DNA of 49,876 nucleotides, from assembly GCA_028706475.1 (NCBI GenBank), contig JAQWBI010000011.1:1-49876 (forward strand), read 5' to 3'. The position numbers and the translations under genes are program-made. This document shows, one piece after another, positions 1 to 49,876 of the stretch (position 1 is the stretch's first letter; each line of letters opens with the position of its first letter). Source of the DNA: Candidatus Cloacimonadota bacterium (GTDB lineage Bacteria; Cloacimonadota; Cloacimonadia; Cloacimonadales; Cloacimonadaceae). Below the pieces are notes generated by a model that searched no databases, was not told the origin of the DNA, and saw only the letters and a program-made list of their open reading frames with translations.

Positions 1-177
1 TAATTACAATCGCCCCCACAGCTCACTAAACTTCCTACCTCCGGCAAAATACAGAGAAAACTATGAAAACAATGTCGATAAGAAACGTGTCACTTTACAA
101 GTGGTGTAAAAAATGGGACAGGGTCAGTGATAACATAGACTTTTATATGGTCTTGCGTAAATTTCTCAAAGCTTGTA

Positions 178-260
178 ATCAGATCTGATATAACGAAGGC
201 AATCCGTTATAGACAAGCCTTCAATGTGGATTAACCTATGCATTGTTATCATGATGCATA
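178..260 (+). promoter_or_regulatory. Palindrome-rich leader of the small secreted protein gene
   Basis: A perfect 12-bp palindrome (ATCAGATCTGAT, 178-189) is followed by a 6-bp hairpin (GAAGGC 195-200 with GCCTTC 217-222). A 7-bp hairpin (TATGCAT 237-243 with ATGCATA 254-260) ends 11 bases before the Shine-Dalgarno GGAG at 272-275. The palindrome could be an operator and the second hairpin could affect translation, but no regulator is known. The remaining upstream sequence (1-177) holds no gene I can support. Confidence 0.3.
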
Positions 261-281
261 CAAGGTGATATGGAGAACTCC

Positions 282-683
282 ATGAAAAAATTAACTCTTG
301 TTGCAGCAGCCCTGATGCTCCTCAGCGTATCGTTGATGGGCATCACATTTAGTATCAACGTCATCAGAGCAACAACAAGCACACATGTGTATATTTCTGG
401 ATGGACAGGTGTCCCCGGCGGACCATGGACAGATTGGAATCACGTAGAAATGACACGCGGCGTGCCCAACTCTGGTGGGAACGGATATATCTACTACATA
501 ACTGCTCCCAGCAACGGGCATAATGGTTTCGATGTTACTGCATATGCCGGTGGTAAATCCAGTCGTAAAACAGGATCAGAATATATTAGCGGCAATAATG
601 TTTGGCTAGATTCCATAGTATTCCCACCTCCTCCACCACCTCCTCCACCACCTCCTGTCAATGATCGTCCTGACTTTCGTTAG
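282..683 (+). CDS. Small secreted protein with polyproline tail
   Basis: Unrecognised 133-residue protein. I chose the ATG at 282 rather than 270 because GGAG at 272-275 lies six bases before it, and the protein then begins MKKLTLVAAALMLL, a typical signal peptide ending near residue 20. The mature part is rich in Gly, Ser, Thr, Asn, Trp and Tyr, with no cysteine, and looks like a small extracellular beta domain. It ends with eleven consecutive prolines followed by VNDRPDFR. The proline run is encoded by a 12-base DNA unit (cca cct cct cca) repeated almost three times, so its length may vary by slippage, and translation would need EF-P. The gene is monocistronic, with a strong hairpin terminator 16 bases after the stop. 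No function can be assigned; a surface or cell-wall-spanning spacer is only a guess. Confidence 0.7.
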   Translation: MKKLTLVAAALMLLSVSLMGITFSINVIRATTSTHVYISGWTGVPGGPWTDWNHVEMTRGVPNSGGNGYIYYITAPSNGHNGFDVTAYAGGKSSRKTGSEYISGNNVWLDSIVFPPPPPPPPPPPVNDRPDFR

Positions 684-698
684 AATCCCACTCGTTCG

Positions 699-729
699 AA
701 AAGCCGTGCCCTCTCAAGGTACGGCTTTT
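699..729. terminator. Bidirectional rho-independent terminator
   Basis: AAAAGCCGT (699-707) pairs with ACGGCTTTT (721-729) and the stem extends inward by three more pairs. The A and T runs at the stem ends give a U tract on either strand, so it can end both the small secreted gene (plus) and the BtuG-like gene (minus), which converge here. Confidence 0.85.
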
Positions 730-768
730 CCCATTCAATCAGTATCAAGGGAGCTTTACTAGCTCTTA

Positions 769-2031
769 TTACTTCAATATCACCAGCTTTCCTTTGCTTT
801 TCATTCCCTTGCCGTCCTGCAGGCTATAGAAATAGACTCCGCTGGAAAGCTTTGCATCAGATACCGTTAGGTCGCTTCCCTGATAGGGATAGGTTTTCAG
901 CTTTTGTCCTTTCAGGTTATACAGACTCAATTCCCCGTTGAGAGCTTCTGGGCTACTGAACTTCAGAGAGCTTCCTTGCCGCGCCGGATTGGGTGAAACC
1001 GAGAGCTGTGCTGGAATGGCGATCTGGTCTTCACTAAAGGAGGACGCATTATAGAGTTTAAGATCGGTAGGCATCATACCCACAGTGTATTGCTTCCAAT
1101 TGCTCAGATCCGGATGCAGGATTTCCACAATCCCATTCCCACCCCAGTTTGGCGTCAATAAAGCCACTACATTGCTATTTCCCACAACCCCTGAACACGC
1201 ATTGGGTAAGGGATTGGAGTCGCCATGCAAGATCGTAAAAGTGGAAGGATTATAGCTATACAGATGCGCCCCGTTGCCATCTGCTACCAACGCCAGATCG
1301 GTACCTGCAATCCAGAGAGCCCCGGGAGTGCCCCCAATATCGATGGTTTCCACCACCGTATCCGTGGAAGTATCTATGATGCAGATAACTCCGGCAGTAT
1401 CTCCCCAATTCCCAGTACAGGAAACATGGAGCTTTCCCTCATACGATGCAAGATGCTGGGGATTGGCACTCACCGGAATGGTACTCAACACAGTAAAGCT
1501 CTCCAGATCGATCACGCTCACGGAGCTGCCAGCATAGTTTTGGCTATAATTTCCCGCATTACAAACATACAGTTTATTGCCCACCAGTTCCAGGTCTTCC
1601 GGAGCAACACCCACATCCACGGAAGCTTCAACCGTGCCGCTGATCGTATCCAGTTTATACACTTTTTGAGACAGCCAACCCGACACATAGAGCTTTGTTT
1701 CATGTTTCAGGGCATCCCAGGGATTGGCTCCGAGCCCAACAAAAATGTTGGATATTGTATTGCCGCTTTCCCGCGAAATCTTCTGTACTGCATTGTCTCC
1801 GGAATTTACCGACCAGATATAGTCTTCATCCACCACGATTTTATTGGGTACGGTTCCCAATACGCTAAAGCTGTTATCCACCGTGTCTGTTTCGGTATCG
1901 ATCCTGCTTAGGGTGCGGGATTGTGAATTCACTACGTAGAGCAGTTCTGCAGCGGCAAAGCCATGAAGCAGCAATAATGCCACTATTAGCAAGAGCTTTG
2001 GGAGTCTAAGTCCACTGATGTTTGAGTTCAT
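769..2031 (-). CDS. BtuG-like seven-bladed YncE/YVTN beta-propeller with C-terminal sorting tail
   Basis: A 420-residue secreted protein. The ATG at 2031 is preferred over an upstream in-frame start because it follows the SD GAGGTGAAC and begins a signal peptide (LLLIVALLLLHGFAAA, no lipobox Cys). About seven propeller blades follow, recognisable by LYVVNS, IWSVNS, LYVSGW, LYVCNAG, LHVSCTG, LALVADG and the last NSNVVALL, most ending in an ID..T.TV strand. The final 75 residues carry SVSPNPARQGS, LYNLKGQKLKTY and GVYFYSLQDG, the Por/T9SS-type A sorting tail. It lies downstream of a TonB receptor and under its own cobalamin riboswitch. In Bacteroides, BtuG is a surface YncE-family seven-bladed propeller that binds B12 with very high affinity and docks on BtuB. 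I infer the same role here, exported by C-terminal sorting instead of lipidation. An unrelated YncE-type surface protein remains possible. Confidence 0.8.
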   Translation of the reverse strand: MNSNISGLRLPKLLLIVALLLLHGFAAAELLYVVNSQSRTLSRIDTETDTVDNSFSVLGTVPNKIVVDEDYIWSVNSGDNAVQKISRESGNTISNIFVGLGANPWDALKHETKLYVSGWLSQKVYKLDTISGTVEASVDVGVAPEDLELVGNKLYVCNAGNYSQNYAGSSVSVIDLESFTVLSTIPVSANPQHLASYEGKLHVSCTGNWGDTAGVICIIDTSTDTVVETIDIGGTPGALWIAGTDLALVADGNGAHLYSYNPSTFTILHGDSNPLPNACSGVVGNSNVVALLTPNWGGNGIVEILHPDLSNWKQYTVGMMPTDLKLYNASSFSEDQIAIPAQLSVSPNPARQGSSLKFSSPEALNGELSLYNLKGQKLKTYPYQGSDLTVSDAKLSSGVYFYSLQDGKGMKSKGKLVILK

Positions 2032-2033
2032 TT

Positions 2034-2280
2034 TGTTCACCTCTTTTTGTTTTGATTGTGACTTGAGATGAACACACTGGATATAGCCCATTCCCCGTAG
2101 GCTTCTTCCATACTTGTTGGCAGGTTTCCTGGCTTGCAGCGGGTTACGCTCTGCGCGTCATAATTGCCTTCCCATCATATTGACAGTGACAAATAAACCC
2201 TGTGTGCTGCTTACAGTGGCGGAGACCGCTTCCGATTCTAACGGAATTCCCTATTACCTTTTGTAAAGCACCATCAAGTC
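2034..2280 (-). promoter_or_regulatory. Cobalamin riboswitch upstream of the BtuG-like gene
   Basis: Read on the minus strand, the leader contains the AdoCbl-riboswitch core GCCACTGTAAGC, the GGGAAGGC segment and the B12 box AGCCAGGAAACCTGCC (about 2118-2134). These are in the correct order for the RF00174 class, with the aptamer at roughly 2100-2280. The expression platform is visible. TGTTCATCTC (2065-2074) can pair over ten positions with GAGGTGAACA (2034-2043), which contains the Shine-Dalgarno sequence, giving translational OFF control. It begins about 55 bases after the btuB-like stop. A conserved TTGACT lies just upstream (2312-2317), so it may have its own promoter. Confidence 0.92.
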
Positions 2281-2335
2281 ACAAATACACAGAAATCTGC
2301 GCTCCAGAAATAGTCAAGCTATTTGTTGAACTCGG

Positions 2336-4522
2336 CTATGGTTCGTACGCCACCTGCTCCTTTGCCCGATAGTTCTTTGTGGAGATCGATATCCCCGTTT
2401 CCCAGTTGATTCCGGGTTGTGGAGTGTAGGCATAGATTTCGTACATTTTATTTAGGATATTGTTTACTCTCAGGTCACAGCGGATATCGATAAACCGCAG
2501 CCCAATCCGGTAGAATCCAGCAGTATCCAGAGTATCAAAGCCTTTCAGCGGGGCGATCATGTTATCGACTGTGCTATATTGTTCGCCGGTATAGTTATAT
2601 TGCAAAGAGCAGCCACGTATGTCGTTACCAAAGTTCAGCATAGCTACTGCCTTCATCGCCGGAGTATATACCAGTTTCTTATTATAAGACGGCGATGGTA
2701 TGCCACCAGAATTTCTTGCCACATCTTTGGCATCGGTGAAAGTGACTCCGGCGTTTACCTTCAGAAGGCGGCTAATCTGCATTTGTGTTTCAAACTCATA
2801 GTTCCGAATCCTTGCCTTGCCCACATTAAAGGGCTTCCAGCTTATCCCATTCAGGTAATACTGTCTCCATTGGATCAGATTTTCCACCAGGTTTTGGTAA
2901 TAGGCTATTTTCCAGCGTGCTTTACCGGTATTTGCCTCTGCATACATGTTGTAGCCGAATGAGCTTTCGCTCTTCAAGTTCGGATTGCCCTGGGTCTCAC
3001 TATCCCCGATCCAATACATATCAAAGAGTGAGGGCTGAGAATATGCCGTTCCCACATATCCACCTATAGTAAGCTCAAATCCCAGAGGTACTTGCAGTTC
3101 TTGCTCCAATCTCCAGCTCGGCTGCACTTTATCTTCACAATAGTCCGCCCGGAATGCTCCCAGGGCCTTGTAGCTCATGATGCCGGGATACCATACCTGC
3201 TGGGCTTGTACGGCGATGGCAGAATTGTCTCGTTCACCGGTTGTTTTGATGTTGCTCAGTCTATTGAAGTAATCATAATCCACTGTACTATATTCCGCGT
3301 TTACGCCGAGCTTGGTTTCTTCCAGATTCAGATTGTTACTCAGCTTCAAGCCCCGGCTCTGCTGCGTCTGATCATAATGACTTTTCGCCAGTGTATTTGT
3401 GGAACCTTGATTTGTGAAGATGCTAAAATCCCTATTCCACCACAACAGCAACTCATGGGCGAAATCCCGATGCGACAATATGCCCCGCAGGTTATGCTGG
3501 GCATAGTTTCCTGTGAGTTTGGAGTTATCATATAAATCCAGGAAGTTTATAGTCCCCGGTAATTGCCGGACAAAGCTGCCCATATTGATGCTGTAGCTCA
3601 GCTCTGACGCATCCTTGGAATACCGTGCTTTGGCATAGAAGCTGTCACCAGTTTTTTTGTTGTGCTCTCTTTCCAGTTCCGGCTCTATCCCCCAAAAATC
3701 CGGAGTCTTGTAAGTAAAGTTGTTCAATGCCGTGTGATGCATATACTCTGCTTTCAGTGAGAGCGCATCCCGGTTGATCAATAACCTGTAAGCCTGCTTG
3801 TACAATCCAAATGACCCCATACTACTATAGATTTCGGCTTCCGCGGCTCTGGCATCGTCAGCTTTTTTGGTGTGAATGTGGATGATGCCGCCAATTGCTG
3901 CAGATCCTCCATACACGGATGAATTACCTTTTATTACTTCGATATGACTGATCTGACCAATTGGTATCCGGCTAAGGTCAAATGCTTCTCCAGCGGGATT
4001 CAGCACCACACCATCCAGCATCACCAAGCTGTGACGGCTAAAACTGCCCAAGATGGACACCGTCTGCCGTTCCCCGCTCAACCTCGTATCAGTGGTTACA
4101 AAAGCGGGATTCTGCAGCAATAGATCGTTGCTGTTATTGATTCCGGCATTGGTGTCCGGATGAATGATGCTGGAATTTAACGAAGGGCTGTTGGGACGGT
4201 ATTCGATAGCTCGTACCCACACAGAAGGCAATACAATGTCGTCTCGAACCAGAACTACCGGTGCTTTCAGGTCTCTCGTACTAATGGTGCGATCATGAAA
4301 GCCCAGGCGATGAATATGAAGTGAATCCGCTTCTGTAGCCAGATAGAAGCTTCCGTCCTCCCGGCTGTATGTGCTGTGCCGGGAATCTGAAACACTGGCT
4401 GATGAGACGGGATCTCCATCGGAATCCACAATTTTGCCCCCTATGGCAAAGATGGCACTAGAACAAAGCAGTAATGCACATAGCATCAATACTTTGCCTG
4501 TAACTTCTCGCGTCCGTATCAT
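2336..4522 (-). CDS. btuB: TonB-dependent outer-membrane receptor, probable cobalamin transporter
   Basis: A 728-residue outer-membrane receptor. The start at 4522 follows SD GAGGTGAAC and gives signal peptide VLMLCALLLCSSAIFA. A short CarboxypepD-regulatory-like domain (GGKIVDSDGDPVSSAS) comes first. The plug domain follows (about residues 85-220: NNSNDLLLQNPAFV, LVMLDGVVLNP, HIEVIKGNSSVYGGSAAIGG). The rest is a 22-strand-type barrel, including GYVGTAYSQPSLFDMYW. No gene for the inner-membrane BtuCDF complex or TonB is in the window. The substrate is inferred from the cobalamin riboswitch in its leader; the sequence alone only proves a TonB receptor. The neighbouring riboswitch-controlled propeller supports corrinoid uptake as a two-gene capture unit. 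Confidence 0.88.
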   Translation of the reverse strand: MIRTREVTGKVLMLCALLLCSSAIFAIGGKIVDSDGDPVSSASVSDSRHSTYSREDGSFYLATEADSLHIHRLGFHDRTISTRDLKAPVVLVRDDIVLPSVWVRAIEYRPNSPSLNSSIIHPDTNAGINNSNDLLLQNPAFVTTDTRLSGERQTVSILGSFSRHSLVMLDGVVLNPAGEAFDLSRIPIGQISHIEVIKGNSSVYGGSAAIGGIIHIHTKKADDARAAEAEIYSSMGSFGLYKQAYRLLINRDALSLKAEYMHHTALNNFTYKTPDFWGIEPELEREHNKKTGDSFYAKARYSKDASELSYSINMGSFVRQLPGTINFLDLYDNSKLTGNYAQHNLRGILSHRDFAHELLLWWNRDFSIFTNQGSTNTLAKSHYDQTQQSRGLKLSNNLNLEETKLGVNAEYSTVDYDYFNRLSNIKTTGERDNSAIAVQAQQVWYPGIMSYKALGAFRADYCEDKVQPSWRLEQELQVPLGFELTIGGYVGTAYSQPSLFDMYWIGDSETQGNPNLKSESSFGYNMYAEANTGKARWKIAYYQNLVENLIQWRQYYLNGISWKPFNVGKARIRNYEFETQMQISRLLKVNAGVTFTDAKDVARNSGGIPSPSYNKKLVYTPAMKAVAMLNFGNDIRGCSLQYNYTGEQYSTVDNMIAPLKGFDTLDTAGFYRIGLRFIDIRCDLRVNNILNKMYEIYAYTPQPGINWETGISISTKNYRAKEQVAYEP

Positions 4523-4524
4523 TT

Positions 4525-4765
4525 TGTTCACCTCTTGAATTTGTTTGTGACTTGAGATGAACACACTGGATATAGCCCATTCCCCGTAGGCTTCTTCCAT
4601 ACTTGCTGGCAGGTTTCCTGGCTTGCAGCGGGTGCGCGATGCGCGTCTTAATGCCTTCCCATCGTTTCGACAGTGGCAAATAAACCTTTCGTGCTGCTTA
4701 CAGTGGCGGAGACCGCTTCCGATTATCAACGGAATTCCCTATTACCTTTTGTTAAGCACCATCAA
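4525..4765 (-). promoter_or_regulatory. Cobalamin riboswitch upstream of btuB
   Basis: This leader is nearly identical to the one at 2034-2280. It has the same GCCACTGTAAGC core, GGGAAGGC and AGCCAGGAAACCTGCC box (aptamer about 4590-4765). It also has the same SD-sequestering pair, TGTTCATCTC (4554-4563) with GAGGTGAACA (4525-4534). High corrinoid is expected to block translation of the receptor. A TTGACT hexamer conserved between both leaders sits at 4799-4804. Confidence 0.93.
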
Positions 4766-4865
4766 GTCACAGTTACACAGAAAAAGCCCCTATGAAATAG
4801 TCAAGATATTCCTTAGTTATGCTTCTAAAAATCAGCTCTGCTCCCCCTCAGGATCAAGTGGTGCC

Positions 4866-4940
4866 GAAGCTGATATCATCGGGTTATCATCGGGTGAGCA
4901 CTCGATGATAACGGCTTGATATCAGGATAATGTATCGATG
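4866..4940. repeat. Nested palindromic repeat, family 1, copy 1
   Basis: GAAGCTGATATC opens the element. A 14-bp inner hairpin follows (GTTATCATCGGGTG 4883-4896 with CACTCGATGATAAC 4899-4912), then GGCTTGATATCAGGATAA. Related copies lie at 16229, 24017 and 43863. It is the only notable content of the gap between the btuB leader and the dehydrogenase gene (about 4805-5095). Confidence 0.75.
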
Positions 4941-5095
4941 AAGTACAGGGGAAGTATTTGCAGGGATATCATGGAGCTAATCCATGCATCACAATATTCT
5001 TCGAAGACCTGAGATTGTCTTATTGTCGAAGGAACAAATTGGTTGTCAGTCTGTTACCCCAGAACCTTTCCCAGATTCATCAACTACCGGGCTAT

Positions 5096-6433
5096 CTACA
5101 CCACTCTGGCCGGAGCTTCTTTGCCTTGAATCACGGCAATGGCGTTGCGTGCGGCCATCATGCCCATTTCTTCTCTGGTCTCCATGCTGGCAGAACCGAT
5201 ATGGGGCAGGATCACCACGTTGGATAATCGTTTCAAATCTGCCGGAATCTCGGGTTCATCTTCATAAACATCCAAGCCTGCAGCCCAGATCCAGCCCTCG
5301 CTCAGGGCTTTGATCAGTATCTTCTCATCAACGATCGCTCCACGAGCGGTATTGATCAGGATGGCACCCGGTTTCATCGCTTTTAGCTCTTTCTCTCCGA
5401 TCAGATGCCGTGTTACGGAGCTAAGCGGCAAATGCAGACTAAGGATATCCGATTCCCGGAGCAGGGTTTCAAAATCTACATACTGTGCCGGGATATTCAG
5501 TTCCTTTATCTGAGGTCCATGATAGATTACCTTCATGCCAAAACCTACTGCACGACGCGCCACAGCCTGTCCAATGCGTCCCATACCCAAGATTCCCAGT
5601 GTCTTATGATGCACATCTTTTCCCAAAAAGAGCAGCGGTTCCCAACCCACAAATTTCCCTTCCCGGGTATATTTATCGCTCTGCGGGATACAGCGGGCAC
5701 TCGCCATGATCAGTGCCCAGGCAAGATCAGCTGTACTTTCGGTCAAAACTCCTGGAGTGTTGCATACTGCTATGCCTCTGGCTTTGGCAGCCTCCAGATC
5801 AATGTTGTTGTAGCCTACAGCATAATTTGCGATCACCTTCAACTTATCTGTTGCTTCGATCAAACTTCTATCGATTGTGTCGGACAAGAGGCACACTAAT
5901 GCGTCTTTCCCGGTAATATGCTCTTTCATTTCATGAGCTAGCATCGCTCTTTCAGAGGTATTGGCATGCACTTCAAAGGCTTCCTTGAGCTTTTCCATCG
6001 CTTTCTGGGGCAAGAGACGGGTGAGCAGCAATTTTGGTTTACTGGCATCGGGATTCAGGATTTCTACGATTCCACTATTATCTTCCTGGATCTCCGAGGC
6101 TTTCATAAAGTATTGAAATTCCAGTATTCTACCTTCGGGATCGGCTCCCCAAAAGTGGTATATCCTAAAACTGGAATTTACGCACGGAGCTGATGTGCTG
6201 ATGCTTTTATAGCGTTCGTAAGCAGTGTCTACCAATTTCTTCGAATCGTACAAGAAAGTGATGGTGCCTTGGGACTGGCTGCTTTCTCCTATGCAGAATC
6301 CCACCAGGAATCCATTATGTTCAAAAATTAGGCATTTGCCTTGATCTAGCCACAGATTTAAGCCCAACGAATCCAGATAAAAACTCCTGAGAGCTTCCAA
6401 GTCACGGGTGTTAAAGAAAACGATTCCGGACAT
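5096..6433 (-). CDS. Glyoxalase/VOC domain fused to D-2-hydroxyacid dehydrogenase
   Basis: A 445-residue cytosolic fusion. Residues 1 to about 112 form a glyoxalase/bleomycin-resistance (VOC) fold: IVFFNTRDLEALRSFY at the start and the closing strand DPEGRILEFQYF. Residues about 130-445 are a complete NAD-dependent D-isomer 2-hydroxyacid dehydrogenase of the glyoxylate/hydroxypyruvate reductase type. Visible motifs are the dinucleotide motif GILGMGRIGQAVARRA, the catalytic Arg in INTARGAIVDE, Glu in DVYEDEPEIP and His in ILPHIGSAS. The start has SD GGAG seven bases upstream. The two domains are in one uninterrupted frame, with no sign of an internal start for the second. The dehydrogenase presumably reduces a 2-oxoacid; the VOC half could act on a 2-oxoaldehyde or adduct of the same compound. 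This pairing is uncommon and its substrate is unknown. Confidence 0.88.
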   Translation of the reverse strand: MSGIVFFNTRDLEALRSFYLDSLGLNLWLDQGKCLIFEHNGFLVGFCIGESSQSQGTITFLYDSKKLVDTAYERYKSISTSAPCVNSSFRIYHFWGADPEGRILEFQYFMKASEIQEDNSGIVEILNPDASKPKLLLTRLLPQKAMEKLKEAFEVHANTSERAMLAHEMKEHITGKDALVCLLSDTIDRSLIEATDKLKVIANYAVGYNNIDLEAAKARGIAVCNTPGVLTESTADLAWALIMASARCIPQSDKYTREGKFVGWEPLLFLGKDVHHKTLGILGMGRIGQAVARRAVGFGMKVIYHGPQIKELNIPAQYVDFETLLRESDILSLHLPLSSVTRHLIGEKELKAMKPGAILINTARGAIVDEKILIKALSEGWIWAAGLDVYEDEPEIPADLKRLSNVVILPHIGSASMETREEMGMMAARNAIAVIQGKEAPARVV

Positions 6434-6574
6434 TTATCTACTCCATATTATGTGTCGATTATATAGATATAATAAGGTGCGGACAAGAAAAATCAAATCC
6501 AAAAACCCACACAGAAGCGGGCATGGAGAAAGTGTGTGTAAGGAGGGAGATTTGTAAGTATCTGGATATAATGA

Positions 6575-6616
6575 TAAAAAAGCAACCGGGACCGTACCCA
6601 AAGAAACGATCCCGGT
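6575..6616 (-). terminator. Terminator of ppdK
   Basis: Minus-strand hairpin with an 11-bp stem and one mismatch (6585-6595 with 6606-6616), followed on the minus strand by six T residues (6576-6581). It lies 24 bases after the ppdK stop. Confidence 0.88.
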
Positions 6617-6640
6617 CTATATCTGCTTGCTTGTGTGAAG

Positions 6641-9361
6641 TTATCGGATTGCTGCCATAGCTGCCGCGAGTCTGGCAATTGGTACGCGGTAGGGGGAGCA
6701 GCTAACGTAGTTCATGCCAACTCTGTGGCAGAACTCCACGCTTGAGGGTTCTCCGCCGTGTTCGCCGCAGATGCCCACTTTCAGATTCGGGCGAGCGCTG
6801 CGACCGCGGGTAGTTCCCAGTTCCACCAGCTGGCCTACGCCTTCCTGATCCAATATCTGGAAGGGATCGTGTTTCAGCAGGTTTTTCTTCAGATAAACGG
6901 GCAGGAATACACCAGCGTCGTCACGGCTATAACCAAAGGTCATCTGTGTGAGGTCGTTGGTGCCAAAGCTAAAGAACTCAGCGCTTTCGGCGATCTTGTC
7001 CGCTGTAAGGGCTGCGCGCGGAATCTCGATCATGGTTCCAACCAAGTATTGCACTTTTTCACTGGTCTCCTGGAAGACTTTCTCAGCGGTAGAGCGGATG
7101 ATTTCTTCCTGCAGCTTGAATTCTGCCAAAGTTCCGATGAGCGGTACCATGATCTCCGGAAGTACCTTCACGCCTTTCTTTTGAACGTTGATTGCGGCTT
7201 CGATGATGGCTCTCGCCTGCATCTCTGTGATTTCAGGATAGGTATTGCCCAAGCGGCATCCACGGTGACCGAGCATGGGATTGAATTCATGCAGGGAGTC
7301 CACTCTGTTTTTCACTTTCAGGGGATCGATCCCGAGACTTTTGGCGATCTCGATCTGATCTTTTTCCTCATGGGGTACAAACTCGTGTAAGGGGGGATCC
7401 AAGAGGCGAACGGTAACCGGGAAGCCGTCCATGGCAGTGAAGATACCTTCAAAATCGCTGCGCTGCATGGGCAGAAGCTTGTCCAATGCCTTTCTGCGTC
7501 CGGCTTCGTCGTCTGCCAGAATCATCTCGCGCATGGCATTAATGCGTTCTCCCTCGAAGAACATATGCTCGGTGCGGCAGAGTCCGATGCCTACTGCGCC
7601 AAATTTGCGGGCAACTATAGCATCCTTGGGTGTGTCGGCGTTGGTGCGCACTTTCATTTTGGTATGTTTGTCTGCCAGTTCCATAATTCTGGCAAAATCT
7701 CCGCTCAATTCCGGATCCTGGGTATCAACTTTTCCTTCCAGTACCTGGCCGGTGGAGCCGTTCAATGATATCCAATCGCCTTCCTTGTAGCTTTTGCCGT
7801 CAACAGTCATGATGCGGGTTTTGTAATTGATCTGCAAGGTACCCGCGCCGGAAACACAGCATTTACCCATACCGCGGGCAACCACAGCAGCGTGGGAGGT
7901 CATTCCGCCACGAGCGGTAAGGATGCCTTTGGCAACGTTCATTCCACGCAGGTCTTCAGGAGAAGTCTCGGTGCGAACCAGGATCACTTTCTTGCCGTCT
8001 TTGGCCCATGCTTCTGCATCTTCGGCAAAGAAAACGATTTGACCGGTGGCAGCGCCGGGAGAGGCAGGCAGCCCCTTCGCTATCACGTGTGCTTTTGCCA
8101 GAGCGTCTCTATTGAATACAGGATGCAGCAGTTCGTCCAGTTTCTCCGGTTCCATGCGCAATAGTGCGGTCTTTTCGTCGATCATGCCTTCTTTCAGCAT
8201 ATCCACGGCGATCTTGACCATTGCAAATCCGGTGCGTTTGCCATTGCGGGTTTGCAGCATCCACAGTTTGTTGTCTTGGATGGTAAATTCCAAGTCTTGC
8301 ATATCGTGGGCATGGTTTTCAAGTTTTTTCTGGATGTCGAAGAGCTCTTTATATGTGGCAGGCATCACTTCTTCCAGAGAGGGGAATTTTGCTGCACGCT
8401 CATCTTCGCTGATTCCTGCAAGTTTCGCCCATCTTCGTGAGCCTTCTTTGGTGATTTGCTGAGGTGTGCGGATTCCGGCAACTACGTCTTCGCCCTGGGC
8501 GTTGATGAGGTATTCTCCGTTGAAGATGTTTTCGCCGGTGGCGGCATCACGGGTGAAGGCAACGCCGGTGGCACTGGTATCGCCCATATTGCCAAAGACC
8601 ATGGCTTGTACGTTTACGGCTGTTCCCCATTCGTGAGGGATACCGTTCAGCTGGCGGTAATAGACGGCGCGGTCGTTGTTCCAACTATCGAACACCGCAA
8701 AAATTGCACCCCAGAGCTGATCCCATGGATCCTCCGGGAAGTCGTGACCAGTATTGTCTTTCACGGCTTTTTTGAAGAGAACTACCAGCTGCTTCAGGTC
8801 TTCACTGGTCAGTTCGAGGTCGTTCTTCACGCCTTTTTCTTCTTTCATGTGATGTATAATAACTTCAAAGGGATCTTCTTCTTCTTTGCTTTGGGGTTTC
8901 AGGCCCAATACAACATCGCCATACATCTGCACAAAGCGGCGGTAGCTATCCCAAGCGAAGCGCTCGTTATTGGTCTTTCTGATGATGCCTTGCACGGCAT
9001 TGTCGTTCATACCAAGGTTCAGGATGGTGTCCATCATACCGGGCATGGAAGCTCTGGCGCCACTACGCACGGAAACCAGCAAGGGGTTTTCGTTGGAACC
9101 AAATTGCATTCTCATGATTTGTTCCACGTGTTTGACGGCTGTTTTAACTTCATTGGCTAGCATATCGCGCATTTTCTCGGGGCCAACCTGATTGAACTCA
9201 GTACAGGCATCTGTGGTGATAGTGAATCCGGGGGGTACAGGAACGCCGATGAGATTCATTTCGGCGAGGTTTGCACCTTTTCCACCCAGCAGATTCTTCA
9301 TATCGGCTTTACCTTCAGCGTGTCCGTTACCAAATAGGTAAACGCGTTTAGTTGCAGTCAT
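6641..9361 (-). CDS. ppdK: Pyruvate, phosphate dikinase
   Basis: A 906-residue enzyme interconverting pyruvate, ATP and phosphate with PEP, AMP and PPi. In PPi-using fermenters it often runs in the glycolytic direction. The N-terminal ATP-grasp domain starts [11 protein letters not shown]...[12 protein letters not shown] and includes [19 protein letters not shown]. The swivelling phosphohistidine domain has [18 protein letters not shown], with the catalytic His at about residue 490. The C-terminal PEP/pyruvate barrel contains [31 protein letters not shown] and the catalytic Cys in [11 protein letters not shown]. Length is slightly over the usual 875-890. The start is ATG at 9361 with SD GGAGG five bases upstream. 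It is monocistronic, with its own terminator and a TTGACA element 69 bases before the start. Confidence 0.98.
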
Positions 9362-9406
9362 TTATCCTCCATGAAAGCAATGTATATATTTTATTCATAG
9401 ATTTTC

Positions 9407-9435
9407 CAAACAATCTGACATGCTTATTCTGTCAA
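9407..9435 (-). promoter_or_regulatory. Candidate promoter of ppdK
   Basis: TTGACA (9430-9435 on minus) is followed after 19 bases by TTTG (9407-9410) instead of a TATAAT at the usual spacing. It lies 46-74 bases upstream of the start codon. Confidence 0.4.
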
Positions 9436-9481
9436 CTGTTTTTGTGTGAAGCTCTTATCATTGGAGCCAGGTTGGAAATAA

Positions 9482-9567
9482 GGGGTGTCGACCTCCAGGC
9501 AGACAGAAGCAGCGGAGCTACCTGCAGTTGAGGCTTGGCCTCTGTGGTGACGAGATGTCCCCACCCC
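9482..9567. other. Self-complementary GC-rich intergenic segment
   Basis: The gap 9436-9830 holds no gene. Within it, GGGGTG (9482-9487) can pair with CACCCC (9562-9567) and TCG (9488-9490) with CGA (9551-9553). Inside, CAGG (9496-9499) can pair with CCTG (9521-9524), and GAGGC (9530-9534) with GCCTC (9538-9542). This could be a small structured RNA. I could not match it to SRP, 6S, RNase P or tmRNA. Confidence 0.25.
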
Positions 9568-9830
9568 CTGTACTCCTGTCCGTCATGCTGCTATTAACAA
9601 CGAGGTGAAATACAAGAAGTGAGTTTGAAACGGGAGAAAGCTCTTAATCTCTTCATACGACAGCCGGCTTGGACAAAACAGTAGATAAAATAGCAAAAGC
9701 AGGGAATAAAAAAATCCCTTTACAGATAATGAGCTGTTTTTAGAGTGTGAATTCGGACTACAATCCGGTTACTTTGTAATAATACACGATACTTTAGTTA
9801 TTATAAGCATAGACAGCATAAGGATACGCG

Positions 9831-12596
9831 ATGAAAAAGCTCTTTTTGATGTTCCTTGCCCTGATATTTATAGGGCTGCTCAGCGCTAAGGTGGATCTGA
9901 ATACCGCCGGCATGAGCGAATTGAAGCAGCTTCCTATCTCGGAGGCGCAAGCGCGGGACATCTATGAATACCGGACTTTTGTGAAGATTTTTGACAGCAT
10001 ATATGATCTTCGCGAGATCCCGTCCATAGATCAGCGCACAATGAACAAACTGAAGCCGCTGGTGGTGGTTTCTGTATATACTGAAACCGATGATGTGACA
10101 TTGCGCAGAGAGGAAATCAGTGATCTGATCGAGAGGCTGGACAGCAATGAAGGAGCCAGCGAGGGTATGGCAGACGTTTGGGAAGACTATTTGATGACTC
10201 CTCAAAACGTAAACCGCATGCACTTCAACGACTTTGTGAGTCTGCCAAACGTATCAGCCGTTGATGCCGCAGCCATCCTGAAAAGAGTGGCACGTGGAGA
10301 CACCATTGCCGACACCAGAGACCTCCGCGGTACTATGGGGCTTTCCTATTATGGCTATACAAACCTGCGCAACTACGTATATTTCAAAGAACCTCCGGTT
10401 AAGAACAGGCTGATGTTTGATGCTCAGATTCAGTACTACACCCGCTATTTTGAAGAAGGTCAATACGATATGCTGCACGAGCCGTTTCTGCCCAGCGATT
10501 ATGGCAACAACTGGCTGACAATTCCTCAGGACAAACGCAAAACCTACTGGGGTTATTTCGAGCTTGATCAGGTGCATCCGGACATCACTGCAAAACTGCG
10601 GATGCGCTACGGCAACAATCTTAAGATGGGTATCATGAATTACTCCCCCAAAGCGCATGATGGCTGGCAATACATGGATTCCGAAGACTTTTGGAACAGC
10701 AGCAAATACTATGCCGGCTACGAAAATACCAAGATACCCTGGCTGGACAACACATCCCTAAAGATGTATCTGGGGCATTACCGCGCCACTTACGGCGAGG
10801 GCTTAACGATGGAGAATACCGATTTCTACAGCTCGCGCAAGACCGGATTTGGCTTTAGTAAGCGCATCATGGGCATCACTCCGGATCTGTCCAAGGCTTC
10901 GCAATATGCTTTGCGCGGAGCAGCGGTGGAATTGGCAAATCCTTATTTCAACGCATCTTTCTTTGTGTCGGACGACGATAAAGACGGCCTGGCATACATC
11001 AACGAAGATGGCAGCTATGTAATGCGGGATGAATATGGCAATGATGTCTTTAGAGATAGCGATGGCAAACAATACTTTATGGACGGCGCCACAGCTCGAT
11101 ATACTTATGACGACGGCAGTGCGGTAAGTGCCGATAAGAATAAGTTCTTTTCCTATATTACTCCAAGTCTGCCCTATGATAACGACACAATGATGGAAGC
11201 AGAAGCGTATATGAATTCATCTCTGTATCCGGAGGTGATACCTCCGGGATCTGCTTATATCCCGTATCAAATGCAATACATCAATTTAGCGGCTCGCAAG
11301 GACGCCATTCGTGAAAAGCTGTGGGGCACTCATTTGGAATTGAGCCCCATAATAGGTACCAGACTTGGCTTTACAACCTATACTGCTTTGTATGAAGATG
11401 CGCATTTTGTGGTGCCCGGTTTTAACGATCTGAAGAATATCCTGCTTCGTGATTCCTACAATATTCCCAAGATAGAGAAAGCCATGAATGCCGAAATCAG
11501 CAATCTCTACGGCACTCAGACCGATCGCTACAGCCGGGACTATCGCCGCGTTATCGGCTTTGACGGTGGCACAGTATTGGGTAATACTGCCATTCAAGGT
11601 GAATATGCCGAGATGAGTAAGTATGGCGAAGACACCAAATTGGGCGACGATCCCAAGGCATACCTGATCAGCTCTCACACTCAATTTGAGAATCTCTATT
11701 TTATTACCCTGTATCGAAACTACGACATTGGTTTTGATAATCCTTACAGCAATAGTTTCTCAGAACATGAGCGCTTCAACGATACCATCCTGGAAAAGAA
11801 TATCTATGCGCTTAGCAATCCGCTGATCTCGGACATGTATCAAAACAGCAATCAATCTCAACCGGAAAAAGGGCTCTACTTTGAGACCAGATACAAATTT
11901 AATAGGTACTTCACTGTGGGACGCAGCTATCTGGACTTGTGGGAACGGCTTGCAGACGGTCGTCGCAGTGCTAGATTCCAGAGCGAACTGGAATTTCGTC
12001 CATTGTATCAATTGGCGATGAGACTGCGTTATAAGAACCAGGTGAACCGTTATGACGACACAGCAGAACGCGGAGTATCCAAAACCAACGAATACACTGT
12101 GGCGATCCGCACTTTCCTTTCCAACCGGGACTTTTTGGAGCTGGAATATCGTTACAATACCGTGCTAAGCCCGCCCTACACTTCGCTTACCTATCCCGCT
12201 CAACCGGGTAACAATACAATGGCTGCAGCACAAACCTTGATGACTGGCGATTACATCGGCGTGAATTACACTCACAACTTCACTCCCAGCGTAAAACTGC
12301 AGGGTTCCTTCTTGTACTGGTATGGACACGGCATCTCGCATTGGGATTGGGAAGACATGGAAATCGACTTTATGGGCGAACGCGGTGCCAAAGCATGGAT
12401 CGCCATATCCAGCCGCATCTCAAACAATATGTATATGAATATCAAGTTCCGCAATAAAACCTATCAGGATAAAGAAGTAAGAATCCGCCAATTCAACAAT
12501 CCCGCCGATGAGGCTTTGGAAGGTCAGCTTACTTATGCCGAGAGAGTGGAACACAGTGAAAACACAATCCGCTTTTCCCTTGATTATCGCTTCTAA
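9831..12596 (+). CDS. Secreted helix-hairpin-helix domain outer-membrane protein
   Basis: A 921-residue envelope protein, first gene of a three-gene operon. The signal peptide is MKKLFLMFLALIFIGLLSA. Residues 20-82 are a ComEA-type helix-hairpin-helix pair (VDLNTAGMSELKQLP, YEYRTF, IYDLREIPSIDQ). The first hairpin has lost its Gly-x-Gly (PISEAQA), so DNA binding is not assured. A second HhH-like stretch is at residues 125-185 (NDFVSLPNVSAVDAAAIL). From about residue 195 to the end the chain is rich in alternating aromatic/polar strands with conserved Arg and Tyr and ends in RFSLDYRF, typical of a beta-barrel with a terminal Phe. The start has SD AAGGA seven bases upstream. Homologues of this architecture are annotated only as HhH-domain proteins. 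A surface role in DNA or nucleotide capture is an inference from the domain and the downstream 5'-nucleotidase. Confidence 0.75.
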   Translation: MKKLFLMFLALIFIGLLSAKVDLNTAGMSELKQLPISEAQARDIYEYRTFVKIFDSIYDLREIPSIDQRTMNKLKPLVVVSVYTETDDVTLRREEISDLIERLDSNEGASEGMADVWEDYLMTPQNVNRMHFNDFVSLPNVSAVDAAAILKRVARGDTIADTRDLRGTMGLSYYGYTNLRNYVYFKEPPVKNRLMFDAQIQYYTRYFEEGQYDMLHEPFLPSDYGNNWLTIPQDKRKTYWGYFELDQVHPDITAKLRMRYGNNLKMGIMNYSPKAHDGWQYMDSEDFWNSSKYYAGYENTKIPWLDNTSLKMYLGHYRATYGEGLTMENTDFYSSRKTGFGFSKRIMGITPDLSKASQYALRGAAVELANPYFNASFFVSDDDKDGLAYINEDGSYVMRDEYGNDVFRDSDGKQYFMDGATARYTYDDGSAVSADKNKFFSYITPSLPYDNDTMMEAEAYMNSSLYPEVIPPGSAYIPYQMQYINLAARKDAIREKLWGTHLELSPIIGTRLGFTTYTALYEDAHFVVPGFNDLKNILLRDSYNIPKIEKAMNAEISNLYGTQTDRYSRDYRRVIGFDGGTVLGNTAIQGEYAEMSKYGEDTKLGDDPKAYLISSHTQFENLYFITLYRNYDIGFDNPYSNSFSEHERFNDTILEKNIYALSNPLISDMYQNSNQSQPEKGLYFETRYKFNRYFTVGRSYLDLWERLADGRRSARFQSELEFRPLYQLAMRLRYKNQVNRYDDTAERGVSKTNEYTVAIRTFLSNRDFLELEYRYNTVLSPPYTSLTYPAQPGNNTMAAAQTLMTGDYIGVNYTHNFTPSVKLQGSFLYWYGHGISHWDWEDMEIDFMGERGAKAWIAISSRISNNMYMNIKFRNKTYQDKEVRIRQFNNPADEALEGQLTYAERVEHSENTIRFSLDYRF

Positions 12597-12608
12597 CGTG
12601 GAGGAAAC

Positions 12609-14063
12609 ATGTTATCAAATAAATCTCTGATTATATTTGGCCTGCTGATGCTGGTCTCTTTGCTTGGTGCTTTTAGTGTGAGTGACAACTATTATGGACA
12701 TCCCCCTTATGGGCAGGCTTCACTGGGGCAACGTTACGGCATTTTGGATGCCCGCGGATTTGCCATGGGCGGCACCGGGATCTACAATAATATGCGCCCC
12801 GGATCCATAGCCATCAATCCTGCCAATATCACTGCGCAGGAGAACCATGCGGGACTTAGCCTGAATACTATGATCAATCGCGCTGAAGACACTCGCATGC
12901 TCCCGCTCTACAACAGCTTTGACGCATATATAGATGATTCGGTTTATGCCTCAAATATCAATGCTTTTACGGATTTCGCCGGAGCTGGCTACGCTGCGAT
13001 GAACTTGGGGAGATTGCATCTGGGAATCGGCACTTATCATACGCCCTACACCAGTTTTTCCGGAAAGTACAGCGAAGAGATTCGCAACAACCGCAATACC
13101 GATAACGACGGTTATCCCGAAAAGATCGCCCAAAACGAGATCGATAACAGCGGTGTGCTGATGAAGACTGCTCTGGCAGCCAGTATCGGCTTTGACATTG
13201 CAGATTACTGGAATGTGAATCTGGGCGTGGATTATGCTTTGATGTCTGCCGATGTAGAACAGGAAACCACGATCAGATGGAGCGATTGGGCTGTGCAAAC
13301 CGTAGGTGAAAACATACTTCCCGATTACAGCAGAACCAGAGATTGGGAGCTTGAGGGTCAGCAGCTGAAGCTTGGTGCGGCTTTCCGTATGGGTCCCCGC
13401 TGGGGGATGGGAATTACCATGAGCCCCAAAACCACATTGGACATCAGCGGTAGCGATTTTACCTATCTGGAAGCATCACCAAACACTGCAATGGACAGCA
13501 CCCTGGTATCGATGGACGGAGATTATGATCTCCCCGCCGAATATAGAATTGGCTTTAGTTACTTCCCCCGCAACGTGATGCGTACCGTTTTCAAAGCGGA
13601 TCTGGAGATGGTGCAATACAGCGATCTGGACGATATCTACGACGACGTCTTCAATTTCTACGCCGGAGTGGAACACCATGTGGTAAACCGCATTCCTTTG
13701 CGCTTAGGATTCCAGGCTGTTAGCAGTTATTTCCAAACCATGGAAGAGGATGTGGATCTGAATGGTGATCCCTTCACCTATCGAGCCGCAAAGAAAGTAA
13801 TCAGTCCCAAGATAACCGGTGGTTCCTCCGTTCAACTGTACAAAAACTGGGTATTGGATCTTGGCTTTGGATATGGCTGGCGCGAATACCAGGCGTTGGA
13901 TCTCTTTGGCGATAAATATTATGATGATAGAGTTTACACTGGCGGGGCTTATGCACTTTGGCCAAATTCCTATATAGACCTTCAAAACCGCGGATGGGAA
14001 AATCCTGATAAAGTAAAGGAAAACATCGTCAGCTTCAATGCCGGTATTTCTTTTAGCTGGTAA
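12609..14063 (+). CDS. FadL/PorV-like outer-membrane beta-barrel protein
   Basis: A 484-residue outer-membrane protein starting 12 bases after the previous stop with SD GGAGG. The signal peptide is LIIFGLLMLVSLLGAFS. The N-terminal segment DARGFAMGGTGIYNN...INPANIT is the conserved hatch region of the OMPP1/FadL/TodX and PorV families, where a G-x-A-G-x-A/G loop precedes the 'NPA' motif. The chain ends in a terminal aromatic (NAGISFSW). FadL proteins carry hydrophobic ligands and PorV is the shuttle of type 9 secretion; I cannot decide between these. Its tight coupling to the HhH barrel protein and the 5'-nucleotidase suggests a shared envelope function. Confidence 0.75.
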   Translation: MLSNKSLIIFGLLMLVSLLGAFSVSDNYYGHPPYGQASLGQRYGILDARGFAMGGTGIYNNMRPGSIAINPANITAQENHAGLSLNTMINRAEDTRMLPLYNSFDAYIDDSVYASNINAFTDFAGAGYAAMNLGRLHLGIGTYHTPYTSFSGKYSEEIRNNRNTDNDGYPEKIAQNEIDNSGVLMKTALAASIGFDIADYWNVNLGVDYALMSADVEQETTIRWSDWAVQTVGENILPDYSRTRDWELEGQQLKLGAAFRMGPRWGMGITMSPKTTLDISGSDFTYLEASPNTAMDSTLVSMDGDYDLPAEYRIGFSYFPRNVMRTVFKADLEMVQYSDLDDIYDDVFNFYAGVEHHVVNRIPLRLGFQAVSSYFQTMEEDVDLNGDPFTYRAAKKVISPKITGGSSVQLYKNWVLDLGFGYGWREYQALDLFGDKYYDDRVYTGGAYALWPNSYIDLQNRGWENPDKVKENIVSFNAGISFSW

Positions 14064-14081
14064 GACCTTGATGAGGTTATT

Positions 14082-15737
14082 ATGAAAAGATATATATTAC
14101 TATCAGTGCTGATATTGGCGCTGAGCCTGGCTGTGGCTGAGGACTTGCGTCTGGACATCATGTGGTCAAATGACGTGCATGGTGGCATAGACCGCTCTCA
14201 AGCCACTTTTATGAATCCGGACTTCCCTCCCCAGTTAGGAGGCGGTGCGTCGGCTGCTACACTCATCAAACACGTGCGTAGCTGGCAGAGCCCAACCCGT
14301 CAATCCTTGCTCCTGGATGCCGGAGACTTCTTTCAAGGCCGCCCGGTAGGGACAGTCACAAACGGCGTGTCTGTAATTGAATACATGAACATGGTCGGTT
14401 ATGATGCCATGACCATCGGAAACCATGAATTCGACATCCTGCAGGATGAATTGGAACCCACTTTGGAATTAGCGAATTTTCCCATTCTTACCTGTAATGT
14501 GATCGACACCAGGACCGGAGAGATTCCCTGGTATGCTTTTCCCTATACCATTGTCAATCGCATGGGCGTACGCATTGGCATTCTGGGCTTTACCACCACA
14601 GATACTAAACAGATGAGCTTCCCGGAAAACATCCGCAATATCGAATTTCTGAATGAAAAAGAGTCTGTATCCAAATATGTAAAGATATTGCGGGAAGAAG
14701 AGAAAGTGGATTTGGTAGTAGTATTGGGACATGCCGGGCTTCCCTATGATAACGTGGAGACCTATCTGAGCCGTTACGACGAAAAAGGAAATCCTCGCTA
14801 CGCAGAACGACGCGGTCACTGGGGTTACGATGCTCAGGAATTAGCCCGCGAAGTGGATGGTATCGATCTTTTTATCGGTGGACACATTCATAAGGGCTGG
14901 CCCAAACCCTGGATTGATCCGGTGACCCACACTATGGTTATCACAGGTTATGCCTACGGTTCAAACCTTGGTTTGCTTACTCTTACCATAGACCCGGAAA
15001 CCAAGACTCTAACAGGTTATGAGCTCCCCGCCATCCGCGAAGGTGCAATGATCACCCTCTTTGAAGATCAGTTTATTCCCGATCCCGAAGCCAGAGACCT
15101 TATCGAAGGCTATGTAGCAGTAGCTGAAGAAGGCATGGATGAAGTGATTGGCTATGCCAAAAACCACCTTTCCCGCACCAATGTAGATGCGCAATCTCCC
15201 ATGGGCAATACCATTGTGGAAGCCATGAAATATATGGTAGATGCAGATTTCTCCTTCCTGAATCTGGGTGGTGTGCGGGCCGAGATCAAGAGCGGCCCCG
15301 TCACCTATCGCAATATCTTTGAAGTAATGCCTTTTGACAATATGCTTATCAGCTTCAAGTGCGATGGCAGAACCTTGCGCCGCATCATCGAAACCCGTGT
15401 GGAAGGCAGTAGAGCGGGCTTGATCGTAGCCGGAGTAAAAGTGGTTTATTCCCGTCAACGTCCCAGTTTTGACCGCGTGACCACCCTGTTGGTTGGAGGT
15501 GAACCCCTCGATCCGGACAAGATCTATACCGTAGCCACCACAGACTTCCTGATGCAGGGTAATGCAGGACTCACCATGCTGATGGACATCCCAGCCGAAA
15601 ACGTGACCAATCACAATATAAATCTGCGGGATGCGATCGTGAAATACTTCAAGGACAATTCTCCGGTGGACGTTCGGATCGACGACCGCTGGAAGCGTGA
15701 CGACAACTCACGTCAAGCACCATATCTGGCACAATAA
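14082..15737 (+). CDS. Secreted 5'-nucleotidase / 2',3'-cyclic phosphodiesterase family
   Basis: A 551-residue periplasmic or extracellular phosphoesterase that removes phosphate from nucleotides. The signal peptide is MKRYILLSVLILALSLAVA. The calcineurin-like metal centre is complete: MWSNDVHGG (D-x-H), LLDAGDFFQG, TIGNHEFD, VVLGHAG and GGHIHKGW. The C-terminal 5'-nucleotidase substrate domain starts near residue 355 and contains NTIVEAMKY, NLGGVRAEI, EVMPFDN and the late TVATTDFLMQGN. It lacks an LPxTG or Por-type tail. The start is 18 bases after the previous gene with SD GAGG, making it the last gene of the operon. Substrate range (AMP, UDP-sugar, cyclic nucleotides) cannot be read from sequence. 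Confidence 0.93.
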   Translation: MKRYILLSVLILALSLAVAEDLRLDIMWSNDVHGGIDRSQATFMNPDFPPQLGGGASAATLIKHVRSWQSPTRQSLLLDAGDFFQGRPVGTVTNGVSVIEYMNMVGYDAMTIGNHEFDILQDELEPTLELANFPILTCNVIDTRTGEIPWYAFPYTIVNRMGVRIGILGFTTTDTKQMSFPENIRNIEFLNEKESVSKYVKILREEEKVDLVVVLGHAGLPYDNVETYLSRYDEKGNPRYAERRGHWGYDAQELAREVDGIDLFIGGHIHKGWPKPWIDPVTHTMVITGYAYGSNLGLLTLTIDPETKTLTGYELPAIREGAMITLFEDQFIPDPEARDLIEGYVAVAEEGMDEVIGYAKNHLSRTNVDAQSPMGNTIVEAMKYMVDADFSFLNLGGVRAEIKSGPVTYRNIFEVMPFDNMLISFKCDGRTLRRIIETRVEGSRAGLIVAGVKVVYSRQRPSFDRVTTLLVGGEPLDPDKIYTVATTDFLMQGNAGLTMLMDIPAENVTNHNINLRDAIVKYFKDNSPVDVRIDDRWKRDDNSRQAPYLAQ

Positions 15738-16091
15738 AAATCTGCATACTATGTCATAGCGAAACTGGTACCACAGAGTCTTTTGCGGCTGTCCTGCAGG
15801 AAAATATGCTACAAGCAGGACACAATGTGGAAGGGCTGAAAGTGGCCACACTGAACCCGGTGAAGCAGACTTCGGTGAGAGAAAAGCAGGATATCAGAAT
15901 CACAAATCTGCCCGATCCGCAAGAAATATGATGTAATGATGTTTGGTGGTCACGTTTGGGCATTCGGCCCCTCCCCGGTGATAATTGCGGCGATAACGCA
16001 ATTGGATCATCTACAGGGCAAACAATGCTTCAGCTTCGTTACCATGGGCCTACGCTGCCGCTGGATGGGTGGCTTGGACTTCAGTGCATAG
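15737..16091 (+). pseudogene. Broken flavodoxin-family gene
   Basis: Conceptual translation from 15737 gives KICILCHSETGTTESFAAVL, where SETGTTESFA is the flavodoxin FMN phosphate loop, and continues to a TGA at 15929-15931. A shift into another frame at about 15924 continues the same fold: YDVMMFGGHVWAFGPSPVI, then QCFSFVTMG, ending RWMGGL before a TAG at 16089. There is no start codon, since its first codon overlaps the stop of the 5'-nucleotidase gene, so the 5' end, reading frame and 3' end are all damaged. The 3' end runs directly into a family-2 repeat. It was probably a flavodoxin or flavodoxin-like oxidoreductase. Confidence 0.8.
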
Positions 16092-16175
16092 TTTTCACCC
16101 CATGTATTGAAGTCCATTTGACCGAATAATGTATAGGTATGCAATAAGATACAAAAGGCCATATCAGTTCCAATC
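16072..16175. repeat. Family-2 inverted-repeat element, copy A (degenerate)
   Basis: It begins GCTTGGAC and TGCATAGTT and carries a left arm ATTGAAGTCCATTTGACC at 16106-16123 identical to copy B. The right arm (16157-16174) is decayed. The element starts inside the end of the flavodoxin remnant. Confidence 0.65.
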
Positions 16176-16228
16176 GCATTACTTAGGTTGAATCATTCCT
16201 CCTCTTTCCCCTTGTTCTATCCAGTGTT

Positions 16229-16306
16229 GAAGCTGATATCAAGGCGTTATCATCCTGTGCTCACTCGATGATAACCCGATAATATCTGGTTCAAGTATCG
16301 ATAACC
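16229..16306. repeat. Nested palindromic repeat, family 1, copy 2
   Basis: GAAGCTGATATCAAGGC is followed by inner arms GTTATCATC (16246-16254) and GATGATAAC (16267-16275), then GATAATATCTGG. It lies between the two family-2 elements in a gene-free stretch (16092-16538). Confidence 0.75.
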
Positions 16307-16410
16307 CAGAGGAGGAATGAAGCTATTGGACCGTTTGGTAGAAGTATCAATGTGCTGGAGTTAACAAGACACCTATGCTATCTATCTCTGTCAAAATATG
16401 TTAAGGGGTA

Positions 16411-16510
16411 GCTTGGACAATGCATAGTTACCACCTCAGCTATTGAAGTCCATTTGACCATGTAATAAATAGGTATACATATAGATACTAAGGTCAAATG
16501 AACTTCAATC
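16411..16510. repeat. Family-2 inverted-repeat element, copy B (intact)
   Basis: The flank GCTTGGAC...TGCATAGTT matches copy A. ATTGAAGTCCATTTGACC (16442-16459) is an inverted repeat of GGTCAAATGAACTTCAAT (16492-16509) with one mismatch in 18, separated by 32 bases. It has no coding capacity and resembles a miniature inverted-repeat element. It ends 29 bases from the serpin stop. Confidence 0.7.
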
Positions 16511-16538
16511 GCATTATCTGAGATTATGCACGACGGAG

Positions 16539-17837
16539 CTATTCAGCGTCGTCCGGATTAATCACTTTGGCCATAAACAAAGCCTCATTGCTGGGTTTGT
16601 GCACTATCATACACAAGAAAGGCTGATCGGCTTTGAACACCGGGATATTGGGATCGGGTGGAGTAAAGGATGTCTTTGCAAAGCCGACCTGAGTGGCGGC
16701 CGCTGCTTCCGTTCCTTGTTCGATAACCTCCAAAAAGGCTTTGTGTACGATGTCTGAAATAAAGAGGTTCTGAGCACCGCCGGTTTTCATGATGCCGGAA
16801 AAATCCGCTTTACCAGCGTCGAATGCATCGGCAATGCCAAGTGTGCGGAAAGTATCCACCAGTTGATCCAGAGTGTGTTCCAAGCGGAATCTGGGGATTA
16901 TTACTTCCACTTGACGAGGGCGGGAAAGGCTCTTCATCCAGCTTGTCCACATTTCTTCATTCAGTGCGGCGCTTGTCTCTTCTATATCTTTGGGCAATAC
17001 AAAGAGCATTACCAATTCAGATTCCGCAAAGGGCATCTCGAGCAACTGGCAATTGCCTGTCTCAGCATAACGGAATGAGCCGGTCTGACGCATCAGAGGC
17101 ATGGGTTTGCTCTGTTTTTCATCGCGTTCGGAGCTGGTATAGAAAATGCCCTTGCGGGTGTTGAAACTTTCAAACTGAGTCATCCAGTCGCTCTTGAAAT
17201 AGATGCTGTTTACCAATACCATTCCATCGTTACTGTCGGCTATCTGTCGTTCGGAAATGATGTCTTTAATGCGGTTCTCAGTTTTCTTTTCCACCCACTG
17301 GTTAATGAAATCGGCAGTATCTTTGGCTTTATTGAAGTCCAGGCTAAACAGTTCGCTGCCAAATGATTCCTGCAATGTCTTGGCATAATTGGGGATCAGG
17401 ATATCCTCATTCGCTTTGGCATTGAACATAGCGTTGGCTATATTCAATTTCGCGTTTCCCCGATGCTGGATTTCGTTCAGCATGGATATAGTTTTGCGGA
17501 AAGAAAGGTGTTCCTGATCGGGCTTGGAATCGTATCCCATCACTTTGGCAATCTCATCGGCGGTGTTGCCTCGGGAGCCGGTATAAGCCATTCCCAAGGC
17601 AGCTTTGATGCTAAGGGGGGAAAGAAAGAGGTTCTCATTCTTTCTATTTACCTGTTCCCATAAACTGTAAGGATATTCAAAGTGCTGCCGGTCAATCTTA
17701 GCTGGAGCAGGCACTTTATCCGCTACTACATTCTGCTCTGTAGAAACCTGTTTGGGTTCTACCTGTTTGTTTCTGCTGCAAGCACTTACGGCAAATAGTA
17801 ATATCAGGGACAATACTATACTAAGATATCGGAACAT
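16539..17837 (-). CDS. Serpin-family protease inhibitor, lipoprotein
   Basis: A 432-residue serpin anchored as a lipoprotein: the signal peptide ends LLFAVSAC, with Cys at residue 20. A short linker is followed by the serpin fold: NLFLSPLSIKAALGMAYTGS, ANAMFNAKANEDIL, VLVNSIYFKSDW, and the C-terminal signature ADQPFLCMIVH. The reactive-centre hinge EQGTEAAAAT matches the inhibitory consensus (Gly at P15, Thr at P14, small residues at P12-P9), so an active inhibitor is likely. Counting from the hinge places P1-P1' near Thr-Ser in FAKTSF, with Lys adjacent, so specificity is uncertain. The start has SD GGAGG. It lies 42 bases downstream of comM on the same strand and may be cotranscribed. A bacterial lipoprotein serpin would protect the envelope from host, neighbour or self proteases. 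Confidence 0.95.
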   Translation of the reverse strand: MFRYLSIVLSLILLFAVSACSRNKQVEPKQVSTEQNVVADKVPAPAKIDRQHFEYPYSLWEQVNRKNENLFLSPLSIKAALGMAYTGSRGNTADEIAKVMGYDSKPDQEHLSFRKTISMLNEIQHRGNAKLNIANAMFNAKANEDILIPNYAKTLQESFGSELFSLDFNKAKDTADFINQWVEKKTENRIKDIISERQIADSNDGMVLVNSIYFKSDWMTQFESFNTRKGIFYTSSERDEKQSKPMPLMRQTGSFRYAETGNCQLLEMPFAESELVMLFVLPKDIEETSAALNEEMWTSWMKSLSRPRQVEVIIPRFRLEHTLDQLVDTFRTLGIADAFDAGKADFSGIMKTGGAQNLFISDIVHKAFLEVIEQGTEAAAATQVGFAKTSFTPPDPNIPVFKADQPFLCMIVHKPSNEALFMAKVINPDDAE

Positions 17838-17879
17838 TATTCCTCCATTTTCTTTATCATTATACGTGGGGTATTGGGA

Positions 17880-19424
17880 TTAACTCCAATATTTTCTATC
17901 CAAAGTGCGATATTGGATGGCTTCGGAGATGTGGTCGCTTTTGATGGTGGGCGCATTATCCAAATCTGCGATAGTCCTGGCCACCTTCAGGATGCGGTCA
18001 AAGACTCTGGCAGAATAGCCCAGTTTATCGATGGCGTTTTGCATCAGGGCATGGCTTGCGCTATCCAGGGGACAAAACTCACGCATCATCTTGCTATTCA
18101 TCTGGCTGTTATTGAATATTCCCTTGTTCTCAAAGCGTTTATGCTGAATCTCGCGGGCTTTGTTCACTCGCTCGCGGATAGTGGCTGATGAATCTCCGGA
18201 AGGTAGGGCGCTTAGGTCTTTATACGCCACAGTGGGTACTTCCACATGGATGTCGATGCGATCCAACAAAGGGCCGGATACACGGTTGCGGTATCGGCTG
18301 ATAAAGCCTGGTTCGCATGTGCATTCGTGATTGGGTATGTTTGCCCCGAAATATCCACATGGACAGGGGTTCATGGAGGCGATCAGCATGAATTCTGCCG
18401 GGAATGTGAGGCTGGTGGAAGCCCTGGATATAGTTACAATGCCGTCTTCAAGAGGCTGTCGCAATACTTCCAGCACAGCTCGCTTAAACTCCGGCAGTTC
18501 GTCCAAAAACAGTACTCCCCGATGAGAGAGACTCACCTCACCGGGTTTGGGATAGGTTCCTCCTCCGATCAAGGCGATGTCGCTGATCGTATGGTGAGGG
18601 GCCCGAAAGGCTCTAGTAGTAAGGATACCATTGCGAAAGTCTTTGGAAAATCCCGCTACAGAGTGGATTTTAGTGGCTTCCAGCGCTTCGTCCAATGTAA
18701 GCTCCGGCAGGATGGTGGGTACACGCCGTGCGAGCATGGTCTTGCCGCTGCCGGGAGGCCCGATCATCAGGAGGTTGTGCCCGCCTGCAGCCGCAACTTC
18801 CAAAGCGCGTTTCACCTGATACTGCCCTTTTACGTCGTGCATGTCCAAAGGAAAGTCGTTCAACACCCGAAAGATCTTCTCCCGGTCAACCTTTGCCCTC
18901 TCTATGCTGGTCTCGCCTTTCAAGTAGCGGACTGTCTCTGCCAGCGAAGTAACGGGGATCACAGTGATATCGTCGATAATAGCGGCTTCTTCGGCATTCT
19001 CGTAAGGAACTATCAGTATATCCACACCATCACGTTGAGCAGAGATAGCGATCGGCAATACTCCATCTACAGGACGGACATTACCATCCAGGGAAAGCTC
19101 TCCCACCACAGCAATCTTTTGCAGACCGGGATCCGGGATGCCGTGGTTGTTCATCACAACAGCCAAAGCGATGGGCAGATCCAATGCGGAAGAATCCTTG
19201 CGGATATCTGCCGGAGCTAGATTGATAGTGTATCGGGCACTTTTATAGGATATTCCGCTGTTGCGCAGAGCGGCAAATACCCGGTCTTTGCTCTCCTTAA
19301 CCGCGTTTGTGGGCATCCCTACGATGTTTACGCCCTGTTGCATGGTGCCTTCCCGATCGCATTCTACCGCAACTTGCAGCGCATCAATTCCCAGTGTAGT
19401 ATATGTGAGTGCAAATCCTACCAT
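17880..19424 (-). CDS. comM: YifB/ComM-family Mg-chelatase-like AAA+ ATPase
   Basis: A 514-residue protein of standard family length. The N-terminal Lon-protease-like ChlI domain begins VGFALTYTTLGIDALQVAVE and contains NIVGMPTNAVKESKDRV. The central AAA+ domain has Walker A GPPGSGKTMLARR, Walker B VLFLDELPEF and the sensor segment ASMNPCPCGYFG. The C-terminal Mg-chelatase helical domain ends the protein. In naturally competent bacteria ComM is a hexameric helicase promoting branch migration during recombination of incoming DNA, but the family is widespread in non-competent species too. The start at 19424 has SD AAGGA. Confidence 0.95.
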   Translation of the reverse strand: MVGFALTYTTLGIDALQVAVECDREGTMQQGVNIVGMPTNAVKESKDRVFAALRNSGISYKSARYTINLAPADIRKDSSALDLPIALAVVMNNHGIPDPGLQKIAVVGELSLDGNVRPVDGVLPIAISAQRDGVDILIVPYENAEEAAIIDDITVIPVTSLAETVRYLKGETSIERAKVDREKIFRVLNDFPLDMHDVKGQYQVKRALEVAAAGGHNLLMIGPPGSGKTMLARRVPTILPELTLDEALEATKIHSVAGFSKDFRNGILTTRAFRAPHHTISDIALIGGGTYPKPGEVSLSHRGVLFLDELPEFKRAVLEVLRQPLEDGIVTISRASTSLTFPAEFMLIASMNPCPCGYFGANIPNHECTCEPGFISRYRNRVSGPLLDRIDIHVEVPTVAYKDLSALPSGDSSATIRERVNKAREIQHKRFENKGIFNNSQMNSKMMREFCPLDSASHALMQNAIDKLGYSARVFDRILKVARTIADLDNAPTIKSDHISEAIQYRTLDRKYWS

Positions 19425-19542
19425 TAGCTATTCCTTTTCGATATCTTTGTTACTTTATTCATCAGTTTTGATGAAGAGAGGGGAGTCAAGCTTTTTCTTG
19501 GGAAATGCCTCATCAGCAGTGCGCATATTGGTTGAATGCTCA

Positions 19543-19593
19543 GGCTTCGCCTTCGCTGTTGAACGGCCTTCGGCCTGTGGCATAGGCTACGCC
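19543..19593. other. Three spaced UNCG-tetraloop mini-hairpins
   Basis: GGCTTCGCC (19543-19551), GGCCTTCGGCC (19565-19575) and GGCTACGCC (19585-19593) are short stems closed by C(UNCG)G loops, starting 20-22 bases apart. They lie in the 393-base divergent gap between comM and glgP, which otherwise shows only the glgP promoter near its right end. Confidence 0.35.
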
Positions 19594-19721
19594 CTATTGA
19601 ACCATCACAATTGACCGTGAAAATCCATGCTAGTCTGTGGAAAGAAGAGTGTCTAGCCACACATCCGGATCCGGTACATCTCCTACATCAGAATATGGAA
19701 CTACTACGAACAAGATATTTC

Positions 19722-19749
19722 TTGACCTAAATTGCTATCGTACTATACT
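19722..19749 (+). promoter_or_regulatory. Candidate promoter of glgP
   Basis: TTGACC (19722-19727), 16 bases, TATACT (19744-19749). A TATAAT follows immediately (19749-19754) at a longer 21-base spacing. It lies about 70 bases before the glgP start. Confidence 0.5.
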
Positions 19750-19817
19750 ATAATTATGCTTGATTCTGCGGTTACCTATGTTTATCTGCAGTAAAACTCT
19801 GCAGAAAAGGAGTTCTT

Positions 19818-22265
19818 ATGAAGCTAAAACCAAATGATCGATGGCAGTTTTCGTCGACTGACATCTCTGTTGATACAATCGTAGACAGATTCCTTCATAA
19901 CCTCAAATACGACTTGGGCAAGGATCGTTTTTCCGCCACTGCATACGATTGCTATGTGGCTTTTGCTCTCACCATCCGGGATTACCTTACGGATAACTGG
20001 CTGCAATACCAACAAGATCAATATGCAGCAGATGCCAAACGCGTGTACTACCTCTCTTTGGAATTCCTCATCGGCAGAGCTCTCAGCAATGCCCTGATCA
20101 ATCTGGACATAGTATCTGAAGCTACTGCAGCGCTGAAAAAACTCGGGTTCAACATGAGCGAACTGGCGGAAATTGAATGGGACGCAGGCTTGGGTAATGG
20201 TGGTTTGGGGCGCCTGGCAGCCTGTTTTCTGGATTCTCTCTCCAGCCTGAAGATCCCCGCTTATGGTTATGGCATCCGCTATGAATACGGTATTTTCCGC
20301 CAAAGTATCCATAATGGCTATCAGGTGGAATCTCCTGATAACTGGCTGCGTTATGGCACAGTGTGGGAGATTCCCCAGCCCGAGCACCTCTATCCCGTCC
20401 GATACGGAGGCCAGGTTCATTTCTCGGAGGTCAAGGGCGGCAAACTGAAAGCAACATGGGACAATGAAAGCTATGTGATGGCAATGGCTTACGATTATAT
20501 GATCCCTGGTTATAGAAACGGAGCGGTAAATACCCTGCGCTTGTGGTCTGCTAAAGCCACACGTGATTTTAACCTCAACATGTTCAATCAGGGAGATTAT
20601 GTGAGTGCAGTGGCGGACAAAAATAACAGTGAAATCATCTCCAAAGTTCTGTATCCAAAGGACGACACTCTGCAGGGCAAAGAACTGCGCCTGAAGCAGG
20701 AGTATTTCTTTGTATGCGCCACTCTGCAAGACATTCTGCGCCGTTATCTGAAAATCCACGACAGCCTTACGGAACTGCCCCAAAAGGTTGCCATCCAGTT
20801 GAACGACACGCATCCGGCCATCGCCATTCCGGAATTGATGCGCATCCTCGTGGACGAGAAGAATCTACCTTGGGACAAGGCATGGGACATCTGCACCAAA
20901 ACCTTTGCTTATACCAATCACACAATCCTGCCTGAAGCCCTGGAAACCTGGACTACACAGATAATGGATGCGGTTCTCCCGCGTCACCTGCAGATCATCT
21001 ACGAGATCAACCGCCGTTTCCTGGAATCCCTTAGCCTGCATAGCGACAACATCTCCGAGCTCTCGATCGTGCAGGAATTCCCGGAGAAAGCGATCCGTAT
21101 GGCAAATCTCGCCATCGTAGGCTCACACAGCGTTAATGGCGTCTCAGCACTGCATACTGAGCTTTTGAAACACAATCTCTTTGCCGGATTTTATAAACTC
21201 AGCCCCGGCAAGTTCAATAACAAGACCAACGGCATTACTCCGCGGCGCTGGCTGATCCTGTCCAACCAGTCCCTCACGGAACTGATTTGCGATGCCATCG
21301 GCGAAAAATGGATGGATGATCTTACGGAATTGAAGGCCCTGGAGCAATTTACCGCTGATGCCATCTTTGTAAAACAGTGGGGCAAGGTGAAGCAAGACAA
21401 CAAGATATCCTTCGCTTCGCAGATGAAGAAAATGGACAAGATCGAGCTCAATCCGGATTCGATCTTCGACTTTCATGTAAAACGCATTCACGAGTACAAA
21501 AGACAACTGCTCAATGCCTTACACATTATTCACCTAGCCTTGCAGATACGCGACAAAGGCATGCGCCCGCTATGCCCTCACAGCTTCCTCTTTGCAGGAA
21601 AAGCCGCTCCCGGATACTATATGGCAAAGCTTATCATCAAGTTTATCAACGACATAACAGCATGGATTGCCCAGGATAAAGAACTGGCAAAGCTGATTAA
21701 AGTGGTGTTCCTGCCAAATTACCGCGTCAGCTTGGCAGAGCAGATAATGCCAGCTGCTGAGATCTCTCAACAGATATCGATGGCAGGAACCGAAGCTTCC
21801 GGTACCGGAAATATGAAATTTGCCCTCAACGGAGCGCTCACAGTGGGCACTCTTGATGGAGCCAATATCGAGATCAAAGCAGCAGTCGGCGCTAAAAACA
21901 TCTATATATTCGGGAATGATGCCGCTGGAATCCAAGCCCTGCGCGCAACATCCTACAACTCCATGGAATACATTAATCGAGATCAAGACCTGAAAGCCGT
22001 GATCGACTTCATCGCTTCCAATGCTCTGAATCCCTCTCAACCAGAGCTGTACAAACCCATCCTGCAAGAACTATGCGAGTTTGGCGATCGCTATTGTCTG
22101 ATGGCGGATTTTCGCTCTTATGCAGACACCATGGCCAAAGTGGCAAAAGATTACGATAATGAGGCCCTGTGGAACAAAAAATCCATCTGCAACGTTGCCA
22201 ATATGGGCACTTTCTCTTCAGACTACGTGATCAAGCAATACGCAAAGGAGATCTGGGGATTATAA
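19818..22265 (+). CDS. glgP: Glycogen/starch/maltodextrin phosphorylase
   Basis: An 815-residue cytosolic enzyme releasing glucose-1-phosphate from alpha-1,4-glucans. Family hallmarks run the full length: YYLSLEFLIGRAL, AGLGNGGLGRLAACFLDS, GYGIRYEYGIF, QLNDTHPAIAIPELMR, TNHTILPEALETW and DFHVKRIHEYKRQLLNAL. The PLP-binding motif is GTGNMKFALNGA, with the Schiff-base lysine at residue 667. No N-terminal allosteric extension is obvious. SD AAGGAG is six bases before the ATG. The gene is monocistronic, with its own promoter and terminator; no other glycogen gene is in the window. Confidence 0.97.
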   Translation: MKLKPNDRWQFSSTDISVDTIVDRFLHNLKYDLGKDRFSATAYDCYVAFALTIRDYLTDNWLQYQQDQYAADAKRVYYLSLEFLIGRALSNALINLDIVSEATAALKKLGFNMSELAEIEWDAGLGNGGLGRLAACFLDSLSSLKIPAYGYGIRYEYGIFRQSIHNGYQVESPDNWLRYGTVWEIPQPEHLYPVRYGGQVHFSEVKGGKLKATWDNESYVMAMAYDYMIPGYRNGAVNTLRLWSAKATRDFNLNMFNQGDYVSAVADKNNSEIISKVLYPKDDTLQGKELRLKQEYFFVCATLQDILRRYLKIHDSLTELPQKVAIQLNDTHPAIAIPELMRILVDEKNLPWDKAWDICTKTFAYTNHTILPEALETWTTQIMDAVLPRHLQIIYEINRRFLESLSLHSDNISELSIVQEFPEKAIRMANLAIVGSHSVNGVSALHTELLKHNLFAGFYKLSPGKFNNKTNGITPRRWLILSNQSLTELICDAIGEKWMDDLTELKALEQFTADAIFVKQWGKVKQDNKISFASQMKKMDKIELNPDSIFDFHVKRIHEYKRQLLNALHIIHLALQIRDKGMRPLCPHSFLFAGKAAPGYYMAKLIIKFINDITAWIAQDKELAKLIKVVFLPNYRVSLAEQIMPAAEISQQISMAGTEASGTGNMKFALNGALTVGTLDGANIEIKAAVGAKNIYIFGNDAAGIQALRATSYNSMEYINRDQDLKAVIDFIASNALNPSQPELYKPILQELCEFGDRYCLMADFRSYADTMAKVAKDYDNEALWNKKSICNVANMGTFSSDYVIKQYAKEIWGL

Positions 22266-22285
22266 TGCGATTACGTCAGCAATGT

Positions 22286-22308
22286 AGAAGCGGCATCTTG
22301 CCGCTTCT
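22286..22308 (+). terminator. Terminator of glgP
   Basis: A perfect 10-bp stem AGAAGCGGCA/TGCCGCTTCT with a three-base loop, followed by a T-rich tail, 20 bases after the stop. The rest of the gap to the next gene (22309-22639) has no gene. It contains degenerate short stretches of the 'acgcagat...cacg' kind that commonly litter intergenic DNA. Confidence 0.85.
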
Positions 22309-22556
22309 TCTTCGTTTGTCCACAGATAAACACTGATTATCACGAATTATCACCTGCTTTCGTTGGATTTCACGTAGATTTACGCAGATAAAAGCGCAGA
22401 TAACGCATATTCGATTGAGGAGGGGTGAATCTGGTATCGCCCTCCTGGCTCAGGCAAGCACCATCAACATCAACAGTGCAGCGCAAAGGAACGTTCAACT
22501 GCAGCGCTGCAACACTAGAAAACCAAGAACAAAGAACTAATCCAGTCACTTTTAGC

Positions 22557-22585
22557 TTGACATTCTATCCATAAACCTGAAATTG
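22557..22585 (+). promoter_or_regulatory. Candidate promoter of the PKD-domain gene
   Basis: TTGACA (22557-22562), then AAATTG (22580-22585) after 17 bases; no TATAAT at normal spacing. A TATAGATAACTTTG stretch follows further downstream. Confidence 0.35.
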
Positions 22586-22639
22586 TTCTTAGTATAGATA
22601 ACTTTGTACTATCTATTGGATAGTCTGAATGAGGTACGA

Positions 22640-23965
22640 ATGAAACGCTTATTATGCCAGATACTGTTTGCCTCCCTGATCTGTCTGCTCCCTGCTGATG
22701 TCCTATTGAACGACTATAGTTTCCAATATGCTACCGGCGTATATGAAGAGATCACAGAAGGTATCGCTTTGGGCTCTGCCGGAGCAGACCGGCAATATAT
22801 CTGCAATCCCCAGCTTCCTACGGGTAGCAATTCAGTATCGTCCGGTCCCGGTTTTCCCCTTGGTTTTGACTTCACTTTTGCGGGAGAGAGCTTCGATCGC
22901 ATCGGCGTGCATGTGGATGGCTGGATTGCTTTGGGCAAATCCACCTATGCCGATCAAGCCGTGGATATGCGTTCCAGCCTCATCTATATGCCTCTCAGTA
23001 CTACTCTGGGCGGTCAGCAGGATGAAACTTTGGTAGCGCGCATAGCCGCCTTTGGTAATAACATTTGTGCTCAGGAAGGCTCCAGCATCCTGCTCCGATG
23101 TTCCGGTAGCGCACCACAGCGTAAAGTGACTATTCAATGGAAGCATTACGGCAGAAACGATATCAGCGGAGATTCCTTCAATTTCCAGATTCAACTGCGG
23201 GAAGCGGATATGAGTATAGCGATCAATTATGGGCAGATTCAGGTGACCACAGCCTTTGCCGTTCAGGTGGGGATGAGAGCGTCTCCGGCAAGCAATGGAG
23301 TAAATTTTGCCAATCGTTATCTTGCCTTGGGCGGAAGTTGGGATACCACGGTAGCCGGAACTCAAACCCAGGATACGGCAGCGGCTACACCCAGTCAGTA
23401 CCCCGCGCAAGGCAGCAGCTTTATCTGGAATCCCCCTACCGTGTTACAAGCTGATTTTAGTGCAAATCCCCTGTCTGGCACTGCGCCTTTGAGCGTGCAA
23501 TTCACCGATCTCAGCAGCGCGGGAGCGTCACCCCTCACCAGTTGGAATTGGAGCTTTGGAGATCAGAGCAGCAGCCTCCAAAATCCCCTCATCACCTTTC
23601 CCCATTCCGGAGTGTATGATATCAGCCTCAGTGTGGGAGACGGAACTGCCAGCGCCAGCATCACTAAAGTGGCTTATATTACTGTCTATCCGGCAGATAT
23701 CCCCGGCGTGAACACCAGTATCATCATGGATGGAAACGATGCAATAGTCTCTTGGGAGCCCATCACAAGAGATGTTGATGGCAGCAACCGTACCTCCCAA
23801 TACTACTTTCTATATTTCAATGGCTCCACTGATCCCTTGGGAGATTTTTACTTTTTGGCCCCGATCGCTTACCCGAATACCCAGTATCGTCATGTGGGAG
23901 TGGGACTTGGCGCTCAGCACATGTATTACCGGGTTACGGTCGTTAGTGCAGATCAGGAGGAGTGA
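22640..23965 (+). CDS. Secreted PKD-domain protein
   Basis: A 441-residue secreted protein. The ATG at 22640 is chosen over 22604 because it follows GAGG and starts a signal peptide (MKRLLCQILFASLICLLPA). Residues about 20-265 are a beta-rich domain with repeated FDFTF, GWIALGKS and AFGNNI segments, like those preceding PKD modules in surface proteins of this group. Residues about 270-360 are one PKD domain (ADFSANPLSGTAPLSVQFTD, WNWSFGDQSSS, YDISLSVGDG). A fibronectin-III-like segment follows and ends VTVVSADQEE. Unlike its neighbours there is no C-terminal sorting tail, and a family-1 repeat begins about 50 bases after the stop, so a 3' truncation is possible. Function unknown; likely adhesion or substrate contact. 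Confidence 0.8.
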   Translation: MKRLLCQILFASLICLLPADVLLNDYSFQYATGVYEEITEGIALGSAGADRQYICNPQLPTGSNSVSSGPGFPLGFDFTFAGESFDRIGVHVDGWIALGKSTYADQAVDMRSSLIYMPLSTTLGGQQDETLVARIAAFGNNICAQEGSSILLRCSGSAPQRKVTIQWKHYGRNDISGDSFNFQIQLREADMSIAINYGQIQVTTAFAVQVGMRASPASNGVNFANRYLALGGSWDTTVAGTQTQDTAAATPSQYPAQGSSFIWNPPTVLQADFSANPLSGTAPLSVQFTDLSSAGASPLTSWNWSFGDQSSSLQNPLITFPHSGVYDISLSVGDGTASASITKVAYITVYPADIPGVNTSIIMDGNDAIVSWEPITRDVDGSNRTSQYYFLYFNGSTDPLGDFYFLAPIAYPNTQYRHVGVGLGAQHMYYRVTVVSADQEE

Positions 23966-24016
23966 TATTTGACGGGCTAATCTCGCCTATCCTCATTCTG
24001 AGGATCAAGGAAGTCT

Positions 24017-24095
24017 GAAGCTGATATAAAGGCGTTATTATGCAGTCGTCACTCGATGATAACCCGATGATATCTGCTTGATGTCTGGATAATCC
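24017..24095. repeat. Nested palindromic repeat, family 1, copy 3
   Basis: GAAGCTGATATAAAGGC, inner arms GTTATTATGC (24034-24043) and ACTCGATGATAAC (24051-24063), then GATGATATCTGCTTGATG and GGATAATCC. The left flank GAGGATCAAG resembles that of copy 1 (CAGGATCAAG), so the unit may extend about 18 bases further left. Nothing else is recognisable between 23966 and 24337. Confidence 0.75.
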
Positions 24096-24337
24096 AAAGA
24101 TCAAAAATGCGGAAGTGTCATCTTGACGCTTTTGTCTCAATCCACGAATTTCCGCGTGCTATTCATTCTTCATATTACCTCTATGACTCCAGCTAATTAC
24201 ATTGATCCGAATTCAAAGAGAAATGTCACCGAATGATGGATATACAGAAAACCTGGATGGGATCAGGCAAAAACACATATATGTTGATTGATATCAACAA
24301 AAAATACTCAAATCATGTAGCAGATCGCAATCATTGG

Positions 24338-24366
24338 TTGACACTCATCTGAAACATCAGTAAATT
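24338..24366 (+). promoter_or_regulatory. Candidate promoter of the gene at 24428
   Basis: TTGACA (24338-24343), 17-base spacer, TAAATT (24361-24366), 62 bases before the start codon. This is the best -35/-10 match among the TTGACA sites in the window. Confidence 0.5.
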
Positions 24367-24427
24367 ATCATTGTGGAAAAGAACTAATATCCGCTTTTTT
24401 CGAGAGGATAACCGTAAGGAGCTTACC

Positions 24428-25420
24428 ATGAGAAAACTTCTTTTAGTATCAGTCTTTTTGCTCCTGATTTTTGCTGCCTGGGGGCAAGTGACCTATCACC
24501 TGGAGCTTACCCACATCAATCCAATGAATGTCAAAGGGATTTTCCGGATCGAAAACAACACCAGTAATACACTCGACTATTATTTTGGATCTTCAGCAAA
24601 CTTTGAGCTGTGGATGGACGGTTTAGGACCTGGTATGGCTTGGTTGCCCATAGAAAACGAGATTCACATTGAGTCTTATGGAGCTTTTGAAAAAGAAGTT
24701 GAACATAGCACTATCCAGCAGCATGATGTGGGTACTCATTACCTGCAGGTGCATTGCTACAACCAAGTACCTGCCTATCCTATCGGTCCCGTTCTGAGCT
24801 TTACAGTGGGTAACGGTTCTACTGCGATCGATAATCTGGATTTCAGCTTCGTCCTAAACCATATAAGCACCGAGTCTATCACGGGAACACTTACCATTCA
24901 CAATCAAGGTACTACTGCCTGGTACCAAAACTTTTCCGGTGGACTGGGCTTTATCGCTGTGGATGGCGATTATCCCGAGATCATTCCCCCAGAGAATTTC
25001 CTGAACTATTTGGAATTGGATCCTGGTGAGAGCTATGGCGCAGATATCACTCATCTGTTCAGCACGGCTCCTACTACGGGGAATCATACCGCTACAGTCT
25101 ATTTGCGCACCTATCCCCCGATTGAATTGGGCCTTACCACAGACTTCGTGATAAATCCTACTGCAACTGATGATCCACACGTACCGGAGCTTGCGCAAAT
25201 GAGAGTGTACCCCAATCCATTCAGAAATATGCTGAAGATTACTGTGGATAAAGGCCAAAGCCCAGCGCTGTACAATCTGAAGGGACAAAAACTGATGCAG
25301 TGGCAAAACCAGGCGGAAATCTCTTGGGATGGCAATGATGCACAGGGCTGCCAGCTGCCGCAAGGCATGTATCTGATCCGGAGCGGAAATCTGATCAGAA
25401 AGGTGATAAAGCTGCGGTAG
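24428..25420 (+). CDS. Secreted protein with two BsuPI-like domains and C-terminal sorting tail
   Basis: A 330-residue exported protein. The ATG at 24428 follows SD AAGGAG and begins MRKLLLVSVFLLLIFAAWGQ, a signal peptide. Two similar beta domains follow, about residues 20-120 (LELTHINPMNVKGIFRIENN) and 135-235 (FVLNHISTESITGTLTIHNQ). They share the pattern 'I..INN/HNQ..T...Y.....F...DG' and a late 'PGESY' or 'YGAFEKEV', reminiscent of BsuPI-type protease-inhibitor Ig folds; that assignment is tentative. The last 75 residues are a Por/T9SS-type A tail (MRVYPNPFRNMLKI, LYNLKGQKLMQW, GMYLIRSGNL, ending KVIKLR), which should direct it to the surface. It is monocistronic. Role unknown. Confidence 0.75.
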   Translation: MRKLLLVSVFLLLIFAAWGQVTYHLELTHINPMNVKGIFRIENNTSNTLDYYFGSSANFELWMDGLGPGMAWLPIENEIHIESYGAFEKEVEHSTIQQHDVGTHYLQVHCYNQVPAYPIGPVLSFTVGNGSTAIDNLDFSFVLNHISTESITGTLTIHNQGTTAWYQNFSGGLGFIAVDGDYPEIIPPENFLNYLELDPGESYGADITHLFSTAPTTGNHTATVYLRTYPPIELGLTTDFVINPTATDDPHVPELAQMRVYPNPFRNMLKITVDKGQSPALYNLKGQKLMQWQNQAEISWDGNDAQGCQLPQGMYLIRSGNLIRKVIKLR

Positions 25421-25799
25421 GGGGATAGATTCATCTGCTGCTGGTGACGTATAGACTTCTCCAGGGAGGGGGAGATGCCGGAGCTTCGGAGATAAGTTGC
25501 TATAGATAAAGGGCACTATGATGTACTTGGTATCGAGTGTTACGTTACTTCAGTAGTAAAATGCTGTAATATACGTACAATGAGCCTAATCACAGCCATA
25601 GTTTGAGTATTCTGTTTTCATCCAGTCTGAATCACAGCAGTTAACCTTCCTCAAGGGGCCAAGATGGTGAATTGCTATCAGTTGAGTTTGATCCGCCAGT
25701 AAAGACTATTTCCATGTGAATTACAATGCTCCTGACAAGAGTTCCAACATTGTCCTCACCATATCCGCAATTCAAATAGTAACGCTCTGCAAAAAGTAT

Positions 25800-25939
25800 T
25801 TGACACAAAGTCCTGCATATGCAGAGTAGCATGAAATACAAACAAAGGAGAAAAATCAGATGCACAAACAGAATTGAATCAGTAGCGGCTCTTGCATTGA
25901 TTTAACACATCTGATATCTCAGGCTACGGGCTGTTACTG
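25800..25939 (+). promoter_or_regulatory. Structured leader with five-codon ORF ahead of the ABC-F gene
   Basis: TTGACA (25800-25805) is followed by a good SD (AAAGGAG, 25844-25850) and a tiny ORF ATG-CAC-AAA-CAG-AAT-TGA (25860-25877). CAGTAGCGGCTC (25880-25891) can then pair with GGGCTGTTACTG (25928-25939) as a 12-bp RNA stem with three G-U pairs. ABC-F resistance genes are often controlled by leader-peptide attenuation, so this may be such a leader, or the vestige of a lost gene. The stretch 25421-25799 shows nothing I can support. Confidence 0.3.
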
Positions 25940-25976
25940 CTATATCCCCTTCTAAAACTGAATTAAGGAGAATAAT

Positions 25977-27593
25977 ATGCAGTTCATACAGCTAAAAGAC
26001 ATCCACTATTGTTATCCAGATCAATATCAATCCATCCTTAAGGGTATAGATTTGGTGATTGCCGAAGGTGAAAAGATAGCCCTGATCGGCAGCAATGGCA
26101 GCGGAAAAACCACCCTGTTGCGCATCATCCTGCAAGAACTATCGCCCACCAAAGGAAGGATAAATTACCCCGGCAGCCCTCCAGTAATTGCGTATCTGCC
26201 TCAGGACATAAAGGTAAGCTCCGGGAATCGAGTGCGGGAATTCTTGCTGAATGTTCAGCCGGAAAAATTCCGTTTGATTACCGGGATCGAAAAGCTCTCC
26301 GCCATCGATGAGCTTAGTCCAGAGGAGGGGATACAGCTTTCTTCCCTGTGGCACGAATATCACGCCGGCAATGTGACGGATTGGGAAAGCGATGTACAGT
26401 CCATGATCATGCGGATGAATTTGCAACATCTGGCAGAGCGCGATTGCAGCAGCCTTTCCGGAGGTGAATCCACCCGTTTGCAACTGGCGGCGCTGCTCTT
26501 GGAAAAGCCGGACATCCTGATTCTGGACGAGCCTACCAACCACCTGGATCTACCAAATATCATGTGGCTGGAAGATTGGCTTTCGTCCTACAGCGGAGCG
26601 GTACTGTATGTATCTCACGATAAGATGTTTATCGATAACACTGCCACAAAGATAGCGGAATTGAAAGCGGGTAAACTGGATATCCGCATGGGCAATTTCG
26701 CCAGTTTCAGCCGGGACAAAGCGGACTTGCAAAATCATCAAATGGTACAGTATCAAGAGCGCAAGAGACTGATCCGAAACCTGCAGCAAGCAGTGCAGAA
26801 ACGCCGGGGCTGGGCGCAAAGCTTTCAACCGGAGACGCGGGCAGAAGGCAGAGGAGCGGTATATGAATCCGTCTTTAACGCAGCCAGAACCCAGATGCAG
26901 CAAGCCCGCTATATCGAAAAGCGGATCCGGATGCTGAATGAGCGCTATCACGTGGAACGGCCGATGTTTGATAAAGAACGTAAAGTGGATTTTGGCGAAG
27001 TGCATCTTTCCAACCGCGAACTGATCAACATCAGTGCGATGAGCTTCAGCTACAGTGACAAGTGGATTTTCAAAGACTTCTTTTTCAACCTTGGCTCTGC
27101 AGAGCGAGTATGGCTAAGCGCTGCCAATGGTTGTGGAAAAACTACCTTGATGAGGCTGATCTATGGCGAACTGAGCCCCCAAAAAGGCGAAATATCCTAT
27201 GCTCCCCGCCTTCGAATAGCCTACTATCGGCAGGATTTGAGCCTTCTGGATGCCAACCTGACGGTGCTGGACTATCTTCCTGATAGTGGTGGCGACAACA
27301 TACACATTCACAATATGATGGGCTGCCTCGGTTTGAAAGACGATCTGGCCAATGAAGAAATGGGAAGCCTTTCCTGGGGAGAAAAAGCCAAAGTACAGAT
27401 CCTGGGCATCCTGCTGGGCGAGTATAATGTGTTGCTGCTGGACGAGCCTACGAACCATCTGGATATGCGCAGCCGGGATCTATTGGCGCGCGCTCTGGAG
27501 AAATATACCGGAGCCGTGATCTTTGTATCTCACGATCGTTCTTTCATACACCGGATAGCTACCAGGGAGTTGAATCTGGAGAAGGATGTATAA
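25977..27593 (+). CDS. ABC-F family ATP-binding protein
   Basis: A 538-residue soluble protein with two ABC domains and no membrane segments. First domain: Walker A GSNGSGKTTLLR, signature SLSGGESTRLQLA, Walker B ILILDEPTNHLDL. Second domain: ANGCGKTTLMR, SLSWGEKAKVQIL (signature Ser-Gly-Gly altered to Ser-Trp-Gly) and LLLDEPTNHLDM, followed by IFVSHDRSFIH. The interdomain linker (about residues 230-325) is charged and helical (MVQYQERKRLIRNLQQAVQK), as in ribosome-acting ABC-F proteins. Members either tune translation (Uup, EttA, YbiT) or protect ribosomes from antibiotics; the subgroup cannot be decided here. SD AAGGAG precedes the ATG. Confidence 0.93.
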   Translation: MQFIQLKDIHYCYPDQYQSILKGIDLVIAEGEKIALIGSNGSGKTTLLRIILQELSPTKGRINYPGSPPVIAYLPQDIKVSSGNRVREFLLNVQPEKFRLITGIEKLSAIDELSPEEGIQLSSLWHEYHAGNVTDWESDVQSMIMRMNLQHLAERDCSSLSGGESTRLQLAALLLEKPDILILDEPTNHLDLPNIMWLEDWLSSYSGAVLYVSHDKMFIDNTATKIAELKAGKLDIRMGNFASFSRDKADLQNHQMVQYQERKRLIRNLQQAVQKRRGWAQSFQPETRAEGRGAVYESVFNAARTQMQQARYIEKRIRMLNERYHVERPMFDKERKVDFGEVHLSNRELINISAMSFSYSDKWIFKDFFFNLGSAERVWLSAANGCGKTTLMRLIYGELSPQKGEISYAPRLRIAYYRQDLSLLDANLTVLDYLPDSGGDNIHIHNMMGCLGLKDDLANEEMGSLSWGEKAKVQILGILLGEYNVLLLDEPTNHLDMRSRDLLARALEKYTGAVIFVSHDRSFIHRIATRELNLEKDV

Positions 27594-27642
27594 TGCGGAT
27601 GGTAGATGATGAGTTGGCCGGATCTTCGTTGAAATACAAAAT

Positions 27643-27664
27643 AGGCGGGACCAAAATCCCGCCT
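27643..27664. terminator. Hairpin terminator between convergent genes
   Basis: A perfect 8-bp stem AGGCGGGA/TCCCGCCT with a six-base loop, between the ABC-F stop (27593) and the convergent gene ending at 27690. The T-rich tract is better on the minus strand. Confidence 0.7.
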
Positions 27665-27689
27665 TGTGCTGATGAATGAATCTTTGAGA

Positions 27690-28565
27690 TTAAGCTTTTT
27701 GTGAAAGAACCACGCGCCATTCTTTATTGTGGATCTTGATGGTATCCCAATATGCTTTTTTGGCAACCACTTCTTCTTTTCCCGCTGCCTTGAAGCTGTA
27801 TTCGCCTTCTCCGCTAGCTTTTGTGGAGATGGTTCTGGCTAGCTCCAGTAGGGATTCATTCCCCTGAAACATAGGATCCGTGAAGGTGTTTGCGCCTATC
27901 TCGGGCTTATCCTGATCGCTTACGACCATGCCATCGGGTTCCATTGCCCACAATTGATAATCTGTCCCGACTCCGGCATTGTTCATAACAATCTGGGGGA
28001 GCATCGATGTATCCAGAGTGAGAACGAGGGAGCCCATGAACTTCTGTTTGGCATCAAACAAATGATATGCTAAGACCACTGTGGCAAAGCCTTCCACGGC
28101 AATATCCCGAGAATCGCCACCGAATCTGAGTGCCGACTCCCAGACTTCGCCTATGTCAATCTTTGCCACAAATGCCCCAGCCCTACTTGATGAATGAATA
28201 CCAAAATCTGCAGCATCGCCGTTGTTCCCCGTGATGTAAACACTTCCATCCGTGCCCGCAGCAATGCCGTGTCCAATATCCGCTCCTGTACCGCCCGCAC
28301 GATTTGCCCAGGCCCAGGATCCTTCTGACAATATCACTGTTACAAACACTTCAGTGCTACAGAAGCCTTCTCCTGTTAACACATCATCTCCAAAGTAAGC
28401 TGGGGAAGCAACTGTACCGGTGAGATATAAATTGCCAATGGCGTCTCTGTCGATGCTGTAAACATAGTCATCTGATCTGCTGCTGCCACCGCTCAGGGCC
28501 CATAACCACTGTGGATTCTGGCCAAATAAAGAAACACATACGAGCAAAAAAATGCTCCCAAACAA
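27690..28565 (-). CDS. Chimera of SBBP-type propeller fragment and Cache sensor domain, probable decaying gene
   Basis: The open frame gives 291 residues. The N-terminal half has a hydrophobic leader (LLVCVSLFGQNPQWLWA) and about two SBBP-like propeller repeats (DAIGNLYLTGTVAS, GTDGSVYITGNNGDAADFG), which in this group normally run much longer and end in a sorting tail. From about residue 150 it switches to a Cache ligand-sensing domain of chemoreceptor/kinase type (RDIAVEGFATVV, LWAMEPDGMVVSDQDK, ANTFTDPMF, KKAYWDTIKIHNKEWR) and stops without a membrane segment or signalling domain. The frame opens with a TTG at 28565 lacking any SD. A well-placed AGGA and ATG exist at 28592 and 28584 in another frame, connecting if the run of seven T (28546-28552) had changed length. 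I read this as a recombined and frameshifted remnant, though a working fusion is not excluded. Confidence 0.6.
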   Translation of the reverse strand: MFGSIFLLVCVSLFGQNPQWLWALSGGSSRSDDYVYSIDRDAIGNLYLTGTVASPAYFGDDVLTGEGFCSTEVFVTVILSEGSWAWANRAGGTGADIGHGIAAGTDGSVYITGNNGDAADFGIHSSSRAGAFVAKIDIGEVWESALRFGGDSRDIAVEGFATVVLAYHLFDAKQKFMGSLVLTLDTSMLPQIVMNNAGVGTDYQLWAMEPDGMVVSDQDKPEIGANTFTDPMFQGNESLLELARTISTKASGEGEYSFKAAGKEEVVAKKAYWDTIKIHNKEWRVVLSQKA

Positions 28566-28782
28566 ACAATTCGCGTATCATCATGTCTTCATCCTAGCAT
28601 GAATAGTGTCCCTATCATAATCAAATGAGTGTATGTGAAACTTTACTGTTAAGCAAAATCTCACATGTTTATCATTGTCTATTACGGGATTTGTATAATC
28701 TCTGCAACACTCCACACATAATTGATGTGGTAATACCAGTATTGTGTGGGTAGTACTTGCTATAGGGATTGCAGGTACGACA

Positions 28783-28811
28783 CAAAAAAGAGCAGCCTAA
28801 GTGACTGCTCT
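28783..28811 (-). terminator. Terminator of the rpoD operon
   Basis: AGAGCAG/CTGCTCT stem (28789-28795 with 28805-28811), followed on the minus strand by six T residues, 35 bases after the rpoD stop. Confidence 0.87.
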
Positions 28812-28845
28812 ATATAACTAATTGTATCCTGATAATGGTACTAGC

Positions 28846-30585
28846 TTATTTCACATGGAAGTTATCCAGGAATTGCTGCAGGATGGCAGCCCGGCTGGGA
28901 TGCCGCAGTTTCTTGAGAGCCTTGTCTTCGATCTGGCGGATACGTTCACGAGTCACCTGAAAGATATTGCCTACTTCTTCCAGGGTACGGTGATAACCGT
29001 CGTCGATGCCAAAGCGGAGGCGGATCACGCGTTCTTCGCGGGTTGTGAGCGTTCTTAGCACTTCATCCACCTGTTTCTTCAGCAAGCTGCGTTCGGCTAG
29101 GCGTTCAGGGGAGATGATGGTTCTATCTTCGATGAAGTCGCCCAAGATGCTATCTTCGCTGTCGTGGCCGATGGGTTTATCCAGCGAGACGGGTTCTTTG
29201 CTGATGGACAGGATGTTTTTCACCTTTTCCACGGGCATATCCAGTACTTCCGAGATTTCTTCGGGATAAGGATCGCGGCCCAGCTTTTGCATCAGGCGGC
29301 GGCTGGTGCGGTTGATCTTGTTTATAGATTCGATCATATGTACAGGAATGCGTATTGTTCGTGCCTGATCTGCGATGGCGCGGGTGATGGCTTGACGAAT
29401 CCACCACGTGGCGTAGGTGCTGAATTTGAAGCCCTTGCGGTAGTCATATTTTTCTACAGCGCGCATCAGCCCGGTGTTTCCTTCCTGTATGAGGTCCAAG
29501 AATTCCAGTCCGCGATTGTTATAACGTTTGGCGATGGAGATCACGAGGCGCACGTTGGCCTCGATCATCTCGTTTTGCGCCTTTTCCTTGTTGCGTTCAG
29601 CGCGGTCTATTTCACGCAGGAGGAAGACCAATTCGGTGCCGGTCATCTTTGTTTCCAGTTCTACGCGGCGGATCTTGCGGCGGGCGTTTTTGATCTTACG
29701 CAGAGTTTCCACAAAGATATTGGGATCCATATTGGTTTCGCCTTTTACTTCTTCAAAATCCTCATCGCTTTTCTTCGCGCGGCGTCCGTAGGTGCAGATT
29801 TCGTCTATGGTATAGCGTTTGATCTTTGTAAGTTCATTAATGGAGTGATAGCTTTCTTCGATGCGTTCCACCAGGCTGCGGATGCGGTAGACCATGCGTT
29901 TGATGAGTTTGTCGTTGTAGGACAAGCTCATGAAGGTTTCCACCACTTGTTCGCGTAGTTTATCTATCTCTTCTTGCCTGCTGGCGGTACCGGTTTCATC
30001 GAAGTTACAATTATCCAGGATGCCCCCGATCTTATCCAGGGTTTTCTCGTTTTCTTTCAGTATTTCTTTGAAGTGATCGATGATTTTGACGTCCTGATTT
30101 TTGTCGATCCAAGTACCGATATCCACTTTGAAGATTTGATCCAATCTCACGCGGCGTTCACGGTAGCGATGCAGGAAGTTGTACATTTCGCGCAGAGTGG
30201 AGCCTGCCTGGAACACATTTTGATTGATCATCTTCTGGTAGGTTTCGATCTTTTTGGCTACGCGTACCTCGCCATCCCTATCCAGAAGGGGAACTCTGCC
30301 CATCTCCCTCAAATACATACGCACCGGATCATCATAGAAGCGTTTGGTCTTGAACTTCTTGGGGGCAGTGGGTTTACGAATGGCCGCTCCGCCTTTGGTG
30401 ATGCGTTTTTCGGTTTCGTCGATGATCTCGATTCCATCTTGCGAAAGGTCGAAGATAATGTCGTCTACCTTATCCAAAAAGAAGGGGCTATTTGGCAAGA
30501 TGTCGTTGATTTGTTTGAAGGTGATATATCCGGAGTCTTTTCCCAGATCCACCAGCTTTTTCAAACATTCGTTATAAGTAATCAT
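28846..30585 (-). CDS. rpoD: Primary RNA polymerase sigma factor (sigma-70)
   Basis: A 579-residue housekeeping sigma factor. ATG 30585 is preferred over the adjacent TTG because SD AAGGAG is five bases upstream. Region 1.1 is at the N-terminus ([17 protein letters not shown]). Region 1.2 is [19 protein letters not shown], then a non-conserved region of about 200 residues. Region 2 has [20 protein letters not shown], the polymerase-contacting [19 protein letters not shown] and the -10 reading [17 protein letters not shown]. Region 3 and region 4.2 ([34 protein letters not shown]) complete it. It is the last gene of the macromolecular-synthesis operon, 24 bases after dnaG. Confidence 0.98.
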
Positions 30586-30609
30586 CAATGCTCCTTGGCA
30601 AAGAGTTCT

Positions 30610-32337
30610 CTAAAAGAGGACTTTATTTACCACCCGCTTTGTCATTCTGCGATACTCACGGGAAAGTGTTTCCTTCTGTTTGAGGAGTTCCAGATTGCCG
30701 GAATCCCTGTTTATTGCCTTGTCCAAGACCTCCAGATCCCGTTTCAGCTTACGCAGTTTCAAGTCTCGGATCATACCAGAAAGGTTTGCTAAATGCAAAT
30801 CCTCAAACAGAAGTTCAGCCATGCTGTTTTTGATTTCATCATTTTCAATATCGTCCAAAAGCGCTGCCGGATTCCAGGTCTCCAGTTTTGGGATCCTGGA
30901 TTGCAGGAAACTAAAGACTTGGCGGCAGAGCTTACTGTTAAAATAATCCACAGAGAGTTCATTGGCAAGAAGATTGTAACTATCTGCATCTTTCAAGGCC
31001 ATGCCTAGAAGCTGCATTTCCATGCTGGTTTCGGATAGTTTTGAGGGGGATGGCGCGTCTTCCGGCTGTGCTGTCGTGGTTCCTCCGCTGCGGCGCAGAC
31101 TGGAGAGCAGAGACTGAGTGGTGATACCGAAGCTGCGCGAAATGTCAGCGACAAATAGTTCTCTTTGGATGGGATCGTCCAACTGTCTCAGAGCGTCCAA
31201 AAGGAGGTCTATGCGCTCCTTCACAGGTTCATCGATATTCGTGGAAGTGGCCATGAAATCGATGAGAGTTGGCGCTTTATCTATCAATTCTTGTAAGGCG
31301 TCTTTGCCAAAAGCAAGCAGGAAAGAATCCGGATCTTCTCCTTCGGGAAGTGTGGCGATGCGCACTTGCATGCCTTTGGAAAGGCAGAGCATACCGCCCC
31401 GGATAGCTGCTTTCACTCCGGCTTTGTCGCTATCGTAGAGCATTACCGTTTTCCGGGAAAAGCGGTTCAACAGGAGCACCTGATTGAGGGTGAGCGCTGT
31501 ACCCAAACTGGCAACAGAGTTTACAAAACCATGTTCATAGAGACGCAGAAAGTCGAAATAGCCCTCGCATACCAGAGAGTAGTCCATCTTGCTGATGTTG
31601 TATTTGGTCTTGAAAAGGCCATACAGCTCTTTGCCTTTGGTATAGAGATCGGTACCGGGAGAATTTATGTATTTGCCAGAGTTCTCTTTTTCTTCGATGA
31701 TCCTGCCGCCAAAGGCAATTACATCCCCGGTATTGTTGTGAATAGAAAACATCAGCCGATCGCGGAAAAGGTCGTTCAAAGCTCCACTATATTCGGTAAA
31801 GAGTCCGCTTATTTTCAGCAAATCTACGCCATAGCCTTCTTTGAGCAGATGATTCAACAGGCTACGGTTTGAAGGCAGGGCAAACCCCAGTTGCAGCTCC
31901 TTGGCCGTCTGAGGGCTAAACTTCCTTCCGGCAAGGTATTCCAAGGCATTATCAGCGTGCTCAAACAGGCATTCTGCAAAAAAATCACCAGCACTTTTAT
32001 ATACCTGTAAAAGCTGTTGACGGCGAGTGGAGGCTACTGTGCCGCGCTCGTGTTCGGGGATGCTGAAACCGGAGCGCTGAGCCAGTTTTTTTACGGCTTC
32101 GATGAAGTTTAGCTTCTCATATTCCTGCACAAAAGTGAAGACGTTGCCGGCCTTTCCGCAGGCGAAGCACTTGAAAATCTGTTTGGGCTGGCTTACATAC
32201 ATGGAAGGTCGCGTATCATCGTGAAAAGGGCATACTCCACGCCAGTTTGACCCCATATGTTTCAGGGGTACATAGGCTTGGATTACATCCACAATGTCAT
32301 TTGCCTGGCGAATTTGGTCGATCAGGTGGTTGTCCAA
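30610..32337 (-). CDS. dnaG: DNA primase
   Basis: A 575-residue replication primase. The N-terminal CHC2 zinc finger has CPFHDDTRP and FKCFACGKAGN. The catalytic core begins ALEYLAGRKFSPQTAKELQL. The TOPRIM segment shows LVCEGYFDFLRL and the metal-binding MLYDSDKAG. The C-terminal helicase-binding part (from about residue 420) is divergent, as is usual. The start codon is TTG, with AGGAAG four bases upstream. It sits 9 bases after mutS2 and 24 bases before rpoD, so expression is coupled. Confidence 0.98.
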   Translation of the reverse strand: MDNHLIDQIRQANDIVDVIQAYVPLKHMGSNWRGVCPFHDDTRPSMYVSQPKQIFKCFACGKAGNVFTFVQEYEKLNFIEAVKKLAQRSGFSIPEHERGTVASTRRQQLLQVYKSAGDFFAECLFEHADNALEYLAGRKFSPQTAKELQLGFALPSNRSLLNHLLKEGYGVDLLKISGLFTEYSGALNDLFRDRLMFSIHNNTGDVIAFGGRIIEEKENSGKYINSPGTDLYTKGKELYGLFKTKYNISKMDYSLVCEGYFDFLRLYEHGFVNSVASLGTALTLNQVLLLNRFSRKTVMLYDSDKAGVKAAIRGGMLCLSKGMQVRIATLPEGEDPDSFLLAFGKDALQELIDKAPTLIDFMATSTNIDEPVKERIDLLLDALRQLDDPIQRELFVADISRSFGITTQSLLSSLRRSGGTTTAQPEDAPSPSKLSETSMEMQLLGMALKDADSYNLLANELSVDYFNSKLCRQVFSFLQSRIPKLETWNPAALLDDIENDEIKNSMAELLFEDLHLANLSGMIRDLKLRKLKRDLEVLDKAINRDSGNLELLKQKETLSREYRRMTKRVVNKVLF

Positions 32338-32346
32338 CGCTCTTCC

Positions 32347-34692
32347 TTATATTTTTACTACCGTTACCCCGCTTCCGCCTTCAAACATGGGCGGGGTCTC
32401 GATGCTTTTAACATTCTTTTTTCGGGAAAGATACTCGCGCACCTTGGTTCGGAGGGCTCCGGTTCCTTTTCCGTGTACGATTCGAAGAGTACTGAAGCCG
32501 GTGAGGGCAGCGTTATCCAAAAATTCATCTATGAGGGGCATCGCTTCGTCGAAAGTGAGTCCCAAAAGCTTCAGTTCCGTCTGAACCTTTGCATTTACTT
32601 TACTGGATGTAAGCGGTACTGCCGGTTCTGTTGCGGTTTGTGTACTACGGTAGAGATTGCTCAGTCTGGTTTTGAAGCCGATACCGTTCATATCCACAGT
32701 AGCTTCTTTGCCATTGATGGACAGTATTTGTGCTTCCGCTTCAAAATCTGCCAGCCAGACGCGATCTCCCACCTTGGGATTATCCGCTTTGATGCGGCCT
32801 TCGCTGTTGCTTCGTTTCAGTTCGCGGTTCAGTTCGTCATTCTGTATGGAAATATCATGCAATTTTCTTTCCGAAAGCTTGCGGCGTTCTTCTTTGTCCA
32901 ATGCTTTCAGCTCGTTCAACTCTCTATTATACAGCTTTTGGAAGCCTATTAGCTCGGTCTGCAATTCTTTGATGTGTTTCAGGCGTCTTGCTTTCAGTTC
33001 AGTTTGCCATTCTCTTTCTTTGTCGTCCAATTCGTTAAGGCGATTCTGTATGTTCCGGGTTTTCAATTCGTATTGATAGATGCTTTTTGCCAGGTCCTTC
33101 TTCTGATCCTGCAGTGTTTTGATTAGGTTGCTAAACTCCAGGTTTTGACTGCCGGCAAGTTCTCTGGCGCGGTCAATCAAACTGGGATCGATACCCAGAG
33201 AGGCAGCTACTTCGATGGCAAAGCTGTCGCCGGGAATGCCGATATTGAGGTGGTAGGTGGGGATTAAAGAACGCATGTCAAATTGCATGGCGGCATTCAC
33301 GCAGTGTGGATGAGATTCGGCGAAGACCTTCAGAGCGGTGTAGTGCGTGGTCACAATGCCTTTCACACCTTTTTCGGTAAGCTGTTCCAAAATAGCCTGA
33401 GCTAAAGCGGATCCTTGCTGGGGATCAGTAGCAGCACCGATCTCGTCTATCAGGATCAGGCTGCTGGTTTTGGCACTTTTCAGCATGCTTCCGATCTTGT
33501 CCAGATGAGAGCTGAAAGTGGAGAGAGCATTCTCGATGGATTGATCGTCTCCGATATCAGCTAAAACTTCTGTGAAGCAACCGATCTCGCTTTCTTCATC
33601 TACTGGAACCGGCAAGCCTGTCATAGCCATCAAGGTAATGAGCCCTACGGCTTTCATTAGCACAGTCTTCCCGCCGGTATTGGGTCCGCTGAGCACCAGC
33701 ATGTTGTAGCTTTCACCCAAATTTAGATTGAAGGGTATTACTTTATGAAAACCGTTTGTACCTTCTTCGGCGATCTTTTTCAGGATCAAAAGGGGATGTC
33801 GGGCGCTCTGTAGCCGTAGTACGGGATCTTCACGCATCTGCGGTACTCTAGCCTTGATACTGTTTGCCACGCGTGCTGCCGCATAAAGGAAATCCAGACG
33901 GGCGAGATGTTTCTGATTGTTCAGTAACTCGCGTTTATGTACGCGGATGGAAGTGGAGTATTCGCTGAGAATGCGGTAGATCTCGCGCTTTTCTTCATCT
34001 TTCAGGAGCTGCAGTTCATTGTTCAAGGGTACTATTTCTGCAGGCTCGATGAAGACGGTGGCACCTTTGGCAGAATGGCTCTGAACTATGCCCGGAACGA
34101 AAGAAGCTGCGGATTCTTTAACTGGAATTACAAAACGATCGTCTCGCTGAGTTACGAACTTCTCCTGTAGAAAACCTTCCATGCGGGGTTCGGTAAGCAT
34201 GTTTTGCATTGTGCGCTGAACCCGGCTGCGCAGACTGCTGATACTCCGCCGGATGCGCCCGAGTTCCGTCGATGCGCTGTCCAGGATGTCGCCTTCGGGA
34301 TCAAAGATACGATCGAAAGCCTGGCGAATCTGGGGCAGAGGGACTACTCGCTTTACTATCTTTTGAGCCAGTGGCAGTTCATCAAAAGCGGAGTTGCTTT
34401 CCCCCAGCACTGTAGCCAGAGAGGAATTCTGGCAGATCAGCTTCAGTTCCTCGTAATCAAAGATGCCGGTAGAGCTATCTTCAAAGAGGAAAGAGATGTC
34501 GCATAGATCGAAAAAATCGAAGGTGATGCCTTGCTCCAGGGCGTTTTGAAAGGCAGCGATTAGGTTTTGGGAAGCGCACATGGCGTTGATGTCGGTGAGC
34601 GGCTTCAGTTCCCTTATCTGCAGCTTGCCCAAATCGCTGTGACAACTTGCTGCCAGGTGACCCAGCAGCAGTTTGAATTCCCGATCGGTCAT
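32347..34692 (-). CDS. mutS2: MutS2 endonuclease / ribosome-rescue ATPase
   Basis: A 781-residue MutS-family protein. It lacks the mismatch-recognition domain and begins directly with the lever/clamp region. The ATPase has Walker A LSGPNTGGKTVLMKAVG, LILIDEIGAATDPQQGSALA (Walker B) and GIVTTHYTALK. A long charged coiled coil follows (about residues 510-640). The C-terminal Smr domain (about 700-781) includes IVHGKGTGALRTKVREYL. MutS2 suppresses recombination or senses collided ribosomes, splitting them through the Smr domain. Its start overlaps the cvpA stop by four bases (ATGA), giving translational coupling. Insertion of mutS2 in an rpsU-dnaG-rpoD operon is unusual. Confidence 0.97.
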   Translation of the reverse strand: MTDREFKLLLGHLAASCHSDLGKLQIRELKPLTDINAMCASQNLIAAFQNALEQGITFDFFDLCDISFLFEDSSTGIFDYEELKLICQNSSLATVLGESNSAFDELPLAQKIVKRVVPLPQIRQAFDRIFDPEGDILDSASTELGRIRRSISSLRSRVQRTMQNMLTEPRMEGFLQEKFVTQRDDRFVIPVKESAASFVPGIVQSHSAKGATVFIEPAEIVPLNNELQLLKDEEKREIYRILSEYSTSIRVHKRELLNNQKHLARLDFLYAAARVANSIKARVPQMREDPVLRLQSARHPLLILKKIAEEGTNGFHKVIPFNLNLGESYNMLVLSGPNTGGKTVLMKAVGLITLMAMTGLPVPVDEESEIGCFTEVLADIGDDQSIENALSTFSSHLDKIGSMLKSAKTSSLILIDEIGAATDPQQGSALAQAILEQLTEKGVKGIVTTHYTALKVFAESHPHCVNAAMQFDMRSLIPTYHLNIGIPGDSFAIEVAASLGIDPSLIDRARELAGSQNLEFSNLIKTLQDQKKDLAKSIYQYELKTRNIQNRLNELDDKEREWQTELKARRLKHIKELQTELIGFQKLYNRELNELKALDKEERRKLSERKLHDISIQNDELNRELKRSNSEGRIKADNPKVGDRVWLADFEAEAQILSINGKEATVDMNGIGFKTRLSNLYRSTQTATEPAVPLTSSKVNAKVQTELKLLGLTFDEAMPLIDEFLDNAALTGFSTLRIVHGKGTGALRTKVREYLSRKKNVKSIETPPMFEGGSGVTVVKI

Positions 34693-35225
34693 TTTGATTC
34701 GTCTTCCCGCTTCTGCAGAAACTCAGGCATTTTGATGTAGTTCATCCTGTTTTTTAGATTCAGTTTTGCAAACATATCCTCTTTCAGCTGTTGCACTCCC
34801 ACGTACACCCGGTGTTTTTCAGGATTTTTCAGCGGTTCAGAAAGCTTTGGTATATAGTCCATTACAACGCTGAAAATGATTACCAGGATTAGTCCGTTCA
34901 AAAATCCTAGGATAGCGCCCAAGCTTCGGTCTATCCACGATAACTTCATGGCACGGATGAAGCGTTCGAAAATCCATATTACAAAGCGCACTATCACTAC
35001 AATGAGGACGAGGATCAGCACCACTGCGATGATGGTGGAAAGGGTCTTGCTATGCCCATATTTCAGCATCAATTGATTTGCAAGCAGAGGATAGTAATGA
35101 CCCACTAGGAAGAAGGCCAGAACAACTCCGGCAAATTGAACTACCGCTCCTATCAGGCCGCGTCTGATACCAATGACAGTACATACCAGCATAAGTGCCA
35201 AAATTATCCAATCTATCACGGCCAT
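34689..35225 (-). CDS. cvpA: CvpA family membrane protein
   Basis: A 178-residue inner-membrane protein with four predicted helices in the first 125 residues: IDWIILALMLVCTVIGIRRG, GAVVQFAGVVLAFFLVGHYY, TIIAVVLILVLIVVIVRFVI and ILGFLNGLILVIIFSVVMDY. The hallmark D..I...L....G..RG motif and the loop RAMKLSWIDRSLGAILG are conserved. A charged cytoplasmic tail ends the protein. The molecular role of CvpA is unsettled (colicin V production, envelope stress, purine link). SD GGGAG precedes the ATG and the stop overlaps mutS2. In many bacteria cvpA is followed by mutS2, and here that pair is nested between rpsU and dnaG. Confidence 0.92.
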   Translation of the reverse strand: MAVIDWIILALMLVCTVIGIRRGLIGAVVQFAGVVLAFFLVGHYYPLLANQLMLKYGHSKTLSTIIAVVLILVLIVVIVRFVIWIFERFIRAMKLSWIDRSLGAILGFLNGLILVIIFSVVMDYIPKLSEPLKNPEKHRVYVGVQQLKEDMFAKLNLKNRMNYIKMPEFLQKREDESK

Positions 35226-35245
35226 AATGTGCTCCCTTTTGCCAT

Positions 35246-35282
35246 AAAAAGCATACAGGGATGCGCATTGATCCCTGTATGC
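35246..35282 (-). terminator. Attenuator/terminator between rpsU and cvpA
   Basis: A perfect 12-bp stem GCATACAGGGAT/ATCCCTGTATGC (35251-35262 with 35271-35282) followed on the minus strand by five T residues. It lies directly after rpsU and before cvpA, so it probably lets rpsU be made in excess over the downstream genes. Confidence 0.85.
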
Positions 35283-35310
35283 CGTATTAATCTTACAATA
35301 AAGCTTGGCT

Positions 35311-35517
35311 TTATTTCATGTAGCGTTGCATCCGACGCTGGATTTTCAGCATCTTGCGACGTGCAGCGTTCGCTTCGCGTTTCTTCTTTACGCTAGGCTT
35401 CTCGTAGGCCTGATGCTTCTTTATTTCCGAAAGAATTGCGGCTTTCTCGCATTTCTTTTTAAAGCGCTTCAAGAGATAATCGAAGGATTCGTTTTCTTTT
35501 GACACTACTGTCGGCAA
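35311..35517 (-). CDS. rpsU: 30S ribosomal protein S21
   Basis: A 68-residue basic ribosomal protein: VSKENESFDYLLKRFKKKC...KKREANAARRK, ending in a lysine- and arginine-rich helix (RRMQRYMK). The start codon is TTG, supported by SD AAGGTGG upstream and an in-frame TGA immediately before. It is the first gene of the macromolecular-synthesis operon rpsU-cvpA-mutS2-dnaG-rpoD and is separated from the rest by a strong attenuator hairpin. In several Bacteroidota S21 is tied to anti-SD occlusion, but the SDs here are strong and I draw no such conclusion. Confidence 0.96.
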   Translation of the reverse strand: MPTVVSKENESFDYLLKRFKKKCEKAAILSEIKKHQAYEKPSVKKKREANAARRKMLKIQRRMQRYMK

Positions 35518-35554
35518 TCAAATCACCACCTTTTGTTTATGATTTAAGAAATGC

Positions 35555-35583
35555 CAATTTCTTGGCTGCTGGAATTATGTCAA
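35555..35583 (-). promoter_or_regulatory. Candidate promoter of the rpsU operon
   Basis: TTGACA (35578-35583, minus) with AAATTG 17 bases downstream, 38-66 bases before the rpsU start. It shows the same TTGACA plus AAATTG arrangement as the site at 22557. Confidence 0.4.
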
Positions 35584-35673
35584 GCAGGAAATTTGCTACA
35601 GGCGAAACATCGGCTCAATTGGCCTGGAAAAGGGCTACTGGCGGTAAAGACAGTCTGCAAAGCCAAAAAAGAT

Positions 35674-35702
35674 TTGACACAAATCAGTAGCACAGGACTC
35701 TG
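35674..35702 (+). promoter_or_regulatory. Candidate promoter of tnaA
   Basis: TTGACACAAA starting at 35674, 80 bases before the tnaA SD region. No TATAAT lies at 16-18 bases; TGCCTTTG occurs 21 bases downstream of the hexamer. No convincing TnaC-type leader peptide is seen. Confidence 0.35.
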
Positions 35703-35758
35703 CCTTTGGCACTAATACAATAAACTAACTACTAGAAAAATAAAATAACGGAGTAACA

Positions 35759-37135
35759 ATGAACACACAACCTTATGCAGAACCTTGGCGCATCAAAATG
35801 GTGGAGCCTGTAAAGATCCTGAGCCGGGAAGAACGTGCCGCAAAGATCAAAGCCGCGGAATATAACCTCTTCAATCTTGACGCTGAAGACGTGTATATCG
35901 ATCTTCTTACTGATTCCGGTACCGGTGCGATGAGTGACCGGCAATGGTCTGCTCTGATGCAGGGCGACGAGAGTTATGCAGGGTCCCGCAGCTTTTTGCG
36001 CATGAAGAAGGTGATCAACGAAATATTGGGCTTTCCTTATGTGATACCCACTCATCAGGGCCGTGCCGCCGAAAACGTGTTGTTCTCTGCCACTATCAAA
36101 GCCGGAGACATCATTCCCGGTAATGCCCATTTTGATACCACCAAGGGGCATATCGAATTTCGCAGAGCCATTCCTGTGGATTGCACTGTGGACGAGGCCG
36201 GAGATCCCACTCTGGAGCTGCCATTCAAAGGGAATATTGATGTCAAAAAGCTGGAAGCCTGTATTGCCGAACATGGTGCGGACAACATTCCCATGGTGAT
36301 TCACACCGTTACCTGCAACACCGGAGGCGGGCAACCAGTATCCATGGCAAATATCAAGGCAGTCTCAGCAGTCTGCAAAGCCCATAAAATCCCGCTGATA
36401 TTCGATTCTGCCCGTTTTGCCGAAAATGCCTATTTCATCAAAGTGCGCGAAGATGGTTATCAGAATAAAAGCATCAAAGAAATCGTGAAAGAGATGTTCA
36501 ATTATGCAGACGGTATGACTATGAGTGCGAAGAAAGACGCAATCGTAAACATTGGCGGATTCATCGCTTTGCGTTCTTTGGAGACATATCGCGAGTGTGC
36601 TACGTTCAACATCATGTTCGAAGGTTACCTTACCTATGGCGGTATGAGCGGCAGGGATATGGATGCCCTGGCGGCAGGATTGATGGAGAGTACAGAATAT
36701 GACTATCTGCATGCCAGAGCATCTCAGGTAAAATACCTGGGAGACAAGCTCATTGCTATGGGAATCCCGATAGTAAAGCCGGCCGGTGGTCACGCCATCT
36801 ATGTGGATGCCAAAAGTGTATTTCCTCATATCCCGCAGATTCAATATCCTGCGCAGGTATTGGCGGTAGCATTATACGTGGAAGCGGGAGTTCGCGGAGT
36901 GGAGATAGGCACAGTATTGGCAGATCGAGATCCTGTGACCCGTGAAGAACGTCCTAGTAAAATGGAATTGCTGCGTCTGGCGATACCGCGCCGCGTATAT
37001 ACAAACAACCATATGGACGTGGTTGCGTGGGGCTTGGAGCAAATCTGGCCAAAACGCCAGAGCTACAAAGGCCTGAAGATAAAATACGAAGCGCCGATTA
37101 TGCGGCATTTCACCGCTACCTTTGAAACACTGTAA
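35759..37135 (+). CDS. tnaA: Tryptophanase (tryptophan indole-lyase)
   Basis: A 458-residue PLP enzyme degrading L-tryptophan to indole, pyruvate and ammonia. The beta-eliminating-lyase fold is complete: IDLLTDSGTGAMSDRQW, PTHQGRAAEN, GGGQPVSMAN, and the PLP lysine (second Lys, residue 259) in MTMSAKKD. Discrimination from tyrosine phenol-lyase rests on two positions. HFDTTKGH has Asp126, where TPL has Thr124, and GVRGVEIGT has Ile383, where TPL has the phenol-selecting Arg381. Both match tryptophanase. SD GGAG precedes the ATG. The gene appears monocistronic. It fits an amino-acid fermenter that obtains pyruvate from tryptophan and exports indole. Confidence 0.94.
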   Translation: MNTQPYAEPWRIKMVEPVKILSREERAAKIKAAEYNLFNLDAEDVYIDLLTDSGTGAMSDRQWSALMQGDESYAGSRSFLRMKKVINEILGFPYVIPTHQGRAAENVLFSATIKAGDIIPGNAHFDTTKGHIEFRRAIPVDCTVDEAGDPTLELPFKGNIDVKKLEACIAEHGADNIPMVIHTVTCNTGGGQPVSMANIKAVSAVCKAHKIPLIFDSARFAENAYFIKVREDGYQNKSIKEIVKEMFNYADGMTMSAKKDAIVNIGGFIALRSLETYRECATFNIMFEGYLTYGGMSGRDMDALAAGLMESTEYDYLHARASQVKYLGDKLIAMGIPIVKPAGGHAIYVDAKSVFPHIPQIQYPAQVLAVALYVEAGVRGVEIGTVLADRDPVTREERPSKMELLRLAIPRRVYTNNHMDVVAWGLEQIWPKRQSYKGLKIKYEAPIMRHFTATFETL

Positions 37136-37196
37136 ACATGTTTGATCATCGCGGGCTTCTTTATCCCTGATACCCGCATACCTTATATAGCCAAGC

Positions 37197-37237
37197 CGCA
37201 CTTTATGCTTGACACAAAGTGCGACTCGTGACTTTTG
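37197..37237 (+). promoter_or_regulatory. TTGACA overlapping an inverted repeat upstream of gcvH
   Basis: CGCACTTT (37197-37204) and AAAGTGCG (37216-37223) form a perfect 8-bp inverted repeat that encloses TTGACA (37209-37214). TTTG lies 19 bases downstream. This could be a promoter with an overlapping operator or, less well, the tnaA terminator, since no T run follows the stem. Confidence 0.35.
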
Positions 37238-37270
37238 GCTTGAAAATACAAAAAAATCCGGGAGATAAGC

Positions 37271-37651
37271 ATGAACATTATTGATGACCTGTTCTATACC
37301 GATAGCCACGAGTGGGTGAGAGTTGATGGAGACATCGCCACAATCGGCATTAGTGATTTTGCTCAGCACGAGCTGGGAGACATAGTTTTCGTAGAGCTAC
37401 CTGAAGTGGGTATGAAGGTTTCTGCCGGCGAACCCTGCGGATCCATCGAAGCCGTTAAAGCCGTTGAAGATCTCATCTCACCGGTTTCCGGGAAAATCAC
37501 CGAGCGCAACACCGATCTGGAAGACAGCCCTGATCTCATCAACAAATCCTGTTATGAAGACGGCTGGATCATGAAGGTACGCCTCAGCAACACCGATGAG
37601 CTGGAAAATCTGCTCAGTGCGGTAGAATACAAGAAGATTATTCCCGAATAA
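37271..37651 (+). CDS. gcvH: Glycine cleavage system H protein
   Basis: A 126-residue lipoyl carrier protein that shuttles the aminomethyl group between GcvP, GcvT and Lpd. The lipoyl domain is complete, with the lipoylated Lys63 in SIEAVKAVEDL and the conserved HEWVRVDGDIATIGISDFA and EDGWIMKV. SD GGGAG precedes the ATG. No gcvP, gcvT or lipoate ligase gene is present in the window, so it is a stand-alone copy here. It is the first gene of a plus-strand cluster and lies 23 bases before gmk. Confidence 0.97.
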   Translation: MNIIDDLFYTDSHEWVRVDGDIATIGISDFAQHELGDIVFVELPEVGMKVSAGEPCGSIEAVKAVEDLISPVSGKITERNTDLEDSPDLINKSCYEDGWIMKVRLSNTDELENLLSAVEYKKIIPE

Positions 37652-37674
37652 AAACCGGTTCGGTTTCGCCGTCT

Positions 37675-38298
37675 TTGATAGAAAAAAGCGATAGCTTCCT
37701 GATCATTCTCTCTGCCCCTTCTGGAGGTGGGAAAAGCACGATTTTACACGAAATCCTGCAGCGGTTGGATAACGTGGATTATTCCGTAAGCTACACTACC
37801 CGCAGCCCCAGAGGCGAAGAGCAAAATGGAGTTCACTATCATTTTGTGAATCAAAAGGAATTTGAAAATCGCAGAGCAGATGGAGACTTTCTGGAATATG
37901 CCAAGGTCTTTGGTAAAAGCTGGTATGGCACTTCCATCTCCTACATCAAGTCCCGCTTGGCGCTATCACGTCATGTGATAATGGATATCGATGTTCAGGG
38001 CGCTTCACAGATTGCCGCTACAGATATTCCCTATGTAAAGATCTTCATCATCCCGCCATCCATGAAGGTTCTGAAAGATCGGCTGATCAAACGGGGCACG
38101 GATAGTGCGGAGGATATCCAGAGAAGATTGGATACTGCAAAAAAAGAACTTGCCTGCATTCCTGAATATGATTACTTGGTAATCAATGATATATTGGAAG
38201 ATGCTATCCAAAATGTAATGAGCATTATCAAGGCGGAAGAAAACCGCATATCAAGATACAAGCAACCCATGCAAGGTTTCTTGGGAGAGGAGAAATAA
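37675..38298 (+). CDS. gmk: Guanylate kinase
   Basis: A 207-residue enzyme phosphorylating GMP to GDP. The P-loop is LSAPSGGGKSTILHEIL; GMP-binding and lid motifs are SYTTRSPRGEEQNGVHYHFV, FLEYAKVFGKSWYGTS and VIMDIDVQGASQIA. The only reasonable start is the TTG at 37675, with no clear SD and no in-frame ATG before the P-loop, so it may depend on readthrough from gcvH. The stop is directly followed by the omega-like gene, the standard gmk-rpoZ order. Confidence 0.96.
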   Translation: MIEKSDSFLIILSAPSGGGKSTILHEILQRLDNVDYSVSYTTRSPRGEEQNGVHYHFVNQKEFENRRADGDFLEYAKVFGKSWYGTSISYIKSRLALSRHVIMDIDVQGASQIAATDIPYVKIFIIPPSMKVLKDRLIKRGTDSAEDIQRRLDTAKKELACIPEYDYLVINDILEDAIQNVMSIIKAEENRISRYKQPMQGFLGEEK

Positions 38299-38733
38299 AT
38301 GATAAACGAAAAGATTGAAGGTTTCCTGGAAAAGGTAAACATGAACTACTTGTTCTGCCTTCTCTCAAAACTGGAAGCGCAGCGCATCAATCAGTTCCCC
38401 AGCTTCGTGAAAAACAAGTTTGACAAGAAGATAACTGTGTTGTCTATGGAACACGTTGCTGCCAATGAGGTCCCGGATTACATCAATGAACTGGCTGAAG
38501 CTGAACAAGCGATGGCTGCAGAGCGGGCCTTGTTTGAAGACAATGAAGAGGGCGACGATTTTACCGAAGAGACCATCGATGATTCCGCAAAGTTTGCCCG
38601 GGAAATCCAAGCTTCGGATCCCTCCGAATACGATAGCTTCGAAGTAGTGAAAGATCCCTTCGCAGAAAGCGATGACGACGAAGATATCGACGACTTTGAC
38701 GATGATGACGACGACGAAGATGACGATGAATAA
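38299..38733 (+). CDS. rpoZ: Probable RNA polymerase omega subunit with long acidic tail
   Basis: A 144-residue acidic protein starting at the base after the gmk stop, with GGAGAGG upstream. Residues about 12-62 resemble omega: NMNYLFCLLSKLEAQRIN...KKITVLSMEHVAANEV parallels the 'R..L...AAKRARQL...KP..IAL.EI..G.I' pattern. Position after gmk supports rpoZ. The second half is unusual: about 75 residues increasingly rich in Asp and Glu, ending in a nearly pure Asp/Glu run (DIDDFDDDDDDEDDDE). Normal omega is 60-100 residues. The tail could mimic nucleic acid or be a disordered modulator. Identity is inferred from weak similarity plus synteny, since key omega residues are poorly conserved. The stop overlaps the next start (TAATG). 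Confidence 0.65.
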   Translation: MINEKIEGFLEKVNMNYLFCLLSKLEAQRINQFPSFVKNKFDKKITVLSMEHVAANEVPDYINELAEAEQAMAAERALFEDNEEGDDFTEETIDDSAKFAREIQASDPSEYDSFEVVKDPFAESDDDEDIDDFDDDDDDEDDDE

Positions 38734-39395
38734 TGTCACGCCGTGCACTCGTTCAATATCTTGAACTCTTAAAACAAAGCGGCATCCGGTATCTGTATCG
38801 CAGTCCGGATTCAGATCCAGAGCAGCAGGACAGGCAGCAATTGCTGGACAGCCTGCGCACACGTTACTCAGATTGTACAAAGTGTCCTCTAGCCGCCGGA
38901 CGGATCAATCTGGTTTACGGAGAAGGTAATCCCTTTGCCACAGTGATGATCATCGGAGAAGCTCCCGGTGATAAAGAAAACCTGAGTGGCAGACCATTTG
39001 TGGGTGCTGCAGGTCAGCTTCTGGACAAGATGCTGGCTGCTATCCATCTGAATCGCGAAAACATATATATCGCAAACATTGTAAAATGCCGCCCGGAGGG
39101 GAACCGTAATCCAAGTCAGGATGAACGCTTGGCCTGTCTGCCATACCTGGTAGAGCAGATCCAAATCATCCGCCCCCGTATGCTTTTAGTGATGGGACTG
39201 GTGGCCGCACAGACACTCTTTGGAAACACAGAGACTCTGTCATGGAACCGCAGCCATCGCAACGAGTTTATGGGCATTCCGGCCTGGGCAACATATCATC
39301 CCGCCGCGCTCTTGCGCAATCAACATTGGAAACGGCCGGCCTGGGAAGACTTGCAGGAATTTCAAAAAGCATACGAAAGTCTGACAAATGCGTAA
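38733..39395 (+). CDS. udg: Family 4 uracil-DNA glycosylase (iron-sulfur)
   Basis: A 220-residue DNA-repair enzyme removing uracil from DNA. Four cysteines (48, 51, 119 and 135, in [14 protein letters not shown] and LACLPYL) supply the 4Fe-4S cluster of thermophile-type UDG. Catalytic motif A is [11 protein letters not shown], followed by [14 protein letters not shown]; motif B is [10 protein letters not shown]. The N-terminal 45 residues are variable. The start overlaps the omega-like stop by one base, and its own stop lies eight bases inside the next gene, so the cluster is translationally coupled. Confidence 0.95.
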
Positions 39396-40164
39396 GACAA
39401 TACTGCTATCCGTCATTCTCCTGATAGTAATCTCTTCCAGAGCCAAGGTTCTAATCTATGGTGATACCCGCAACTTCCCGGAGGTACACCGGGAACTGAT
39501 CGGAGAGGTTCAAGACCTGTGTGTGGAAGCCATCTTTCACACTGGGGATCTGAATCAAAGGGGAAAGGCGCAGAGTGAATACGACTCGTTCAAAGAGATT
39601 ATCTCTCCGCTAAAGGCTCCATTCTATGTTGCCAGAGGAAATCACGAAAAAGACCTTGCTCTATTCCTGGATAACTTCAGTTCAGCAGAGGGGCGCAGCT
39701 ATTATAGCGTTGTCCACGATTCCCTGAAATTCGTAGTACTGGACAGTAATCTCTCCCTCCTGCCCAATACCGGGCAATACCGCTGGATGCTAAATGAACT
39801 GGAAAGCGCCGATCTCCCCATAGTGTTGATTTTGCACCATCCCATCTTCAGTTCTGGGTATCATGGCGATGAATTGGGCTTGCAGTACTATCTGCCCCAG
39901 CTACTGAAGAAACATCGAGTTGCAGCGGTAATCAGCGGACATGAACACAGCTTTGAACACCTCAGATGGGAAGGTTTGAATTTCTTTGTGTCCGGTGGAG
40001 GCGGTGCACCTTTGCGGGAGAGGGAAAATCACGATCCTCGTTCTCTATACTTCAATATGACTCATCATTACAATCTCCTCAGCAGAAAGTCCAACTCCTT
40101 ACTGTGGCAGTGTTTTGACCTCCAAGGCAATTTGCTTTACGAATGCAATGTATATCTACCCTGA
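39388..40164 (+). CDS. Secreted calcineurin-like metallophosphoesterase
   Basis: A 258-residue exported phosphoesterase with signal peptide [19 protein letters not shown]. Metal-binding motifs follow in order: LIYGDTRN, FHTGDLNQ, ARGNHEKD, LILHHPIFSSG and ISGHEHSFEH. The first motif has Asp without the usual His two residues later, which resembles purple-acid-phosphatase-type enzymes rather than Mre11/5'-nucleotidase types. FVSGGGGAPLRE near the C-terminus also fits the PAP-like group. Substrate unknown. The gene starts eight bases before the udg stop. Confidence 0.88.
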   Translation: MRKTILLSVILLIVISSRAKVLIYGDTRNFPEVHRELIGEVQDLCVEAIFHTGDLNQRGKAQSEYDSFKEIISPLKAPFYVARGNHEKDLALFLDNFSSAEGRSYYSVVHDSLKFVVLDSNLSLLPNTGQYRWMLNELESADLPIVLILHHPIFSSGYHGDELGLQYYLPQLLKKHRVAAVISGHEHSFEHLRWEGLNFFVSGGGGAPLRERENHDPRSLYFNMTHHYNLLSRKSNSLLWQCFDLQGNLLYECNVYLP

Positions 40165-40170
40165 GTAAAC

Positions 40171-41004
40171 ATGAACAACAAGGTGCTGGCTATTAATGAT
40201 CTTTCCGGATTTGGCAATACTTCGCTGATGGCCTTGATTCCTCTTTTATACAAGTATGGGTTGGAAGTGTGCGCCCTACCTAGCTCCTTGCTTTCCTCCA
40301 ATACGTGTTTTCCTGGTTACCAGCTATTGGCTACAGATGTATTCATGAAGGATTGTCTGAAACACTGGCAGGAATTGGGGATGGAATTCGGTGCAATCTA
40401 TAGCGGATTCCTGGGCAATCCGCAGCAAGTGGATACCGTGCTGGAAGCGATTGAGACGCTTGCTATCACAGAAACACTTGTGTTGATCGATCCGGTAATG
40501 GCAGACAATGGTGAACTTTATCCCTGTTATGACGAACATATGATATTGGCTATGCGTCGTTTGATTGCAAAGGCAGACATTATCACTCCAAACTTCACCG
40601 AGGCCTGTTTTCTGGCTGGAATCGATCCCAGGGATGATGCGGGAGAAGAGTGTTTCAATACTATTTGCAACAAACTACACGATTTAGGAGCTTGTGAGCT
40701 CATCATTACAGGTGCTCCGGGCGTAAAGGACGGCTGTAACATTATCTATTCTGCTTCTCCAAATACACAATTACAAAGCTATGCGTGTCAATACATCCCT
40801 TGTTTTTTCACCGGTACTGGCGATATCTTCAGCACTTTGATGCTGGTCTATATGCTTAAGGGCATACCGAGACCGGAAGCCATCACCAAAGCTGCGGATT
40901 TCATCTACAATGCCATCAACCATTCTCTGGCCAAAGGAAGGGATGGCAGAGCCGGAGTGCTGTTGCAGGACATTCTGCAAACAGGAGAATATGGATGCCA
41001 GTAA
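40171..41004 (+). CDS. Pyridoxal/pyridoxamine kinase (PdxK/PdxY type)
   Basis: A 277-residue ribokinase-superfamily kinase making PLP or PMP from salvaged B6 vitamers. Motifs: AINDLSGFGNTSL at the substrate site, YSGFLGNPQQVD, LIDPVMADNGELY (metal and phosphate binding), IITPNFTEACFLAGI, and the anion hole with catalytic Asp in FTGTGDIFSTLML. It starts six bases after the phosphoesterase gene. PLP supply fits the local PLP enzymes (tryptophanase, glycogen phosphorylase). PdxK and PdxY cannot be separated by eye. Confidence 0.92.
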   Translation: MNNKVLAINDLSGFGNTSLMALIPLLYKYGLEVCALPSSLLSSNTCFPGYQLLATDVFMKDCLKHWQELGMEFGAIYSGFLGNPQQVDTVLEAIETLAITETLVLIDPVMADNGELYPCYDEHMILAMRRLIAKADIITPNFTEACFLAGIDPRDDAGEECFNTICNKLHDLGACELIITGAPGVKDGCNIIYSASPNTQLQSYACQYIPCFFTGTGDIFSTLMLVYMLKGIPRPEAITKAADFIYNAINHSLAKGRDGRAGVLLQDILQTGEYGCQ

Positions 41005-41043
41005 ATGATCGGGAATGCATGAATCCCGTACCGTGGAGTTGAT

Positions 41044-41883
41044 TTGTTTTTTCCCGGCGCTTGCGTAAGCGATCTGGACGGTACGCTGTTACCGCATAAC
41101 AGCACAATCAGCAGGGAAGACCTGCACACTCTGGAAGAGCTCTCCGAGAAAGGAATATGCAGAGTGCTGGCTACTGGCCGTTCGCTTTATAGTATGCGTA
41201 AAGTGGTGCCTAGAAGTGCTCCTTTCGATTATGTGATCTTTGCCACCGGTGCCGGGATAATGGATTGGCATAGCCAAGAGCTTATCTACAGTCAAAACTT
41301 GGACGGGGAGCAGATTAGCCGCGTTTGTGCTGTATTGGAGGAGTTAAATCTGGACTATATGCTGCACAACGCCATCCCTGAAACTCACCATATGCAGTAT
41401 AAGGCGTTCAATGGTATTCCGGATTTCCTGCAGCGAGTGGAGATTTATCGCGAGTATGCCACTCAATTGCGGGCAGATCAAGCCCCCAATTGGGATCAGG
41501 CCACTCAGTTCCTCGCCATTGTGGATAGCCACCGCAAGGATATCTATGACAGCCTGTCACGTCTTTTGCAACCTCTTACCATTATCCGCACCACATCGCC
41601 ATTGGATTTCTCCTCGCTGTGGATAGAGATCTTTGCTCCGGGTGTGAACAAGGGTAGTAGCTTGGAATACTTGTTGAAACACATAGGCTTATCTCTCTCT
41701 CAGAGTATGGTTGTGGGAAATGATTACAACGACTTGCAGATGTTGAAGATATGTCCGAATGCCTATGTGACGGCAAACGCACCGGAGAGCATGAAAAAAG
41801 AGTTCAGAACAGTAGGTCTTTGCAAGGACAACGGCTTTTCCGAGGCTGTAGAGCTTTGGCTGGAAAGTGCCGGACTTGGCTGA
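41044..41883 (+). CDS. Cof-type HAD-superfamily (IIB) phosphatase
   Basis: A 279-residue cytosolic sugar-phosphate or cofactor phosphatase. Motif I is VSDLDGTLLP (nucleophile Asp10, acid Asp12), motif II is LATGRSLYSM, and the late segment NKGSSLEYLLKHIGL supplies the motif III Lys. Motif IV is VVGNDYNDLQML, with Asn replacing the more usual Asp-Gly or Asp-Ser. A C2B cap lies between motifs II and III. The start codon is TTG, with GTGGAG upstream. It is 39 bases downstream of the kinase, and members of this family sometimes hydrolyse PLP, so the pair may balance B6 levels; that is an inference. Confidence 0.9.
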   Translation: MFFPGACVSDLDGTLLPHNSTISREDLHTLEELSEKGICRVLATGRSLYSMRKVVPRSAPFDYVIFATGAGIMDWHSQELIYSQNLDGEQISRVCAVLEELNLDYMLHNAIPETHHMQYKAFNGIPDFLQRVEIYREYATQLRADQAPNWDQATQFLAIVDSHRKDIYDSLSRLLQPLTIIRTTSPLDFSSLWIEIFAPGVNKGSSLEYLLKHIGLSLSQSMVVGNDYNDLQMLKICPNAYVTANAPESMKKEFRTVGLCKDNGFSEAVELWLESAGLG

Positions 41884-41937
41884 ACATCACGTAACTATAA
41901 AGATAAAATGAGAATAACTGGAAAAGAATAACTTGTT

Positions 41938-42267
41938 ATGAAAACAATCGTTTTGCTCTCAATTTCAAACATCTTCATGACCTTTGCCTGGTATGGTCAC
42001 CTGAAATACAAATCATCTCCCATTATCAAGGTGATCCTCATCTCCTGGTTTATAGCATTCTTTGAATATTGCTTCCAAGTGCCCGCAAACCGAATCGGCT
42101 ACGGTGTTTACAATGCCTATCAGTTGAAAACCATTCAGGAAGTGATTACTTTGGTTGTATTTAGTGTATTTTCTGTCCTATATCTCAAGGAAGAACTACG
42201 CTGGAATTATGTAGTGGGCTTTTTTCTGATCGTGCTGGCTGTGTTCTTCATCTTCAAGAAGTGGTAG
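41938..42267 (+). CDS. DUF486 (DMT-like) small membrane protein
   Basis: A 109-residue inner-membrane protein with four predicted helices. It matches the DUF486 family, with the conserved MTFAWYGHLK, the ISWFIAFFEYCFQVPANRIGY core and YNAYQLKTIQE. It is related to the drug/metabolite transporter superfamily but no substrate is known. Its 3' end overlaps the convergent AhpD-like gene by 14 bases. It is the last gene of the plus-strand cluster, 54 bases after the HAD gene. Confidence 0.9.
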   Translation: MKTIVLLSISNIFMTFAWYGHLKYKSSPIIKVILISWFIAFFEYCFQVPANRIGYGVYNAYQLKTIQEVITLVVFSVFSVLYLKEELRWNYVVGFFLIVLAVFFIFKKW

Positions 42268-42595
42268 CCAGCTCCTCCCAGTATGCCACGGCTCTGCGCA
42301 GATGTGGGATTACGATGGATCCTCCCACCACAAGGGCGATATTCATGGCTTCCAGCAGTTCGTCTGTGCTTACTCTCGCATTATAACACTGATCCAAGTG
42401 ATAACAGATACAATCGTCACAGCGTAACACCATGGAAGCTACCAAGCCCATCAATTCCTTGTGTTTGGCGGAAAGTGCTCCCTCAGAGTAAGCCGCTTGA
42501 TCCAAGGCAAAGAAGCGTTTGATATTCAAGTTGGCTTTGTCCAGAGTAATCTTCGTAAGCTTTGCCCGCTGTTTCCTGAAATCACTCACTCTCAT
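42254..42595 (-). CDS. Carboxymuconolactone decarboxylase / AhpD-fold protein
   Basis: A 113-residue all-helical protein with the AhpD redox motif CDDCICYH (Cys59, Cys62, His66) and the surrounding SAKHKELMGLVASMVLRC and STDELLEAMNIALVVGG. Such proteins act as thiol peroxidase-like or peroxiredoxin-reducing enzymes. It starts inside the alcohol dehydrogenase gene (four-base ATGA overlap) with SD AAGGAG, so the two are coupled; it could protect the oxygen-sensitive iron dehydrogenase or act in its pathway. The stop overlaps the convergent DUF486 gene. Confidence 0.92.
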   Translation of the reverse strand: MRVSDFRKQRAKLTKITLDKANLNIKRFFALDQAAYSEGALSAKHKELMGLVASMVLRCDDCICYHLDQCYNARVSTDELLEAMNIALVVGGSIVIPHLRRAVAYWEELATTS

Positions 42596-43692
42596 ACTCT
42601 CTCCTTCTGAACGCTTTTCAACAGCGACATCAGATCAGCTTTATCCGGTATTACCGGGCTGATCACGGTGTTTCTGGCGGCTAGAATCTGGTCTGTCCAA
42701 GAGTATAAAAGGGCATCGTCCGCATCCACTTTCAGCTTGATCGGAAACGCATCCAACCACTCCAGAAAACCTTCCATAGTCATGCCTAAACTGGCAAAAA
42801 GCTGATCCAGTTCTGCTTTTACAGCAGGATAATAGTAGCGCATGATGATCTCGATGAACATGCCGTTGGCAAGACCGTGTGGGGTGTTGTACTCTGTGGT
42901 GAAGGGGTAACCTATAGCATGCTGCAAGGTTGTGCTGGTATGTGCAATGGTGATGCCTCCATACATCGATGCCAAACACAATGCATTACGGGCTGGCAGA
43001 TAACCGGGATTCTTCAGGCAGGTCTGCAAGTTATCTTTGATGAGGGATATTCCGCGAAAGATCATGGGGTACAAGAGCGGATTACGCATGGAGCTGTAGA
43101 TGCCTTCAAGTAGATGTGAAAGCGCATCAATGGAAGTGTTCAGGCTGATCCGTGGAGAAAGGCTCAATGTGTATTTTGGATCCACTATCGCCAGCCGGGG
43201 GAAGAGCAATTCGCAACCAAAACCAGCCTTCTTGTGAGAGCTCTTGTCCGTTAGGACACTGTATTGCGTAGTCTCAGAGCCTGTTCCGTGAGTAGTGGGA
43301 ATGGCTACGATGGGGTAGGCATTCTGGTGCATTTCGGCATCGTATAACTGGTCAATCAGCAGGTCATTGGCAGCGGCTAGCGAGATGGCTTTGGCGGCAT
43401 CCAGCGGGCTGCCTCCTCCTATTCCGATCACAAAATCGCATGCCTCTTTTATGAGTTGCCCTTTCCCGGCTATGATCTGCGTAGTGTCGGGGTTTTCAGA
43501 GATTTCTGCAAATACACTGTGGGCAATACCCTTGGAATCCAGTAAGGGCAAAAGATCGCTCATCACTCCGCTTTTGACAGCGCTGCTTTTCCCACATACG
43601 ATCAGGGCTTTTTTGCCCATAGATGGTAAGTATGCGCCGGCTTCATTAAGGGCATCGGCGCCAAAGCATATTCTGGTTGGCAGGTACAGCAT
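42592..43692 (-). CDS. Iron-containing alcohol dehydrogenase
   Basis: A 366-residue group III dehydrogenase of normal length. The NAD(P) domain has LIVCGKSSA and DFVIGIGGGSPLDAAKAIS. The metal centre shows Asp and His in NTSIDALSHLLEG, His in LQHAIGYPF and His in NTPHGLANG. IPTTHGTGSETTQYSVLTD is the family's conserved segment. It likely interconverts an aldehyde and alcohol as a fermentative redox sink; butanol, ethanol, lactaldehyde or propanediol specificity cannot be read. SD GGGAG precedes the ATG. It forms a two-gene operon with the AhpD-fold gene. Confidence 0.95.
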   Translation of the reverse strand: MLYLPTRICFGADALNEAGAYLPSMGKKALIVCGKSSAVKSGVMSDLLPLLDSKGIAHSVFAEISENPDTTQIIAGKGQLIKEACDFVIGIGGGSPLDAAKAISLAAANDLLIDQLYDAEMHQNAYPIVAIPTTHGTGSETTQYSVLTDKSSHKKAGFGCELLFPRLAIVDPKYTLSLSPRISLNTSIDALSHLLEGIYSSMRNPLLYPMIFRGISLIKDNLQTCLKNPGYLPARNALCLASMYGGITIAHTSTTLQHAIGYPFTTEYNTPHGLANGMFIEIIMRYYYPAVKAELDQLFASLGMTMEGFLEWLDAFPIKLKVDADDALLYSWTDQILAARNTVISPVIPDKADLMSLLKSVQKERV

Positions 43693-43721
43693 GATATTAC
43701 TCCCAAAATGGTCTTTGAGCT

Positions 43722-43751
43722 AAATCAATACGAGCAGGGGCTGGGTGTCAA
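43722..43751 (-). promoter_or_regulatory. Candidate promoter of the alcohol dehydrogenase operon
   Basis: TTGACA (43746-43751, minus), 17-base spacer, TTGATT, 31-59 bases before the start codon. Confidence 0.4.
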
Positions 43752-43862
43752 GACATATCCGCATTATTTGTTGCAGGAACGTATAGCTGGTGTAGCACAT
43801 GTTACCGAAGTATGCCTTTCAATGGGCATCTCCATGGCTGCCTCAATGGTTAAAACTATGCC

Positions 43863-43941
43863 GAAGCAGATATAAAGGCGTTATCATCGAGTGAGCACTA
43901 GATCATAACGGGATGATAACAGCTTCATCACCACTTAATCC
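43863..43941. repeat. Nested palindromic repeat, family 1, copy 4
   Basis: GAAGCAGATATAAAGGC, inner hairpin GTTATCATCGAGTG (43880-43893) with CACTAGATCATAAC (43896-43909), then outer arm GATAACAGCTTC, which pairs with the opening GAAGC.GATAT. It is located in the divergent-exit gap between the alcohol dehydrogenase promoter and the M14 peptidase terminator. Confidence 0.75.
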
Positions 43942-43950
43942 AAGGAGAAA

Positions 43951-43977
43951 GAAAACCCCAGGCACTGGGCTTGGGGT
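43951..43977 (-). terminator. Terminator of the M14 peptidase gene
   Basis: ACCCCAGGC (43955-43963) pairs with GCTTGGGGT (43969-43977), followed on the minus strand by TTTTC. It lies 22 bases after the stop. Confidence 0.8.
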
Positions 43978-43998
43978 ATTTCAATAATGTATTAATAC

Positions 43999-46311
43999 TT
44001 ATTTTACCCAGACCATACGGCGGGTTTTGTTATATTTACCGGCCTTCATACGGTAGAGATAAATGCCGCTGGCCAGAGTTTTGCCATCGTCATCTTTTCC
44101 GTCGTAGAGCCAGGTGTAGCTGCCTTCGGCTTTATTGCCGGGGCGATAGCTGCGTACCAATTGGCCGCGGATATTGTAGATGTCGATATGCACTTCTGAA
44201 GCATCGGTAAGGCTATAGGGGATGTAGGTTCTGTTTTTTGCGGGATTGGGGTAGTTCTGATACAGGGCATTCTTCTCCAAACCAGGCACCAGTACGTCTT
44301 TGTGGGCGGATGAGCTGCCGGAAACTATGTAGATGTTGTCGATAGTCCAGCCCGGATCGGTCAATTCATCGGCGATGCCAACATCGCGCAGTCGGAAGCG
44401 CAAGTATATCCTTTGTCCAGCGAAATCAGAAAGATAGGCATATTCCTTTTGCCACCAGTCATGGCGTCCGGATTTTATCCAGATTTCCTGCCATGAGCTG
44501 CCGTCCGTAGATACTTCCACGGTTACCGGATCAAAGTTCCATTCGGTATAAACATGCGAATCGAAGTGCAGTAAGGGATTTCCAGTAAGAGGAATATCGA
44601 TCGGAGTTTTGGTGGCAATCCACACATCGCAGTTTCTGGCGTAGTGTCCGCGTCCACCCCAGCTATCCGTTATGGCATTCCCGTTCACACTCAATTCATC
44701 CTGCAGCAACCAGGGACCGTTGATCTCCCAATTGTCTGTGCCCTGTTCCCAGGTTTCAGAGAAAATGATATTGGCTTCTCCCAGTTCAAAGCTGATTTGA
44801 GAAGCTCCGGGAGCGATAGCCAAGTTTTCCAGGTATGGATAATAACCATTATTCCAGATTTCTATGGGATACGTGCCTTCAAAACCTTCGTATTGATAGG
44901 CACCTACTATGTTCAGTTCGTCTGGAATAAAGTCCTTGATGATGATCCTGGCGGGGATGTTCATGCCATTGCTGCTCACATAGCCGTGCAGTTGAGCGCT
45001 TTGTTTGGGGCTAAGCTCCGGATTGCGAGTGGTTCTGCCGGTGTTATATACAGTAACGTTGGTGATGACGGTGTCCCAATAACCCTTCTTGCGGGCTTGA
45101 ATAGTGTAGTTGCCTTGGGGAAGGACTTTCCAAAAGCGTCCGGTATCAGGTGAACTGGTGCGGGGAACGAACCATGGTGCGTGTTTTTCGGGGATTATGA
45201 TCTCAGCTTCCAGGGCTTCTCCGGTAACGCTGTCTATCACAGTTCCCGTAAGCATGGATGTGGAAGGAACATCGGTGGAATAGTTCAAAGCGCGGTTTAG
45301 CATCCACCAAACGCCCTCGCTGGCGCGATCAACGGTATCCAGCATCATTGGTTCCTCTGGCTGCAGATTGCTGGTGCCGACCTCGATGAGAAGCTGGATG
45401 GTGCCATATTCCTTGTACATCCAATCGTGGAAAGCTCCTCTGCGGCTGGCATTGGGATAGTATTCGTAGGGTTGGCCGTTCTCTTTATGGATTGCAGTAG
45501 CCACGCCCTGTGCGATGCTCTGGGCAAAAGCAAAATCGGGAGAGGGACGCACATCTTTCCAGTTATAAGAAAAATAGACTTTTTCGGAGAAATTGCCAGA
45601 GCGTGAGGAGTGCCAGCAGATGCTATATACAAATTTCTTCTGGTCGCACAATGCTTTGATGGCTTGGTTCTCGCTTTCGCTCATGGGAGCGGGTCCGCGA
45701 TAATAGTCGTAAACCTCATCGCCACCGGGTTGCATCAGGGTGTCGCCATGAGCCCAGTTGAAATCGAAATTACGGTTGATGTCCACACCGTCGATATCAT
45801 AACCAACGCGCGTATCGAAGTCCAAGATACCATTGTTGTTATTATCACGTTTGTTTTTGCGGTAAGATGTATCCATGTTTGCGGTTACCACATTGTGTCC
45901 TTCCGGATTCAAAGTGGGCACCCACCATGTATCCAACTGATTGATCCACTTTATATATGGGCTGGATTGATTGTTTTGCAAGATTTCTTTGGCGTTGCTG
46001 AGTGTGATCTGTACGCCCAAAACTTCCTCAGCATGAACCTGACCCACAAAGAGTAGTGCGGGACGGTTCCAAGACCCCTCAAGCTGTTGAACATCGTTGG
46101 ATATTTGCAGGGCATAGATGGGGATTGAATCATGTTCAGAGTAGCCGATAATGTGGACTTTGGCCATAGTGGGATACTGATCTTCCAGGGCAAAAAGCTC
46201 ACTGGTGGCTTCCTCGTAAGTGTGATAGCACTCGGGGAGAGGAAGGTTTACCTGAGCGAATAGAATCAGGGGAATAAAGGCCATCAACAGGCATATGAGG
46301 CGTAATCGCAT
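43999..46311 (-). CDS. Secreted M14 zinc carboxypeptidase with sorting tail
   Basis: A 770-residue extracellular peptidase. Of three in-frame ATGs, 46311 is chosen because GGAG lies six bases upstream and MRLRLICLLMAFIPLILFAQ is a signal peptide. The M14 domain spans residues about 30-330: zinc ligands in GQVHAEEVLG (His, Glu) and ICWHSSRSG (His), substrate motifs TLNPEGHN and GVDINRNFDFNW, and catalytic Glu in LLIEVGTSN. CarboxypepD-regulatory-like domains follow (LTGTVIDSVTGEAL, LPQGNYTIQARKKGYW). Next is a MAM/jelly-roll-like domain (FSETWEQGTDNW, GWTIDNIYIVSG). The C-terminal FlgD-Ig sorting tail has YQNYPNPAKNRTYIPYSL and ASGIYLYRMKAG. It would cleave C-terminal residues from peptides outside the cell. 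It is last in a minus-strand gene group starting with the PorV-like protein. Confidence 0.95.
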   Translation of the reverse strand: MRLRLICLLMAFIPLILFAQVNLPLPECYHTYEEATSELFALEDQYPTMAKVHIIGYSEHDSIPIYALQISNDVQQLEGSWNRPALLFVGQVHAEEVLGVQITLSNAKEILQNNQSSPYIKWINQLDTWWVPTLNPEGHNVVTANMDTSYRKNKRDNNNNGILDFDTRVGYDIDGVDINRNFDFNWAHGDTLMQPGGDEVYDYYRGPAPMSESENQAIKALCDQKKFVYSICWHSSRSGNFSEKVYFSYNWKDVRPSPDFAFAQSIAQGVATAIHKENGQPYEYYPNASRRGAFHDWMYKEYGTIQLLIEVGTSNLQPEEPMMLDTVDRASEGVWWMLNRALNYSTDVPSTSMLTGTVIDSVTGEALEAEIIIPEKHAPWFVPRTSSPDTGRFWKVLPQGNYTIQARKKGYWDTVITNVTVYNTGRTTRNPELSPKQSAQLHGYVSSNGMNIPARIIIKDFIPDELNIVGAYQYEGFEGTYPIEIWNNGYYPYLENLAIAPGASQISFELGEANIIFSETWEQGTDNWEINGPWLLQDELSVNGNAITDSWGGRGHYARNCDVWIATKTPIDIPLTGNPLLHFDSHVYTEWNFDPVTVEVSTDGSSWQEIWIKSGRHDWWQKEYAYLSDFAGQRIYLRFRLRDVGIADELTDPGWTIDNIYIVSGSSSAHKDVLVPGLEKNALYQNYPNPAKNRTYIPYSLTDASEVHIDIYNIRGQLVRSYRPGNKAEGSYTWLYDGKDDDGKTLASGIYLYRMKAGKYNKTRRMVWVK

Positions 46312-46383
46312 TATATACTCCATAATTATTAACATTTACGGTTTATTGGATGCAATTTCTGCTCCAAACGGTGATTATATCGT

Positions 46384-47412
46384 TCAGACTTGGCCCAGAT
46401 AGGCTTCCAGCAGCTTTAGCGTGTTGTCGATGGCTTGAGTGTGAGTGCGCTCGTAACCGTGAGAGGCAAACACTCCGGGGCCGATAAGGCCGTGTTTGAT
46501 GTCATAACCGGCTCTCAATGCGCCTTCCACATCTGAACCATAGTAAGGATAGATGTCCACCGCATATTGCAGATTCATCTTTTTGGCGAGCTTGATCAGG
46601 GCATCGGTAACGTCCCAATCGTAGGGTCCACCGGAATCCTTGGCGCAGATGGAAACCTTGCATTCGTCGGTTCCCAGGTCGTCGCCTACAGCACCCATAT
46701 CTACGGATATCATCTCCACGGTGTCATCGGGAAATCCTGATGCTGCGCCATGGCCAACTTCTTCGTAGGTGGTGAAGAGAATACCAGTCTTCCTGGTGAG
46801 TTTCAGTTTACCGTCACGAACTTCTTTGGCTAAGGCCAGCAGTACTCCGGCACTGGCTTTATCATCCAGATGGCGGCTCTTGATGAAGCCGGAATCGGTG
46901 TGAATGGTACGGGAATCCAGGGAAACAAAATCTCCGGGTGAAATTCCGAGTTTCTCGGTGTCGGCTTTGCTTTTCACGATCTCATCGAGGACTATCTCCA
47001 TGTTGTTGTCGTCACGTTTACTGGTACCGGAATCGCTATAAACGTGCACTGCCGGACCGTTTATATATACCGTTCCGGAGTAGCGTTTGCCATCTCTGGT
47101 GTGAACGGTAACGTTTTCGTTTTCAATGTTGTTTTCAGGGTAGCCGCCGATCTTGGTGAAACGCAATCTGCCGTTGCCTTTGATGGCGCGAACCATAGCC
47201 CCAAGTGTATCGATATGTGCGGCAAGAATCAGGGGATTGCCCTCGCCGCCCAGATTGGCCAATACTGAGCCCTTTCGCGAGACTTGAGCTTCATAGCCCA
47301 TGGCACTCAGTTCTTCAATTAGATACTTGGTCGCCACCTTGGTGAATCCGGTGGGGCTGGGAGTTTTGCACAGAGCTAAAATCTGCTCTACGGCGTAGCG
47401 TGTGTAATCCAT
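46384..47412 (-). CDS. M42-family metallo-aminopeptidase
   Basis: A 342-residue cytosolic aminopeptidase of the tetrahedral (TET) M42 type. Metal and catalytic residues are all visible: AAHIDTLGAM (His, Asp), SRHLDDKASAG (bridging Asp), TTYEEVGHGAA (catalytic Glu and ligand Glu), SVDMGAVGDD (Asp) and SHGYERTH (His). There is no signal peptide. SD GGAG precedes the ATG. It would complete digestion of imported peptides, complementing the secreted M14 enzyme 72 bases downstream. It lies 23 bases after dxr. Confidence 0.95.
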   Translation of the reverse strand: MDYTRYAVEQILALCKTPSPTGFTKVATKYLIEELSAMGYEAQVSRKGSVLANLGGEGNPLILAAHIDTLGAMVRAIKGNGRLRFTKIGGYPENNIENENVTVHTRDGKRYSGTVYINGPAVHVYSDSGTSKRDDNNMEIVLDEIVKSKADTEKLGISPGDFVSLDSRTIHTDSGFIKSRHLDDKASAGVLLALAKEVRDGKLKLTRKTGILFTTYEEVGHGAASGFPDDTVEMISVDMGAVGDDLGTDECKVSICAKDSGGPYDWDVTDALIKLAKKMNLQYAVDIYPYYGSDVEGALRAGYDIKHGLIGPGVFASHGYERTHTQAIDNTLKLLEAYLGQV

Positions 47413-47435
47413 AAGTTCTCCAATTTATGTAAATT

Positions 47436-48590
47436 CTATTGCTTTGCGAATATCGAAAGGCATCTATTGTAATAATTGCGATTGGCGGCAACAATGGAAC
47501 TAAGATCGGGATCAGGGATCTGCTGGGCTTCAGCGATAGTGCGTTCCACCAGAGGAAAGATGCCGGTGAAGGGGATTTTCCCTTCCAAAAAGAGTTTCAT
47601 TGCCGCTTCCACGGCAGCATTCATCACTGTGGGCAGAATCCCGCCCTGTTTGGCGACTTCCAGGCCCAGATAATACAAAGGGTAGCGTTCGGCTGAAATG
47701 TCTTCAAAACTAAGTTGTGGCAGCTCCAAGAGATTGGTTTGCACCAATTCCGATTGCCAGCGCTCTGGATAACTGAGAGCGTATAGAATGGGGAGGCTCA
47801 TGTCTGGCGAGCTTATCTGAGCCAGCATAGAGCCATCGCGGAATTGCACCAAGGAATGAATGATGGACTGGGGATGGATGACTGCTTCGATGCGTTCGTA
47901 GGGCATATCGAAGAGCCAGTGTGCTTCCATCACCTCCAGAGCTTTGTTGAACATGGTAGCGCTATCCAGAGTAACCTTTGCGCCCATATCCCAATTTGGG
48001 TGTTTTAATGCCATTTGGGGTGTGATGCGGGAGAAATCCTGCAAAGGCAGAGTTCGGAACGCACCGCCGGAAGCAGTGATGATGAGCTTTTGTACTTCAT
48101 GATGAGGGTGCTTGCCCAAGGCTTGAAAGATGGCGGAGTGTTCACTATCTACAGGCAGGATTTGTCCAGGTTTCTTCAACTTCTGAACCAGATGTCCGCC
48201 CATCACAAGAGATTCTTTGTTTGCCAAAGCCAGTTGTTTGCCTCTTTGCAGGATGGCGAAAGTGGCTTCAATACCTGCAGATCCGCCGATGGCGTTCAAA
48301 CCGATATCGTAATCCGCATCATCCAGAAGCGCCAGCAGAGCCTGCCTGCCGAAATACACTTTCTGTTCGGGGCATTCATCCCGGATACTCTGCTGCAGCT
48401 TGGGATCGCTGATGCCGGTGAATACCAGAATGGGGATCCGGAATTTGCGTGCTAGGGGACAGAGTTTGGCGGAGTTTGAATGGGCAGCGGCGAGGTTAAT
48501 GGAGAGATTTTGTAGATGCTTGCTATAGACCTTAAAAAAAGAATCCCCTATGGAGCCACTTGCGCCCAGCAGGGCGATCTTTTTTACCAT
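47436..48590 (-). CDS. dxr: 1-deoxy-D-xylulose 5-phosphate reductoisomerase
   Basis: A 384-residue enzyme of the non-mevalonate isoprenoid pathway converting DXP to MEP with NADPH. The NADPH motif is LLGASGSIGDSF; metal and substrate residues are in LANKESLVMGG, PVDSEHSAIFQAL, ITASGGAFR, MGAKVTLDSATMFNKALEV and EAVIHPQSIIHSLVQF. The C-terminal helical domain is intact. The start overlaps the stop of the PorV-like gene by seven bases, so translation is coupled. The adjacent site-2 protease gene rseP common in other bacteria is absent. Confidence 0.98.
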   Translation of the reverse strand: MVKKIALLGASGSIGDSFFKVYSKHLQNLSINLAAAHSNSAKLCPLARKFRIPILVFTGISDPKLQQSIRDECPEQKVYFGRQALLALLDDADYDIGLNAIGGSAGIEATFAILQRGKQLALANKESLVMGGHLVQKLKKPGQILPVDSEHSAIFQALGKHPHHEVQKLIITASGGAFRTLPLQDFSRITPQMALKHPNWDMGAKVTLDSATMFNKALEVMEAHWLFDMPYERIEAVIHPQSIIHSLVQFRDGSMLAQISSPDMSLPILYALSYPERWQSELVQTNLLELPQLSFEDISAERYPLYYLGLEVAKQGGILPTVMNAAVEAAMKLFLEGKIPFTGIFPLVERTIAEAQQIPDPDLSSIVAANRNYYNRCLSIFAKQ

Positions 48591-49531
48591 GAGTAGGTTA
48601 GTGAGATCTTATGAGTATAGCCCAAGCCATCAGGTGCATTGGTCTTTAAAGCGTAGTATAAACCAAGGGGTTTGAATTGAAGCCCCAATCCGGTGCTGAA
48701 GCTGTCCACATCATATCCCGCCATCAGTTGTAAAGCGGGAATGGGGCGGATCATAAGCCCGGCATGAATGTCTCCGCTAAGGGAAGAGCTGCTGAAATTG
48801 CTGGCATCACCGCGCTCTTCAGCATAAATCTGGCTACGAACGGCAAGATGGACGGGGATTGTGCGTTTCATGATATCTCGGCTGTAGGAAAGCTCCATAT
48901 CCAGATTTGGTATGGCTATCTCGTGTTCGCCGGATTCCCAGAGGATCTGTGTACCGAAGAAATCACGGAGATTTATACCAAGCAAGAATCCCTTTCCCGG
49001 GTCCCACAAAGCACCCAAATCTGCACCAATGCCGTAACCGTTGTGCTCGGCAAGGCTGCGGTAGGCAAGCTTTGGCGAGATTCCCAGATAGATGTTTTTA
49101 CTCATCTCCCTACCATAATTAGCGTACATTATCAGGTCTTGGTTGCTTACCGTTTTCCACACATAGGGACGGTTGTCGTTGCTGAGTTCTTCCTCTTCGT
49201 TTTCCAGCTTTGTAAGCTTAATTTTATCGATGGCAAGATGATTGATGGTGATGCCCGAACCGCTGCCAACCTTGAGGGAAATCTGGTTCTGAGTAAGTAG
49301 CCCTTCAAAATGATCACTGCGCATCAATTCTACTCCGCGAGAATTATCGTAAGCCAAGAGAGCTGGATTCCACCAGCCGGCGGCTTGGGATGCAGAATAT
49401 GTGAGTCCGGTACTGCCCATGGCTTGGTTTTGCACACCGGGGCTGAAGCTAAAGATTTCTCCCGCATATTTGGTGGCTGCCAAAGGCGTAAGTAATACCA
49501 TGAGCAAGAACATGAGCTGTAAGTTTTTCAT
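48584..49531 (-). CDS. PorV/PorQ-like outer-membrane protein
   Basis: A 315-residue outer-membrane barrel. The signal peptide is MKNLQLMFLLMVLLTPLAA. The N-terminal segment SPGVQNQAMGSTGLTYS...GWWNPALL has the PorV/UPF0164 pattern (Gly-rich loop, then WNPA). Alternating beta strands follow, and the chain ends in a terminal aromatic (YTHKISLTYSW). PorV-like proteins deliver C-terminally tagged cargo to the surface in type 9 secretion; several tagged proteins occur in this window, but function here is inference. SD AAGGA precedes the ATG. It is the first gene of the group PorV-like, dxr, M42, M14, 55 bases downstream of a tRNA gene. Confidence 0.8.
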   Translation of the reverse strand: MKNLQLMFLLMVLLTPLAATKYAGEIFSFSPGVQNQAMGSTGLTYSASQAAGWWNPALLAYDNSRGVELMRSDHFEGLLTQNQISLKVGSGSGITINHLAIDKIKLTKLENEEEELSNDNRPYVWKTVSNQDLIMYANYGREMSKNIYLGISPKLAYRSLAEHNGYGIGADLGALWDPGKGFLLGINLRDFFGTQILWESGEHEIAIPNLDMELSYSRDIMKRTIPVHLAVRSQIYAEERGDASNFSSSSLSGDIHAGLMIRPIPALQLMAGYDVDSFSTGLGLQFKPLGLYYALKTNAPDGLGYTHKISLTYSW

Positions 49532-49586
49532 AATGATTCCTTCACAGACAAGATAAGCGATTGCGGCGAAGAAGAAAACAAAAAAG

Positions 49587-49662
49587 TGGTGGGCCCAGAG
49601 GGACTCGAACCCCCAACCATCCGGTTATGAGCCGGAAGCTCTACCAGCTGAGCTATAGGCCC
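49587..49662 (-). tRNA. tRNA with CAT anticodon (elongator Met, or Ile2)
   Basis: A complete 76-base cloverleaf including encoded CCA (49587-49589). The acceptor stem GGGCCTA pairs with TGGGCCC; the D arm is AGCTCAGCTGGTAGAGCT; the anticodon stem TCCGG/CCGGA closes loop CTCATAA with CAT at 49627-49629; the T arm is GGGGGTTCGAGTCCCTC. A G1-C72 pair and no run of three G-C pairs in the anticodon stem exclude initiator tRNA. Elongator Met and lysidine-modified Ile2 share this loop and cannot be separated by eye. A T run follows the CCA. Confidence 0.96.
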
Positions 49663-49679
49663 CCATCACTATGACTTTC

Positions 49680-49708
49680 CTTAGAATCCAAGGGGCTGTT
49701 TTTGTCAA
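49680..49708 (-). promoter_or_regulatory. Promoter of the CAT tRNA
   Basis: TTGACA (49703-49708, minus), 17-base spacer, TCTAAG (49680-49685), placing the start about 10 bases upstream of the tRNA 5' end. Confidence 0.55.
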
Positions 49709-49812
49709 TCAGTTTTTTATTGCAGTACATCCGAGAGCCTCTGCAAAGGCACTTTCATAGAGTTTTTTTGATAAAGACAGCAAAGATTAATTGACTACTA
49801 GAATAAGGATAA

Positions 49813-49865
49813 GGCGTCCTTGAGACGCCGAAGACGTGGCACCAGCCAAAGCTCTTTGAGGCTGG
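49813..49865. other. Two adjacent stable hairpins at the right edge
   Basis: GGCGTC/GACGCC (49813-49818 with 49824-49829) is followed by CCAGCCAAAG pairing with CTTT and GGCTGG (49842-49865, small bulge). No gene is visible from 49709 to the window end. These may be terminators or part of an RNA gene continuing beyond the edge. Confidence 0.3.
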
Positions 49866-49876
49866 GGAAAGGGCAA

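Follow-up and report, generated by a model that had tools for sequence, protein, structure and literature searches.

Cobalamin riboswitches precede a BtuB-type receptor and a BtuG-like propeller with a T9SS sorting tail in Cloacimonadota

A 49,876-nucleotide stretch of a Cloacimonadota genome (hereafter the window, meaning the whole stretch that was analysed) carries adjoining genes for a TonB-dependent receptor and a secreted propeller, and raises the question of whether the two work together as BtuB and BtuG do in Bacteroides. BtuG has been described as restricted to Bacteroidetes (PMC6143338). TonB transporters capped by lipoproteins have been regarded as seemingly confined to Bacteroidetes (PMC10404256), and BtuG2 has been called absent from other users of BtuB (PMC12751083). 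Literature searches, which covered open-licence papers only, found no publication on BtuG outside Bacteroidota or on a T9SS-tailed BtuG. The evidence presented below makes it likely that the locus is a cobalamin-repressed outer-membrane corrinoid uptake module working like the Bacteroides BtuB–BtuG pair, with a T9SS-anchored propeller as the partner of the receptor.

Locus layout, riboswitches and encoded proteins

The locus occupies the minus strand of positions 769–4804, in the transcription order riboswitch, BtuB-type receptor, riboswitch, propeller (Table 1). The sequence-only reading had placed a cobalamin riboswitch before each of the two genes, and both aptamers were indeed recovered at scores far above the RF00174 gathering score of 31.5. 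No third RF00174 match was found by an Rfam search elsewhere in the 2.06-Mb, 96.8% complete assembly. The two aptamer-plus-leader stretches shared 93% identity over 254 aligned columns in a pairwise alignment, whereas the aptamer pairs of four other genomes were 76–92% identical, suggesting that the duplicate is recent, or has been homogenised, only in some species. Both leaders end in a predicted hairpin in which GUUCAUCUC pairs with GAGGUGAAC and encloses the Shine-Dalgarno site; the minimum free energy of the propeller leader was −18.4 kcal/mol, against a shuffle mean of −10.8 (sd 2.9). Because the Shine-Dalgarno site would be held in these hairpins, the riboswitches likely act by translational control. 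The longest mechanical ORF starts (giving a propeller of 440 aa and a receptor of 797 aa) extend into the riboswitch leaders, and the starts at 2031 (propeller) and 4522 (receptor), just after good Shine-Dalgarno sites, are the likely ones. We also observed that UGUGACUUGA, near the 5′ end of both riboswitches (2034–2290 and 4525–4778), is the exact complement of UCAAGUCACA, which sits in the loop region of the downstream Shine-Dalgarno hairpin; this pairing is a possible switching helix.

Table 1. Features of the locus, with positions in the window
Feature	Position	Strand	Basis
Cobalamin riboswitch aptamer, 5′ of btuB	4591..4778	−	RF00174, 89.9 bits, E 5e-21, full model
Predicted hairpin sequestering the btuB Shine-Dalgarno sequence (GUUCAUCUC / GAGGUGAAC)	4525..4563	−	MFE fold of leader
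BtuB-type TonB-dependent receptor, 728 aa (stop codon 2336–2338)	2339..4522	−	PF00593 and PF07715 over cut-off
Cobalamin riboswitch aptamer, 5′ of propeller gene	2102..2290	−	RF00174, 96.3 bits, E 7e-23, full model
Predicted hairpin sequestering the propeller gene's Shine-Dalgarno sequence	2034..2074	−	MFE fold of leader
BtuG-like secreted propeller gene, 420 aa (stop codon 769–771)	772..2031	−	Domain matches and AF2 model
Signal peptide, aa 1–27, without lipobox	1951..2031	−	Sequence
Seven-bladed propeller, aa 28–330; N- and C-terminal strands close blade 1	1042..1950	−	AF2, pLDDT 93.4
Flexible linker, aa 331–342	1006..1041	−	pLDDT block mean 52 at aa 331–340
T9SS type A C-terminal sorting domain, aa 343–420	772..1005	−	TIGR04183, PF18962

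The receptor matched the Pfam barrel (E 2e-19) and plug (E 3e-12) models, and its N-terminus was weakly CarboxypepD_reg-like. Its top NCBIfam models were two vitamin B12 receptor models, NF007926 and TIGR01779 (E 2e-30 and 4e-30), although it scored below the equivalog cut-offs of both (for TIGR01779, 104.9 bits against 599.7). The TIGR01779 cut-off seems suited to enterobacteria, since the riboswitch-linked BtuB of Pontibacter likewise misses it with a score of only 85. Among PDB entries, the receptor matched E. coli BtuB, followed by colicin I receptors and Bacteroides BtuB proteins. As in the BtuB–BtuCDF system of E. coli, the genome encodes homologues of a receptor, a periplasmic binder and a permease, with BtuF and BtuC lying on another contig (C25) without a riboswitch; to our knowledge, E. 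coli BtuB has no surface binding partner. CbiC, the one biosynthesis marker considered, was not detected in the genome; together with four B12-binding-domain genes and BtuF/BtuC, this suggests that the bacterium probably imports corrinoids and probably needs to do so.

The sorting tail of the propeller protein exceeded both curated cut-offs (47.3 bits against 23 for TIGR04183, and 31.3 against 27 for PF18962), and its P-N/S-P motif was kept in all 65 distinct full-length homologues. A lipobox-like match was absent from 62 of the 65, and the other three matches were doubtful, so the earlier description of a Por/T9SS-type A tail in place of a lipobox holds. The T9SS machinery is also encoded, with PorU at 608 bits (cut-off 420) and SprA at 491 bits (cut-off 200), along with about 45 other T9SS tails. 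The protein thus combines a signal peptide with a type A C-terminal domain in a genome equipped to secrete such cargo, in line with an earlier suggestion of T9SS in Cloacimonadota (PMC11285876). Two more T9SS type A-tailed proteins are encoded in the window, at 24431–25417 and 44002–46335, the latter resembling an M14-type carboxypeptidase in its sequence, and the PorV/PorQ-family outer-membrane protein at 48587–49531 (63.6 bits, under the cut-off of 90) is possibly a T9SS component. Closer to the locus, positions 270–680 encode a small secreted protein with a long proline run near its C-terminus and no family match, and positions 5099–6430 a 2-hydroxyacid dehydrogenase. The N-terminus of this enzyme is unusually extended, by about 130 aa, and the added stretch appears, from its sequence, to resemble a glyoxalase/VOC domain.

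Fold and ligand face compared with those of BtuG

An AF2 model built from 48 sequences had 28 propeller strands forming seven blades, in agreement with the rough count made from the sequence alone, and a profile search found four TIGR02276 YVTN repeats in this region. Three strands from the N-terminus and the final strand together close blade 1. In a VIA-align comparison against the PDB, the model matched BtuG1/2 with Z values of 34–35 and an rmsd of 2.0–2.3 Å over 287–298 residues, at 18–22% identity; the propeller part of the overlay that the sequence-only reading had proposed as a check therefore succeeded, the predicted fold superposing on BtuG1–3 at about 2 Å over 290 residues. The archaeal S-layer propeller 1l0q reached a Z of 35.9 but an rmsd of 14.2, and E. 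coli YncE a Z of 28.6. Unrelated seven-bladed propellers reached Z values of 31–33 at 9–11% identity, so fold similarity alone is weak evidence. In a PDB profile search, the best match was again 1l0q and the next were all BtuG proteins (E 1e-22 to 1e-14), with E. coli YncE at 5e-7. The propeller scored 20 bits against PF16819 (DUF5074), under the gathering score of 27.2, whereas BtuG2 itself scored 74 bits. Fold and sequence thus favour a likeness to BtuG without amounting to proof by themselves. A direct profile comparison (469 for Bacteroidota BtuG and 216 for generic YVTN propellers) was not relied on, because some BtuG rows bear T9SS tails and the generic rows are fragments, which makes the contrast unfair.

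The B-C and D-A loops of a propeller lie on one common face. Across the 48 sequences, conserved columns (>0.8) were concentrated in these loops (23 of 76) relative to the A-B and C-D loops (3 of 50; p = 2e-4), and the residues named as B12 contacts in BtuG2, namely the N54–T64 loop, W194, Y239, W272, Y316 and Y335 (PMC10404256), map onto them. We compared these positions in 17 Cloacimonadota and 18 Bacteroidota BtuG rows. N54 corresponds to N35, an Asn in 17/17 and 18/18 rows, respectively; T64 corresponds to T40 (Thr in all 17 Cloacimonadota rows), Y239 to W209 (Trp or Tyr in all 17) and Y335 to W296 (aromatic in all 35 rows). The Cloacimonadota propeller has no aromatic counterpart of W194, W272 or Y316, that is, of three of the five named pocket aromatics. 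The positions of W194 and W272 are variable inside the BtuG clade as well, and the position of Y316, which is Gly or Ala in Cloacimonadota and mostly Tyr or Phe in BtuG, represents a real difference. Judged from these alignments, the Cloacimonadota pocket appears to be related to that of BtuG, not identical to it, and kept only in part. Charge asymmetry was no help as support for B12 binding: the B12 face of BtuG2 is reportedly acidic, whereas in our model the conserved face carries a charge of only −3, which is mildly acidic, and the opposite face one of −11.

The missing aromatics would also fit a propeller whose contact with BtuB, or with some other B12-regulated partner, has a purpose unrelated to corrinoid binding, for instance plugging, assembly or shielding against phages, and many propellers mediate protein contacts only. 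However, cobalamin regulation, the conserved BtuG ligand face and the aromatics at the Y239 and Y335 positions argue against such a role, which we regard as quite improbable.

The protein shares with BtuG1/2/3 of B. thetaiotaomicron (PF16819, DUF5074) a secreted seven-bladed propeller of nearly the same fold, a cobalamin riboswitch, a btuB gene beside it and part of the ligand-face residues (PMC6143338, PMC10404256). It differs in coming from another phylum, in lacking the three pocket aromatics, and in having a C-terminal T9SS domain instead of a lipobox, a lipoprotein export signal and an N-terminal linker. Since the lipoprotein feature is missing and the DUF5074 cut-off is not reached, we call it BtuG-like, not BtuG.

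If the locus works like BtuB–BtuG, low intracellular cobalamin would allow both riboswitches to permit translation of BtuB and the propeller, probably through release of the Shine-Dalgarno sites. After Sec export and cleavage by signal peptidase I, the propeller would be moved across the outer membrane by the T9SS via its C-terminal domain, and the PorU sortase would leave it at the cell surface. Its conserved loop face would there bind corrinoids and pass them to BtuB, and BtuF and BtuC would carry them inward. Relative to BtuG, the anchor would have shifted from an N-terminal lipid to the C-terminus. In the model, the A-B hairpin of blade 1 is opened, one of its ends being the propeller N-terminus, where strand B1 starts, and the other the C-terminal linker, which follows strand A1. 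Because both termini lie in this blade, either anchor would, from the topology, exit the propeller at the same place, away from the ligand face, making a hinge at the same edge possible, so that the same lid geometry could work. This raises the question of whether a C-terminally anchored BtuG can still cap BtuB.

Conservation and linkage across Cloacimonadota

To place the locus within its phylum, we looked for RF00174, the propeller and BtuB in 125 Cloacimonadota genomes. The propeller was found in 103 genomes, with about one full-length copy per genome, and BtuB in 107, nearly always as one copy; the predicted function would therefore apply to a protein found in most Cloacimonadota genomes. 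Both genes co-occurred in 98 genomes, neither was found in 13, BtuB alone in nine and the propeller alone in five (Fisher p = 1.9e-8, a value to be read with the relatedness of the genomes and the inflation of the "neither" class by incomplete assemblies in mind). Among the 103 propeller genomes, 38 had a riboswitch 69–149 nt upstream of the propeller and 31 more had one on the same strand 2.2–8.8 kb upstream; the remainder comprised 20 with a riboswitch on another contig, 13 without a detected riboswitch and one other. Of 54 genomes outside the family of the window, Cloacimonadaceae, 49 had BtuB immediately upstream of the propeller. With this much upstream regulation and adjacency, the homologues are not found mainly away from cobalamin riboswitches and btuB, in keeping with the earlier proposal. 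The longer spacing, of about 7.2 kb, reflects a conserved operon with the order riboswitch, btuF, btuC, iscR-iscS-iscU (on the opposite strand), btuD, btuB and propeller. The oppositely oriented iscR-iscS-iscU-like cluster that splits this btuFC...btuDB operon is itself conserved across families (loci L062 and L063).

It could be supposed that a generic YVTN/S-layer propeller is merely hitch-hiking in a B12 operon, given that propeller repeats are widespread and that 1l0q is the top single PDB match. Such a passenger is very hard to reconcile with the riboswitch immediately preceding the gene, with roughly one full-length copy in each genome, and with a linkage that is conserved in many GTDB families and extends to other phyla, and we consider it highly improbable.

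In the family of the window, the operon is broken up, and in most genomes the propeller does not adjoin btuB. A single riboswitch lies 69–149 nt before the propeller in 25 genomes, where btuB is elsewhere without one (or, in one of the 25, was not detected). Eleven genomes, including the present one, have a riboswitch before each of btuB and the propeller, three have a riboswitch before a btuB-propeller pair, and one has two riboswitches, one of them before btuB. No riboswitch was found in five genomes, in which neither a riboswitch nor btuB lies beside the propeller.

The 25 genomes in which the sole cobalamin riboswitch controls the propeller are an argument for another arrangement, in which the propeller binds corrinoids but forms no lid on BtuB and is instead expressed alone under B12 limitation as a scavenger, shed or tethered to LPS, that enriches corrinoids in the vicinity of the cell. 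The propeller has no N-terminal tether, and a T9SS tail permits LPS attachment or release. On the other hand, nearly every other family has the propeller adjoining BtuB, an arrangement that points to joint action of the two, and we judge a scavenger without a lid function to be rather unlikely. We nevertheless keep a free or LPS-bound scavenger open because some genomes have the propeller alone under a riboswitch. In a broader form of this idea, the T9SS-delivered propeller of Cloacimonadota would be a stand-alone riboswitch-controlled extracellular scavenger with no stoichiometric tie to BtuB, either bound to LPS or set free. In many species it would be the product of the genome's only cobalamin-riboswitch gene, and capture would be separated from transport; we regard this as a minor possibility.

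Relatives in other phyla and their anchors

Relatives beyond the phylum were sought with a related-locus scan seeded with a 12-row alignment. BtuB-propeller neighbours were also found in WOR-3 (L128 and L129), Zixiibacteriota (L131), Spirochaetales (L132) and Pontibacter. As in the window, the operons of the first three groups have a BtuB-type receptor adjoining a propeller of the same loose clade. The Zixiibacteriota and Spirochaetales propellers differ in being lipoproteins, with a riboswitch upstream, and the Pontibacter propeller is a classic lipoprotein BtuG. WOR-3 has a T9SS tail as well as a tailless twin, and no riboswitch was found at its BtuB-propeller locus: two adjacent propellers follow BtuB (L129:7702–10227, also L128), the first tailless and the second T9SS-tailed. 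In WOR-3, two other T9SS-tailed proteins of unknown function flank BtuB.

Among 148 sampled Bacteroidota genomes, we found seven DUF5074 propellers with a signal peptide, no lipobox and a T9SS tail; profile matches confirmed the tail in six, and the sequence did so in L238. All seven lie right after a cobalamin riboswitch and a TonB receptor (BtuB). These propellers (L246–L252) resemble that of Cloacimonadota in the riboswitch, BtuB, signal peptide and tail, but they fall in the Bacteroidota BtuG clade. The sequence-only reading had envisaged the BtuG strategy outside Bacteroidota with a different export route. Linkage, fold and the T9SS tail support the strategy and the route in Cloacimonadota, whereas the route does not set the phyla apart: T9SS tails also occur in the seven Bacteroidota homologues, and lipoprotein BtuG-like propellers also occur outside Bacteroidota, in Zixiibacteriota and Spirochaetales.

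In a phylogenetic tree, the tailed Bacteroidota propellers formed two separate groups among the lipoproteins, both apart from Cloacimonadota, suggesting repeated exchange between lipid and T9SS anchors, as far as a deep, unrooted tree can indicate. The Cloacimonadota propeller fell in a loose clade with those of WOR-3, Zixiibacteriota and Spirochaetales (89/82 support). The tree did not group it with Bacteroidota BtuG in a clade free of other YVTN propellers, and midpoint rooting of this tree gives no answer on an exclusive BtuG/Cloacimonadota ancestor. T9SS has been noted to be absent from Bacteroides (PMC11285876), the genus of the BtuG studies, and this may be the reason that the lipid form alone was seen. 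Should the proposed function be borne out, the capture of B12 at the cell surface by a propeller working with BtuB would span several phyla and many environmental anaerobes, and the membrane anchor would be replaceable, being either a lipid or a T9SS tail, so that the model in which the lid opens on a lipid hinge would have to allow for both. Downstream of some of the tailed-propeller operons of Bacteroidota, we also observed a class II B12-dependent ribonucleotide reductase (L246, with similar ORFs in L247 and L250) or CobT (L248).
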